Part shown: piece by piece, positions 1-53,619 of the stretch
How positions within the stretch are numbered: the first letter of the stretch is position 1
Layout: the number at the start of each line of letters is the position of its first letter
Assembly: GCA_902576125.1 (NCBI GenBank)
Contig: CACGUF010000007.1
Span: forward strand, 1-53,619
Source: an uncultured Alphaproteobacteria bacterium
Lineage (GTDB): Bacteria; Pseudomonadota; Alphaproteobacteria; HIMB59; GCA-002718135
Direction of reading: 5' to 3'
Length of the DNA: 53,619 nt
Position numbers and translations under genes: made by a program
The notes under the pieces: generated by a model
What the model saw: the letters and a program-made list of their open reading frames with translations, nothing else
Told to the model about the DNA's origin: nothing
Databases searched by the model: none

Positions 1-593
1 ATGATGATCACGATGATCACGACGACCACGATGATCATGCAGACCATGATGATCATGACGATCATGATGGACATGAAGGTCATAACCATGGAGAGTTTGA
101 TGCTCACATATGGTTAGATCCAAGTAATGCCAAAGAAATGGTTCACGAAATTGCTCACGAATTAGGTGATTTAGATCCCGCGAATAAGGATAAATATGAA
201 GCTAATGCTGAGGCAACAATTATTGCACTTGATCAACTGATTAAAGATGTCAGTAAAGATATTAATAAGGACGCAAAATTTGTTGTGTTCCATGATGCGT
301 ATCAATATTTTGAAGAGCGTTTTGGTGTCAGAGCAGCAGGGGCGTTAACATTAAACACTGATGTTTTACCTGGGGCTAAACAAATAGATGAAATTCAGGA
401 TGTAATTAAAGACAGAGGAATTAATTGTATTTTCTCTGAACCTCAATTTAATCCAAAGATTATTTCAACAATTGCAGAGGACACTAATATCAAAACAGGT
501 GTCTTTGATCCTCTGGGAGCAAATATTAATTCTGATAAAGATCTTTACTTTAAATTAATAAGTAATTTAGGTAATGAACTTAAAGGTTGTTAA
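1..593 (+). CDS. znuA: Zinc ABC transporter substrate-binding protein ZnuA (5' end outside window)
   Basis: Periplasmic zinc-binding protein of a ZnuABC importer; only about the last two thirds is present, read in the frame whose first full codon is base 3. It opens inside the His/Asp-rich loop typical of ZnuA, followed by the family motif AHIWLDPSNA, whose His is a metal ligand in the family. A second ligand His lies in VVFHDAY, and an acidic site follows in SEPQF and FDPLG. The first ligand His and the signal peptide lie off the window. The reading frame is open from base 3, so the internal ATG at 138 is not the start. The ZnuB/ZnuC genes are not visible. Regulation by Zur is usual for the family, but the promoter is outside the window. 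Confidence 0.93.
   Translation, partial: DDHDDHDDHDDHADHDDHDDHDGHEGHNHGEFDAHIWLDPSNAKEMVHEIAHELGDLDPANKDKYEANAEATIIALDQLIKDVSKDINKDAKFVVFHDAYQYFEERFGVRAAGALTLNTDVLPGAKQIDEIQDVIKDRGINCIFSEPQFNPKIISTIAEDTNIKTGVFDPLGANINSDKDLYFKLISNLGNELKGC
3..89 (+). repeat. Tandem Asp-Asp-His codon repeat in znuA
   Basis: The first 29 codons in the znuA frame read as triplets with His at nearly every third position: four DDH units, ADH, two DDH, then DGH, EGH and NH. The DNA is a degenerate 9-bp repeat of the type gatgatcac. ZnuA proteins usually have an irregular His/Asp/Glu-rich loop here, so the regular period is notable. Confidence 0.85.
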
Positions 594-608
594 TATTAAA
601 TAATTTAA

Positions 609-654
609 GAAGGTGGAACTTTAGGGTGTTAATCTAACAACACCCTCCACCTTC
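609..654 (+). other. Strong inverted repeat after znuA
   Basis: An 8-bp outer stem (609-616 with 647-654) and an 8-bp inner stem (623-630 with 639-646) are both perfect. They are separated by a 6-nt bulge on the left arm (617-622) and closed by an 8-nt loop. The structure starts 15 nt after the znuA stop codon. No T tract follows on either strand, so it is not a canonical intrinsic terminator; it could protect the znuA mRNA 3' end. The right part also encodes the end of the cysteine-rich peptide on the minus strand. Confidence 0.6.
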
Positions 655-717
655 ACAAGTACAACAGCAGCTGCAGCTACAACCACATTTAGGCGGGTTA
701 GGATTTTCATTTTTCAT
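634..717 (-). CDS. Cysteine-rich micropeptide (27 aa), possible metal-binding peptide
   Basis: An ATG at 717 opens a 27-codon frame ending in TAG at 634-636. The peptide begins MKNENPNPPK and then continues CGCSCSCCCTCEGGGCC, giving nine cysteines among the last 17 residues, in CxC and CCC patterns like those of metallothioneins. It lies convergent to znuA, which suggests a zinc-related role, but this is inference from position and composition. I see no good ribosome binding site upstream (AT-rich sequence ending in aataatgct), and no other ATG, GTG or TTG extends the frame. It has no recognised family. Cysteine codons mix TGT and TGC, so it is not a simple DNA repeat. Expression is unproven. 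Confidence 0.5.
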   Translation of the reverse strand: MKNENPNPPKCGCSCSCCCTCEGGGCC

Positions 718-862
718 AGCATTATTAATACTAATGAAATCTATATTTTCAAGGATATATTTGAATGAGTTTATAAAAAAACAATAGATTTAGTGCTTTT
801 CAACTAAATTGGGACACAAATAAAATTTATACAAATCACTCATCACAATATAAAATTAGATA
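718..862. promoter_or_regulatory. Intergenic region between the micropeptide and murJ
   Basis: This AT-rich stretch must hold the divergent control signals for murJ (plus) and for the micropeptide (minus). A TATAAA at 849-854 could be a murJ -10 element, placing the transcript start almost on the ATG at 863. I see no convincing -35, no Shine-Dalgarno sequence and no longer reading frame. Confidence 0.3.
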
Positions 863-2410
863 ATGCAGTCACTCTTTAGGTCCTTTTTTACTGTTAGTTT
901 TTATACTCTCCTTAGTAGGATTTTAGGCTTTGTTCGTGACATATTAATTGCACGTTTTCTTGGATCGACCGTAACAGCAGATGCGTTCTTTGTAGCTTTT
1001 CGTATTCCTAATTTCTTTCGACGTGTATTGGCAGAAGGTGCGTATAGCGCTGCACTAGTCCCTGTTTTCTCAGGCATTGTGATTGATTCTAAAGATGATC
1101 ATGAAGCAGCTGATTTTGTGGAGAACACCATGTCATTATTACTCGTTGTTACGGTGGGCTTAACTTTCATTTTCTTTTTTGGCATGCCCTATATTATACA
1201 AATACTAGCACCAGGTTTTCCTGTAAATAGTGAAGCTTTTGATTTAGCTGTCTATTTTGGGAAAATTATATTTCCGTATTTAATTTTTATTTCCTTAGCT
1301 GCACACTTTACTTCAATCTTAAATGTGCATGAACGATTTGCTGCAGGTGCTTTTGCTCCAGCTATTTTAAATATCAGTTTTATTCTCTCTCTTTATATTA
1401 TTACACCATATGTAAGTTCTGCTGGTCACGCTCTGTCGATTGGTGTTTTAATAGGTGGAATTGGACAGTTTTTATTTTTGTACCGATCCACTTTATCTTT
1501 TTATAAACCTAAATTAAAATTTCCAGAATTGAATGAAAAGTTACGAAAGTTTTTTAGATTATTTATTCCAGGGGTTATTGGGTCTGGTGTCATTCAATTA
1601 AATATTATTATCGGAACAATCATTGCCTCTTTCCTTCCTATCGGAGCAATAAGTCATTTGTATTATGCAGATCGTTTGAATCAATTACCTTTGGCAATAT
1701 TTGGTATTGCCCTTGGTGTAGTTTTATTGCCGGGTTTATCAAAAGCTATTAAGTCAGATAATAATGAGATGACAAAGAAATTACAAAACAGATCTTTAGA
1801 ATTCGCTTTATTAATATCTATCCCATCCGCTATTGGTTTATATATTTTATCCTTACCTATTGTTCATATCTTATTTGAGCGGGGCGTCTTTACTAAAGAA
1901 GACACTCTTTATACATCGAATGTCCTTGGATATTTTGCTCTTGGTCTTCCAGCATATGTATTGATTAAGGTTTTGATTGTTTGCTTTTTTGCCAGAGAAG
2001 ATACTAAAACTCCCTTGTATATTTCAATCGTCAGTGTGATTACCAATATTGTTTTATCCCTTTTATTAATTAGCACAATGAGAGAGATGGGTATAGCCTT
2101 GGCAACAGCCATTAGTGCTTGGGTAAACGCTCTTTTACTTTTTATTGTACTGATCGCTAGGAGAAGCTTAGATTTAGATGGTCATTTTTTAACCAATATA
2201 CTCAAATTACTCCTGTCTTTAATTATACTTGTTTTTATTATACGGTATTTAGAAATTTTCTTTTTTGCTCAATTATATTCAGCAGATATTCTAAATAATA
2301 TATTCTATTTGGTGCTTACTATTATTATCACTGCAGCAATTTATGGGATAATAATATTTATATTAAAAATCATAACAATTACTGATATTAAAAACTATTT
2401 GAAAAAATAA
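863..2410 (+). CDS. murJ: Lipid II flippase MurJ (MviN)
   Basis: Integral inner-membrane protein of the MOP superfamily that flips the peptidoglycan precursor lipid II. Its 515 residues match the family length, with about 14 hydrophobic segments. The N-terminus has the family pattern [19 protein letters not shown], followed by [23 protein letters not shown], both hallmarks of MurJ. It sits one base before trpS, the usual murJ-trpS pairing in alphaproteobacteria, and the two are probably co-transcribed. Arginine codons are often CGT or CGA here, unlike genes after about 3.4 kb where AGA dominates. The ATG at 863 has no clear ribosome binding site but gives the expected N-terminus. Confidence 0.96.
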
Positions 2411-2411
2411 T

Positions 2412-3422
2412 ATGGACAAAGTTACTAAAAGAATTTTATCAGGCGTTCAACCTTCCGGTGATTTGCATTTAGGCAATTATTTGGGTGCAATAAAAAACTT
2501 TGTATCTCTTCAAAAAGAATTTGAATGTTTTTTCTGTGTTGTTGACCTACATGCTATTACAGTTTGGCAAGATCCAAAACTGCTGAAACAAAAAACAAGA
2601 GAGGTAGCAGCCGCCTTTATTGCCTCTGGTATTGATCCAGAAAAAAATACATTATTTGTACAGTCGCAAGTTCCACAACATGCGCAATTAGCATGGATCT
2701 TTAATTGTGTAGCACGTATGGGATGGCTTAACCGCATGACACAATTTAAAGATAAAGCAGGAAAAAATAGTGAAAATGTATCGGTAGGATTATTTTCTTA
2801 CCCAACCTTAATGGCAGCAGATATTTTAATATATTTAGCAACACATGTTCCTGTTGGTGAAGATCAAAAACAGCACTTAGAGCTTACAAGAGATATTGCA
2901 CAAAAATTTAATAGTGATTTTAACACAGATATATTCCCTATTCCTGAACCTTTGATCCTAGGGGAGGCGACACGTGTGATGAGTCTTCGAGATGGTTTAA
3001 AAAAAATGAGTAAATCAGATCCATCAGATTATTCTAGAATTATGTTATCAGATAGTGAGGAGGAGATTGTTAAAAAAATAAAAAAAGCTAAAACAGACCC
3101 ACTACCTTTGCCTGAAAACTTAGAAGAAGCAAAAAAAAGACCTGAGGCTATTAACCTCTTAACTATTTATGCAGCTTTAAATGATTTAGATGTAAAAAGT
3201 GTAGTTGATGATTATGCAGGAAAAGAATTTTCTCGATTCAAAAGAGATTTAGGAGAACTTGCGGCATCAAAATTATCCCCTATTTCTTTGGAGATGAACA
3301 AGCTAATGAAAGATGTGGAGTATTTAGACACAATTATTAGTCATGGTAAAGATCGCGCTATTAACGTAGCAAATCCGGTATTATCAAAAATTTATGAAAT
3401 AATTGGCTTTTTTAAACAATAA
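2412..3422 (+). CDS. trpS: Tryptophanyl-tRNA synthetase
   Basis: Class I aminoacyl-tRNA synthetase charging tRNA-Trp in the cytosol. The N-terminus carries [17 protein letters not shown], which includes the HIGH-type ATP motif (HLGN). The KMSKS loop is visible as [14 protein letters not shown] near residue 200. The length of 336 residues is typical of bacterial TrpRS. It starts one base after the murJ stop and is presumably translated from the murJ transcript. Codon use includes CGT, CGC and CGA arginines, like murJ. Confidence 0.97.
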
Positions 3423-3444
3423 TATCCCAAATTTTTGTTTTTTT

Positions 3445-3489
3445 TTGCCAATTTTCATACGAAAGTCATATTAATGACTATATAAGGAG
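3445..3489 (+). promoter_or_regulatory. Candidate nfu promoter with overlapping palindrome
   Basis: TTGCCA at 3445-3450 (5 of 6 to TTGACA) and TATTAA at 3469-3474 are 18 bp apart. A perfect 16-bp palindrome, AGTCATATTAATGACT, covers 3464-3479 and overlaps the -10, as an operator would. A Shine-Dalgarno AAGGAG is at 3484-3489, three bases before the nfu ATG. The palindrome could bind an iron or Fe-S responsive regulator; I cannot assign which. Confidence 0.4.
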
Positions 3490-3492
3490 CAT

Positions 3493-4059
3493 ATGTTTAT
3501 ACAAACAGAACAAACGCCAAACCCACAAACTCTCAAATTTTTACCAGGAAAAGTGGTTATGGCTGAAGGAACAGCTTTTTATCAAAATGTTAAAGAAGCT
3601 ACTGACTCGCCATTTGCAAGAAGGTTATTTAATATAGATGGAGTCGAGGGAGTTTTTTTTGGAAGTGATTTCATTACAATTACTAAAAATGATAATTATG
3701 ACTGGCAAGTAATGAAACCTTCTATTTTAGGTGGAATTATTGATCATTTTAATTCTAAAGATCAGACAATCGAAAAAACTAGTTCAAATGATTCTGAAAA
3801 AAGTCTTAAAAAAAATGAAGAAGACTCAGATATTGTTAAACAAATAAAAGAATTACTTGATACTAGGGTAAGACCAGCAGTTGCTATGGATGGCGGGGAT
3901 ATAATCTATAATAATTTTGAAGATGGTATTGTTTACTTAAAAATGCAAGGCGCATGTTCAGGATGCCCAAGCTCTACTGCAACTCTCAAAATGGGAATTG
4001 AGAATATGTTAAAGCATTATATTCCTGAGGTACAGGAGGTAAGACCAGTAGATGCGTAA
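3493..4059 (+). CDS. nfu: NifU/Nfu-type Fe-S cluster scaffold protein
   Basis: Fe-S cluster carrier of the Nfu family. Residues 1-85 are the Nfu N-terminal domain, starting MFIQTEQTPNPQTLKFLPG. After a charged linker (about 88-115), residues 116-188 form the NifU C-terminal domain with VRPAVAMDGGDI and the cluster-binding CSGC motif at C155 and C158. The 188-residue length is typical for alphaproteobacteria and mitochondria. A strong AAGGAG precedes the ATG. Its last 8 bases overlap the start of the glucosaminidase gene, so the two are likely coupled. In many alphaproteobacteria this gene lies next to tsaB-rimI; here two envelope genes intervene. Confidence 0.94.
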   Translation: MFIQTEQTPNPQTLKFLPGKVVMAEGTAFYQNVKEATDSPFARRLFNIDGVEGVFFGSDFITITKNDNYDWQVMKPSILGGIIDHFNSKDQTIEKTSSNDSEKSLKKNEEDSDIVKQIKELLDTRVRPAVAMDGGDIIYNNFEDGIVYLKMQGACSGCPSSTATLKMGIENMLKHYIPEVQEVRPVDA

Positions 4060-5053
4060 CTTGTTTATTATTTTTTTATTACCTTTCTTTTTTTCATCAT
4101 TAGCTACTATAGCATTTGAAGACAAGAATCAGATCAATGATTTAAAGATTGTATATAAGCTCAATGCGAATCTCGATGATCTTGTATTAAGTTATTGTTC
4201 GACTTATGACTCATACACTGTAAACAGACTTTATTCTCAAAAGAAAATTACAAATCAAAATTTAGATAAAATTAGACTTAACAAATTTATAGTATCAATT
4301 AAAAAGAAACCTTTAAATCCAAATCTTTATAAGCAAATTGATGAAAAACAAAATATCAAATTTTTAAACAAAAATATTAAAGAAATTGAATTAGAATTTC
4401 TTTCTGATTCTAAAAAAGAATTTGTTAAAACTTTACTCCCATTGATATCATATGAGAATCAAAATATTTTATTGGAGAGAACTAAGTTAGAAAATATTAG
4501 AAGTTTTTTAGATAACAACAACACTTTATCAACTAATGATTTACACTTTCTTAATAAAATATCAAAAAAATATAGACTTAATTCTAAAGATAAACATAAA
4601 TATGACTTGGTTAATGAATTATTAGATCTAGTTGATATTATTCCTAATTCTATTGTTTTAGCTCAAGCAGCCAATGAAAGTGGTTGGGGCACTTCGAGAT
4701 TTGCAACAGAGTTTAATGCTTTATTTGGAGAATATACGTATGATTTTGCTAGTGGTGTAGTACCTTTAATGAGAAAAAAAGGAGAAAAGCATTTAGTCAA
4801 ATCATTTGATTCAGTAAACAAAAGTGTGCAGTCATATTTTAATAATCTTAATTCCCATTATGCCTACAAAGACTTTAGAAACGTTAGAAAATTTATGAGA
4901 AAAAATAAAAATTTTAGTAATATAGGGCTATTAGTAAATGAGTTAGATACTTATGCGGCTGATGAAAATTATATTCATACAATTAATTCAATTATTGAAG
5001 ATAATAAGTTAAATAAATTTGATACTTATACATATTCTTATAATAACTCATAA
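4052..5053 (+). CDS. Bax/FlgJ-type endo-N-acetylglucosaminidase, secreted
   Basis: Probable exported peptidoglycan hydrolase. The N-terminus (MRNLFIIFLLPFFFSSLATIAFE) looks like a signal peptide with cleavage near residue 21. The middle, about 30-170, is Lys/Asn-rich with no recognised domain. The glucosaminidase domain spans about 180-315, with LAQAANESGWGTSRF giving the likely catalytic Glu209, followed by NALFGEYTYD and the later repeat-like SYFNNLNSHYAY. The architecture resembles E. coli Bax. It overlaps nfu by 8 nt at its start and the deacetylase by 6 nt tail to tail. With the deacetylase it forms a small envelope-remodelling insertion in a housekeeping neighbourhood. Confidence 0.83.
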   Translation: MRNLFIIFLLPFFFSSLATIAFEDKNQINDLKIVYKLNANLDDLVLSYCSTYDSYTVNRLYSQKKITNQNLDKIRLNKFIVSIKKKPLNPNLYKQIDEKQNIKFLNKNIKEIELEFLSDSKKEFVKTLLPLISYENQNILLERTKLENIRSFLDNNNTLSTNDLHFLNKISKKYRLNSKDKHKYDLVNELLDLVDIIPNSIVLAQAANESGWGTSRFATEFNALFGEYTYDFASGVVPLMRKKGEKHLVKSFDSVNKSVQSYFNNLNSHYAYKDFRNVRKFMRKNKNFSNIGLLVNELDTYAADENYIHTINSIIEDNKLNKFDTYTYSYNNS

Positions 5054-6062
5054 GTAAAATTGGTGACCAAACCAGCGCCATAAACCATCTTTGCCTTTTG
5101 CAGTACAGTTAATTCTCGATCTACCTTTAGTTAATTTCCTATTTAATCTTATTTCAATTCGCTCATTGAATTTAAATATTTCTTTTTCAACTTGGCCTTT
5201 ACTATCAAAAACAAAACAATCAATTGTAGGAACTAATTTTTCATCTAATAATGAAAACCCAATGAATGGAGGATTTTCATAAATTGTTGGATCAGCTGGA
5301 ATAAAATCATAAATTCCAAGACCTTTTGCATTTGCAGCAAATTTTACTCTATCAATTTCTCCATATCTTTCGTTAAGAGAGAATCTTGGCAGATAATAAA
5401 AGTTTGATGTTTCATTGATTACTCCTGAATGCTGACCAAAAGCAACTTTAAATTTATAATCTTTTAATAAATCTATGATTTGTTGATTTGCTTCACCATA
5501 TGGAAATGCAAATAAAGATGGTATTTCTCCTAATTCTCTTAAAAAAATATTGTTTGATGTTTCAATTTCATTTTTAACTTCATCAATTGATAAGTCTGAC
5601 ATGTGATAGTGACTATGAGAATGAGCCCCAATTGAAACACCCTCATTTTTTAAGTTGTCTTATTTGATCCCAATTTAAATAATTTTTATTATTTTTATGG
5701 ATAGTCGAAGTATTAACAAAAAGAGTAACAGGTATTTTATGTTGCTTAAATTTAGGCCATCCAATTTCGTAAAAAGATTTATCAGCATCATCTATACTTA
5801 TGCCTAAAGTATTTTCATCAAGATCCCCATCATTTAAAATTGTATCAATTATAAACTCTATTGATTTTATAGAGTATTTTTCTTTAGAAAATTCATCTAT
5901 GTGCGCATCAAATTGATCTAAAGTGACACTAGTTGATGGATATTTATCAATACCAAATTTATGGTACATAAATATCACTGCTGAATTTTTAATGTTGCTT
6001 GCATAGGAAGAAGATATGTTTAAAAATAAAACAAAAATAAATATTAGTTTAAATATAAACAT
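5048..6062 (-). pseudogene. Polysaccharide deacetylase, frameshifted in an A6 run
   Basis: One deacetylase-family gene (PF01522 type) split into two frames: 6062-5643 (139 aa) and a downstream part whose first ATG is at 5602. The first part has a signal peptide and a modified metal motif, GISIDDADKSF. The His motif, read GVSIGAHSHSHYH, lies at 5603-5641 in the seam and belongs to neither frame when each is read from its own ATG. Removing one A from the A6 run (T6 at 5646-5651) joins both into one 337-residue protein of normal family length. This may be decay, a sequencing error, phase variation or transcriptional slippage. Its start codon is 3 nt from that of tsaB. Confidence 0.8.
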
Positions 6063-6065
6063 CCT

Positions 6066-6671
6066 ATGTTCCTTTTTTTAGATGTAATTTCACCAATACC
6101 AGAATTTCACGTAATTAATGACAAAAAAATTATTCTTTCAATACAAATTATACATAATAATGATGAAAAACTTAGTGATACTATAATTCCTAAATATTTA
6201 GAACTTCAAGAAACTTATAAACTTAAGGAAATAATTACTCATTTGATTATAACTACTGGACCTGGTTCATACACAGCACTAAGAGTTGGAGCATCTTTTA
6301 TCGCAGGATTAAGTCAATCAATGAGTTTGCCAGTATCTGAAATATCAAGTGAAAATATTTTTGAATTTCTTGAATATGAAAATTTACATTCTGGTGTTTA
6401 CATAAAGTCATCAAATAATCAAAAATTCCTTACATACAAAAAAAATGGAGAGTTTTTTCACATCAAAATTGAAAGCGAAGACTTTGTTTTACCAAATCAT
6501 ATTTCAAATTTATTTTGCAATTTTATAAATGATAATTCTTTTGATAAAAATGTAAATTATAAATCTTTTTCAATAACTAAAATTATTTTAGAAAATTTAA
6601 ATAATTTGATTTTTAAAGAAAATTTAATAATTAAACCTAAATATATTTCAAATAACATTATATTAAATTGA
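6066..6671 (+). CDS. tsaB: tRNA threonylcarbamoyladenosine biosynthesis protein TsaB
   Basis: Partner of TsaD in making t6A37 on ANN-decoding tRNAs; a cytosolic ASKHA-fold protein. Visible family features are the N-terminal FLFLDVIS strand (normally ILAIDTS) and the conserved IITTGPGSYTALRVGASFIAGL segment around residues 65-85. The C-terminal half is short and AT-rich, and the total of 201 residues is slightly short for the family. The ATG at 6066 lies 3 nt from the divergent deacetylase start. The gene overlaps rimI by 4 nt (TTGA), the usual tsaB-rimI order. The N-terminus is diverged, but the GPGS motif makes the call firm. Confidence 0.88.
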   Translation: MFLFLDVISPIPEFHVINDKKIILSIQIIHNNDEKLSDTIIPKYLELQETYKLKEIITHLIITTGPGSYTALRVGASFIAGLSQSMSLPVSEISSENIFEFLEYENLHSGVYIKSSNNQKFLTYKKNGEFFHIKIESEDFVLPNHISNLFCNFINDNSFDKNVNYKSFSITKIILENLNNLIFKENLIIKPKYISNNIILN

Positions 6672-7138
6672 TAAAGATCAGAAAACTTGAGCAAAAAGAC
6701 AAAAAGTTTTTTAATGCATTGATTAATTCAGAAAATTCATATTATGAGGAATTTTTAAGTATTGGTTGGTCTTTAAAACAAATAAATAATCAGTTCAAAA
6801 AAAGCACTAATTTGGCTTATGGCATATTTTATAGAGAATTATTGATTTCTTTCATCTTTGGAGACTTAATAAATATTGAAAAAATATCAGAATATGAGAT
6901 ATTACTAATTTATGTTTCTAAAAATTTTAGAAAAAAAGGTTTAGGAACAAGGCTTTTAAAAAAAATAGAAGAGAATAATAGTAGTTTAAAAAAAATTTAT
7001 CTTGAAGTTTCTGAAAAAAATTTACATGGAATATTATTCTATAAAAAAATGGGTTTTAACATTGTTTCTACAAGAAAAAATTATTTTTTAATTAGAAATA
7101 AAGATACTAACGCACTTGTGATGTTAAAAAATTATTAG
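6668..7138 (+). CDS. rimI: Ribosomal protein alanine N-acetyltransferase RimI
   Basis: GNAT-fold acetyltransferase; RimI acetylates the N-terminus of ribosomal protein S18. The 156-residue protein has the acetyl-CoA binding loop RKKGLGTRLLKKIE at about 94-107, followed by LEVSEKNLHGILFYKKMGF, a classic RimI segment. The start is TTG within TTGA, overlapping the tsaB stop by 4 nt, which implies translational coupling. Exact acetylation substrate is inferred from the tsaB-rimI neighbourhood; a general GNAT is the alternative. Confidence 0.87.
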   Translation: MIKIRKLEQKDKKFFNALINSENSYYEEFLSIGWSLKQINNQFKKSTNLAYGIFYRELLISFIFGDLINIEKISEYEILLIYVSKNFRKKGLGTRLLKKIEENNSSLKKIYLEVSEKNLHGILFYKKMGFNIVSTRKNYFLIRNKDTNALVMLKNY

Positions 7139-7140
7139 AT

Positions 7141-8448
7141 ATGCAAAAAAATAAAATTTATATTAAGTCTTATGGATGTCAAATGAATGTTTATGACTCT
7201 AATAGGATATTAGATTTATTTAAGAATAAAGATTATGAAATAGCAGATGATCCGAAAGATGCAAATTTAGTAGTTTTAAATACATGCCATATAAGAGAAA
7301 AAGCTGCTGAAAAAGTTTATTCGGATATTGGTAGAATTAATAAAATTAAAAAAGACAAAAAAAAAGATAGTTTTAAACTAGTGGTTGCTGGTTGTGTTGC
7401 TCAAGCTGAAGGAGAGGAAATTAAATTAAGAGCTCCCTCTGTTGATTTTATTGTTGGGCCTCAATCTTATCACAAGCTACCAGAAATGTTAAAAACTAAA
7501 GACTCGATACTTAGTGATGAATTTACACAAAATGATAAATTTAAAAACTTATTATACAATTCTTCTGGTGGAGTTTCAGAATTTGTATCAATTCAAGAAG
7601 GATGTGATAAATTTTGTTCATTTTGCGTTGTTCCTTATACAAGAGGACCTGAATTTTCACGACCTGTAAATGAAATAATAAATGAAATAAATAAATATCT
7701 AAATCAAGGAGTTAAAGAAGTTATTTTTTTAGGACAAAATGTAAATGCTTATCATGGTATTGGAGAAGATGGCAAAACAAAGGATTTAGCTTACTTGATA
7801 AATAAAGTAAGTGAGTTAGAAAAACTTAAAAGAATAAGGTACATGACTTCACATCCAATTGATATGACGGATACACTGATTAGAGTTCATAAAACAAATA
7901 TCAAATTAATGCCTTTTTTACATTTACCTATTCAATCAGGATCTAATAAAATTCTAAAAGCTATGAATAGAAAACATAACGTGGATTTTTATAGAAGAAT
8001 AGTTGAAAAATTAAGAAATGAAAAACCTGACATAGCACTTTCTTCTGATTTTATTGTTGGATACCCTGGTGAGTCTGATAAAGATTTTAATGATACAATG
8101 AAATTTGTTAACGAAGTCAAATATGTAATTGCTTACTCTTTTATTTATAGTCAAAGACCTGGAACACCTGCTCAAAAAAAAGATAATATTCCTCTAGCTG
8201 AAAAGAAGGCAAGATTAAGTGCACTTCAATCTCTTTTAAAAGAACAACAAAAAAATTATAATAAATCTTTTATAGGGAAAAAAATTGAAGTTTTATTTGA
8301 TAAAAAAGGTAGACATAAGGATCAATTTATAGGAAGATCAATATATAACCAAAGTGTTTTTACAAGCAGTGAAAAAAATCTAATAAATAAAATTGCAAAT
8401 GCCAAAATTATTAATTCAACCGACTTTGCTTTGGAGAGTTCTGTTTGA
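7141..8448 (+). CDS. miaB: tRNA-2-methylthio-N6-dimethylallyladenosine synthase MiaB
   Basis: Radical-SAM methylthiotransferase modifying A37 of tRNAs. The N-terminal UPF0004 domain shows three cluster cysteines in YGCQMNVYDS, NTCHIREKA and VAGCVAQ. The radical SAM motif is EGCDKFCSFCVVPYTRG. A C-terminal TRAM-like region follows from about residue 375. The 435-residue length is usual. It starts 2 nt after rimI; many alphaproteobacteria have a fur-family gene between rimI and miaB, which is absent here. It overlaps phoH by 4 nt. Confidence 0.96.
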   Translation: MQKNKIYIKSYGCQMNVYDSNRILDLFKNKDYEIADDPKDANLVVLNTCHIREKAAEKVYSDIGRINKIKKDKKKDSFKLVVAGCVAQAEGEEIKLRAPSVDFIVGPQSYHKLPEMLKTKDSILSDEFTQNDKFKNLLYNSSGGVSEFVSIQEGCDKFCSFCVVPYTRGPEFSRPVNEIINEINKYLNQGVKEVIFLGQNVNAYHGIGEDGKTKDLAYLINKVSELEKLKRIRYMTSHPIDMTDTLIRVHKTNIKLMPFLHLPIQSGSNKILKAMNRKHNVDFYRRIVEKLRNEKPDIALSSDFIVGYPGESDKDFNDTMKFVNEVKYVIAYSFIYSQRPGTPAQKKDNIPLAEKKARLSALQSLLKEQQKNYNKSFIGKKIEVLFDKKGRHKDQFIGRSIYNQSVFTSSEKNLINKIANAKIINSTDFALESSV

Positions 8449-9398
8449 GTAAAATAAATTATTCTTTAGATTTTGAACTTAATGATAATAATTTTCTATC
8501 AAATCTTTTTGGTGTTGATGATAAAAACATTCAAATAATTGAAAAAATTAATAATGTAAAAATAAAATATAGAGGTAACAAAATAAAAATAATTGGATCT
8601 AAAATCTCTATAAAGGATACTAAAGATGAAATATTACTATTATTTGAAGAAGCCAGGAAGGGAATTGATATAGATGAAGATAAAATTATGGAAACTAGAA
8701 GTATAAAAATGTTAGAAATTGATTCTGAAGATCAAATGAATCTTTTTTTTCAGACAAAAAAAAGAAAAATATTACCTAGATCTGATAATCAAAAAAATTA
8801 CTTTCAATTACTTAATTCAAAAGATATTGTTTTTGCTTATGGGCCAGCAGGTACAGGAAAAACATTTTTAGCAGTTGCCAAAGCAGTATCTTCACTTCAA
8901 CAAGGTTTGGTGAATAAAATTATTTTATCAAGACCAGCGGTAGAAGCTGGAGAAAAACTTGGTTTTTTACCAGGCGATCTAAAAGATAAAGTAGACCCAT
9001 TTTTACGCCCAATATATGATGCATTGTATGAAATGATGCCATTTGATCAAGTCGAAAAGAAAATTGCAAATAATACAATAGAAATCGCACCTATTGCTTT
9101 CATGAGAGGAAGAACTCTAGAAAATTGCTATATAATTTTGGACGAAGCACAAAATACTACAAAAATTCAAATGAAAATGTTTCTTACTAGATTAGGTAAA
9201 AATAGTAAAATGGTAGTTGTAGGTGATAACACACAAATAGACTTAATTTCTAAAAATGACTCTGGTCTTATTGATGCTTCAAAAAAATTAAAAAATATAA
9301 ATGACATAGGGTTTATTGAATTAGATAAAAGAGATGTTGTAAGGCATGAGATTGTTAGAAAAATAATAAATGCATATGAAGAAAAAAATAGAAACTAA
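8445..9398 (+). CDS. phoH: PhoH-family ATPase (YbeZ)
   Basis: Cytosolic P-loop NTPase of the PhoH/YbeZ family, functionally linked to YbeY and RNA or ribosome quality control. Walker A is AYGPAGTGKTFLAVAKA around residues 130-145, with the family block SRPAVEAGEKLGFLPGDL, and Walker B is YIILDEAQNTT. An N-terminal KH-like region (about 20-90) is poorly conserved. The 317-residue length is close to the family's. The start is TTG in a TTGA overlap with the miaB stop, and the 3' end overlaps ybeY by 29 nt, fitting the conserved phoH-ybeY-corC-lnt order. Confidence 0.94.
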   Translation: MSKINYSLDFELNDNNFLSNLFGVDDKNIQIIEKINNVKIKYRGNKIKIIGSKISIKDTKDEILLLFEEARKGIDIDEDKIMETRSIKMLEIDSEDQMNLFFQTKKRKILPRSDNQKNYFQLLNSKDIVFAYGPAGTGKTFLAVAKAVSSLQQGLVNKIILSRPAVEAGEKLGFLPGDLKDKVDPFLRPIYDALYEMMPFDQVEKKIANNTIEIAPIAFMRGRTLENCYIILDEAQNTTKIQMKMFLTRLGKNSKMVVVGDNTQIDLISKNDSGLIDASKKLKNINDIGFIELDKRDVVRHEIVRKIINAYEEKNRN

Positions 9399-9861
9399 TT
9401 TTTTTTGTAAAACCAATCATTGGTCGCGTAGAATCAATAAAATTAAAAAGATTGTATCTGATATACTTTCTTTTAATAACTGTGGTTTCAATAAAAAAAA
9501 CTTCTATTTTTTAAATTTAATTTTTGTTGATAATAAAAAAATTAAAAAGATAAATCAAAGGTACAGGAATCAAAATGAAGCTACTGATGTTTTAACATTT
9601 GTTACCTTTTTAAATAATAAAAAAATTAAAAATGAGGCTTATTGTGACATATTTTTTTCTGCTGAAATGATTAAAAAAGATGCACATAAAAATTATTTAA
9701 ATTTTTATGATCATTTAACACATTTAATAATTCATTGTTTTTTGCATGTTAATGGATATGATCATAAAAAAAATTCTGATTTTATAAAAATGAAAGATTT
9801 AGAAAAAAAAATTTTAAAGCGACTAGGTATACAAGATCCTTACTATCATGAATCAAGATAA
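9370..9861 (+). CDS. ybeY: Endoribonuclease YbeY
   Basis: Single-strand-specific, metal-dependent endoribonuclease involved in 16S rRNA maturation and ribosome quality control. The zinc site is plain: HLIIHCFLHVNGYDH, the H-x3-H-x5-H motif, near residues 117-131, preceded by the family segment NEATDVLTF. The length of 163 is typical. Two in-frame ATGs, at 9370 and 9376, could be the start; neither has a clear ribosome binding site and both lie inside phoH, so translation is probably coupled. The 3' end overlaps corC by 14 nt. Confidence 0.94.
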   Translation: MHMKKKIETNFFCKTNHWSRRINKIKKIVSDILSFNNCGFNKKNFYFLNLIFVDNKKIKKINQRYRNQNEATDVLTFVTFLNNKKIKNEAYCDIFFSAEMIKKDAHKNYLNFYDHLTHLIIHCFLHVNGYDHKKNSDFIKMKDLEKKILKRLGIQDPYYHESR

Positions 9862-10702
9862 TCAAGAAAAACTTAGCACTTGGAAAAGTTGGTTAATAAA
9901 AAAGTTATTAACAAATGATTCATCAAAAGAGGAAATCTTAAATATTATAGCTAATGAAGAAAACAGTGATGAAACATTAGACAACTTTGATGATAATAAT
10001 GAAAAAAATCTTATTAAAAATATATTACAATTAGAAAATAAAAGTGTTGAGGATGTTATGGTACCAAGAGGGGAAATAGTATCTGTTAATAATAAACAAA
10101 ACTACAATCAAATTTTTAGTATCATAAAAGAAGAATCACATTCAAGACTTCCTGTATATGAAAAAAATTTAGATAATATTATCGGTTTTTTTCATGTTAA
10201 AGATTTTATTAAAATAAATAAAAATGATTTTGATCTTGGCTCAATACTGAGAGAAGTTCTTTATGTAGCTCCAAAATCTCCAATATTAGAACTTTTAAAA
10301 AGAATGAGATCATCAAGGATACACATCGCTCTTGTTGTTGATGGTGTTGGGGGAGTTGATGGCTTGGTTACTATTGAAGATTTAGTTGAAGAAATAGTTG
10401 GAGAAATTGAGGACGAACATGATGCAGAAGATGTTGATGAAGAAATCATTAAAAAAGAGAAAAATTTACTTGAGGTAAGCGCATCATTTAGAGTTGATGA
10501 TTTAGAGAAATATTTTGATCTAAATTTAGATTTTGCAGATGAAGATGAAGTAGAAACAGTTGGAGGATTAGTTTTTTCGAAGATTAATAGAATACCAAAA
10601 AGTAATGAAGAGTTTAATATTGATGATATTATTAACATTAAAGTTCTGAAAGCCAATGAAAGAAAAATTTTAACTGTTCAAATTAGAAAAATACTTAATT
10701 GA
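9848..10702 (+). CDS. corC: CorC/HlyC-family CBS-domain protein
   Basis: Protein with an N-terminal acidic region, two CBS domains (about 70-190; motifs VEDVMVPRGEIVSV and VVDGVGGVDGLVTIEDLVEEIVGEIEDE) and a C-terminal CorC_HlyC transporter-associated domain (about 205-284). CorC proteins are linked to magnesium and cobalt efflux, but the biochemical role of the soluble form is uncertain. The 284-residue length fits. It overlaps ybeY by 14 nt and lnt by 4 nt in the conserved operon. Confidence 0.92.
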   Translation: MNQDNQEKLSTWKSWLIKKLLTNDSSKEEILNIIANEENSDETLDNFDDNNEKNLIKNILQLENKSVEDVMVPRGEIVSVNNKQNYNQIFSIIKEESHSRLPVYEKNLDNIIGFFHVKDFIKINKNDFDLGSILREVLYVAPKSPILELLKRMRSSRIHIALVVDGVGGVDGLVTIEDLVEEIVGEIEDEHDAEDVDEEIIKKEKNLLEVSASFRVDDLEKYFDLNLDFADEDEVETVGGLVFSKINRIPKSNEEFNIDDIINIKVLKANERKILTVQIRKILN

Positions 10703-12153
10703 TTTTATTTAAATTTTTAATCTTAGGAGTTTTATCTGCAATGATATTCCCTCCTTTTTTTATGTTGCCTTTAGGCTTTATTATATTTCCATATTTACTA
10801 AAATTGCTATCAGATATCACTAAAAAGAAATTTTTTTTGAATTATTTTTCTTTTGGGTTTTTTTATGGATTGGGATTTTTATTAGTATTTTTAAACTGGA
10901 TTTATAATCCTTTTTTAATAAATAATGAAACTAAAAATATCGCAATACTTGGTTTCTTACTTCCAATCTTTTTATCATTATTTTTTGGTTTAGGATTTTG
11001 TTTATTTAAATATTTAAATAGTAAATTTTATTTAATAATTTTTACACCTTTTATTTTTTTGTTAATTGAGTTTATTATTTCAAACATATTATATGGGTTT
11101 CCATGGATAACTTACTCTTTAATTTTATCTAACAATATCATTGGGTTTTATTTACTAAAATATTTTGGTTTATACATTTCAAGTTATTTGATTTTATTTT
11201 TATTTTTTTTACCTTTTGCATTTATTTATTCATGGGAGCTCGAATACAAAAAAAAACTAATTTTTATAATTCATTCACCTTTTTTTATAGCAGTTATTTT
11301 TTTATTTTTTATTTCAAATTCAAATGATTATAATCAGAGTAAAAAAATTCATATTGATTTGTTTCAAATTTTATCACCTATTAATAATATCGATAAAGTT
11401 CTGGTTGAAAATGATATAATCAATAAAATTAAAAACTCAAAAGCAGAATACTTAATTTTTGCTGAAAATAACTATCCATATTTAGTTTCAGATTTTAATA
11501 ACATTAGTATAATGAAATATATAAAAAATAATCAAAAAGTTATAATTGGTTCCTCTAGAATAGAGAATGATAAATTTTATAATTCATTTCTTTTCTTAGA
11601 AAAGAATAAAATACAAAGTTTTGATAAACAAATACTTGTACCTTTTGGAGAATTTTTACCTTTTAGAACATATTTAAAATTTATGGATAAAATAACTGGA
11701 AATATTGATTTTACATCAGGGACTAATAAAAGATTAATTAATTCTAAAAATATTAATGTTCTACCAATTGTTTGTTATGAAATTATTTTCAATAAAATTT
11801 TAAAAAATATAAATGAGAATAAAATTGATATTTTAATTAATATTACTAATGACTCTTGGTTTGGAAATAAATTAGGTCCCTATCAGCATTTTTATCATTC
11901 AAGAATGCGAGCTCTTATCTCAAACAAATATTTATTAAGAGTTTCAAATAATGGAATAACTTCAATTATAGATAATAATGGAAAAATTCTAAATTTTATA
12001 GATCTTAATAAAAAAGGTAAATTATCAGAAATAATAAATATACAAAATTCATTTTTCTATGGATCTATTCATAAACTTTCTTTCATTTATCTTATATTTA
12101 TTTTTTTGATTTATTTAATTTATATTAAATATAGTTTTAAAAATGAAAAATAA
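10699..12153 (+). CDS. lnt: Apolipoprotein N-acyltransferase
   Basis: Inner-membrane enzyme that adds the third acyl chain to lipoproteins. There are about six to seven N-terminal membrane segments (residues 1-200), a nitrilase-like periplasmic domain (about 215-450) and one C-terminal membrane segment. The catalytic triad is visible: Glu in LIFAENNYP, Lys in SFDKQILVPFGEFLPF, Cys in LPIVCYEIIF. The 484-residue length is slightly short. The start is TTG in a TTGA overlap with corC. It overlaps trmB by 11 nt, whereas many alphaproteobacteria have an HTH gene and metK between lnt and trmB. The coding sequence is among the most AT-rich in the window. Confidence 0.93.
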   Translation: MILFKFLILGVLSAMIFPPFFMLPLGFIIFPYLLKLLSDITKKKFFLNYFSFGFFYGLGFLLVFLNWIYNPFLINNETKNIAILGFLLPIFLSLFFGLGFCLFKYLNSKFYLIIFTPFIFLLIEFIISNILYGFPWITYSLILSNNIIGFYLLKYFGLYISSYLILFLFFLPFAFIYSWELEYKKKLIFIIHSPFFIAVIFLFFISNSNDYNQSKKIHIDLFQILSPINNIDKVLVENDIINKIKNSKAEYLIFAENNYPYLVSDFNNISIMKYIKNNQKVIIGSSRIENDKFYNSFLFLEKNKIQSFDKQILVPFGEFLPFRTYLKFMDKITGNIDFTSGTNKRLINSKNINVLPIVCYEIIFNKILKNINENKIDILINITNDSWFGNKLGPYQHFYHSRMRALISNKYLLRVSNNGITSIIDNNGKILNFIDLNKKGKLSEIINIQNSFFYGSIHKLSFIYLIFIFLIYLIYIKYSFKNEK

Positions 12154-12781
12154 TTCATCATACAGATTATACGGAAGAACAAAAGGTAGAAAAAATAAAA
12201 TCAATAATCAATTTTTAGAAATAAGTTTAAAAGAAATTGATAAAAACAAATATAATATATTAGACATTGGTTCAGGTTATGGTGAGAGCACCATTAAATT
12301 GGCAAAAGTCGATAAACAAAAAGTAGTAATTTGCTGCGATAAATACATTGATGGATTAAACAATTTATATAACCAAGCCAAATTAGAATTATTAGATAAT
12401 ATTTATATTTACCAAGGAAATGTGCATCAATTACTTGATCAGCACTGCAAAATAGACTTTATTTCTGAAGTTTGGATACTTTTTCCTGATCCTTGGCCCA
12501 AAAAAAAACATTTTAAAAGACGACTAATCAATCATGATTTTTTTATTAAAATTAACAAATTTCTAAAATCGGGGGCAACGATAAATATAGCTTCTGACTC
12601 AAAATCTTATATTTCTCAAATTTTAAGAATTATTCATCAAATAAGAAATGATTTTAAATGGTTAAATCAAAATAAATTAGAATGGGATTATGATCCTGTG
12701 ACATTACCTGAAACTAAATATTATAAAAAAGCCTTAAAAAACGGACTCAATCCATTTTATGCAAAACTAAAGAAATTATAG
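12143..12781 (+). CDS. trmB: tRNA (guanine-N7-)-methyltransferase
   Basis: Rossmann-fold methyltransferase making m7G46 in tRNA. The SAM-binding motif is LDIGSGYGESTIKLA (about 35-50), and the TrmB signature ILFPDPWPKKKHFKRRLI lies near residue 115. The C-terminal LPETKYYKKALKNG matches the family's T-x-Y/F-E block. The 212-residue length is normal. It overlaps lnt by 11 nt. The next gene is nusA, without the rimP gene that usually lies between. Confidence 0.95.
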   Translation: MKNNSSYRLYGRTKGRKNKINNQFLEISLKEIDKNKYNILDIGSGYGESTIKLAKVDKQKVVICCDKYIDGLNNLYNQAKLELLDNIYIYQGNVHQLLDQHCKIDFISEVWILFPDPWPKKKHFKRRLINHDFFIKINKFLKSGATINIASDSKSYISQILRIIHQIRNDFKWLNQNKLEWDYDPVTLPETKYYKKALKNGLNPFYAKLKKL

Positions 12782-12783
12782 GC

Positions 12784-12811
12784 TTGAGTTTTGCTTTATT
12801 TTCAATATATG
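12784..12811 (+). promoter_or_regulatory. Candidate nusA promoter
   Basis: TTGAGT at 12784-12789 and TATATG at 12806-12811 are separated by 16 bp, each matching four of six consensus positions. Transcription would start near 12818 and give a leader of about 50 nt before the nusA ATG. The match is modest; position in the only sizeable gap of this 15-kb run supports it. Confidence 0.35.
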
Positions 12812-12834
12812 GTTAAAAAAGTTAACGTTTGAGA

Positions 12835-12858
12835 GGTGGGATTTCCCGCCTTTTTTTT
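12835..12858 (+). terminator. Intrinsic terminator/attenuator in the nusA leader
   Basis: A GC-rich 6-bp stem (GGTGGG at 12835-12840, CCCGCC at 12845-12850, one G-U pair), loop ATTT, and T8 at 12851-12858. It is the clearest intrinsic terminator in the window. The nusA ribosome binding site GGTGA (12859-12863) starts immediately after the T tract. It either ends the upstream operon or acts as an attenuator for nusA, whose product itself affects termination. Confidence 0.78.
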
Positions 12859-12868
12859 GGTGAATAAT

Positions 12869-14389
12869 ATGGCAAAACAAAAAATAAAAGTAATTAGAGA
12901 AGAAATGCTCCAAGTAGCAAACAATGTTGCACAGGAAAAAAACATAGATCAAGATTCTGTGTTCTTAGCAATGGAACAAGCTTTAGAAAAATCAGCACGA
13001 GTAAAATATGGTAATGAGAGAGATATTAGGGTGCAGATAGATAGAAATACAGGTGATATACATTTGAAATCATATCTTACAGTAGTAGAGAGTTATTCAG
13101 AAGAACAAGCAAAAGAAATTTTACTTGATGATGCAAAAAAAATTAAATCAGATGTTTCAATTGGAGAATTTATTACTAAAGATCTTCCTCCAATAGATTT
13201 AGGCAGGGTTGCAGCTCATAATGCAAAAGGTGTAATTATTCAAAAAGTCCGAGAAGCAGATAAATCAAAACAATATGAAGAATACAAAGATAAGATTGGT
13301 GAAATAGCAATTGGAATTGTTAAGAGAATTGAATTTGGTAACTTAATTGTAGATTTAGGTAAAAGTGAAGCAATAATAAAGAGAGAAGAATTAATTCCAA
13401 GAGAAACATTTAAAAATGGAGACAGGGTTAGAGCGTATATTTATGACGTAAAAAATGATTTGAAAGGCTATCAAGTTTTTTTATCTAGAACACATCCTCA
13501 GTTTGTTGCAAAATTATTTACACAAGAAGTACCAGAAATTTATGAAGGAGTAATTATAGTAAAAAGTGTTGCTAGAGATCCAGGTTCAAGAGCAAAAATT
13601 AGCATATATACTGAAGATACAACAATAGATCCTGTGGGAGCCTGTGTTGGAATGAGAGGCTCAAGAGTACAGGCTGTTGTAAATGAACTACAAGGGGAAA
13701 AAATAGATATTGTAACCTGGTCAGAAAACCAAGCCACATTTTTAGCTAATGCACTTGCTCCTGCGGAAGTTAGTAAAATTTTTTTATATGAAGAGAAAAA
13801 TAAAGTTGAAGTTGTAATCCCTGATGAACAACTAAGCTTAGCAATAGGAAGAAAAGGACAAAATGTTAAACTTGCTTCAGGATTAACAAACTTAGAAATT
13901 GATATTCTTACTGAGGAGGAAGAATCTGAAAGAAGGCAGCAGGAATTTAAAGATAAAAGTGCAATGCTATCAGAGGTATTAGATGTTGAAGACGTTATTG
14001 CACAGCTTTTAGTAACAGAAGGTTATGTTTCTGTAGACTCAATTGCTGCAGAAAATCTTGAAAATATTGAAAAAATTGAGGGCTTTGACACTGAGTTAGC
14101 AAGTGAAATTTTATCAAGAGCTAAAAATTATCTTGAAGAACTAGAGCAAAGTAATCTGAAGCTAGTTAATGAAAAAATTCAAGATGAAAATTTAAAAAAT
14201 ATTGAAGGAATGACCATCCCAATGCTTGCCCTATTAGCTAAAGAAAATATATTAACTTTAAATGATTTTGCAGAATTAGCAACATTCGAACTTATAGATA
14301 AAGAAGAAGGAATATTTAAATCTTTAGATGTAGAAGAAGATTTAGTTAATAATATGATCATGGAAGCCAGAAAAAATTGGTTTGAATAA
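12869..14389 (+). CDS. nusA: Transcription termination/antitermination protein NusA
   Basis: RNA polymerase-associated factor for pausing, termination and antitermination. Domains in order: N-terminal RNAP-binding domain (1-120), S1 (about 130-200, KIGEIAIGIVKRIEFGNLIVDLG), KH1 (CVGMRGSRVQAVVNEL) and KH2 (LAIGRKGQNVKLAS), then two helix-hairpin-helix-like acidic repeats (from about 360). I start it at the ATG at 12869, with ribosome binding site GGTGA five bases upstream. A longer GTG start at 12836 would encode the terminator hairpin and is unlikely. This gives 506 residues. The downstream ylxR gene common before infB is absent. Confidence 0.95.
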   Translation: MAKQKIKVIREEMLQVANNVAQEKNIDQDSVFLAMEQALEKSARVKYGNERDIRVQIDRNTGDIHLKSYLTVVESYSEEQAKEILLDDAKKIKSDVSIGEFITKDLPPIDLGRVAAHNAKGVIIQKVREADKSKQYEEYKDKIGEIAIGIVKRIEFGNLIVDLGKSEAIIKREELIPRETFKNGDRVRAYIYDVKNDLKGYQVFLSRTHPQFVAKLFTQEVPEIYEGVIIVKSVARDPGSRAKISIYTEDTTIDPVGACVGMRGSRVQAVVNELQGEKIDIVTWSENQATFLANALAPAEVSKIFLYEEKNKVEVVIPDEQLSLAIGRKGQNVKLASGLTNLEIDILTEEEESERRQQEFKDKSAMLSEVLDVEDVIAQLLVTEGYVSVDSIAAENLENIEKIEGFDTELASEILSRAKNYLEELEQSNLKLVNEKIQDENLKNIEGMTIPMLALLAKENILTLNDFAELATFELIDKEEGIFKSLDVEEDLVNNMIMEARKNWFE

Positions 14390-14410
14390 TTTATAAATTA
14401 AGAGAATAAA

Positions 14411-16663
14411 TTGGATAAAAATAAAGATAATAAAAAAAAACCTCTGAAACTATCTTCTAGTGGAAGAATGCAAATTAGAAAGAATTTAGGCCCTAGTGGA
14501 GAAAAGTCTAAATCATCTGGAAGTAAAAAAACTATACAAATTGTATTTAGAAATAAAAACAACCAACAAAAAAGTTCATCAACTTCTCAATCCAATTATA
14601 GAGGCTCTTCTTCTTTTAGGTCATCACCAAACCAAATAAATAGATCATCTCCAAATCAAATTAATGCTAACTTTACATCAGTAAATAAAAATAAAAGTTT
14701 TGAAAATAAAAATAAAAAAATCTCTGAATCAAAAAAGCAACCAAAAAAATCAACACTTAAACCTATTGATGATGAATTTAATAAGCTGGATGCAAAAAAA
14801 ATTCTTGAACAAGAAGAGCAAGAATATGATAGGTTTCCAAGTTTAGCTAAAATTAAAAGAGCAAGAGAAAAAGAAAAACTTCAATCACAAGATAATGATG
14901 ACGATATTAAAATATCAAGAGAAGTTCAGATACCTGAAATAATTACAGTACAAGATTTAGCAAACAGAATGGCTAAAAAAACTGCTGATGTTGTAAAAAC
15001 ATTAATGAAACTTGGGGTTTTAGCTAACGCTACACAATCACTTGATGCTGATACTGCAGAATTAGTAGTAACAGAACTTGGACATAAAGTTATTAGGGTA
15101 AATGATGATGATATTTTAAAAGAAATTGAAGATTTTGAAGATGATAAAAATTTATTAGAGAAACGTGCACCTGTTGTCACAATTATGGGACATGTAGATC
15201 ACGGAAAGACAAGCATATTAGATGCATTTAGAAGTTCTAATGTTGTTGCAGGTGAGTCCGGTGGAATAACTCAACATATAGGTGCTTATCAAATTGGACA
15301 AGGAGATAAAAAAATAACATTTATAGATACTCCTGGTCACGCAGCTTTTTCTAATATGCGTGCAAGAGGGGCTTCTACCACTGATATAATAATTTTAGTA
15401 GTTGCTGCAGATGATAGCTTAAAACCACAAACTATAGAGTCGATTGCTCATGCTAAAGCCGCAAAAGTCCCTATAATAGTTGCTATTAATAAAATAGATT
15501 TACCTAGTGCTGATGCTGACAAAGTAAGAAATGATCTACTTAGTCAAGAAATAATTGTTGAAAAATTAAGTGGAGATATTTTAGATGTAGAAGTTTCTGC
15601 TTTAAAAAAAATAAATTTAGATAAACTGCAAGAAGCTATTCTTTTGCAGTCAGATATTTTGAATTTGAAAGCTAACCCAAATAGAAGTGCGAGAGGCTCT
15701 ATTATAGAATCTAAATTAGAAAAAGGAAGAGGATCTGTCGCAACTGTTTTAGTACAAAAAGGTACTTTGAAAGTAAGTGATATATTTGTTTCAGGATCTG
15801 AGTGGGGAAAAGTTAAGGCTCTTATTGATGACAAGGGCAATAACTTAAAGGAAGCTCTACCATCTAGTCCAGTAGAGGTATTAGGGTTTGACTCAAATCC
15901 ACTAGCAGGAGATGATTTCATAGTAGTTGAAAGTGAGAGTGTTGCAAGAAAAATTGCTGAGCATCGTTTTAATAAATTACAAATAAAAAAAAATAAAGTT
16001 ATTAAATCAAATGTTGAAGAAATGTTTCAACAAATTAATCAAGGTAAAGTATCTTCATTACCAATAATTATAAAGGCTGACGTCCAAGGATCATCTGAAG
16101 CAATTGAAAACTCAGTCACAAAATTATCAACAAATGAAGTCGAAGTTTCTGTAATTCATAAAGGTGTTGGAGCAATCACAGAAAGTGATGTAGCATTAGC
16201 TAACTCAAGTAAAGGATTCATTATAGGGTTTAACGTTCGTGCATTACCTCATGCAAGAGATGCAGCAAAAAGAGATGGAGTAGATATAAAATACTATTCT
16301 ATTATCTACGAATTAATTGATGATGTGAAAAATCTTTTATCAGGTTTACTTACACCTGATATTTCTGAAAATATTACTGGTAATGTAGAAATAAGAGAAG
16401 TGTTTAGTATTTCAAAAATTGGAAATATTGCCGGATGTATGGTTAAAGAAGGCATAATATCAAGAAACTCAAAAATAAGATTATTAAGAGACAGTGTTGT
16501 TATACATACTGGCAGTTTGGCAAGTTTGAAAAGATTTAAGGAAGAAGTTAAAGAAGTTAAGAGTGGTTTTGAATGTGGTGTAATGTTAGAGAACTATTCG
16601 GACATCAAAATTGGCGATGTGATTGAGACATTTGAAGAAGTAAAAACAGAAAGAAAACTATAG
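14411..16663 (+). CDS. infB: Translation initiation factor IF-2
   Basis: GTPase delivering initiator tRNA to the ribosome. A Lys/Ser/Asn-rich N-terminal extension (1-165) precedes the IF2_N domain (about 175-225, EIITVQDLANRMAKKTADVV). The G domain has G1 GHVDHGKTS, G3 DTPGHAAF and G4 NKID. Domains II to IV complete its 750 residues. The start codon is TTG with an upstream AAGAG. It lies 21 nt after nusA, within the nusA-infB-rbfA-truB-rpsO-pnp operon. Confidence 0.97.
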   Translation: MDKNKDNKKKPLKLSSSGRMQIRKNLGPSGEKSKSSGSKKTIQIVFRNKNNQQKSSSTSQSNYRGSSSFRSSPNQINRSSPNQINANFTSVNKNKSFENKNKKISESKKQPKKSTLKPIDDEFNKLDAKKILEQEEQEYDRFPSLAKIKRAREKEKLQSQDNDDDIKISREVQIPEIITVQDLANRMAKKTADVVKTLMKLGVLANATQSLDADTAELVVTELGHKVIRVNDDDILKEIEDFEDDKNLLEKRAPVVTIMGHVDHGKTSILDAFRSSNVVAGESGGITQHIGAYQIGQGDKKITFIDTPGHAAFSNMRARGASTTDIIILVVAADDSLKPQTIESIAHAKAAKVPIIVAINKIDLPSADADKVRNDLLSQEIIVEKLSGDILDVEVSALKKINLDKLQEAILLQSDILNLKANPNRSARGSIIESKLEKGRGSVATVLVQKGTLKVSDIFVSGSEWGKVKALIDDKGNNLKEALPSSPVEVLGFDSNPLAGDDFIVVESESVARKIAEHRFNKLQIKKNKVIKSNVEEMFQQINQGKVSSLPIIIKADVQGSSEAIENSVTKLSTNEVEVSVIHKGVGAITESDVALANSSKGFIIGFNVRALPHARDAAKRDGVDIKYYSIIYELIDDVKNLLSGLLTPDISENITGNVEIREVFSISKIGNIAGCMVKEGIISRNSKIRLLRDSVVIHTGSLASLKRFKEEVKEVKSGFECGVMLENYSDIKIGDVIETFEEVKTERKL

Positions 16664-16672
16664 AAAAAAAAT

Positions 16673-17053
16673 ATGAGTAATCAGATGTCTTCCCAGAGAC
16701 AAATGAGATTTAGTGAATTAATTAGATCGTTAATTAGTGAATGTATACTAGTTGAAGATTTTTATGACCTAAACATATCAATTAAATCAATCACGGTTTC
16801 ATTTGTTAAAATGAGCAGGGACCTTAGGATTGCTAATGTTTATATAATGCCATTAGGAGGACAAAATAAAGAAAAAATTATAGAAAAGTTAAATGAAAAT
16901 AAGTTTATTTTTCAAAAGTTTTTATCAAAAGCTAAATTAAATTCTAAATTTACTCCAAAAATATTTTTTTTTATAGATGATACTTTTGATGAAGCTGAAA
17001 AAATAGAAAAATTACTTTTAAACAAAAATGTTAAACGAGATTTGAATGAATGA
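16673..17053 (+). CDS. rbfA: Ribosome-binding factor A
   Basis: Small KH-like 30S maturation factor that binds near helix 1 of 16S rRNA. The 126-residue protein begins with SSQRQMRFSELIRSLISECI, typical of RbfA, and has VSFVKMSRDLRIANVYIMPLGG in the middle, where the family has the xV(S/D)xSxDLxxAxVYxS motif. It lies 9 nt after infB and overlaps truB by 8 nt. Confidence 0.92.
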   Translation: MSNQMSSQRQMRFSELIRSLISECILVEDFYDLNISIKSITVSFVKMSRDLRIANVYIMPLGGQNKEKIIEKLNENKFIFQKFLSKAKLNSKFTPKIFFFIDDTFDEAEKIEKLLLNKNVKRDLNE

Positions 17054-17954
17054 AAAATTACAAGGTTGGATAAATTTATATAAACCAATAGGAATAAGTT
17101 CATTTTCAGCTATTTATAAAATAAAAAAAAAATTTAATATAAAAAAAATAGGTCATGCTGGTACATTAGATCCAAATGCTGAAGGAATTCTTCCAATTGC
17201 AATTAATAAAACAACTAAATTGATCCCTTTTATAAATACTAGCTCAAAAAAATACTTTTTTAAGATTAAATGGGGTGAGCAAACTTCAACAGATGATGCT
17301 GAGGGAGAAATAATAAACGTTAGTAAAATTATTCCAAGTGAAGATAGTATAAAAAATATAATTAATAATTTCTTAGGATATATTAATCAAATACCCCCAA
17401 AGGCTTCAGCAATTAAAGTAAATGGCAAAAGAGCATATACAATTTTACGAGATAAAAAAAATTTTAACCTCAGAGAAAAAAAAGTTTTTTTAAAAACTAT
17501 TCAATTTATTGAGTCTACAAATAATACTTCAAATTTTTTTATTGAATGTGGTAAAGGGTTTTATGTAAGAAGTCTTGCTCGTGATATTGCATATAAATTA
17601 CATACATTTGGTCATACTATTGAAATAAAAAGGACAAAAGTAGGTAATTTTGATCAAAAAACGTCAATTTTGCTGGACGATTTGTTAAAAATAGGGCAAA
17701 GCGAACTCGAATTTAATTTTATTCACTCTTCATTATCTATGCTGGACGACATCTTGGCTTATGAGGTTGAAGAAGAGAGAGATTTATATGATCTTTCATT
17801 GGGTAAAAAAATTTTTATTAATAAAAAAAAATTAATAAAGTCATCATTAAATTCAGATAAAAAAGCATTAGTTTTTTTATCAAACAAAGGAAACGTAGTT
17901 TCTTTTGGAAAGTTAACTGGAGATTTGTTCCAACCAAATAAAGTTTTAACATAG
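17046..17954 (+). CDS. truB: tRNA pseudouridine-55 synthase
   Basis: Makes pseudouridine 55 in the T-loop of tRNAs. The catalytic motif GHAGTLDPNAEGILPIAI carries the nucleophilic Asp near residue 40. Other TruB blocks are GEQTSTDDAEGEI, QIPPKASAIKVNGKRAY and FIECGKGFYVRSLARD. The C-terminal region is short, giving 302 residues. It overlaps rbfA by 8 nt. Confidence 0.95.
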   Translation: MNEKLQGWINLYKPIGISSFSAIYKIKKKFNIKKIGHAGTLDPNAEGILPIAINKTTKLIPFINTSSKKYFFKIKWGEQTSTDDAEGEIINVSKIIPSEDSIKNIINNFLGYINQIPPKASAIKVNGKRAYTILRDKKNFNLREKKVFLKTIQFIESTNNTSNFFIECGKGFYVRSLARDIAYKLHTFGHTIEIKRTKVGNFDQKTSILLDDLLKIGQSELEFNFIHSSLSMLDDILAYEVEEERDLYDLSLGKKIFINKKKLIKSSLNSDKKALVFLSNKGNVVSFGKLTGDLFQPNKVLT

Positions 17955-17962
17955 GAGTTATG

Positions 17963-18232
17963 ATGTCGATAAAAAAAGAAGAAAAAAAAGATTTAATAAG
18001 TAAATTTTCAATTAACGATAATGATACAGGTTCTGCAGAGGTTCAAATTGCAGTTTTAACTCAAAGAATAAATAATTTGATAGAGCATTTTAAAAATCAC
18101 AAACATGATAATCATTCAAAAAGAGGACTTGTAGCTTTAGTAAATAATAGAAAAAAATTGTTATCTTATCTATCTAATAAAGATAAGGAAAAATATAATA
18201 AGTTAATAACGGACCTTAAAATAAGAGGTTAA
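17963..18232 (+). CDS. rpsO: 30S ribosomal protein S15
   Basis: Primary 16S rRNA-binding protein of the 30S platform. The second of two adjacent ATGs (17960 and 17963) is preferred: it leaves 5 nt to the AGGAG at 17953-17957 and gives an 89-residue product, the standard S15 length. Recognisable blocks are DTGSAEVQIAVLTQRINNL and HSKRGLVALVNNRKKLLSYL. It lies between truB and pnp as in most proteobacteria. No obvious RNase III-type hairpin separates it from pnp in the 22-nt gap. Confidence 0.95.
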   Translation: MSIKKEEKKDLISKFSINDNDTGSAEVQIAVLTQRINNLIEHFKNHKHDNHSKRGLVALVNNRKKLLSYLSNKDKEKYNKLITDLKIRG

Positions 18233-18254
18233 TTTAATCTGAAAGAGAAAAAAG

Positions 18255-20339
18255 ATGTTTGATGTAAAAAAAGTAGAATTAGAATGGGCAGGAAAAAAGT
18301 TACAAATCGAAACTGGTAAAATAGCAAGGCAAGCAGACTCATCTGTAATTGTTACATATGGAGGCACAACTGTAATGGCAAATGTAGTAGCTGCTAAGCA
18401 GGTAAAACCTGATATGGATTTTTTCCCCTTAACTGTTAATTATCAAGAAAAATTTTATTCTGTAGGAAAAATCCCTGGAGGCTTTTTTAAAAGAGAAGCA
18501 AGACCTACTGAAAAAGAAACCTTAATCTGTAGATTAATTGATAGGCCTATAAGACCTTTATTCCACAAGGATTTTAAAAATGAAACTCAGGTTACTTGTA
18601 CTGTATTATCTCATGATCTTGAAAATGACTCAGATATTGTTGCTATGATTGCTGCAAGCGCATCAACTACATTATCAGGTCTTCCTTTTATGGGCCCCTT
18701 AGGAGCAACAAAAATTGGTTTAGTCGATGATCAACTTATTGTTAATCCAACAATTCAAGAGATAAAAAATTCTAAATTAGATTTAATTGTAGCAGGAACT
18801 AAAAATGGTGTATTAATGGTAGAGTCAGAAGCTCATCAATTAAGTGAAGAAAAAATGCTTGAGGCTGTTGTTTTAGGTCAAGACTCTTATTTGCCAGTAA
18901 TAGATGCAATTATTTCTTTAGCTAAGCAGGCTGCAAAAGATCCCTGGGATATACCTGAAAAAGAAAGTGAAATTACTAATCTTCCAAAGTTAATTGAAGA
19001 TGAATATGGTTTGCAATTTAGTGATGCTTATAAATTAACTGAAAAACAAAAAAGAGTAGAAAAATTAAATGTAATAAGATCAGAAATTGAAAAAAAGCAT
19101 TTAAGTGATACTCTTACTTCAGTAGTTGTTTCTGATGCTATAAAATCCGTAGAAAAAGATATTGTACGTGGTAATTTGTTAAAAACTGGTAATAGAATAG
19201 ATGGGCGAGATACTAAAACTGTTAGACCTATTGTTTGCGAAACTGGACTTTTAGAGCGTACTCATGGTTCAGCTTTATTCACAAGGGGAGAAACCCAGGC
19301 ATTAGTTGTAACAACTCTTGGAACTGGAATGGATGAGCAAAGAATCGATGCTATTGAAGGCGAATATAAAGAAAACTTTATGTTGCATTATAATTTTCCA
19401 CCTTATTCTGTTGGTGAAGTTGGTAGAGTAGGTTCTACAAGTAGAAGAGAAATTGGACATGGTAAACTTGCATGGAGAGCTATTCATCCAATGCTCCCCT
19501 CTAATGATAAATTTCCTTACACTTTTAGAGTCGTGTCTGAAATTACTGAGTCAAATGGATCAAGCTCAATGGCAACAGTATGTGGAACTTCAATGTCTTT
19601 AATGGATGCAGGGGTCCCTATTGAAAAACCAATTGCAGGAATTGCAATGGGATTAATAAAAGAAAATGATAAATATGTTGTTTTATCAGATATACTTGGA
19701 GATGAAGATCATTTAGGTGATATGGACTTTAAAGTTGCTGGCACAAAAGATGGAATAACATCTTTACAAATGGACATTAAAATTACCAGCATTACTTCAG
19801 AAATAATGAAGGAAGCTCTAGAGCAGGCTAAAGATGGCAGAATTCATATTCTAGGCGAAATGGCTAAAGCAATTAAAAAGCCAAAAGAAAAAATTTCTGA
19901 TTATGCACCTACCATTACTACATTTCATGTCCATAAAGATAAAATTAGAGAAGTTATTGGTAAAGGTGGTGCAGTAATTAGAGAAATAAGTGAAACTACT
20001 GGAGCAAAAATTGAGATAGATGATGAAGGATTAGTTAGTGTTGCTGCTGTAGATGCAAAGTCAGGTAATGATGCAATAGAATGGATAAAGGGAATTGTAG
20101 AAGAGCCTGAAATAGGAAAAATCTATGAGGGTAAAGTTGTAAAACTAATGGACTTTGGCGCTTTCGTTAATTTTATGGGATCAAGAGATGGTCTAGTTCA
20201 TATCAGTCAACTTAAAAATGAGAGAGTTGAAAAAGTAAGCGATGTTATTAATGAAGGTGATGTAGTCAAGGTAAAAGTTTTGGATATTGATTCAAGGGGT
20301 AAAGTAAAACTCTCAATGAAAGAAGTAGAGGCTGAATAA
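18255..20339 (+). CDS. pnp: Polyribonucleotide nucleotidyltransferase (PNPase)
   Basis: Phosphorolytic 3'-5' exoribonuclease of the degradosome. Two RNase PH domains (1-about 215 and about 315-540), a linking helical domain, then KH ([17 protein letters not shown]) and S1 ([20 protein letters not shown]) complete 694 residues. The second core shows [13 protein letters not shown] and [14 protein letters not shown]. An AAGAG-type ribosome binding site precedes the ATG. The last 8 bases overlap the inferred start of the phosphodiesterase. Confidence 0.97.
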
Positions 20340-21081
20340 TAAATTTATATTACCTAAAGTAATTGGTCATAGAGGTGTAAAAGATTTATCACCTGAAAAT
20401 ACTTTAGAGTCTATTTCAAAAGCATTTGAAATTGGCCTCGATTGTGTTGAGGTAGATGTTAAAATTAGTAAAGATAGTATACCTCTTTTAATTCATGATG
20501 ATACTTTAGATAGAACAACAAGTGGTTCAGGCTTAGTTTGCAATTATACATTTGATGAAATTTCAAACCTTGATGCTGGTTATTTTTTTTATAATTCAAA
20601 TAAAACTATAAGGGTGCCAAGTCTAATCAAAGTGTTAAATGAAGTAAGAAATAAAAAAAAATCTATCAATATTGAAATGAAGCCTAATAAAGGACTTGAA
20701 AAAAAAAATGTAGAAAAAATAGTAAATGAGATTAAAAATTTTTCTTTAGACAATGTTTTTTTTTCAAGTTTTAATCTTGAAAGTTGCATAACTTTAAAAG
20801 AGCATCTTCCTCAAGCTCTTTGTGGTTTTTTAAATCATGATTTTTCTAAAATTACCCTTAATGATACAATAGATATATGCAAAAGGTACGATTTTTTTAG
20901 TTGTGGCACAGATTTTGAATCATTTTCAGAATCAATAGGAAATGAACTATCAAGTAATGATATATTAGTAACAGTTTATTCTGGAAAAAATATTACTATA
21001 GAAGAAGCACAAAATTTGTGGAAGAATAATGTTACTAGTGTATTTGTGGATGATCCAACTGAATATAAAAACTATTATTAA
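20332..21081 (+). CDS. Glycerophosphodiester phosphodiesterase, non-canonical start
   Basis: Hydrolyses glycerophosphodiesters to glycerol-3-phosphate and an alcohol. The catalytic blocks [28 protein letters not shown] and [13 protein letters not shown] lie between 20359 and 20523, so the gene must begin before that. The frame is open from 20329 (stop TAG at 20326-20328), yet has no ATG, GTG or TTG before the GTG at 20614, which would delete the active site. The best start is CTG at 20332, with AGAAG six bases upstream, giving 249 residues ([15 protein letters not shown]), the normal family length, and an 8-nt overlap with pnp. ATA at 20347 is an alternative. It ends overlapping the fabI stop. 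Confidence 0.75.
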
Positions 21082-21848
21082 GTCTTAGGCATTCCAACAA
21101 TATTAAATCCACAGTCAACATAATGTATTTCCCCAGTTACAGCAGATGACATCTCGCTAACTAAATATAAAGCAGAATTGCCTAATTCTTCTAGATTTAC
21201 ATTTCTTTTTAAAGATGAATTATCATTGGTATATTTAAAAACTTCTCTTGCATTAGCAATTGCAGCTCCAGCTAGTGTTCTCATAGGTCCTGCTGATATA
21301 GCATTTACTCTTATCTTGTGTTCTCCTAAATCAACACTTAAATATTTTACACTAGTTTCAAGTGCAGCCTTTGCAACTCCCATAACATTGTAATTTGGCA
21401 TTACTTTGTTTGCTCCATAAAAACTTAATGTTACTAAGCTTCCATTTTCATTGAGAATAGGTTGAAAAACTTTAGCTATTTTTGTGAAAGAATAGCACGA
21501 GATAGATAGACTGTTGATAAAATTATTTTTTGAAGTTTCGATATAACGTCCATTTAATTCATTTTTATCTGAATATGCTATGGCATGAATAATAAAATCA
21601 ATATTTCCAAATTTATCTTTAATAACCTTTTGAGTTTTACTTAAATCCTCCTCTTTGCTTACATCGCATTCAATCAAACAATTACAGTTTACTTTATCAG
21701 CAAGAGGTTTGACTCTTTTTAATAATGTGTTGTTTTGATAAGTAATTGCTAAATCAGCACCATGTTGATGCAATTTTTCAGCAATACCCCACGCTATTGA
21801 ATGATCATTTGCAATACCAAAAACTACACCTTTTTTATCTTTAAGCAT
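21078..21848 (-). CDS. fabI: Enoyl-[acyl-carrier-protein] reductase (NADH) FabI
   Basis: Last step of each fatty-acid elongation cycle. It is a short-chain dehydrogenase fold with the FabI-type cofactor segment [17 protein letters not shown] at the N-terminus, the active-site region [18 protein letters not shown] with Tyr and Lys, and [16 protein letters not shown]. The length of 256 matches. It overlaps fabB by 8 nt upstream and the phosphodiesterase stop by 4 nt tail to tail. It forms a fabA-fabB-fabI operon. Confidence 0.96.
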
Positions 21849-23058
21849 TATATCTAGACATCAATAAAGTTGCATTTGTTCCACCAAAACCAAAACTGTT
21901 TGACAGCACGTTCTCAATTTTATGGTTTTCTTCTGTCTCTAAAAGAATATTGTGATTTTGCGCACTTTCATCTAAATTTGTAATGTTAGCAGAACCACAT
22001 AGAAAATTATTATTTAACATGAGAAGGCAATATATAGCTTCATGAACACCCGTTGCGCCTAAAGAGTGTCCCGTTAAAGATTTTGTTGAACTAATTTTTG
22101 GAATATTTTTTCCAAACACATTTTTAATTGCTCCTAATTCTTTAATATCACCTATTGGTGTACTAGTTCCATGTGAATTAATATAATCAACTTTTCCTTT
22201 TATATCTTTGATTGCCATTTTCATACATCTCTCAGCTCCTTCGCCTGAAGGTTGAACCATATCAAAACCATCTGAAGTGGCACCATATCCAGTTATTTCA
22301 CCGTATATTTTAGCTCCTCTGGCTTTAGCATGTTCAAGTTCTTCAAGAACTAAAGTTCCACCACCACCAGAGATCACAAAACCATCTCTATCAGAGTCAT
22401 ACGCTCTTGATGCTATTTTAGGATTATCATTATACTTTGATGATAAGGCACCCATCGCGTCAAATAATATTGATAAAGTCCAATGAAGCTCTTCTCCTCC
22501 ACCAGCAAAAATTATATTTTGCTTTCCCATTTGAATTAATTCATATGCATTACCTATACAATGTGAGCTTGTAGAACAGGCAGATGTGATAGAGTAGTTT
22601 ACACCCTTAATTTTAAATGGTGTAGCTAGGGTGGCAGAATTAGTACTCGACATACTTCTTGGAACCATAAAAGGCCCAACTTTTTTTGAGCCACTATATT
22701 TACCTAATTCTGAAGCTTTATATAAATTCATAGTAGATGGACCACCTGAACCTACAATAATGCCAGTCATTTCATTTGATATATCTTTTTCTTCTAATCC
22801 AGAGTCTTCAATAGCATTTTTCATTGCAATATAGTTAAATGCTGCCCCATCACCCATAAAACGCAAAAGGCGACGATCAATATTTTCTTCTAGATTTATG
22901 TCTGGTTTCCCATGAACAAGACTTCTAAATGAAAACTCTTCGTATTCAGGTGCTGAAGATATTCCAGCATTTAAATTTTTTAAATTATGTGTAACTGTTT
23001 CAGCATTATTTCCTATACATGAAACTATACCAAATCCTGTAACTACTACCCGTTTCAT
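21841..23058 (-). CDS. fabB: 3-oxoacyl-ACP synthase I (FabB)
   Basis: Condensing enzyme required for unsaturated fatty acid elongation. The catalytic Cys is in [18 protein letters not shown], and the two His residues are in [11 protein letters not shown] and [17 protein letters not shown]. The N-terminus [17 protein letters not shown] and the C-terminal [12 protein letters not shown] are typical. The 405-residue length and direct pairing with fabA support FabB over FabF. The gap to fabA is 2 nt. Confidence 0.95.
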
Positions 23059-23060
23059 AT

Positions 23061-23570
23061 CTATTTTTCTTTAGATTGAAAAAGACCAACCTTCATATCC
23101 TTGGCTTCATATATAGGATTTCCATCAGCTTTTAGAGTACCATCCGCTACACCTAAGATTAATTTTCTAAGAATTAATCTTTTTAAAGAGATGTGATAAG
23201 TTACTTTTTTTACTGTATTTAATACTTGTCCAGTAAATTTTACTTCACCAACACCTAATGCTCTTCCTTTTCCCGGTTGACCTAACCAACCAAGATAAAA
23301 ACCAACAAGTTGCCACATAGCATCCAAACCAAGACATCCAGGCATCACTGGGTCACCTTTAAAATGACAATTAAAGAACCATAAATCTTTTTTAATATCT
23401 AGCTCAGCAATAATTTCACCTTTTTCAAACAGTCCACCATTCTCATTTATGTTTGTAACTCTGTCAAACATAAGCATTGGCGGAGATGGAAGTTGTGCAT
23501 TACCCTCCCCAAAAAGAATACCATTCGCACAATCTAATAGCTCTTGATATGAAAATGAATTTTGCTTCAT
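23061..23570 (-). CDS. fabA: 3-hydroxydecanoyl-ACP dehydratase/isomerase FabA
   Basis: Dehydrates 3-hydroxydecanoyl-ACP and isomerises trans-2 to cis-3-decenoyl-ACP, the branch point to unsaturated fatty acids. The active-site His is in [22 protein letters not shown], with the Asp a few residues later. The 169-residue length is exact for FabA. It heads the fabA-fabB-fabI operon. A near-palindrome lies 23-35 bases upstream of its ATG. Confidence 0.96.
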
Positions 23571-23592
23571 AATGATTAAAATAAGTTATTAA

Positions 23593-23605
23593 ATGATAAT
23601 ATCAT
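23593..23605. promoter_or_regulatory. Palindrome upstream of fabA
   Basis: ATGATAATATCAT consists of two perfect 6-bp arms around a single A, located upstream of the fabA ATG (23570) and downstream of the E1-like gene stop (23611). It could be an operator overlapping the fabA promoter; no regulator is recognised, and AT-rich palindromes also arise by chance. Confidence 0.25.
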
Positions 23606-23610
23606 ATAAG

Positions 23611-24354
23611 TTAACTATTATTTAATGCACAATCAGCATTATTTTTTATTTTGATATTACTAATACTTAAATTTTCAGTATTAATTAGAGATAAAATATT
23701 ATTTTCTTCTTTTATTTCTAAAATAGCATTTATAGTTTTTTGTGCTGTAATTAAGCCAGCCATGCCCGCGCAAATACTTGAAATACCTATAGTTTCACAT
23801 CGAGCAATTTCAACATCTTCATCATTTGGAAATAAGCAATTTAAACAAATATGACTACCATAATTTTTAAAGAGGCAAATTTGAATATTATAATTTATTG
23901 CAGATGAGAAAATATATCGTAATGAATTTTTAACACAAAATTTATTTATTAATTTAGATGAATGCCAATCATCACTAGTATCTATAATTATGTCAGCACC
24001 TAATAAAACATTAATATTTTTTGTTGATAAATTTTCAGAGTAAGCAGTTATTTTACAGTTTGGATTTGTTTTTAATAGTTTATTTTTTGCAGTTATACTT
24101 TTATATTTACCTATATCATCTAAGCCATATAGTATTTGTCTCCCTAAATTAGATTTTTCTATACGATCTCCATCAAAAAAAGTTAAATTTTTTAACCCTG
24201 ACGAAACTAAATATTGAGATAACGGGCATCCAATTCCACCAAGACCAATGATAATGATTTTTGCATCTTTTAATTTATCAATATTTGATTCATTGAAATT
24301 TTTTAAAATAAATTGCCTAGAAAAAATCTCATATTCTAAATCTGAATAACTCAT
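23611..24354 (-). CDS. MoeB/ThiF/HesA-family E1-like adenylyltransferase
   Basis: ATP-dependent activator of a ubiquitin-like sulfur carrier (MoaD or ThiS). Visible are the nucleotide-binding IIIGLGGIGCPLSQYLVSSG (residues about 34-53), the arginine motif SNLGRQILYGLDDIGKYKS, the Asp in DIIIDTSDDW, and RCETIGISSICAGMAG. Of the usual two zinc CxxC pairs, CLNC is present but the C-terminal one is reduced to a single Cys (DCALNNS), close to the stop. The 247 residues match MoeB length. It is followed by coaBC upstream with no gap. Molybdopterin versus thiamine assignment cannot be made from this sequence. Confidence 0.82.
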   Translation of the reverse strand: MSYSDLEYEIFSRQFILKNFNESNIDKLKDAKIIIIGLGGIGCPLSQYLVSSGLKNLTFFDGDRIEKSNLGRQILYGLDDIGKYKSITAKNKLLKTNPNCKITAYSENLSTKNINVLLGADIIIDTSDDWHSSKLINKFCVKNSLRYIFSSAINYNIQICLFKNYGSHICLNCLFPNDEDVEIARCETIGISSICAGMAGLITAQKTINAILEIKEENNILSLINTENLSISNIKIKNNADCALNNS

Positions 24355-25532
24355 TTATTTTTTAATTTGTTTATAAATAGATTCTACAATATATTTAGCA
24401 CATTTAACTTTAGAAGTTTTAGCATAATCTTTAATTCTCTCTTTAGTAATAATGGAAATTTTATTTTCATTTAAACCAAAAACTGTATTGTTATTACTGA
24501 TTTGATTATATATGATCATATCACAGTTTTTTTCATATAATTTTTTTTTTGCATTTATTTTCTTTCCTGTTTCTGCAGAAAAACCCACAATATATTTTGG
24601 TTTATCTGTTTTTTTTCATAGAAATTGTTTTTAAAATATCTACATTTTTTTTTAATTCTAGAGTTTTGAAATCATTTTTTTTTTATTTTATATGAAATTG
24701 CTTTTTTAATTTTAAAATCTGAAACTGCTGCACTAAATATGGCAATATCTATATTTTTATTTTCTTTTATTATAGAATCTAACATTTCATTAGCTGTTTT
24801 GACTTTAATAAATTTTACATTAGATGGTGGTTGTAAGTTAGTTGGACCAGAAATTAATGTTACTTTTGCTCCTGATCTAGAGAGTTCATTAGCAATCTCA
24901 TAACCTTGCTTACCAGATGAAAAATTAGATATATATCTAATTGGATCAATATTTTCTATCGTAGGGCCAGCTGTAATTAAGCACTTTTTATTTAGAAATC
25001 TTTTATTTAAATTTAGTTTAAAGATTAAATTATTAACAATTAATTTTGTATCTTCTATTCTTCCAATTCCATACTCACCACATTTTAATTTTCCAATTTT
25101 TGGTCCAATAAATCTTACACCAACTGATTTTAAATAATTTACATTTTTTTTATTTATTTTATTTTCCCACATTTCTGTATTCATGGCAGGAATAAAAAAT
25201 ATTGGTTTATTTGATGCAAGTAATGTATTTGAAGCCAAATTATTACCATAGCCATTAGCAAACTTAGCAATTGTATTAGCAGTTGCTGGACATACAACCA
25301 AAATATCATTTTTTCTAGATAAATTAATGTGCAGCATTTTTTGTTTGGTTTCACTAATATCAGTGTAAATTTTGCCTGTTATATTTTGTCTTATCTTTGT
25401 AATATTAATTAATTTTTTTGCATCTTTTGTAATAATACAATCTATTTCTATTTTGTGATTTTTTAATTTAACTAATATTTCACAACATTTTGATACTGCA
25501 ATTGACCCAGTGATTATAAAAAGTATTTTCAC
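24355..25532 (-). pseudogene. coaBC: CoaBC (phosphopantothenoylcysteine synthetase/decarboxylase), two poly-A frameshifts
   Basis: Two successive steps of coenzyme A synthesis. The CoaC flavoprotein part (about 1-175) shows ITGSIAVSK, VVCPATANTIAKFANG and FIPAMNTEMWEN; the CoaB part begins LITAGPTIENIDPIRYISNFSSGKQGYEIA. The frame stops after IKKK at an A10 run (T10 at 24675-24684), continues in another frame as DFKTLELKKNVDILKTISM, then shifts again at an A8 run (T8 at 24609-24616) into PKYIVGFSAETGKKI. Removing one A from each run yields one 391-residue protein, normal for CoaBC. Because the gene is essential, sequence error or slippage rescue is more likely than true loss. The start is GTG, overlapping the ubiE stop by 1 nt. 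Confidence 0.85.
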
Positions 25533-26260
25533 TAATATTTAAATCCTGTGTGTATTGATACAATACCGTCAAATAGATTAATATATTTCACTGATTTGAA
25601 ACCTGCATTCTCAATTTTATGTTTAAGAATTTCTTGATTAGGAAACATATCAATACTTTCGTTTAGGTAATTGTATCCTTCTTGGTTATTAGAAAAAATT
25701 TTACCAAGAAAAGGTATAAAATTTTTTTTATAATAAGAATATATTTTGGATAGAGGTATTGAAGACGGTTGACTAAACTCAAGACAATAGTATTGTCCAC
25801 CTGGCTTGAGTATTCTATAGGCTTCATTAAGGGACTTATCTATATTACTAATATTTCTTAGACAAAAAGAGATTAAATACTTATCATAAGTATTTTTATC
25901 AAAACTTAAATGTTCAGCATTTTGAAGATAAAATTTTATATTACCTTTTTTAATTCTTTTTTTTCCCTCTTTGAGCATTTCTGGATTAAGATCAACAACA
26001 TCAATTTTTATATTAATATGTTTTTTTTGTATCTCTAAAACTAAATCTCCAGACCCTGATCCTACATCAATAATTCTGTCTCCCATATTGGGATTAACCA
26101 TATCAATCAATATTTTTTTCCATAATCTGTGAGCGCCAAAGCTCATAACATCGTTCATCAAATCATAATTAAAGGCAACATTTGAAAAAACTTTTTGAAC
26201 TAGCTTTGTTTTTTCTTTAGGTGTTACTTTTAAATAACCAAAATTTGTTAATTTGTTCAT
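25532..26260 (-). CDS. ubiE: Ubiquinone/menaquinone biosynthesis C-methyltransferase UbiE
   Basis: SAM-dependent C-methylation in quinone synthesis. Typical blocks are FSNVAFNYDLMNDVMSFG, the SAM site DRIIDVGSGSGDLVLEI, LISFCLRNISNIDKSLNEAYRILKPGG, and the C-terminal GIVSIHTGFKY. The 242-residue length fits. The start (ATG at 26258-26260) is 3 nt from the divergent mutM start, so its promoter must lie in mutM coding sequence. coaBC follows directly. Confidence 0.95.
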   Translation of the reverse strand: MNKLTNFGYLKVTPKEKTKLVQKVFSNVAFNYDLMNDVMSFGAHRLWKKILIDMVNPNMGDRIIDVGSGSGDLVLEIQKKHINIKIDVVDLNPEMLKEGKKRIKKGNIKFYLQNAEHLSFDKNTYDKYLISFCLRNISNIDKSLNEAYRILKPGGQYYCLEFSQPSSIPLSKIYSYYKKNFIPFLGKIFSNNQEGYNYLNESIDMFPNQEILKHKIENAGFKSVKYINLFDGIVSIHTGFKY

Positions 26261-26263
26261 TTT

Positions 26264-27076
26264 ATGCCTGAATTACCTGAAGTTGAGACAACTGTTAAGA
26301 GTTTAAATATATTAAAAAACAAAAAAGTCATTAATCTTAACATTCGTACAAAAAAACTAAGATATCCAGTACCTGTTAATAAGTTAAAAAAAATAATAAA
26401 TTCCAACCTCATTAATTTCAGAAGAATAGCTAAGTATGTAATAATTGATTTAAATACATCGAAAAGTATTATTATACATTTGGGCATGTCTGGACGACTA
26501 AGAATATTTGAACATAAAAGTCTAAAAAATAAGCATGATCATTTAGTATTAAAATTTAATAATAATCATAGACTAATATTTAATGATCCAAGAAAATTTG
26601 GCTTTATTGATATAATTGAGTCGCATAAAATACATAATATCAAATATATTAAGAAACTAGGACTAGATGCGTTAGATAAAAATCTATCAAGGGAGTATCT
26701 TTATAAAAAATTTTATAAGTCAGAAGTTTTAATAAAACAACTTTTACTTAATCAATATATAGTAGCTGGTATAGGTAATATTTATGCTAGTGAAATTCTC
26801 TTTGATGCTAAAATATCACCTTTAAAAAAAGGTAAAAATCTAAACAAGTACCAAATTGGGACAATTATACAATCTACTAGAAAAATATTAAAAAAAGCAA
26901 TTAGATCTGGAGGCTCAAGTATCAACGATTATGTTTCACCTGATGGAACTTTAGGTAATTTTCAGAATAATTTTAAGGTTTATGGAAAGGAAGGAAGATA
27001 CATCAAGGGTTTTATTATTAAAAAAATAGTACTTTATGGGAGGTCTACTTTTTTCTGTCCTGATATTCAAAATTAA
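26264..27076 (+). CDS. mutM: Formamidopyrimidine-DNA glycosylase MutM (Fpg) with degenerate zinc finger
   Basis: Base-excision repair glycosylase/AP lyase for 8-oxoguanine. The N-terminus is canonical: MPELPEVETT, with catalytic Pro2 and Glu3, and HLGMSGRLRI follows. The helix-two-turn-helix block QYIVAGIGNIYASEILF is intact. The C-terminal zinc finger normally has four cysteines; here, after KVYGKEG, the first pair is replaced by RYIKGFIIKKI. GRSTFFCPDIQ keeps Arg260 and Cys265 only, with no cysteine codons in the other frames. Zinc binding is therefore unlikely, as in known zincless Fpg/Nei proteins. Length is 270. Confidence 0.93.
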   Translation: MPELPEVETTVKSLNILKNKKVINLNIRTKKLRYPVPVNKLKKIINSNLINFRRIAKYVIIDLNTSKSIIIHLGMSGRLRIFEHKSLKNKHDHLVLKFNNNHRLIFNDPRKFGFIDIIESHKIHNIKYIKKLGLDALDKNLSREYLYKKFYKSEVLIKQLLLNQYIVAGIGNIYASEILFDAKISPLKKGKNLNKYQIGTIIQSTRKILKKAIRSGGSSINDYVSPDGTLGNFQNNFKVYGKEGRYIKGFIIKKIVLYGRSTFFCPDIQN

Positions 27077-27090
27077 TTTTAATATATAAG

Positions 27091-27119
27091 TTGACTTTAA
27101 AATTATTAAATTTATAGGA
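27091..27119 (+). promoter_or_regulatory. Candidate rpsT promoter
   Basis: TTGACT at 27091-27096 (5 of 6) and TATAGG at 27113-27118 (4 of 6) are 16 bp apart in the mutM-rpsT gap. The predicted transcript start is only about five bases before the rpsT ATG. The AGGA at 27116-27119 could instead serve as a ribosome binding site if transcription starts further upstream. Confidence 0.35.
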
Positions 27120-27128
27120 TTTTTTCAT

Positions 27129-27389
27129 ATGGCTAACCATAAATCTGCAAAAAAAAGATCTGTCCAATCTAAATCAAAAAACACTATTAATGGACAGTAT
27201 TTAACTAAAATTAGAACAAATCTAAATAAATTTCAAAATTCATTAAAAAGCCAAAATACAAGCGAAGTACAAAATTCTCTAAAAGAAATTAACTCAATAT
27301 TAGCAAAAGCAGTCAAAAAAGGGATACTAAAAAAACAATACATGTCTAGAAAGTTATCCTCGTTATCAAATCAAATCAAAAAAATATAA
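27129..27389 (+). CDS. rpsT: 30S ribosomal protein S20
   Basis: Early-assembling 16S rRNA-binding protein. The 86-residue, Lys-rich protein begins MANHKSAKKRSVQSKSKN and includes NSILAKAVKKGILKKQYMSRKLSSL, matching the S20 pattern in which the C-terminal helix carries K-G-x-(I/L)-x-x-x-x-x-x-R-K-x-S. It lies upstream of dnaA, an arrangement frequent in alphaproteobacteria. Confidence 0.95.
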   Translation: MANHKSAKKRSVQSKSKNTINGQYLTKIRTNLNKFQNSLKSQNTSEVQNSLKEINSILAKAVKKGILKKQYMSRKLSSLSNQIKKI

Positions 27390-27400
27390 TTTTTTTTTTT
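27378..27400 (+). terminator. A7/T11 hairpin after rpsT
   Basis: A7 (27378-27384), a five-base loop spanning the rpsT stop, then T11 (27390-27400). It is pure A-U and so a weak stem, but with a long T tract; it may serve as a terminator in this AT-rich genome. Confidence 0.3.
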
Positions 27401-27552
27401 AATTTTTTCTCTTTTATTCTTGATTAAAATGCGTAAAGAGTGTTCATTATCTTTATTATAATTGGTGATTATAAATATTGGTTATAGTTTTACGGCTTTG
27501 ATTTTTTTACGTAAAATTTAAATTAAAAAAATCTAATACTATTAGGGGGCTA
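27401..27552 (+). promoter_or_regulatory. dnaA upstream region
   Basis: AT-rich leader before dnaA. It contains the heptamer TTTTACG twice (27488-27494 and 27505-27511, 17 bp apart); the second copy is part of a perfect 12-bp palindrome TTTTACGTAAAA at 27505-27516. A G5 run at 27545-27549 is the ribosome binding site, three bases from the ATG. I find no cluster of TTATCCACA-like DnaA boxes, so there is no support for oriC here. Confidence 0.4.
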
Positions 27553-28947
27553 ATGGAAAATCCAACTGAAGAATTTAATGAAAATACATGGACCTCTTTA
27601 AAAAAAGATCTTAAAACAACAGTTGGTGAAAGTGCTTATAATAATTGGATAAAACATTTAAGCTATGTTTCAGTTGAAAATGATACAATTACCTTTTCTG
27701 TACCAACTAAGTTTCTAAGAGATTGGATTGTAAACAACTATTCAGATAAAATTAAAATTGAGTCAAAAAAATATTCCAAAAAAATAGATGTTATTAAATT
27801 TGTAGTAAAACCAAATGGGGGTAGAATTGTTCCTGGTACCGCCAGAACAGTAAAAAGTAATGATAATCATTGGAAATCGTCATTAGATATAAGATCTAAT
27901 CAACAATCCTCTTATCCAAATGAGTTTGGAGCACCTCTTGATCCAAGGTTTACCTTTGATAATTTTGTTGTAGGGAAACCAAATGAATTAGCATTTGCAG
28001 CATCTGAGAGAGTTGCAGAAGCTGATGAAGTTTCTTTTAATCCACTTTTTTTGTATGGTGGGGTTGGATTAGGTAAGACTCATTTAATGCATGCAATAGG
28101 TTGGAAAATTAAAAAACAACAACCTGATAGAAAAGTAATTTATTTATCAGCTGAAAAATTTATGTATCAATTCGTTAGAGCACTTAGATATAAAGATACT
28201 TCAGCATTTAAAGAACAATTTAGATCTATTGATGTTTTAATGATAGATGATGTGCAATTTATAAGTGGAAAAGATAATACACAAGAAGAGTTTTTTCACA
28301 CTTTTAATGCTCTAATTGAACAAAACAAACAAATAGTTATTTCTGCTGATAAGTCACCATCTGATTTAGACGGTGTTCAAGATAGATTAAAATCTAGATT
28401 AGGATGTGGTTTAGTGGCAGATATACATCCAACAACTTATGAATTAAGATTAGGAATACTTATTGAAAAGGCTCAAAAAAGAGGAGTAGCTATTCCACCT
28501 AAAGTTCTTGAATTTCTATCACATAGGATAATTTCAAATGTTAGAGAAATGGAAGGTGCTTTAAATAGATTAGTGGCACATGCAACATTGGTAGGAACGG
28601 AAATTACAATAGAAACTGCACAAGTTGTATTGCAAGATTTACTTAAATCTTCAAATAAAAAGATAACAATTGAGGAAATTCAAAAAAAGGTTGCAGAACA
28701 TTACAACATCAGAATTACTGATATGCATTCTCCTAGAAGGTCTAGATCTGTAGCAAGACCGAGACAAATTGCAATGTATTTAGCAAAATCCATTACTTCA
28801 AGATCTTTACCAGAAATAGGTAGAAAATTTGGTGGCAGAGATCATACTACTGTAATGCATGCTGTTAAAAAAATAGAAGAATTGAAACTTCAAGATACAA
28901 GTTTCAACGAAGATATTGAGCTTTTAAAAAGACTTATAGACTCTTAA
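27553..28947 (+). CDS. dnaA: Chromosomal replication initiator DnaA
   Basis: AAA+ initiator that opens oriC. Domain I (about 1-85, WIKHLSYVSVENDTITF), a short linker, AAA+ domain III (about 130-345) with Walker A GGVGLGKTHLMHA and Walker B IDDVQFISGKDNTQEEF, and domain IV ending with the DnaA signature GGRDHTTVMHAVKKIEEL. The 464-residue length is typical. It starts the dnaA-dnaN-recF-gyrB-regB-regA run. Confidence 0.97.
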   Translation: MENPTEEFNENTWTSLKKDLKTTVGESAYNNWIKHLSYVSVENDTITFSVPTKFLRDWIVNNYSDKIKIESKKYSKKIDVIKFVVKPNGGRIVPGTARTVKSNDNHWKSSLDIRSNQQSSYPNEFGAPLDPRFTFDNFVVGKPNELAFAASERVAEADEVSFNPLFLYGGVGLGKTHLMHAIGWKIKKQQPDRKVIYLSAEKFMYQFVRALRYKDTSAFKEQFRSIDVLMIDDVQFISGKDNTQEEFFHTFNALIEQNKQIVISADKSPSDLDGVQDRLKSRLGCGLVADIHPTTYELRLGILIEKAQKRGVAIPPKVLEFLSHRIISNVREMEGALNRLVAHATLVGTEITIETAQVVLQDLLKSSNKKITIEEIQKKVAEHYNIRITDMHSPRRSRSVARPRQIAMYLAKSITSRSLPEIGRKFGGRDHTTVMHAVKKIEELKLQDTSFNEDIELLKRLIDS

Positions 28948-28971
28948 TATAATTTTATTTATATTTGTTTA

Positions 28972-30087
28972 ATGAAGTTTTTAATTGAAAAAAAAACTAT
29001 ATTTAAATCACTTACTCATTTACAAAGTATTGTAGATAAGAGGAATGTGTTACCAATATTATCTAATATTTTGATAGAGGCAAAGAATAATGAACTTATT
29101 TTGTCCTCAACAGATATGGATATTTCGATTAAAGAAAGTATAAATTGTGATGTTATTGAAGAAGGTGCAACAACAATCAATGCCCAATTAATATATGATA
29201 TAATAAAAAAACTTCACGATGAGAGTAAAATAGAAATTATATCAAATGATGGTAAAATTTTATCCTTAAGATCAGGAGTTTCTAAATTTTCTTTAGCATG
29301 CTTGCCAAAAGAAGAATTCCCATTAATTGAGTCAAAAATTGAAGGACATAAGATAGTAACTAAAGCAGAAAACATTTTTAATCTGATTGATAAAACTAAA
29401 TTTGCTATATCAAATGAAGAGACAAGATATTTCCTTAATGGTTTATATTTTAGTATAAATAACGAAGATGGTGAAAGCATGTTAAACTTCGTTGGGACTG
29501 ATGGACATAGATTAGCTAAATTTTCAATTGCCAATTCTTCCAAATCTAATGATGTAAATGGAGTAATAATTCCAAAAAAAACAATTAATGAACTATATAA
29601 ACTTTTGTCAGAAAACTCTGCAGATATTAAAATAGAAATTAATACAAATAAAATTATCTTTTATATAGGTAAGTTAATATTCATATCAAAACTGATAGAT
29701 GGCACTTTCCCAGATTATAAAAGAGTTATTCCGACAAATAATAATGAAATATTAACTGTAAATAGATCAAATCTCTTGTCTGCTGTAGATAGAGTAAGTA
29801 CTATTGTTAATGAAAAATCTCCAGTAATTAAATTTAAACTTTTTAAAGATCTAATAAATTTGAGTACTTTTAATAATGATAATAGCAGTGCAACAGAAGA
29901 TATAGAGGCCAATTTTGATGGGAAGGAAATTGAAATAGGATTTAATTCAAAATATATTATGGATATGTTAGACAACCTTAAGGAAGATGAAATACAAATA
30001 TCTTTTTTGGATAACTCTTCACCCATAATTGCGCAGGAAAAATCTAATCCTGATCTAATTTATGTTTTAATGCCTATGAGAGTTTAA
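28972..30087 (+). CDS. dnaN: DNA polymerase III sliding clamp (beta subunit)
   Basis: Ring-shaped processivity factor. The N-terminus MKFLIEKKTIFKSLTHLQSIVDKRNVLPILSNIL is characteristic, as are NFVGTDGHRLAKF near residue 175 and the C-terminal YVLMPMRV. The 371-residue length is exact for three clamp domains. It lies 24 nt after dnaA and 3 nt before recF. Confidence 0.96.
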   Translation: MKFLIEKKTIFKSLTHLQSIVDKRNVLPILSNILIEAKNNELILSSTDMDISIKESINCDVIEEGATTINAQLIYDIIKKLHDESKIEIISNDGKILSLRSGVSKFSLACLPKEEFPLIESKIEGHKIVTKAENIFNLIDKTKFAISNEETRYFLNGLYFSINNEDGESMLNFVGTDGHRLAKFSIANSSKSNDVNGVIIPKKTINELYKLLSENSADIKIEINTNKIIFYIGKLIFISKLIDGTFPDYKRVIPTNNNEILTVNRSNLLSAVDRVSTIVNEKSPVIKFKLFKDLINLSTFNNDNSSATEDIEANFDGKEIEIGFNSKYIMDMLDNLKEDEIQISFLDNSSPIIAQEKSNPDLIYVLMPMRV

Positions 30088-30090
30088 TTA

Positions 30091-33638
<3,548 letters not shown>

Positions 33639-33650
33639 ATATTTTAGTTA

Positions 33651-34877
33651 GTGAACACTATATTACTTACAAATTTAATTAAAATTAGATGGATTGCAAT
33701 TTTTGGTCAATTTACAGCAATATTTTTTGTACATTCAATTCTAAATATAAAATTATTATTATTAGAATGTATATTGGTTATTTTATTATCAGTTTTAATA
33801 AATCTTGGAGCTTTTTTTTTCCAAAAAAAAGATAAAATATCTGATCAAAGAGTATTTTTATTTTTATTATTTGACACAACTCAACTTGGTGTTTTATTGT
33901 ATTTAAATGGTGGTATATTAAATCCTTTTTCAATATTAATTTTAGCTCCAGTTATAATTTCTGCAACATATCTTAAATCATACTGGACAGTTTTTTTGTC
34001 ATTATACTCAATATTGCTCAGTATTCTGATTAAATTTTATTTTATTCCTTTAAACTGGAGGAAAGATTTTATTATTCCAGATTTATACAACAATGGATTA
34101 TTAATATCACTAATTGTAACAATAATTTTTATTGCAGTTTATGCTTATTTATTTGCGAACTCATCTAGAAAAATATCTCAAGCCCTTTCTGAAACAAAAC
34201 TTCAACTAAATAATCAAAAAAAAATAACAGAAATTGGATCTTTAAGTGCAGCTGCAGTGCATGAATTAAGTACACCATTAAATACAATTTTCTTAATATT
34301 AAATGATTTACTGAAAGAAAAAATTTTGGTTAAAAATAAAAATTTACTTAAAGATGTTACTTTATTGAAATCACAAGCTGAAAGATGTAGTGATATTTTG
34401 TTAAGTCTTTCAAAAAATCCATATATTTTAAAAGATAATTTTTTTGAAAAAATTAAAATTGAGGATCTAATTAAGTTAAGTTTTGAAAAATTTAATTCTG
34501 ATAAAATAATTGATATTTCATTTGTCAAAACTGATAGTGATATATCAATCTTATATAAAGATGAAATTAATTATGCTTTTGGAAATATAATACAAAATGC
34601 AATTCAACATTCAGTATATAAAGTTTCAGTATCAATTTCTAATGATGATAAAGAATTATCCATAAAGATTTCAGATGATGGTAATGGATTTCCAAGAGAT
34701 ATTCTAGATAAGCTTGGAGAACCATATATTTCAAAAACTAAAAAAGGAATGGGATTGGGAATATTTATAGCTAAGAGTTTAATTGAAAATGTTAATGGAA
34801 AAATATTTTTTTATAATTCATTAAATGGTAATGCTGTAGTTGAAATATTATTTAAAGGATCTATTTTAAAAGTATGA
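33651..34877 (+). CDS. regB: Redox sensor histidine kinase RegB/PrrB
   Basis: Membrane kinase of the alphaproteobacterial global redox system. About six membrane segments fill residues 1-170. The quinone-linked motif GGILNPF is at residues 87-93. The H-box is AAAVHELSTPLNTI with His204. The redox cysteine of the family is present in SQAERCSDILLSL (Cys246). ATP-binding N and G boxes follow (NAIQHS, DDGNGF, GMGLGIF). The start is GTG, 12 nt after gyrB. It overlaps regA by 4 nt (ATGA). Confidence 0.94.
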   Translation: MNTILLTNLIKIRWIAIFGQFTAIFFVHSILNIKLLLLECILVILLSVLINLGAFFFQKKDKISDQRVFLFLLFDTTQLGVLLYLNGGILNPFSILILAPVIISATYLKSYWTVFLSLYSILLSILIKFYFIPLNWRKDFIIPDLYNNGLLISLIVTIIFIAVYAYLFANSSRKISQALSETKLQLNNQKKITEIGSLSAAAVHELSTPLNTIFLILNDLLKEKILVKNKNLLKDVTLLKSQAERCSDILLSLSKNPYILKDNFFEKIKIEDLIKLSFEKFNSDKIIDISFVKTDSDISILYKDEINYAFGNIIQNAIQHSVYKVSVSISNDDKELSIKISDDGNGFPRDILDKLGEPYISKTKKGMGLGIFIAKSLIENVNGKIFFYNSLNGNAVVEILFKGSILKV

Positions 34878-35401
34878 CTAAAACTTTACTAGTAGTTGAT
34901 GATGATTTGCCATTTAGAGAAAGGTTATCAAGATCAATGGGAAAAAGAGGTTTTGAGGTAAATTCAGCTGAATCATTTGCCTCAGCATCTGAAATAATTG
35001 AATCAAAAATTTATGATTATGCAATTGTAGATATGAGGTTAACAGATGGATCTGGTTTAGAACTTATAAAAAAAATTCAGAGTAAAAGCCCAAAAACAAA
35101 ATCCCTACTTCTTACAGGGTATGGTAATATAGCTACAGCAGTTGCTGCAATTAAATCTGGAGCTATTGATTATCTTCCAAAACCTGCTGAGATAGATCAA
35201 ATATTTGATGCTCTAACTAACTCTAAAGAAGTATTACCACCACCTCCAGAAAATCCTATGACTGCTGATAGAATTAGATGGGAACATATTCAAAGAGTAT
35301 TTGTCCAATGTAATAGAAACGTATCAGAAACAGCTAGAAGATTAAGAATGCATAGAAGAACATTGCAGAGAATTTTGAATAAACATGCCCCAAGAGAATA
35401 A
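34874..35401 (+). CDS. regA: Redox response regulator RegA/PrrA
   Basis: DNA-binding regulator paired with RegB, controlling respiration and carbon and nitrogen genes in the family. The receiver domain (1-120) shows LLVVDDDLPFRERLSRSMG, the phospho-acceptor in AIVDMRLTDGSGLEL, and Lys in YLPKPA. The proline linker PPPPENPMT is typical of RegA, followed by a Fis-type HTH, NVSETARRLRMHRRTLQRIL. The 175-residue length is standard. It overlaps regB by 4 nt and the glycosyltransferase by 1 nt (TAATG). Confidence 0.96.
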   Translation: MTKTLLVVDDDLPFRERLSRSMGKRGFEVNSAESFASASEIIESKIYDYAIVDMRLTDGSGLELIKKIQSKSPKTKSLLLTGYGNIATAVAAIKSGAIDYLPKPAEIDQIFDALTNSKEVLPPPPENPMTADRIRWEHIQRVFVQCNRNVSETARRLRMHRRTLQRILNKHAPRE

Positions 35402-36432
35402 TGGTTTATGAAGCCTCAATAGTTATTCCAATTTATAATGAAATTAATTCACTAAATTCACTATGCTCTAAATTAAAGGAAACGTTTGCAGGTTTAAATA
35501 TTAAATATATTTTTGTAGATGATGGCTCAAAAGATGGTAGCAGTAACTGGCTTAAAAAAAATTTAAAAATAATCTTTGATAAAAAACAGTTCGAATTAAT
35601 TTCTTTAGAAAAAAATTTTGGAAAAGGATATGCGATTAACAAAGGTATTAAAAATTCAGAAGGAAAATATACTATGTTCTTAGACTCTGATCTTGAATAT
35701 GCCCCTCAAGATTTACTTGAGATGTATGATGTCATTATTGCAAACAATGAAATAGAAGTTTTATACGGTTCAAGAAATTTAGGATCAAAAACTCAGCTTA
35801 GAAGATATTTTATAAATGGTATAGCAGTAAAAGTTAATACTTGGATATTTAATTTTCTTTTTAATCAATCGCTTTCTGATTTACACACTGGTTCAAAAAT
35901 AATTAATACTAATTTGTTGAAAGAGTTAAATATAAACACTAATGGATTTGGTCTTGAAATAGTGATGAGCAGTGAAATAGCCAAACAAAATATAAATATT
36001 CCTGAATATGGAATAAGTTACTATGAACGAACTGTAGAACAAGGGAAAAAAATTACAATTCTTGATGGAGTTCTAAGTTATTATTTTTTATTTAGAGAAA
36101 GATTTTTGAAAAATGATCTGCCAACAAAAATTTCAACATTTTATTCATTTGTTTTTATGACATATGTTGGAACATATTTTGGTATGGGCTCAGGCAAAAT
36201 TTTAGCAGTATTATTATTTATGATAATTGGATTGTTGTTATCAATAAATCATAAAATAATTCCATTAAGTATTATATTTTTTTCAATTTTTATAGGTAGT
36301 CTTTTTAGTAAGGGTAATGGAAAAATATATACAGTAATAATTTTTTTTATAATTGGTTTGTATTTAGCAAGTAAAGTAAGAAAAAATTTTATAAATAAAA
36401 AATATAATTTTATATCGAGATTATTAATTTAG
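35401..36432 (+). CDS. Family 2 glycosyltransferase with C-terminal membrane segments
   Basis: Probable polyprenyl-phosphate sugar transferase (DPM1/GtrB-like). The GT-A domain (1-230) has SIVIPIYNEINSL, FVDDGSKDGS, the metal-binding DSDLEYAPQDL in place of DxD, and GSRNLGSKTQLRRYF. About three hydrophobic segments (245-325) anchor it. It starts within the regA stop (TAATG) and is likely co-transcribed from the dnaA operon. The sugar and acceptor are unknown. With the convergent O-antigen ligase it points to surface glycan synthesis. Confidence 0.85.
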   Translation: MVYEASIVIPIYNEINSLNSLCSKLKETFAGLNIKYIFVDDGSKDGSSNWLKKNLKIIFDKKQFELISLEKNFGKGYAINKGIKNSEGKYTMFLDSDLEYAPQDLLEMYDVIIANNEIEVLYGSRNLGSKTQLRRYFINGIAVKVNTWIFNFLFNQSLSDLHTGSKIINTNLLKELNINTNGFGLEIVMSSEIAKQNINIPEYGISYYERTVEQGKKITILDGVLSYYFLFRERFLKNDLPTKISTFYSFVFMTYVGTYFGMGSGKILAVLLFMIIGLLLSINHKIIPLSIIFFSIFIGSLFSKGNGKIYTVIIFFIIGLYLASKVRKNFINKKYNFISRLLI

Positions 36433-36440
36433 ACTAAATT

Positions 36441-37754
36441 TTATTTATTTACAAAATTTATTTTATACATTGAGATACATATTCCTAATATGTAGAATGT
36501 GCTAATTCCATACCAATTTTTAGTTAGACTACCTGTAGACATTATTGGCCAAAATAAAATTATCATTGTTATCATACTTAATAATTTTATTTCACTCGAT
36601 TGATTTTTATTTATTGATACACAAATAAAGTATAAGTAAAATATAAATAAAAGTAAACAAATTGGACCGGTTTCAATTAACCACTGAAGATAAAAGTTGT
36701 GTGGGTGAGTTACACAATCTATATTTTTTAATTCTTTACTGTATTTTGTTGTAGAGCATAATTCATTATAATTATTTAAACCTATTCCAAATAGTAAGTT
36801 TTCTTTGTACATTTTAAGAGCAAGTAAATAAATTTCTCCGTATGCTGATTGATTAAAATTTTTTAAGACTTGTATAAATTTGGGTTGAGATTTAATTAAT
36901 ACAGTACAATTTAAATCTGAACTATTTATACATTCAATTTTTTTTTCTAAAACTAACCCATTATGAATTGGAGTAGAATTAATAATTTTATAATCAAAAG
37001 CTGGATGAAATTTATTTGAAATTAAAATTAATAAAAATAGAATTACTATTGAAATTAGATAATAAATATTTTTACTAAATAAAATAAAAATAATCAAACC
37101 TAAACCAAAAGTTGCAAAAGCCATTCTTTCACCAGATATATATGTAATAAAACCTGATAATGCTAAATAAGTAATAATTAAAAAATTTTTCAAATTTTTA
37201 TTTTTTACAAATAAATAAATTGCCACTATTCCAAAAAAGGCAAATCTAGAAACATAAGAACCAGGTACTAAATCCTTGAAGGGGCCTGTCAATCTAAAAT
37301 GTGGTGAGTTATCTGGTATATAACCAAAAATATCTTCCCCAAAACCAGTTTTAGAATCATAATTAAAAAATTGATAAACACAATCAGAAATTACAAAAAT
37401 TACTGAAACAAATATGGTAATAAAAAGTAGTTTTATAGCTATTTGATATTCAAATAATAAAATTAATAATATGGCAGGTATTAATAAGAATCTAATGAAT
37501 ATTATAGACTCCGTAAAAGACTTTATAAAATTTTGTGCAAAAAAACTTGCTATAATTAAAAAAATCCAAAAAATTATTGATATTTTAAACCAATTAAAAT
37601 CTATTATTTTATATTCATATTTTTTAGTAAAAATTAAAATTAAAAAAAAAATTCCTGAACAAGTTATAACTATATCTGGTATTGCAGGTCCAGTTATCAA
37701 GAAAACAGGAATTAAAAGTAATAAAAAACAAAAAATTTTTTTAGTTATTTCCAT
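36441..37754 (-). CDS. O-antigen ligase/polymerase family membrane protein
   Basis: Polytopic inner-membrane protein (437 residues, about 10-12 hydrophobic segments) with the Wzy_C/RfaL pattern. A large periplasmic loop (about 245-330) is followed by NLLFGIGLNNYNELC and THPHNFYLQWLIETG, the signature of the family's catalytic loop. It probably joins or polymerises lipid-linked glycan at the periplasmic face. It overlaps the ABC ATPase gene by 14 nt and ends 8 nt from the convergent glycosyltransferase. Ligase versus polymerase cannot be decided from sequence. Confidence 0.82.
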   Translation of the reverse strand: MEITKKIFCFLLLLIPVFLITGPAIPDIVITCSGIFFLILIFTKKYEYKIIDFNWFKISIIFWIFLIIASFFAQNFIKSFTESIIFIRFLLIPAILLILLFEYQIAIKLLFITIFVSVIFVISDCVYQFFNYDSKTGFGEDIFGYIPDNSPHFRLTGPFKDLVPGSYVSRFAFFGIVAIYLFVKNKNLKNFLIITYLALSGFITYISGERMAFATFGLGLIIFILFSKNIYYLISIVILFLLILISNKFHPAFDYKIINSTPIHNGLVLEKKIECINSSDLNCTVLIKSQPKFIQVLKNFNQSAYGEIYLLALKMYKENLLFGIGLNNYNELCSTTKYSKELKNIDCVTHPHNFYLQWLIETGPICLLLFIFYLYFICVSINKNQSSEIKLLSMITMIILFWPIMSTGSLTKNWYGISTFYILGICISMYKINFVNK

Positions 37755-38676
37755 TTGACGAAATTAATTTTGTGAATACATTTTCAAGATTACTCTCATA
37801 TGTGTTCATTTCTAAAAAATTTATATTATTTGAGTTTAAAATATTTATTATTTTATTCAAAGAAATTTTACTTTTATCATAGGAAAGTGTTAATTTATTT
37901 TTTTCAATTTTTGGATTAAATTGAAATAATTCATTTGGGAGCTCTTTAATAGTTTCCAAATCAAAGCTAACTGTTTTTGTTGAAATTATGTTTAATAAAT
38001 TTAGTTTTGTATCATCTTTTATTACTTGACCTTTATCTATAATAGTTATGTTTTCACACAATTTTTCTGCTTCCTCTAAATAATGCGTAGTAAGACATAC
38101 AGTTGTGCCCTTATTATTTATATCTATTATGTAATTCCATAATGCGCTTCTTAACTCAACGTCAACACCTGCTGTAGGTTCATCTAAAATTAACATTTCA
38201 GGGTCATGAACTAATGCTTTGGCAACTAGTAGCCTTCTTCTCATTCCACCTGATAATGTTCTAGCATAAGAATTTTTCTGCTCAAGCAATCCTACATTAT
38301 TTAAAATTTCTTCCGTCTTCCTATTTTGCTTTGATATACCATATAAACCAGCTTGTAATTCTAATAATTCACAAGGCGTAAAAAATGGATCAATATTTAA
38401 TTCTTGGGGCACAATTCCAATTTTAAATTTTGCAAGTTTCTGATTTTTATCAATATTAATTCCACAAATACTAATAGTACCTGTATTCTTTTTTACTAAG
38501 CCGCCTAAAATATTAATGAAAGTAGATTTTCCAGCCCCGTTTGGTCCTAACAATCCATGAATGCTTCCTTTTTTTATATTAATATTAAAATTTTCAAGCG
38601 CATTAACTTTATTATTTTTTCTATTAAAAATTTTATTAACGTTTTTTGCTTCAATTGAATAAATATAATCTGTCAT
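37741..38676 (-). CDS. ABC-2 type transporter ATP-binding protein
   Basis: ATPase of a CcmA/NodI/DrrA-like exporter. Walker A is GLLGPNGAGKSTFINILGG, the signature is ARTLSGGMRRRLLVAKALVHDP, Walker B is MLILDEPTAGVDVELRSAL, and the switch is CLTTHYLEEAEKLCE. A C-terminal accessory region (about 235-311) follows. The ATG at 38676 (MTDYIYSIEAKNVNKIF) is preferred over one at 38721, which would overlap polA. The ABC-2 permease partner expected next to it is missing. It may export the glycan handled by its neighbours, but this is inference. Confidence 0.88.
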   Translation of the reverse strand: MTDYIYSIEAKNVNKIFNRKNNKVNALENFNINIKKGSIHGLLGPNGAGKSTFINILGGLVKKNTGTISICGINIDKNQKLAKFKIGIVPQELNIDPFFTPCELLELQAGLYGISKQNRKTEEILNNVGLLEQKNSYARTLSGGMRRRLLVAKALVHDPEMLILDEPTAGVDVELRSALWNYIIDINNKGTTVCLTTHYLEEAEKLCENITIIDKGQVIKDDTKLNLLNIISTKTVSFDLETIKELPNELFQFNPKIEKNKLTLSYDKSKISLNKIINILNSNNINFLEMNTYESNLENVFTKLISSNGNN

Positions 38677-38709
38677 TATTATAAAAGTATTTATATATTT
38701 AAATATTAT

Positions 38710-41451
38710 ATGAATAAACAAAATAGATTAATCTTAATTGATGGATCAGCATATATCTTTAGAGCTTATTATGGTTTGCCTCCTATGAATAGATCAGATG
38801 GGACACCTATAAATGCAGTTTTTGGTTTTACAAATATGTTAGTAAAGCTTATTGAAGATTATAGAGAAGATAAAATGATTGTTGTATTTGATGCAGCAAG
38901 AGAAAATTTTCGAAATGAAATATTTAGAGATTATAAAGCTAATAGAGGCGAAACTCCTGAGGATTTAATACCACAATTTGAAATAATTAGGGAATGTGTA
39001 GATGCTTTTAAAATTCCTCAAATAGAGATAGAAGGCTATGAGGCAGACGATATAATTGCTTCGTATTGTAAATTAGCTGAAAAGCAAAAAATTGACTCTA
39101 TAATAGTATCCTCTGATAAAGATCTTATGCAGTTAGTTAATAAAAATGTAAGTATGCTTGATCCAATGAAAAATAAAAAAATTGGAATTGACCAAGTTAT
39201 TGAAAAATTTGGTCTACCTCCTGAAAAAGTAATACAAATTCAAGCTTTAACTGGGGATAAAGTAGATAATATTCCAGGTGCACCTGGTATAGGACCAAAA
39301 ACTGCATTAACACTTATTAAAGAATTTGGTGACGTTCAATCTTTACTTAAAAATGCTATTAAAATACCTCAAGAAAAAAGAAGAAATGTAATACTTGAAA
39401 ATAAGAATGATATTTTAATAAGTTTAGAATTAGTTAAATTAAAAAAAGATATTGACCTACCTCTTAAAATTGATGATATTCACACTTATGCCTCAATTGA
39501 TAAAAATGAAATACTTTCAAGTTTTTTATCAGCTCAAGGTTTTAAAAGTATTGCAGAAAGATTAAAAAACAACTCATTTATAAATACAAATTCAGTTGAA
39601 ATCTCTGAAGAAAAAAATTCTAAAAAAAAATACTATTTAATAAATAAACCTGAAGAGTTGGATAATTTAATTAATATTATAAAAAAAACAGGATTGTGCG
39701 CCATAGACACTGAAACTAATTCATTAAATATTGAGGATGCAAACTTAGTAGGAGTATCAATAGCTGTTGATGAAAATTCAGCCTACTACATACCTGTTAA
39801 CCATAAAGATTTAATAGATAATAAAAAAATAAAAGATCAAATTAATGAGAATAAAATAATTAAATGTCTTAAGATTATATGCAATGACAAATCAATTTTA
39901 AAAATTGGACATAATATAAAATATGATCTTAGAGTTTTGGATAAATATGATGTAAAATTTGAATCAATTGCAGATACAATGTTATTATCTTATGCAATGG
40001 ATAATGGAGTAACAAAACATAATATGGATGACTTGGCATATTTACATCTAAATCATACAAACATAAAATTTAAAGAACTTGTTGGGTCAGGTAAAAAAGA
40101 AATAACATTTGATTATGTTGATATAAATAAAGCTCTTGAATATGCAGCTGAAGATGCATTGATTACGCTAAAGCTTTACAATTTTTTAAATAAAAGAGTT
40201 AAAATTGAAAAAAGCAATTTTGTTTATAATGAAATAGATTTACCTTTAATTAATGTGTTGTTTCTTATTGAAAAAAATGGAATTAAGGTTGAGACTAACT
40301 ACCTTAATCAACTTAGTAAAGAATTCGAAAAAGAAAGTTTAATCTTAGAAAAGAAAATATTTAAACAAGCTGGTAAAGATTTTAACATAGGTTCACCAAA
40401 ACAGCTAGGTGAAATTTTATTTATTGATTTAAAAATTCATGGAGGTAAAAAAACTAAATCTGGAACTTTTTCTACTGATGTTACAACCTTATCTAATTTA
40501 GCTGATGAAGGTTATGAAATTGCAAGTTTAATTTTAGAATGGAGAGAGTTAACAAAGTTAAAATCTACATATACTGATGCTTTGCAAAATCAGGCAACTA
40601 ACCATCATTCAAGAGTCCATACTTCTTATGGCATTGCCAATACTCTTACTGGAAGATTAAGTTCTAATGACCCAAATTTACAAAATATTCCTATACGTAC
40701 AAATAACGGAAGAAAGATTAGAAAAGCATTTATTTCTGATCCAAAAAAAATATTAATGAGTTTTGATTATTCCCAAATAGAATTAAGGCTTGCTGCTGAA
40801 ATTTCTGGTGATGAAAATTTTATTAATTCTTTTAAAAAAAATGAAGACATTCATAGTTCTACTGCATCTCAAATATTTGGTGTTGATTCAAAAAAACTTG
40901 ATTCTGAAATGAGAAGAAAAGCAAAAGCAATTAACTTTGGTATATTGTATGGAATAAGCCCCTATGGTTTGGCTAAACAATTATCTGTCACTAATTCTGA
41001 GGCAAAAATCTATATTGAAGACTACTTTAAAAAATATCCAAAAATAAAAAAATATATGGATACTCAAATTGAATTTGCAAAAACTAATCTTTATGTTGAG
41101 ACAATGTTTGGAAGAAAATGCAATGTTAAAAATATAAATGATAAGAACTTTGCTGTAAGAGGATTTGCAGAAAGACAGGCAATTAATGCCCCTATTCAAG
41201 GTACAGCTGCTGATATAATTAAATTAGCTATGATAGAATTAAATAAAATTATAATCAAAGAAGAATTAAAAGCTAAAATACTTCTTCAAGTTCATGATGA
41301 ACTTATTTTTGAAGTTAATGAAAAAGAAAAAGACTCTTCAGTTGAAATAATTATAGATGTGATGGAGAATACTCATTTAAAATTTAAAGATTTTCATGTG
41401 CCACTTTTAGTGGATTATGGTTTTGGCGATAATTGGGGTGATGCTCACTAA
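38710..41451 (+). CDS. polA: DNA polymerase I
   Basis: Gap-filling and Okazaki-processing polymerase. Three domains: 5'-3' exonuclease (1-about 290, LILIDGSAYIFRAYYGLPP, EGYEADDIIAS), 3'-5' exonuclease (about 310-500) with an intact acidic motif in CAIDTETNSLNIEDANLVG, and polymerase (about 520-913) with LTGRLSSNDPNLQNIPIRT, SFDYSQIELRLAAEI and LLQVHDELIFEV. The 913-residue length is normal. It diverges from the ABC ATPase gene and its stop overlaps the glutaredoxin stop by 4 nt. Confidence 0.97.
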   Translation: MNKQNRLILIDGSAYIFRAYYGLPPMNRSDGTPINAVFGFTNMLVKLIEDYREDKMIVVFDAARENFRNEIFRDYKANRGETPEDLIPQFEIIRECVDAFKIPQIEIEGYEADDIIASYCKLAEKQKIDSIIVSSDKDLMQLVNKNVSMLDPMKNKKIGIDQVIEKFGLPPEKVIQIQALTGDKVDNIPGAPGIGPKTALTLIKEFGDVQSLLKNAIKIPQEKRRNVILENKNDILISLELVKLKKDIDLPLKIDDIHTYASIDKNEILSSFLSAQGFKSIAERLKNNSFINTNSVEISEEKNSKKKYYLINKPEELDNLINIIKKTGLCAIDTETNSLNIEDANLVGVSIAVDENSAYYIPVNHKDLIDNKKIKDQINENKIIKCLKIICNDKSILKIGHNIKYDLRVLDKYDVKFESIADTMLLSYAMDNGVTKHNMDDLAYLHLNHTNIKFKELVGSGKKEITFDYVDINKALEYAAEDALITLKLYNFLNKRVKIEKSNFVYNEIDLPLINVLFLIEKNGIKVETNYLNQLSKEFEKESLILEKKIFKQAGKDFNIGSPKQLGEILFIDLKIHGGKKTKSGTFSTDVTTLSNLADEGYEIASLILEWRELTKLKSTYTDALQNQATNHHSRVHTSYGIANTLTGRLSSNDPNLQNIPIRTNNGRKIRKAFISDPKKILMSFDYSQIELRLAAEISGDENFINSFKKNEDIHSSTASQIFGVDSKKLDSEMRRKAKAINFGILYGISPYGLAKQLSVTNSEAKIYIEDYFKKYPKIKKYMDTQIEFAKTNLYVETMFGRKCNVKNINDKNFAVRGFAERQAINAPIQGTAADIIKLAMIELNKIIIKEELKAKILLQVHDELIFEVNEKEKDSSVEIIIDVMENTHLKFKDFHVPLLVDYGFGDNWGDAH

Positions 41452-41687
41452 AAATTTTCTTCAAATGAATTCATGTCTAGCCATTTCTCCAATTCATAAT
41501 ATCCGCCAATATTTTGACCATTAATAATTATTTGAGGAAAAGTTCTTGCATTAGGAAATTTTTTGAAGAAATCTTCTCTTGTATAATCTTTGTCTAACAT
41601 ATGTATTTTTGGATTTTCACTGGCTAAGCGAATTTTAGCCTTATCACAAAAAATGCAATTAGTTTTTGAGTATATTTCGACGTCCAT
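41448..41687 (-). CDS. Glutaredoxin
   Basis: Small thiol-disulfide oxidoreductase of 79 residues. The active site is YSKTNCIFCDKAK (Cys11, Cys14; CPYC in classic glutaredoxins, CIFC here), followed by TFPQIIINGQNIGGYYEL, the glutathione-binding cis-proline and GG motif. It directly abuts nrdB, and probably serves as electron donor to the ribonucleotide reductase encoded by nrdA and nrdB. Its stop codon overlaps that of polA. Confidence 0.92.
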   Translation of the reverse strand: MDVEIYSKTNCIFCDKAKIRLASENPKIHMLDKDYTREDFFKKFPNARTFPQIIINGQNIGGYYELEKWLDMNSFEENF

Positions 41688-42677
41688 TTAAAAAGCATCG
41701 TCAAAGCTAAGAGCTCTATCAGTTGGCCTTTGATATTCTGATACTCTTTTTTCAAAGAAGTTCGTTACATTTTGAACATCTAAAGCACGCATAAAATCAA
41801 ATGGATTTTCCGTATTAAACACTCTTTCAAATTCAAATAAATCAGCAATTCTATCAGCTACAGCTTCAATGTATTGGCACATTAAATCTTGATTCATTCC
41901 AATTAAGTCAACTGGAAGCGCATCTCTTACAAATTCTTTTTCAAATGAAACTGCTTCTCTGACTATTTCTTCAAATTGTGATTGTGGAACATCATTGGGT
42001 ATTAGTTTTAGATCAGAAACATCGGCATCAGTAAGCTTATTGGTATTAAATTTATCTCTTAATGTTTTAAACATCAATGCAGAAAAGCTGAAGTGCATTC
42101 CTTCATCTCTAGCTATCCAGTCATTTGATAATGCCAAACCAGGCAACAAACCTCTTTTTCTGAAGTAATATATAGCACAAAACGACCCTGCAAAAAATAA
42201 ACCTTCTACAAGACCAAAACCAATAAGCCTAGTTAATAAATTTTGATTTCCATTTAACCACTTTGATACCCATTGCGCTTTGTGATTTATGCATGGGACA
42301 TTTTGGATTGCATCGAAAAGAAGATCTTTTTCCTTTTGATCTTTGACATAAGCTTCAATTTGCAAACCATACATTTCTGCATGAATAGATTCATTCAGCA
42401 TTTGCATTGAAATAAAACATCTAGCCTCAGGAATTAAAATTTCTTTATAAAATCTACTTGCTAAGTTTTCATTGATCATAGCTTCAGAATTAGCAAAATA
42501 AGCTAATACATGCTTTATGAAGTGCTTTTCACCATCATTTAAAGTCTCAAGATCTCTTAAATCGTCGTGGAGAGAGACTTCTTCAGGCGTCCAAAATGCT
42601 TGTATATGAAGTTTATATTTATCCCAAATATCTTGATGTTTGATTGGAAAAATTGATTTGACGCCTTTTGATATCAT
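41688..42677 (-). CDS. nrdB: Ribonucleotide reductase class I beta subunit
   Basis: Radical-generating subunit converting ribonucleotides to deoxyribonucleotides with NrdA. Metal ligands and the radical Tyr are visible: Asp39 or nearby in EEVSLHDDLRDLE, and Glu96, His99 and Tyr103 in NESIHAEMYGLQIEAY. The second ligand set is in WIARDEGMHFSF. The radical Tyr is present, so it is a classic tyrosyl-radical type. The length is 329, and the C-terminal tail ends in ALSFDDAF. It lies between nrdA and the glutaredoxin, 13 nt after nrdA with AGGAG eight bases before its ATG. Confidence 0.96.
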   Translation of the reverse strand: MISKGVKSIFPIKHQDIWDKYKLHIQAFWTPEEVSLHDDLRDLETLNDGEKHFIKHVLAYFANSEAMINENLASRFYKEILIPEARCFISMQMLNESIHAEMYGLQIEAYVKDQKEKDLLFDAIQNVPCINHKAQWVSKWLNGNQNLLTRLIGFGLVEGLFFAGSFCAIYYFRKRGLLPGLALSNDWIARDEGMHFSFSALMFKTLRDKFNTNKLTDADVSDLKLIPNDVPQSQFEEIVREAVSFEKEFVRDALPVDLIGMNQDLMCQYIEAVADRIADLFEFERVFNTENPFDFMRALDVQNVTNFFEKRVSEYQRPTDRALSFDDAF

Positions 42678-42690
42678 TATTTATACTCCT

Positions 42691-45450
42691 TTATGCGCTG
42701 CATGTTAAACATTCTTCTAATTCGTTATTATTATTTATTTGTGATTTGACAAAATCATCTTTGGCTATTTTTTCAGAAGAAACAGTTACTTTTACTGCAT
42801 CAACTGCTGATCTACTTCTTAAATAATACATTCCTGTCTTCAATCCTTTTTTCCAAGCATACATATGCATTGAATTTACTTTTCCAAAAGTTGGAGTTGA
42901 TAACCATAAATTCATTGATTGTGTTTGATCAATGAAAGGAGCCCTATCAGCAGCCATATCAATAACTGATTTTTGAGAGGTTTCCCAAACAGTTTTAAAT
43001 ATTTCTTTTAGATCATCAGGAAAATTCGATATATTTTGTACAGAGCCATTTTCTAGTATAATTTTATCTCTCATTTCTTTATTCCACAGATTTCTTTTAG
43101 ACAATGCTTTCACTAAATGTCTATTAACTAACAAAAACTCTCCAGATAAAGTCTGTCTTTTATATATGTTAGAAGTTTGAATTTGGAATGTTTCAGTGTT
43201 TCCTAAAATTATTCCAGTAGATGCAGTGGGCATACATGCTGTTGTAAGTGAATTTCTAACCCCATTTTTTTTGATTTTTTCTCTTAATGTTTCCCAATCC
43301 CACATTTTTGAGGGTTTTATACCCCACATATCAAACTGAAACTTACCTTCAGACAACGGTGATCCTTTAAAAGATGAATAAACACCTTTTTGTTTTGCCA
43401 GTTCATTAGAAGCTTCTAGTGCACCAAAATAAATTGTTTCAAATATAAGCTTGTTTATATTTTTGGCCTCTTCACTGTCATAAGAAATTTCAAGCTCAAA
43501 AAATACATCAGCCAAACCTTGAATTCCAAGACCTATTGGCCTGTGTTTGTTATTTGATGTTTCGGTTTTTTCAGTAGGATAAAAATTTATATCTATTACT
43601 TCATCTAAGTTTTTAGTAGCTAATTTTGCAGTCTCATAAAGACTTTTATAATCGTATTCTTTATTTTTTTTGTTTTTTGATTTCTTAATAAATTTTGGTA
43701 ATGCGATTGATGCTAGATTACATACTGATGTTTCTTCTTTATCTGAGTATTCAACTATTTCAGCGCACAAATTTGAAGATTTAATCACACCAATATTTTT
43801 TTGATTTGATTTATTATTTATTGAGTCCTTATAAAGCATATAAGGTTGTCCAGTTTCAATTTGTGCTTCAATGATTTTCGACATCAATTCCCTAGCTTTG
43901 ATTTTTTCTAAATTTGGCATTTCTTTCTCATATTTTTCATACAAGTTAACAAATTCATTACCATAATTGTCAGAAAGTCCCGGGCATTCATGTTCACTCA
44001 TCAAAGTCCAATCCCCATCTTCTTCAACTCTTTTCATAAATAAGTCAGGAATCCACAGAGCATAAAATAGATCTCTTGCTCTAAACTCTTCAGCTCCAGT
44101 ATTTTTTCTCAATTCTAAAAATTGTTCTATATCAGCATGCCAAGGTTCTAAATAAACAGCAAAAGAACCTTTTCTTTTACCACCGCCTTGATCTACTGAT
44201 TTTGCTGTTTCATTAAATATTTTTAAGAAAGGAATTAGGCCGTTTGATTTTCCATTTGTGGATTTAATTCTGCTACCACTCCCTCTTATATTATGTGCAT
44301 GCATTCCTATTCCACCTGCTGTTTTTGAAATAAGTGCACAGTCTTTAATTGTATTGAATATTCCTTCAATAGAATCATCTTCCATGCCTATTAAAAAGCA
44401 TGATGATAATTGTTGCATTTTTAGACCACTATTGAATAAAGTCGGGGTTGCGTGAGTGTAATATCCATTGGAAAGACTATCATAAGTTTCTTTTACTTTA
44501 TCAAAGTTGAAAATATTGCCGGAAACGGTTAAAGCAACCCTCATCCATAAATCTTGCGGACGCTCAATAGTTTTATTTTCAAATTTTAAAAGATAGGCTC
44601 TTGTAAGAGTAGTGAAGGCAAAATAATCAAAATTATAATCCCTATCATAATCAATTATTGACTCAATATCTTCAGCACTCGCCATAACTTTATTGTAATA
44701 ATCTTCTCTGAGCAACCCATCATCAAAAAGGTTTTTTGTTGATATAATAAAACCAGGTGTATCTTTATGAAGTGAATTTGCTTTAATTCTTGCAGCTAAA
44801 TATGAGTAATCAGGATGTTCTACAGTAAGAGAAGCAGCTGTTTCAGCTAAATAAGTATCAATTTCTGTAGATGTAATTTCATTATAAAGTCCAGGGACAG
44901 CTTTTTGCACAACTATAATTGGATCAATGTTCAATCCAGTAGATAAAACCGAAACTCTATTTGTAATTTTGTCTAGTGATATAGGTTCTTTTGCGCCATT
45001 TCTTTTTGTTACTGCCATTGAAGATGCTTTTGAACCAACTCTCTCTTTAAGTTTTTTAGTATGATATCTAGATGCTGCTCTTTGTTCTCTGTATAGAACA
45101 TAGGCTCTTGCTACTTTATGATGTTCATCTCTCATTAAAGCTAATTCAACCTGATCTTGAATATCTTCTATATGGATCATGTCTCCATCAGCTATTCTTC
45201 TCGTAAGAGCTGATACAACTTTATGCGTTAATTCATCTACAGTTTTATGAATACTATCTTCCTGTTCTTTTTCCTTATTTTTATTATTTCTAATTTTTGT
45301 TTGAGCCAAGAAAGCTTTTTTTATAGCATCAGATATTTTATCTGATTTGAAGGAACTTATTGATCCGTCTCTTCTAACAACATTGAGACTCAATAAATTA
45401 ACACTTTTTTTAACTTCTGTATTTTGTGATACCTGTAAGTTGTCTGCCAT
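42691..45450 (-). CDS. nrdA: Ribonucleotide reductase class I alpha subunit with two ATP-cones
   Basis: Catalytic subunit. Residues about 22-135 form a first ATP-cone (NVVRRDGSISSFKSDKISDAIKKAF), and residues about 145-235 a second (MAVTKRNGAKEPISLDKITNRV). Active-site cysteines are in QLSSCFLIGMEDDS, the NLCAEIVEY motif (Asn, Cys, Glu) and SVCNLASIALP. The C-terminal redox pair is ECLTCSA. The 919 residues exceed single-cone enzymes by about one cone. NrdR boxes lie 39-85 bases upstream of the start. It heads the nrdA-nrdB-glutaredoxin operon. Confidence 0.96.
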   Translation of the reverse strand: MADNLQVSQNTEVKKSVNLLSLNVVRRDGSISSFKSDKISDAIKKAFLAQTKIRNNKNKEKEQEDSIHKTVDELTHKVVSALTRRIADGDMIHIEDIQDQVELALMRDEHHKVARAYVLYREQRAASRYHTKKLKERVGSKASSMAVTKRNGAKEPISLDKITNRVSVLSTGLNIDPIIVVQKAVPGLYNEITSTEIDTYLAETAASLTVEHPDYSYLAARIKANSLHKDTPGFIISTKNLFDDGLLREDYYNKVMASAEDIESIIDYDRDYNFDYFAFTTLTRAYLLKFENKTIERPQDLWMRVALTVSGNIFNFDKVKETYDSLSNGYYTHATPTLFNSGLKMQQLSSCFLIGMEDDSIEGIFNTIKDCALISKTAGGIGMHAHNIRGSGSRIKSTNGKSNGLIPFLKIFNETAKSVDQGGGKRKGSFAVYLEPWHADIEQFLELRKNTGAEEFRARDLFYALWIPDLFMKRVEEDGDWTLMSEHECPGLSDNYGNEFVNLYEKYEKEMPNLEKIKARELMSKIIEAQIETGQPYMLYKDSINNKSNQKNIGVIKSSNLCAEIVEYSDKEETSVCNLASIALPKFIKKSKNKKNKEYDYKSLYETAKLATKNLDEVIDINFYPTEKTETSNNKHRPIGLGIQGLADVFFELEISYDSEEAKNINKLIFETIYFGALEASNELAKQKGVYSSFKGSPLSEGKFQFDMWGIKPSKMWDWETLREKIKKNGVRNSLTTACMPTASTGIILGNTETFQIQTSNIYKRQTLSGEFLLVNRHLVKALSKRNLWNKEMRDKIILENGSVQNISNFPDDLKEIFKTVWETSQKSVIDMAADRAPFIDQTQSMNLWLSTPTFGKVNSMHMYAWKKGLKTGMYYLRSRSAVDAVKVTVSSEKIAKDDFVKSQINNNNELEECLTCSA

Positions 45451-45488
45451 TTATAATTTATCCATTTTTAAAAATTTATTGTCGAAAA

Positions 45489-45504
45489 ACACAATATGTA
45501 GTGT
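45489..45504 (-). promoter_or_regulatory. NrdR box 1 upstream of nrdA
   Basis: ACACAATATGTAGTGT matches the published NrdR palindrome (ACACWATATNTWGTGT) at every defined position. It sits 39 bases before the nrdA ATG at 45450. NrdR is the ATP/dATP-sensing repressor of ribonucleotide reductase genes; its gene is not in the window. Confidence 0.85.
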
Positions 45505-45519
45505 CGCCGTGAAAAGACA

Positions 45520-45535
45520 ATACAATATTTGCTAA
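45520..45535 (-). promoter_or_regulatory. NrdR box 2 upstream of nrdA (degenerate)
   Basis: ATACAATATTTGCTAA keeps the left half and core of the NrdR box, about 10 of 16 positions. It starts exactly 31 bases from box 1, the three-helical-turn spacing known for NrdR box pairs, and the spacing is the main support. Confidence 0.6.
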
Positions 45536-45660
45536 ATATCGCAATAAGAACAAATCATGAACATTAATATATTTTTTGCTCATGTCAATTCATATATTTA
45601 AGGGAAAATAAATTTATTCAAACAAGTAATTGAAATTAATATATTTAGTTATTAACCTAA

Positions 45661-45689
45661 GTCACACTTTATCATATTCAGAATATAAT
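45661..45689 (+). promoter_or_regulatory. Candidate chvI promoter
   Basis: A perfect TATAAT at 45684-45689 lies 17 bp after GTCACA at 45661-45666 (4 of 6 to TTGACA). The predicted transcript starts near 45696, about 45 bases before the chvI ATG. The remaining 290-bp gap between nrdA and chvI holds the NrdR boxes and AT-rich sequence; no further gene is seen. Confidence 0.5.
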
Positions 45690-45740
45690 TTTTTTATAAC
45701 AATAACTTAAATTTGCCATAAAATGTGAGTAAACTGCTTT

Positions 45741-46454
45741 ATGACCACAATAGCTCTAGTTGATGATGAAAACTCGATTCGGACTTCTGTTTCACTAGCT
45801 CTTGAATCTGAGGGATTTAAAGTAGATGTATTTAATAATGGACTTGATGCTTTAGAGGCCCTTGAAACTAAACATTATGATTTAGGTCTATTTGATATTA
45901 AAATGCCAAAAATGGATGGCAATGAATTGTTATCAAAAGTTCGATCTAGCAAGTCTGAAATATTAAAACAAATGCCAGTTATTTTTTTAACTTCAAAAGA
46001 TCAAGAGCAAGATGAAATTATTGGCTTAAGAATGGGTGCTGCAGACTATATTACTAAGCCATTTTCACAAAAACTTCTTAATGAAAGAATAAAAACGGTA
46101 TTAAGAGTATATCAAAATAGAAAAACAGAAACTAATAATGAAAATAAAACTAATATTAATTTGGTAAAAGGACATCTTGAATTAGATGATTTAAAACAAT
46201 TATGTTTTTGGAAAAAAGAAATAATTGAACTTACAGTTGCTGAGTTTAATTTAATAAAGTCACTTGCAAAATATCCTGGTGTTGTAAAAGATAGAAATCA
46301 ATTGATGGATGCAATGTATGGAGATAGTATATATGTTGACGATCGAACTATTGATAGTCATATTAAAAGGCTAAGAAAAAAATTTAAATCCTTTGATCCT
46401 TCTTTTGATCAAATTCGCACAAGATATGGATCGGGTTATTCATGGCGTGAATAA
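45741..46454 (+). CDS. chvI: Two-component response regulator ChvI
   Basis: OmpR/PhoB-type regulator of envelope and acid stress in alphaproteobacteria. The receiver domain starts TTIALVDDENSIRTSVSLAL, with the phospho-acceptor in LGLFDIKMPKMDGNELL and Lys in ADYITKPFS. The winged-helix effector (about 140-237) shows TVAEFNLIKSLAKYPGVVKDRNQLMDAM and DDRTIDSHIKRLRKKF, close to ChvI. The length of 237 is exact for ChvI. It overlaps chvG by 8 nt. Confidence 0.93.
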   Translation: MTTIALVDDENSIRTSVSLALESEGFKVDVFNNGLDALEALETKHYDLGLFDIKMPKMDGNELLSKVRSSKSEILKQMPVIFLTSKDQEQDEIIGLRMGAADYITKPFSQKLLNERIKTVLRVYQNRKTETNNENKTNINLVKGHLELDDLKQLCFWKKEIIELTVAEFNLIKSLAKYPGVVKDRNQLMDAMYGDSIYVDDRTIDSHIKRLRKKFKSFDPSFDQIRTRYGSGYSWRE

Positions 46455-48120
46455 ATTTAGTAAATTTGCTTTATATAATTTACCTTTATCTCTTCAAATT
46501 TTATCAATAAATTTTTTTATAACTTTTGTGGGGTTTGTTTTTTTAATTTTATTTAATTATTTTCTTATAAAAAATGATGATGAAATTGAAAAAAAAAGAA
46601 TTAATGCAAATCAAAACTTAAAGAGCATTCAAACTTTTCTTGAAAAAAATTCTATAATAAGAGTGCCACTGTTTAACGATAATTGTACAGTTGAGAATTT
46701 TGATACATGTAAAAGTGAGGATAATTTTGAGTTATCAGATCCAGTTTTGGAACCAAAAATAACACAAGAATTTATTAGTAATAAATACCTAAATTCAGAT
46801 TTTAATATAAAAGTCTACAATGAGGATTGGATAAGATTAGTAGATACTCTAGATTTATATGATTTATCAACTGTTGAGGAAACAGATTTACAACAAGAAG
46901 ATTCGCAAAGAAATGATTTAAATTTTTTCAAAAATTTAAATCAAAAATACCTTAATTTATTTTCAAACTACTATGATTATTTAATTGAAAGAGATCTTGC
47001 AGACCTAATTACTAAGGAAAAATCAGAAATAACATATGTTTCTGATAGTATCAAAGAGAAAATAGTAAAAAGTTATTATATTCGCGATAAAGATAATAAT
47101 GTTTACCAACAAATCACAGCACCCATTCAAAATAATAACAAAGTATATGGAGTTATAATTTTAAATTATCCTATTACTAATCAAACAAAAGATCTAGGAT
47201 ATGTTTCTTTTAATATTCTCAGTTTTCTTATTTTATTTGTGCTTATAATGATTTTTATGTCACTGATTTTTTCTCAAAGTTTAGTAAGTCCGATAAAAAA
47301 ATTATCAAGATTAACAATTTTAGAAAGAGAAAGAGTTAATGCAGATAAAATAATATATCCTAATAGAAAAGATGAAATTGGTGTATTGTCAAAAGAGATA
47401 CAAAATATGTCTATTGGACTAAAGTCCCAAATAAAACAGCTAGAAAAATTTAGCGCCGATGTATCACATGAATTAAAAAATCCATTAACCAGTCTTCAAT
47501 CTGCAATTGAGCTAATTGATAAAGATAAAATAGCAAAAGAAGATAAAAAAATTTTAATAAAAAATATTCTTAATGACCTAAGAAGAATGAATCAATTAAT
47601 TACAGATATATCGATGTTTACACGCCTAAAAGCTGAAATTGAATTAGAAAAAAATCAATTCATCAATTTGAATACTTTTCTCAAAGAAATACCATACATA
47701 TTTACTAACAACAAAAAAGAAATCAAATTAGTTTTTGACACAAATAATGAAAATTTAGAGGTCCTTGGAAATAAAAATAAATTAGTTCAGGTATTTATAA
47801 ATTTAATTGAAAATAGTATCTCTTTGTCACCCTTTAGATCAAAAATTCTTATTGAGCTAAGACAATTTGAAAAAAATTCTGTTAGTATTAAAATATATGA
47901 TCAGGGGAAAGGTATCGACCCAAATGACTCAGAAAAAATATTTGAAAGATTTTATTGTGATAGACAAGAAAACTTAAAAAGTCATACAGGATTAGGCCTC
48001 TCTATAGCAAGAGAAATAATAACACATATGAATGGAAAGCTTGTTCTAGATAAATCTGATAAAAGTGATTATTCTGGTGCTTGTTTTTTGATTATTTTAC
48101 CTGTAAGAAATACTTCATAA
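46447..48120 (+). CDS. chvG: Sensor histidine kinase ChvG
   Basis: Membrane kinase partner of ChvI. Two membrane segments (about 18-40 and 255-280) flank a large periplasmic sensor domain; HAMP follows, then the H-box FSADVSHELKNPLTSLQSAIELI and the ATPase domain (NLIENSISLSPF, DQGKGIDPND, GLGLSIAREI). I prefer the GTG at 46447 (MNKFSKFALYNLPLS), which gives an 8-nt overlap with chvI; upstream TTG or ATG starts at 46393 and 46426 would lengthen the overlap. Product is 557 residues. Confidence 0.9.
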   Translation: MNKFSKFALYNLPLSLQILSINFFITFVGFVFLILFNYFLIKNDDEIEKKRINANQNLKSIQTFLEKNSIIRVPLFNDNCTVENFDTCKSEDNFELSDPVLEPKITQEFISNKYLNSDFNIKVYNEDWIRLVDTLDLYDLSTVEETDLQQEDSQRNDLNFFKNLNQKYLNLFSNYYDYLIERDLADLITKEKSEITYVSDSIKEKIVKSYYIRDKDNNVYQQITAPIQNNNKVYGVIILNYPITNQTKDLGYVSFNILSFLILFVLIMIFMSLIFSQSLVSPIKKLSRLTILERERVNADKIIYPNRKDEIGVLSKEIQNMSIGLKSQIKQLEKFSADVSHELKNPLTSLQSAIELIDKDKIAKEDKKILIKNILNDLRRMNQLITDISMFTRLKAEIELEKNQFINLNTFLKEIPYIFTNNKKEIKLVFDTNNENLEVLGNKNKLVQVFINLIENSISLSPFRSKILIELRQFEKNSVSIKIYDQGKGIDPNDSEKIFERFYCDRQENLKSHTGLGLSIAREIITHMNGKLVLDKSDKSDYSGACFLIILPVRNTS

Positions 48121-48159
48121 AAAATTAAATTTATCAATATATACAAATAAGGATTAAAA

Positions 48160-49449
48160 ATGAGCCAAGATTTTAAAGTAAAAGATATAGAGCTTGCAGA
48201 ATGGGGATTAAAAGAAATCGCTATTGCTGAAACAGAAATGCCAGGATTAATGGCCTTAAGAGAAGAATATGGAAACAGTAAACCGCTTGATGGAGCTAGA
48301 ATTGTAGGTTGTCTGCATATGACAATTCAAACTGCTGTATTAATTGAAACTCTAGTTCATCTTGGTGCTTCAGTAAGATGGAGCTCTTGTAATATATTCT
48401 CAACTCAAGATCAGGCTGCTGCTGCTATTGCATCAAAAAATATACCTGTATTTGCTTGGAAAGGAATGTCAGATGAAGAGTTCTGGTGGTGTATAGAGCA
48501 AACCTTAACTGGACCAGATGGTTGGAAGCCAAATATGATTTTAGATGATGGTGGAGATGCAACGCAAATAATACATGAAAAATTTCCTGAACTTTTAAAA
48601 GATATTAGAGGCTTATCAGAAGAAACTACAACAGGGGTTCATCGATTAAAAGATATGGAAAAAAAAGGGTTATTAAAAGTTCCTGCTATAAATGTAAATG
48701 ATTCAGTAACGAAATCAAAATTCGATAATTTGTATGGATGTAAAGAAAGCTTAGTTGATGGCATTAGAAGAGGAACTGATGTAATGATGGCCGGAAAAGT
48801 GGCTGTTGTAGCAGGTTACGGAGATGTTGGAAAAGGATCTGCGGCGAGTTTAAGAGGGGCTGGTGCTAGAGTATGTGTAACTGAAATTGATCCCATTAAT
48901 GCTTTGCAAGCAGCAATGGAAGGTTATGAAGTAGTAACAATGGACGATGCAGCATCATATGGTGATATCTTTGTTACAGCTACAGGAAACCTAGATGTAA
49001 TCACATTGGATCATATGAGAAAAATGCGTGATAGGGCAATTGTCTGCAATATTGGACACTTTGATAATGAAATTCAAACTGAGGCATTGCAAAATTATAA
49101 ATCTGATGAAATTAAACCTCAGGTTAGAGAAGTAGAATTTCCTGATGGTAAAAAAATACTACTTTTATCTGAAGGTAGGTTAGTTAATTTAGGAAATGCT
49201 ACTGGACATCCAAGTTTTGTAATGAGTGCCTCTTTTTCGAATCAAGTTATTGCTCAAATTGAGCTTTGGCATAATCACAAGAATTATGAAAATAAAGTAT
49301 ATGTTTTACCTAAAAAATTAGATGAAAAAGTTGCTTTGTTGCATTTGAAAAAAGTTGGAGCAAAATTAACTGAATTAAATGAAAAACAAGCTGAATATAT
49401 AGGTGTTAGTAAAGCAGGACCATTTAAAGACGATACTTATAGATACTAA
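48160..49449 (+). CDS. ahcY: Adenosylhomocysteinase
   Basis: Cleaves S-adenosylhomocysteine to homocysteine and adenosine using bound NAD. The N-terminus [17 protein letters not shown], the substrate-region [14 protein letters not shown], and the NAD motif [20 protein letters not shown] near residue 215 are all clear. The protein ends [10 protein letters not shown]. The length of 429 is typical of bacterial enzymes. AAGGA precedes the ATG. It follows chvG by 39 nt and precedes a core MetE-like gene that would use its product, homocysteine. Confidence 0.97.
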
Positions 49450-49465
49450 TACATATAGATACTAA
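49438..49465 (+). repeat. 12-bp direct repeat at the ahcY stop
   Basis: TATAGATACTAA occurs at 49438-49449, where it encodes the last codons and stop of ahcY, and again at 49454-49465. The period is 16 bp. It looks like a small local duplication with no evident function. Confidence 0.6.
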
Positions 49466-49511
49466 GTGAATTCCACGATGTAAAATTTTTTTATTGTGAG
49501 AATAATCGTTT

Positions 49512-50540
49512 ATGTCAAAAAAAATTGTTTATTCTACGGTTGTTGGAAGCTATCCTCAGCCAAAGTGGTTGGTAAATAGAGATTTGTTAAAGAAAAGAGT
49601 GCCTTTTAGAATTTTATCAGAAAAATATTGGAACATTGAAAAAAATAAAATTAAAGAAGCCCAAGACAAAGCAACATTTGAAGTCATAAAGGATCAAGAA
49701 AAAGCCGGCATTGATATTATTTCAGATGGAGAAATAAGAAGAGAAAGTTATTCTGCAGTATTATCTAATTCTTTAGGTGGAATTGATTATGCTAATCCAG
49801 GTGAAGCATTAGAAAGAAGTGGTCATAAAAATCTAGTTCCAAGGGTTATAGGTCCAATTACTTGGAGTAAATCAATAGAGTTAGAAAATATTAAGTTTCT
49901 TAAAGCTAACACAAAAAAAAGAACTAAAATTACCATTCCTGGTCCTTTTACAATGGCTCAGCAAGCACAGGATGAATATTATGGTAATGAAAAGAAAATG
50001 ACTTTTGATTATGCAAAGGCAGTTAATAAAGAGATTAAATCTTTATTTAACGCAGGCGTTGATTATGTTCAGTTAGATGAGCCGTATATGGAAGCAAGAT
50101 ATGAAAAGGCTAGTGATTTTGGAATAGAGGCATTAGAAATAGCGCTAGATGGTGTAGTAGGACAAACTATTTTACATATTTGTTTTGGATATGGACATTT
50201 TATTAAAGACAAATCATCTAAATATAATTTTTTAGGTGAGCTAAATGAGTCATCTATTGATTGCATTTCGATAGAAGGCGCTCAACCAAATTTAGATTTA
50301 TCAGCCTTAAAAAAAATAAACTCAAAAAAAATTATGCTTGGGGTAATAAATTTAGCTGAGGACAAAATAGAAAACGAAAATGATATAGTTAATAGAGCTA
50401 TAGAAGCCTTTAAATATATAGAGCCAAATAAATTACTTCTTGCTCCAGATTGTGGTATGAAATATCTTGAACGCGAAATTGCTTATAATAAACTTAAGGT
50501 ACTTGCTAAAGCTACCAAAATATTAAATCAAAAAATTTAA
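49512..50540 (+). CDS. Core MetE-like methionine synthase/methyltransferase
   Basis: Single-domain protein related to the C-terminal catalytic half of cobalamin-independent methionine synthase. It begins with VGSYPQPKWLVNRDLL. All four zinc-site residues of MetE are present: His222 and Cys224 in LHICFGYGHF, Glu255 in SIEGAQPN, and Cys314 in LAPDCGMKYL. At 342 residues it lacks the N-terminal MetE half that helps bind methyl-tetrahydropteroylpolyglutamate, so the methyl donor may differ. It follows ahcY, consistent with methylating homocysteine. Its stop directly abuts the convergent permease stop. Confidence 0.85.
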   Translation: MSKKIVYSTVVGSYPQPKWLVNRDLLKKRVPFRILSEKYWNIEKNKIKEAQDKATFEVIKDQEKAGIDIISDGEIRRESYSAVLSNSLGGIDYANPGEALERSGHKNLVPRVIGPITWSKSIELENIKFLKANTKKRTKITIPGPFTMAQQAQDEYYGNEKKMTFDYAKAVNKEIKSLFNAGVDYVQLDEPYMEARYEKASDFGIEALEIALDGVVGQTILHICFGYGHFIKDKSSKYNFLGELNESSIDCISIEGAQPNLDLSALKKINSKKIMLGVINLAEDKIENENDIVNRAIEAFKYIEPNKLLLAPDCGMKYLEREIAYNKLKVLAKATKILNQKI

Positions 50541-51515
50541 TTATTTACCTCTAATTTTTTGTAGATAAGAATCTATCCCTATTGCAAATATTAGGAATAA
50601 TCCCCCAACTGCATTTTGGGTATAGTGAGGCATATTCATAATAATCATTGCATTTTTCAAAACACCAATAACTAGGATCCCCAATACTATCCCATAAATT
50701 GAGCCAACACCTCCAAAAAAACTAACACCACCAACTACAGCAATTGTAATAACATCATATAAATATGAAACATTAAATACAGCTGACAATCCTCCTACAG
50801 AAGAAACATTTATTACTCCTGATACTCCAGCACAAAAACCACATATGCCATAAGCTATTATTTGAGTTCTTTTTACATGTATTCCTGCAACATGTGCAGC
50901 CTTTGGGTTAGCCCCTGAAGCATATAGAGCTTTACCATACTTAGAATGATTTAATATTATGTAAGAAAGCAAAATAATAAAAATAAATATGTATATTGAA
51001 AAAGGTAGCCCATAAATACTTCCTTGACCAATAAATAAAAAACTTGTGTACTCTACAGGAATTTCCATCCATGTTTCCATCACATAAAGAACTCCAATTG
51101 CTCTTATTATAAATGAATTTGCGATCGTGCCAATCAATGGTGATACTCCTGATAATACAACAATCGAGCCATTGATTATTCCTATAATTGCTCCAACCAT
51201 AGGTCCAACTATAGCAGCAAAATAGGGATTAGGATTATCTCCTATCATAAGTCTTGCTGCTACTGAACCAGTGAAAAGCATTGTTGCAGCAAAGGATAAA
51301 TCAAAGCCACCACTTATCATAACAAATGATAACCCAATAGCCATAATCCCAGCTAAAACTGAAGATTGTAGAATTAATGACCAATTATTTGCAGTTAAAA
51401 AATTTGGAAAATTAATTCCAACTGCAACACATAGAAAAAGAAGTATTAATAAAAGAGCATTTGATTTTCCCCAATCTAAAAAATTTATACTATTGTTATT
51501 TATTAAAGAGTTCAT
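50541..51515 (-). CDS. Sugar-type ABC transporter permease (RbsC family)
   Basis: Inner-membrane permease of 324 residues with about 8-10 hydrophobic segments. It shows the family's GIMAIGLSFVMISGGFDLS near residue 55-73 and the ATPase-contact loop ASGANPKAAHVAGIHVKRT near 200. The ATPase stop TAA directly precedes its ATG, so translation is coupled. Two non-identical permeases in this cluster suggest a heterodimeric channel. Substrate cannot be read from the sequence. Confidence 0.9.
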   Translation of the reverse strand: MNSLINNNSINFLDWGKSNALLLILLFLCVAVGINFPNFLTANNWSLILQSSVLAGIMAIGLSFVMISGGFDLSFAATMLFTGSVAARLMIGDNPNPYFAAIVGPMVGAIIGIINGSIVVLSGVSPLIGTIANSFIIRAIGVLYVMETWMEIPVEYTSFLFIGQGSIYGLPFSIYIFIFIILLSYIILNHSKYGKALYASGANPKAAHVAGIHVKRTQIIAYGICGFCAGVSGVINVSSVGGLSAVFNVSYLYDVITIAVVGGVSFFGGVGSIYGIVLGILVIGVLKNAMIIMNMPHYTQNAVGGLFLIFAIGIDSYLQKIRGK

Positions 51516-52991
51516 TTAATTTAATGCAGAAGCCATTATCTTTTCTTGTGAAGTATCTTTTGTTGAAACATTTTCAACAATACTTCCATTTTTCATAACA
51601 ATTACTCTGCTTGAAATAGATAAAATTTCAGGCAGATAACTTGAAATTACTATAATAGATTTACCTTGTTTTACGAGTTCTCTAATAATATTATGAATAG
51701 ATTCAATAGAGCCTACATCTACACCTTTAGTCGGTTCATCAAATATTATTATATTTGGATTAATATTTACTATTCTTGCTATTAGTGCCTTTTGTTGATT
51801 TCCACCACTCAATGTTTGTATTTTTGATTTTATATTAGGTATCACAATTTCAAATTTTTTAATCAAATCATTTGATATATTTATCTGATTTTTTATATTA
51901 ACAATTCCTATAAAATTACATATTTTAGCTAAGGTTGAGATCGTTAAATTAACTAAAATATCTAGTTGTAAAAAAAGACCATCTTCTTTTCTATTTTCTG
52001 AAAGGTATGCAATGCCATTTTTAATTGCTTTATGTGGAGAATTGATTTTAGTCTTTTTTCCATTTACATATATGTTACCTGATTTAGTTTTTTCTAATCC
52101 ATAAATTACATTTGCAAGTTCACTTCTACCAGACCCAACAAGGCCTGCAAAACCTAAAATTTCACCCTTGTATAAAGAAAAATTAATATTTTTTAGAACT
52201 TGATTTAAAGAAATATTTTCTACTTTTAAAACTTCTTCATTATTAAATCTCTCATGAGATAAAGCATTTTTATCATTTATTTCTCTTCCTACCATAAGCT
52301 GCACGAGTTGATTTTTATTTAAATCCTTTGATTGTTTACAGGCAGTAATTGACCCGTCTCTTAAAACTGTAATATTCTCAGCAATTTCCAAAGCTTCATC
52401 CAATGCATGTGAAATATAAATTACACTTACACCAGTTTTTGCAATATCTCTTATAACACTATGTAAATTTTTTGATTCTTTTGAACTAAGCGCAGCCGTA
52501 GGCTCATCCATAATCATAATTTTTGCTTTTTTGTTCATGGCCTTAGCTATTTCTACCATTTGCATTTGAGCTCCAGATAAATTTTTTGCTTTTAATAAAA
52601 CATCAATTTCGAAATTTAATTTATTAAGAATTTCTTTTGATTTTTTTATAGTGGTAGATGAGTTTGAAATAAATTCACCCTGTCCTAAAAAAATATTTTC
52701 AGCAACTGTTAGTTCAGGCACCAAGTTAGACTCTTGGTACATCATGCTAATGCCATTTTCTTGAGCATTTCTTGGATCAGAAAAATTTTTTCTTTCTCCA
52801 TCTATATAAATATTTCCATCATCTGGTCTATAGACGCCAGATAGAGTCATACATAATGTAGATTTTCCTGAACCGTTCTCACCAACTAAAGCATGTACTT
52901 CACCTTTTTTAATTTTTATATTTGCTTTGTTAACAGCTACAACACCAGGAAATGTTTTAGTAATATTTTCTAAATTAAGCCTATATTCCAT
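51516..52991 (-). CDS. Sugar-type ABC transporter ATPase, fused double domain (RbsA/MglA family)
   Basis: Two ABC domains in one 491-residue chain. Domain 1 has Walker A LVGENGSGKSTLCMTLSG, signature NLSGAQMQMVEIAKAM and Walker B IMIMDEPTAALSS. Domain 2 has the degenerate Walker A GLVGSGRSELANVIYG, normal for this family, signature TLSGGNQQKALIARI and IIIFDEPTKGVDVGS. It lies between the two permease genes without spacers, energising import. No substrate-binding protein gene is visible; it would be expected beyond the right edge. Confidence 0.94.
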   Translation of the reverse strand: MEYRLNLENITKTFPGVVAVNKANIKIKKGEVHALVGENGSGKSTLCMTLSGVYRPDDGNIYIDGERKNFSDPRNAQENGISMMYQESNLVPELTVAENIFLGQGEFISNSSTTIKKSKEILNKLNFEIDVLLKAKNLSGAQMQMVEIAKAMNKKAKIMIMDEPTAALSSKESKNLHSVIRDIAKTGVSVIYISHALDEALEIAENITVLRDGSITACKQSKDLNKNQLVQLMVGREINDKNALSHERFNNEEVLKVENISLNQVLKNINFSLYKGEILGFAGLVGSGRSELANVIYGLEKTKSGNIYVNGKKTKINSPHKAIKNGIAYLSENRKEDGLFLQLDILVNLTISTLAKICNFIGIVNIKNQINISNDLIKKFEIVIPNIKSKIQTLSGGNQQKALIARIVNINPNIIIFDEPTKGVDVGSIESIHNIIRELVKQGKSIIVISSYLPEILSISSRVIVMKNGSIVENVSTKDTSQEKIMASALN

Positions 52992-53619
52992 TTATTTTTT
53001 TCCAAAAAAATTTTTAAGCAAATGCATATCCGCAAATTTCCACTTATTGGAATTTTGACTTTTCATATTATGTAAATATTTATCTGTAAAAAGAGCAAAA
53101 AGAAGGAAAATTGCTATAATTATATCCTGTATATCTCTATCGACTGCCATCATTACCATTCCATTATTTAAAATAGCTATAAGAGCTATTCCTAAAATCG
53201 TTCCCCAAATATTACCTATTCCACCCGCAATACTTGTGCCACCTAATATAACAGCAATTAGAACCTGGAATTCAAGATATTGACCAGTTTGGTATGTAAC
53301 AGAATCTAATCTAGATGCTAAAAATATTCCTGCTATCGCAGAGCATATTCCTACTAAAGCAAAAACACCAATCTCTATAATTTTAACTCTTATCCCCGCT
53401 CTTAAAGCTGATTGAAAATTACCACCTATTGCATAAATTGACGTACCAATTTTTGTAAAGTTTAAAGTTAGAAAAACTAAAATGAAGATTATTAACATAA
53501 CAAACAGTGATAGTGGAATTATTCCAAATAAGTCACCATTGCCAATAAACAAAAATCCCTCATCCTCTGAAAACATAAATTGTGCATCCCTCATCCATTT
53601 TGTGGCAGCAGCCCATTGT
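52992..53619 (-). CDS. Second sugar-type ABC transporter permease (5' end outside window)
   Basis: The C-terminal part of an RbsC-family permease distinct from the first. The frame stays open to the window edge (WAAATKWMRDAQFMF), so the ATG at 53594 is internal. The contact loop is AIGGNFQSALRAGIRVKIIE, and VILGGTSIAGGIGNIWGTILG is typical of the family. It ends immediately before the ATPase start. It presumably pairs with the downstream permease. Confidence 0.9.
   Translation of the reverse strand, partial: QWAAATKWMRDAQFMFSEDEGFLFIGNGDLFGIIPLSLFVMLIIFILVFLTLNFTKIGTSIYAIGGNFQSALRAGIRVKIIEIGVFALVGICSAIAGIFLASRLDSVTYQTGQYLEFQVLIAVILGGTSIAGGIGNIWGTILGIALIAILNNGMVMMAVDRDIQDIIIAIFLLFALFTDKYLHNMKSQNSNKWKFADMHLLKNFFGKK

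Follow-up and report, generated by a model that had tools for sequence, protein, structure and literature searches.

The fungal family-8 metallothioneins, represented by the Cu-thioneins of Neurospora crassa and Agaricus bisporus, are 26-residue peptides in which seven cysteines hold metal through CxC thiolates, and their published pattern is X2-CXC-X5-CXC-X3-CXC-X2-C-X3 (PMC4755600). In bacteria, SmtA, BmtA and PflQ2MT (PF02069) are small Cys-rich binders of Zn(II), whilst a Cys-rich mycobacterial copper metallothionein carries a motif that is unseen in other bacterial metallothioneins (PMC10612145). Regulation ties one such protein to zinc uptake: in marine Synechococcus, the same Zur that represses znuABC activates the zinc-banking metallothionein BmtA (PMC9337993). 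The metallothionein of Pseudomonas fluorescens is described as dispensable for zinc homeostasis and as an aid to long-term survival (PMC7387436), a case that warns against presuming a zinc role. For the HIMB59/AEGEAN-169 clade, an 'iron/zinc chelator' gene has been reported as distinctive (PMC10308909).

The window analysed here, which is the whole stretch of 53,619 nucleotides, carries on its minus strand at positions 634-717 a gene for a micropeptide, MKNENPNPPKCGCSCSCCCTCEGGGCC, which translates into 27 residues before the stop; nine of the final 17 are cysteines. Metallothioneins are marked by a cysteine content of at least about 20-30 % and by aromatic residues that are absent or rare. 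The micropeptide is 33 % cysteine, has CxC, CCC and CC motifs within its 27 residues and in all 107 complete copies is free of F, W, Y and H (one copy with a GTG start being read from the GTG); it is therefore short, Cys-rich and built on CxC/CC, as a broad definition of metallothioneins describes.

Unlike fungal family 8, the micropeptide is bacterial and its alignment does not follow the family pattern; its nine cysteines are arranged as CxCxCxCCCxC-x(3-4)-CC after a Cys-free N-terminus of 9-10 residues. SmtA, BmtA and PflQ2MT are about twice as long (the PF02069 profile has 51 positions) and often contain His, and SmtA has a zinc-finger fold; the micropeptide gave no match to PF02069 at E<=10, and none of the 162 genomes of the order matched this profile at E<=0.001. 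The mycobacterial copper metallothionein, which we take to be MymT, is about 53 residues long, comes from a different lineage and is likened to the micropeptide by description. Searches of the micropeptide against Pfam, NCBIfam and PDB chain sequences likewise yielded no match at E<=10. Judged by titles and the beginnings of abstracts, literature searches brought up no description of such a peptide, and no paper was found that combined HIMB59 and metallothionein. By its anatomy the predicted peptide is metallothionein-like, and it lies outside every tested family. If it binds metal, it would be roughly half as long as the established profile for bacterial metallothioneins, and it has no match among the curated families searched.

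Sequence and conservation of the micropeptide gene

The first-pass annotation had pointed to a 27-codon minus-strand frame with nine cysteines beside znuA, and translation together with the gene coordinates confirmed this. A chance open frame was ruled out by resampling and by conservation. When the window was resampled 40 times with a first-order Markov model, no more than four to six cysteines fell within any 17 stop-free residues, versus the nine observed, and conservation is the stronger proof that 634-717 on the minus strand is a real gene. That annotation had also held that a frame or cysteines not conserved in relatives, or frames broken in close strains, would speak against the proposal; the comparison was run and favours a gene, with all nine cysteines kept in 107 of 110 copies. 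The three exceptions were a missense change of Cys11 to Phe (locus L256), a changed tail caused by a frame change (L181) and a one-base frameshift (L257). The window's genus (g1) and the second genus that carries the micropeptide (g2) share the frame CGCxCxCCCxC-x(3-4)-CC but diverge in the N-terminal stretch and in the loop. The g2 peptide reads MDNNKPKPD-CGCSCSCCCTC-GDG-CCQ, with a different N-terminus and a loop shorter by one residue.

Purifying selection on the micropeptide is strong. The pN/pS ratio was 0.066 in g1 (38 distinct alleles) and 0.064 in g2 (26 alleles), calculated from 71 of 74 g1 copies and all 36 g2 copies after leaving out L181 and L257 for their frame changes and L256 for its Cys11 substitution; a simpler count in the true frame gave 0.072 and 0.066, respectively. 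With the same three copies excluded and alleles counted, TGT/TGC swaps were present in 15 of the 18 cysteine columns and no other residue occurred in any of them. Other frames read from the same g1 DNA had stops in 3 to 38 of the 38 alleles. In g2 one other frame was stop-free but had a pN/pS of 5.3, and the rest had stops in 6 to 25 of the 26 alleles. One antisense frame also displayed a low ratio (0.19 in both genera), with stops in 29/38 and 22/26 alleles. Within g1, majority identity was 0.88-0.99 across the gene, compared to 0.51-0.81 in the 100 nt upstream and 0.61-0.77 in the 80 nt past the last codon.

The absence of an evident ribosome binding site had originally been counted against the gene. 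None is evident in the window, where no AGG resembling a Shine-Dalgarno sequence is present 5' of the micropeptide ATG, but as a weakness this carries little weight. Of the 44 ORFs in the window that reach 100 aa, only eight had AGGT, AGGA, GGAG or GAGG at the Shine-Dalgarno place (nine of 44 for any AGG), suggesting that the lineage seldom uses one, and a Shine-Dalgarno-like 4-mer preceded the micropeptide in 59 of 73 g1 copies and 2 of 36 g2 copies. Annotation easily overlooks very short genes such as this one, which strong selection preserves in bacteria with small genomes.

Distribution and genomic neighbourhood

Of 61 genomes searched first, 47 had the micropeptide, and the window's own was one of them. 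A profile built from eight copies extended this to 110 of the 162 genomes of the order, most of which are incomplete, and all 110 loci were fetched. Carriers belonged to two of seven genera and span two families of the order, whilst the other five genera were unmatched in the same profile search of 162 genomes. In a search of the class, 62 of 385 genomes matched at E<=1, only four of them below 0.003; all four belong to the same order and one is the window's own. The search of the phylum matched one of 398 genomes, again the window's own. A degenerate pattern scan of genome contigs returned at least 119 stretches, all of which were translated, and at least 16 of these hold the micropeptide. 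Among the matches listed, nine of 16 micropeptide stretches had titles, all of them 'uncultured Alphaproteobacteria', and the other 103 pattern stretches were without the N- or C-terminus of the micropeptide. Nine stretches matched in IMG/VR and the micropeptide was present in none of them. The carriers are related, uncultured alphaproteobacteria and are probably marine.

The gene is dispensable, being unmatched in the other five genera and in some members of both carrier genera. The micropeptide was present in 67 of the 70 ZnuB-bearing g1 genomes; of the remaining three, G066 has an intact znuA-murJ interval from which the micropeptide is missing, and in G029 and G082 the locus is cut off by the end of a contig. 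Among 42 ZnuB-bearing g2 genomes, 31 carried it and 11 were unmatched. It was also absent from G037, a g2 genome assembled as a single contig of 1,410,127 bases with 99 % completeness. Diverged versions were sought in nine micropeptide-less genomes and rejected: the 10 CxCCCxC matches, from seven genomes, were each inside an ORF of 133-582 codons, in another frame or strand and with unrelated flanking residues.

In the window, the micropeptide gene converges with znuA across a 40-nt gap. The znuA gene occupies positions 3-593 on the plus strand; its 5' part is missing, the contig starting inside the His-rich loop, the frame is open from base 3 to the stop, and positions 138-593 match PF01297 with an E value of 1e-36. 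On the other side, a divergent promoter region (718-862), in which a matrix scan found no Zur box, separates the micropeptide gene from murJ (863-2410, plus strand; PF03023); murJ takes this divergent position in the window's clade, and pirin in most relatives. As a side observation, the window contig starts inside the znuA His-rich repeat (1-100), and znuB of the same genome is found close to where another contig ends (G000:C5 near 92061, L298); the assembly of this genome probably broke at the repeat and so divided its zinc locus. ORFs assigned to ZnuA in loci L178-L188, L195 and L196 ranged from 339 to 530 aa, a spread that probably reflects changes in the length of a His-Asp repeat.

All 74 fetched g1 copies converge with the final gene of a Zur-type zinc operon, the identity of that gene varying. 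In the 73 scored copies it was an 84-aa protein (32), znuA (22) or DUF1636 (19), and the same arrangement was judged by eye in the 74th, L256. The neighbour on the other side was pirin in 59 and murJ in 14 of the 73, with the zinc block constant either way, and znuA was present on the fetched DNA of 68 of the 73. The operon runs znuA, CobW/COG0523 (PF02492), WD40, the 84-aa protein and DUF1636; divergent from it are znuC, znuB and the gene of a Fur-family regulator. The 84-aa protein (L180-L188), which is located between WD40 and the micropeptide or DUF1636, had no Pfam match.

A palindromic Zur-type box, named as such by its context, was present between znuA and znuC where inspected, and a scan of 122 loci with a strict pattern recovered it in 61. 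No such box was found in the 200 nt before 109 micropeptide copies: the best matrix score was 6.9 and the median 0.6, on a scale where the source boxes score 25-31 and the 95th percentile of the background is 6.7. Taking a box in a gene's own promoter as the mark of the Zur regulon, the micropeptide gene falls outside it. Any pairing with znu would thus be by position, unlike the arrangement in Synechococcus.

The surroundings in g2 were different. We found znuA on the fetched DNA around none of the 36 copies, one fetched stretch had a match to a znuC-like ABC ATPase, and the 31 genomes that have both micropeptide and ZnuB carry them, without exception, on different contigs. The recurrent neighbours were instead a divergent SAM-methyltransferase-like gene (27/36) and a proteasome-type protease (28/36). 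The protease was likewise absent from 11 of 12 micropeptide-less g2 genomes checked (L189-L197 region), whilst G140, also of g2, has the protease and lacks the micropeptide. The linkage to the zinc operon in g1 may simply have been inherited among the members of a single genus.

Candidate function and cargo

The micropeptide probably serves in the cytosol as a thiolate sink or buffer of metallothionein type and would constitute a new, unusually short sequence family. It is hydrophilic and no signal sequence is evident by eye; what the data show is the gene, its frame and location, its conserved cysteines and the absence of matches to two exporter families, and its translation level, metal binding, cargo and physiological role are inferred. 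The nine cysteines would wrap one small metal-thiolate cluster. Nine thiolates correspond to an M3S9 cluster of three divalent metals or to a cluster of about six Cu(I) ions (Cu6S9). The natural variants around the fixed cysteine frame could then indicate where substitutions are compatible with a minimal metal cluster.

We searched 61 of the order's 162 genomes for two exporter families. Neither the heavy-metal P-type ATPase (TIGR01525) nor the CDF exporter (PF01545) gave a match at E<=1e-5 in any of the 61, whereas all 14 control genomes matched in each search, 13 of them over the cut-off for TIGR01525 and 14 for PF01545. The peptide may hold excess Zn(II) and/or Cu(I) within cells where neither P1B-type metal ATPase nor CDF exporter was found, and a thiolate sink is a sensible role because such a cell is short of these efflux pumps. 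If it does bind metal, it would help to explain how these bacteria, with no match to two common exporter families, cope with surplus zinc or copper. The exporter gap does not compel possession of the micropeptide, since 14 of the same 61 exporter-less genomes, G037 among them, were also without a micropeptide match.

Zinc is plausibly the leading cargo in g1, where the tie to the zinc operon suggests it as the main one, with Cu(I) a serious alternative. The importer would be made when zinc is scarce, and the micropeptide would be useful when zinc is plentiful. The initial suggestion of a zinc buffer stood in part: a metal-binding buffer fits and every g1 copy adjoins the zinc operon, but the zinc-specific element was only partly borne out, given that g2 copies were without znuA, that the gene has no Zur box and that the Cys-Gly/Ser-Cys spacing, being without His, resembles the short fungal Cu-thioneins at least as closely. 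The sensor and chaperone roles offered alongside it found no evidence. A more elaborate version, which we consider improbable, envisages a 27-residue metallothionein with a single nine-thiolate cluster as the zinc bank of streamlined ocean bacteria without the common efflux pumps. The tail-to-tail Zur operon would make importer and bank mutually exclusive, antisense read-through from the derepressed operon silencing the micropeptide at scarce zinc, and the micropeptide gene would accordingly need no Zur box of its own. Should either form of zinc storage apply, the locus would place uptake and storage together for direct testing.

Alternative explanations

The alternative that survives best overlaps the metallothionein-like reading as a sub-case of it: the micropeptide could be a Cu(I)-thionein rather than a zinc buffer, with the zinc neighbourhood a passenger. 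Gly, Ser or Thr separate the cysteines in complete copies, with neither His nor Lys between them, the fungal Cu-thioneins are of similar build at 26 residues and seven cysteines (PMC4755600), g2 copies had no znuA on fetched DNA, and the heavy-metal P-type ATPase was unmatched in 61 genomes. Set against these points, the zinc operon adjoins 74 of 74 g1 copies and no copper gene was recognised among the annotated neighbours of any copy. We regard this reading as possible, though on the unlikely side.

A general thiol or redox buffer, or a persulfide or sulfur store without a specific metal, would also accommodate a peptide that is one-third cysteine and dispensable in relatives, and marine BmtA has been credited with a possible added redox-buffering role (PMC9337993). 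A mere thiol pool would have no need of the exact cysteine spacing that is constant across two families, and the location at a zinc locus also counts against it; we find this explanation doubtful.

A very short, hydrophilic peptide with a Cys-dense C-terminus after a Cys-free N-terminal stretch, divergent from a SAM-methyltransferase-like gene in 27 of 36 g2 copies, might alternatively be a RiPP precursor whose cysteines are cross-linked or made into a chelator. This is most unlikely, as the immediate neighbours in g1 are zinc-operon genes, pirin or murJ, an N-terminus of 9-10 residues is short for a leader, and the two kinds of maturation enzyme that were sought were not recovered: no MbnB/TglH-type enzyme scored over the cut-off in any of the 162 genomes, where a single sub-threshold match contained two stops, and no YcaO was found in the 61 genomes searched for it.

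The locus displays a strong hairpin in the window, spanning the last micropeptide codons and the convergent intergenic stretch (609-654, minus strand; -25.9 kcal/mol, z -4.0). Alleles with Gly at position 25 had a median fold energy of -17.0 (n=21, weakest -5.2), compared to -5.1 for those with Asp (n=15); the strong hairpin is therefore confined to part of g1 and does not explain the conservation of the gene. That the element is no protein gene at all, and instead an RNA structure, terminator, antisense element or Cys-codon leader peptide, is contradicted by the pN/pS values and codon pattern, by Asp-25 alleles that keep the micropeptide without the hairpin, by Rfam, whose gathering thresholds nothing in the window reached, and, for a leader peptide, by the strand of the next recognised gene, which is the opposite one in all 109 scored copies and leaves nothing recognised downstream to control, so that we hold it to be almost certainly wrong. 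The hairpin is an overlay on the micropeptide gene, perhaps acting as a terminator between the converging genes. In the sister genus g5, a separate TTCCACCTT...AAGGTGGAA hairpin was observed near the zinc genes (L290, L291 and L297).
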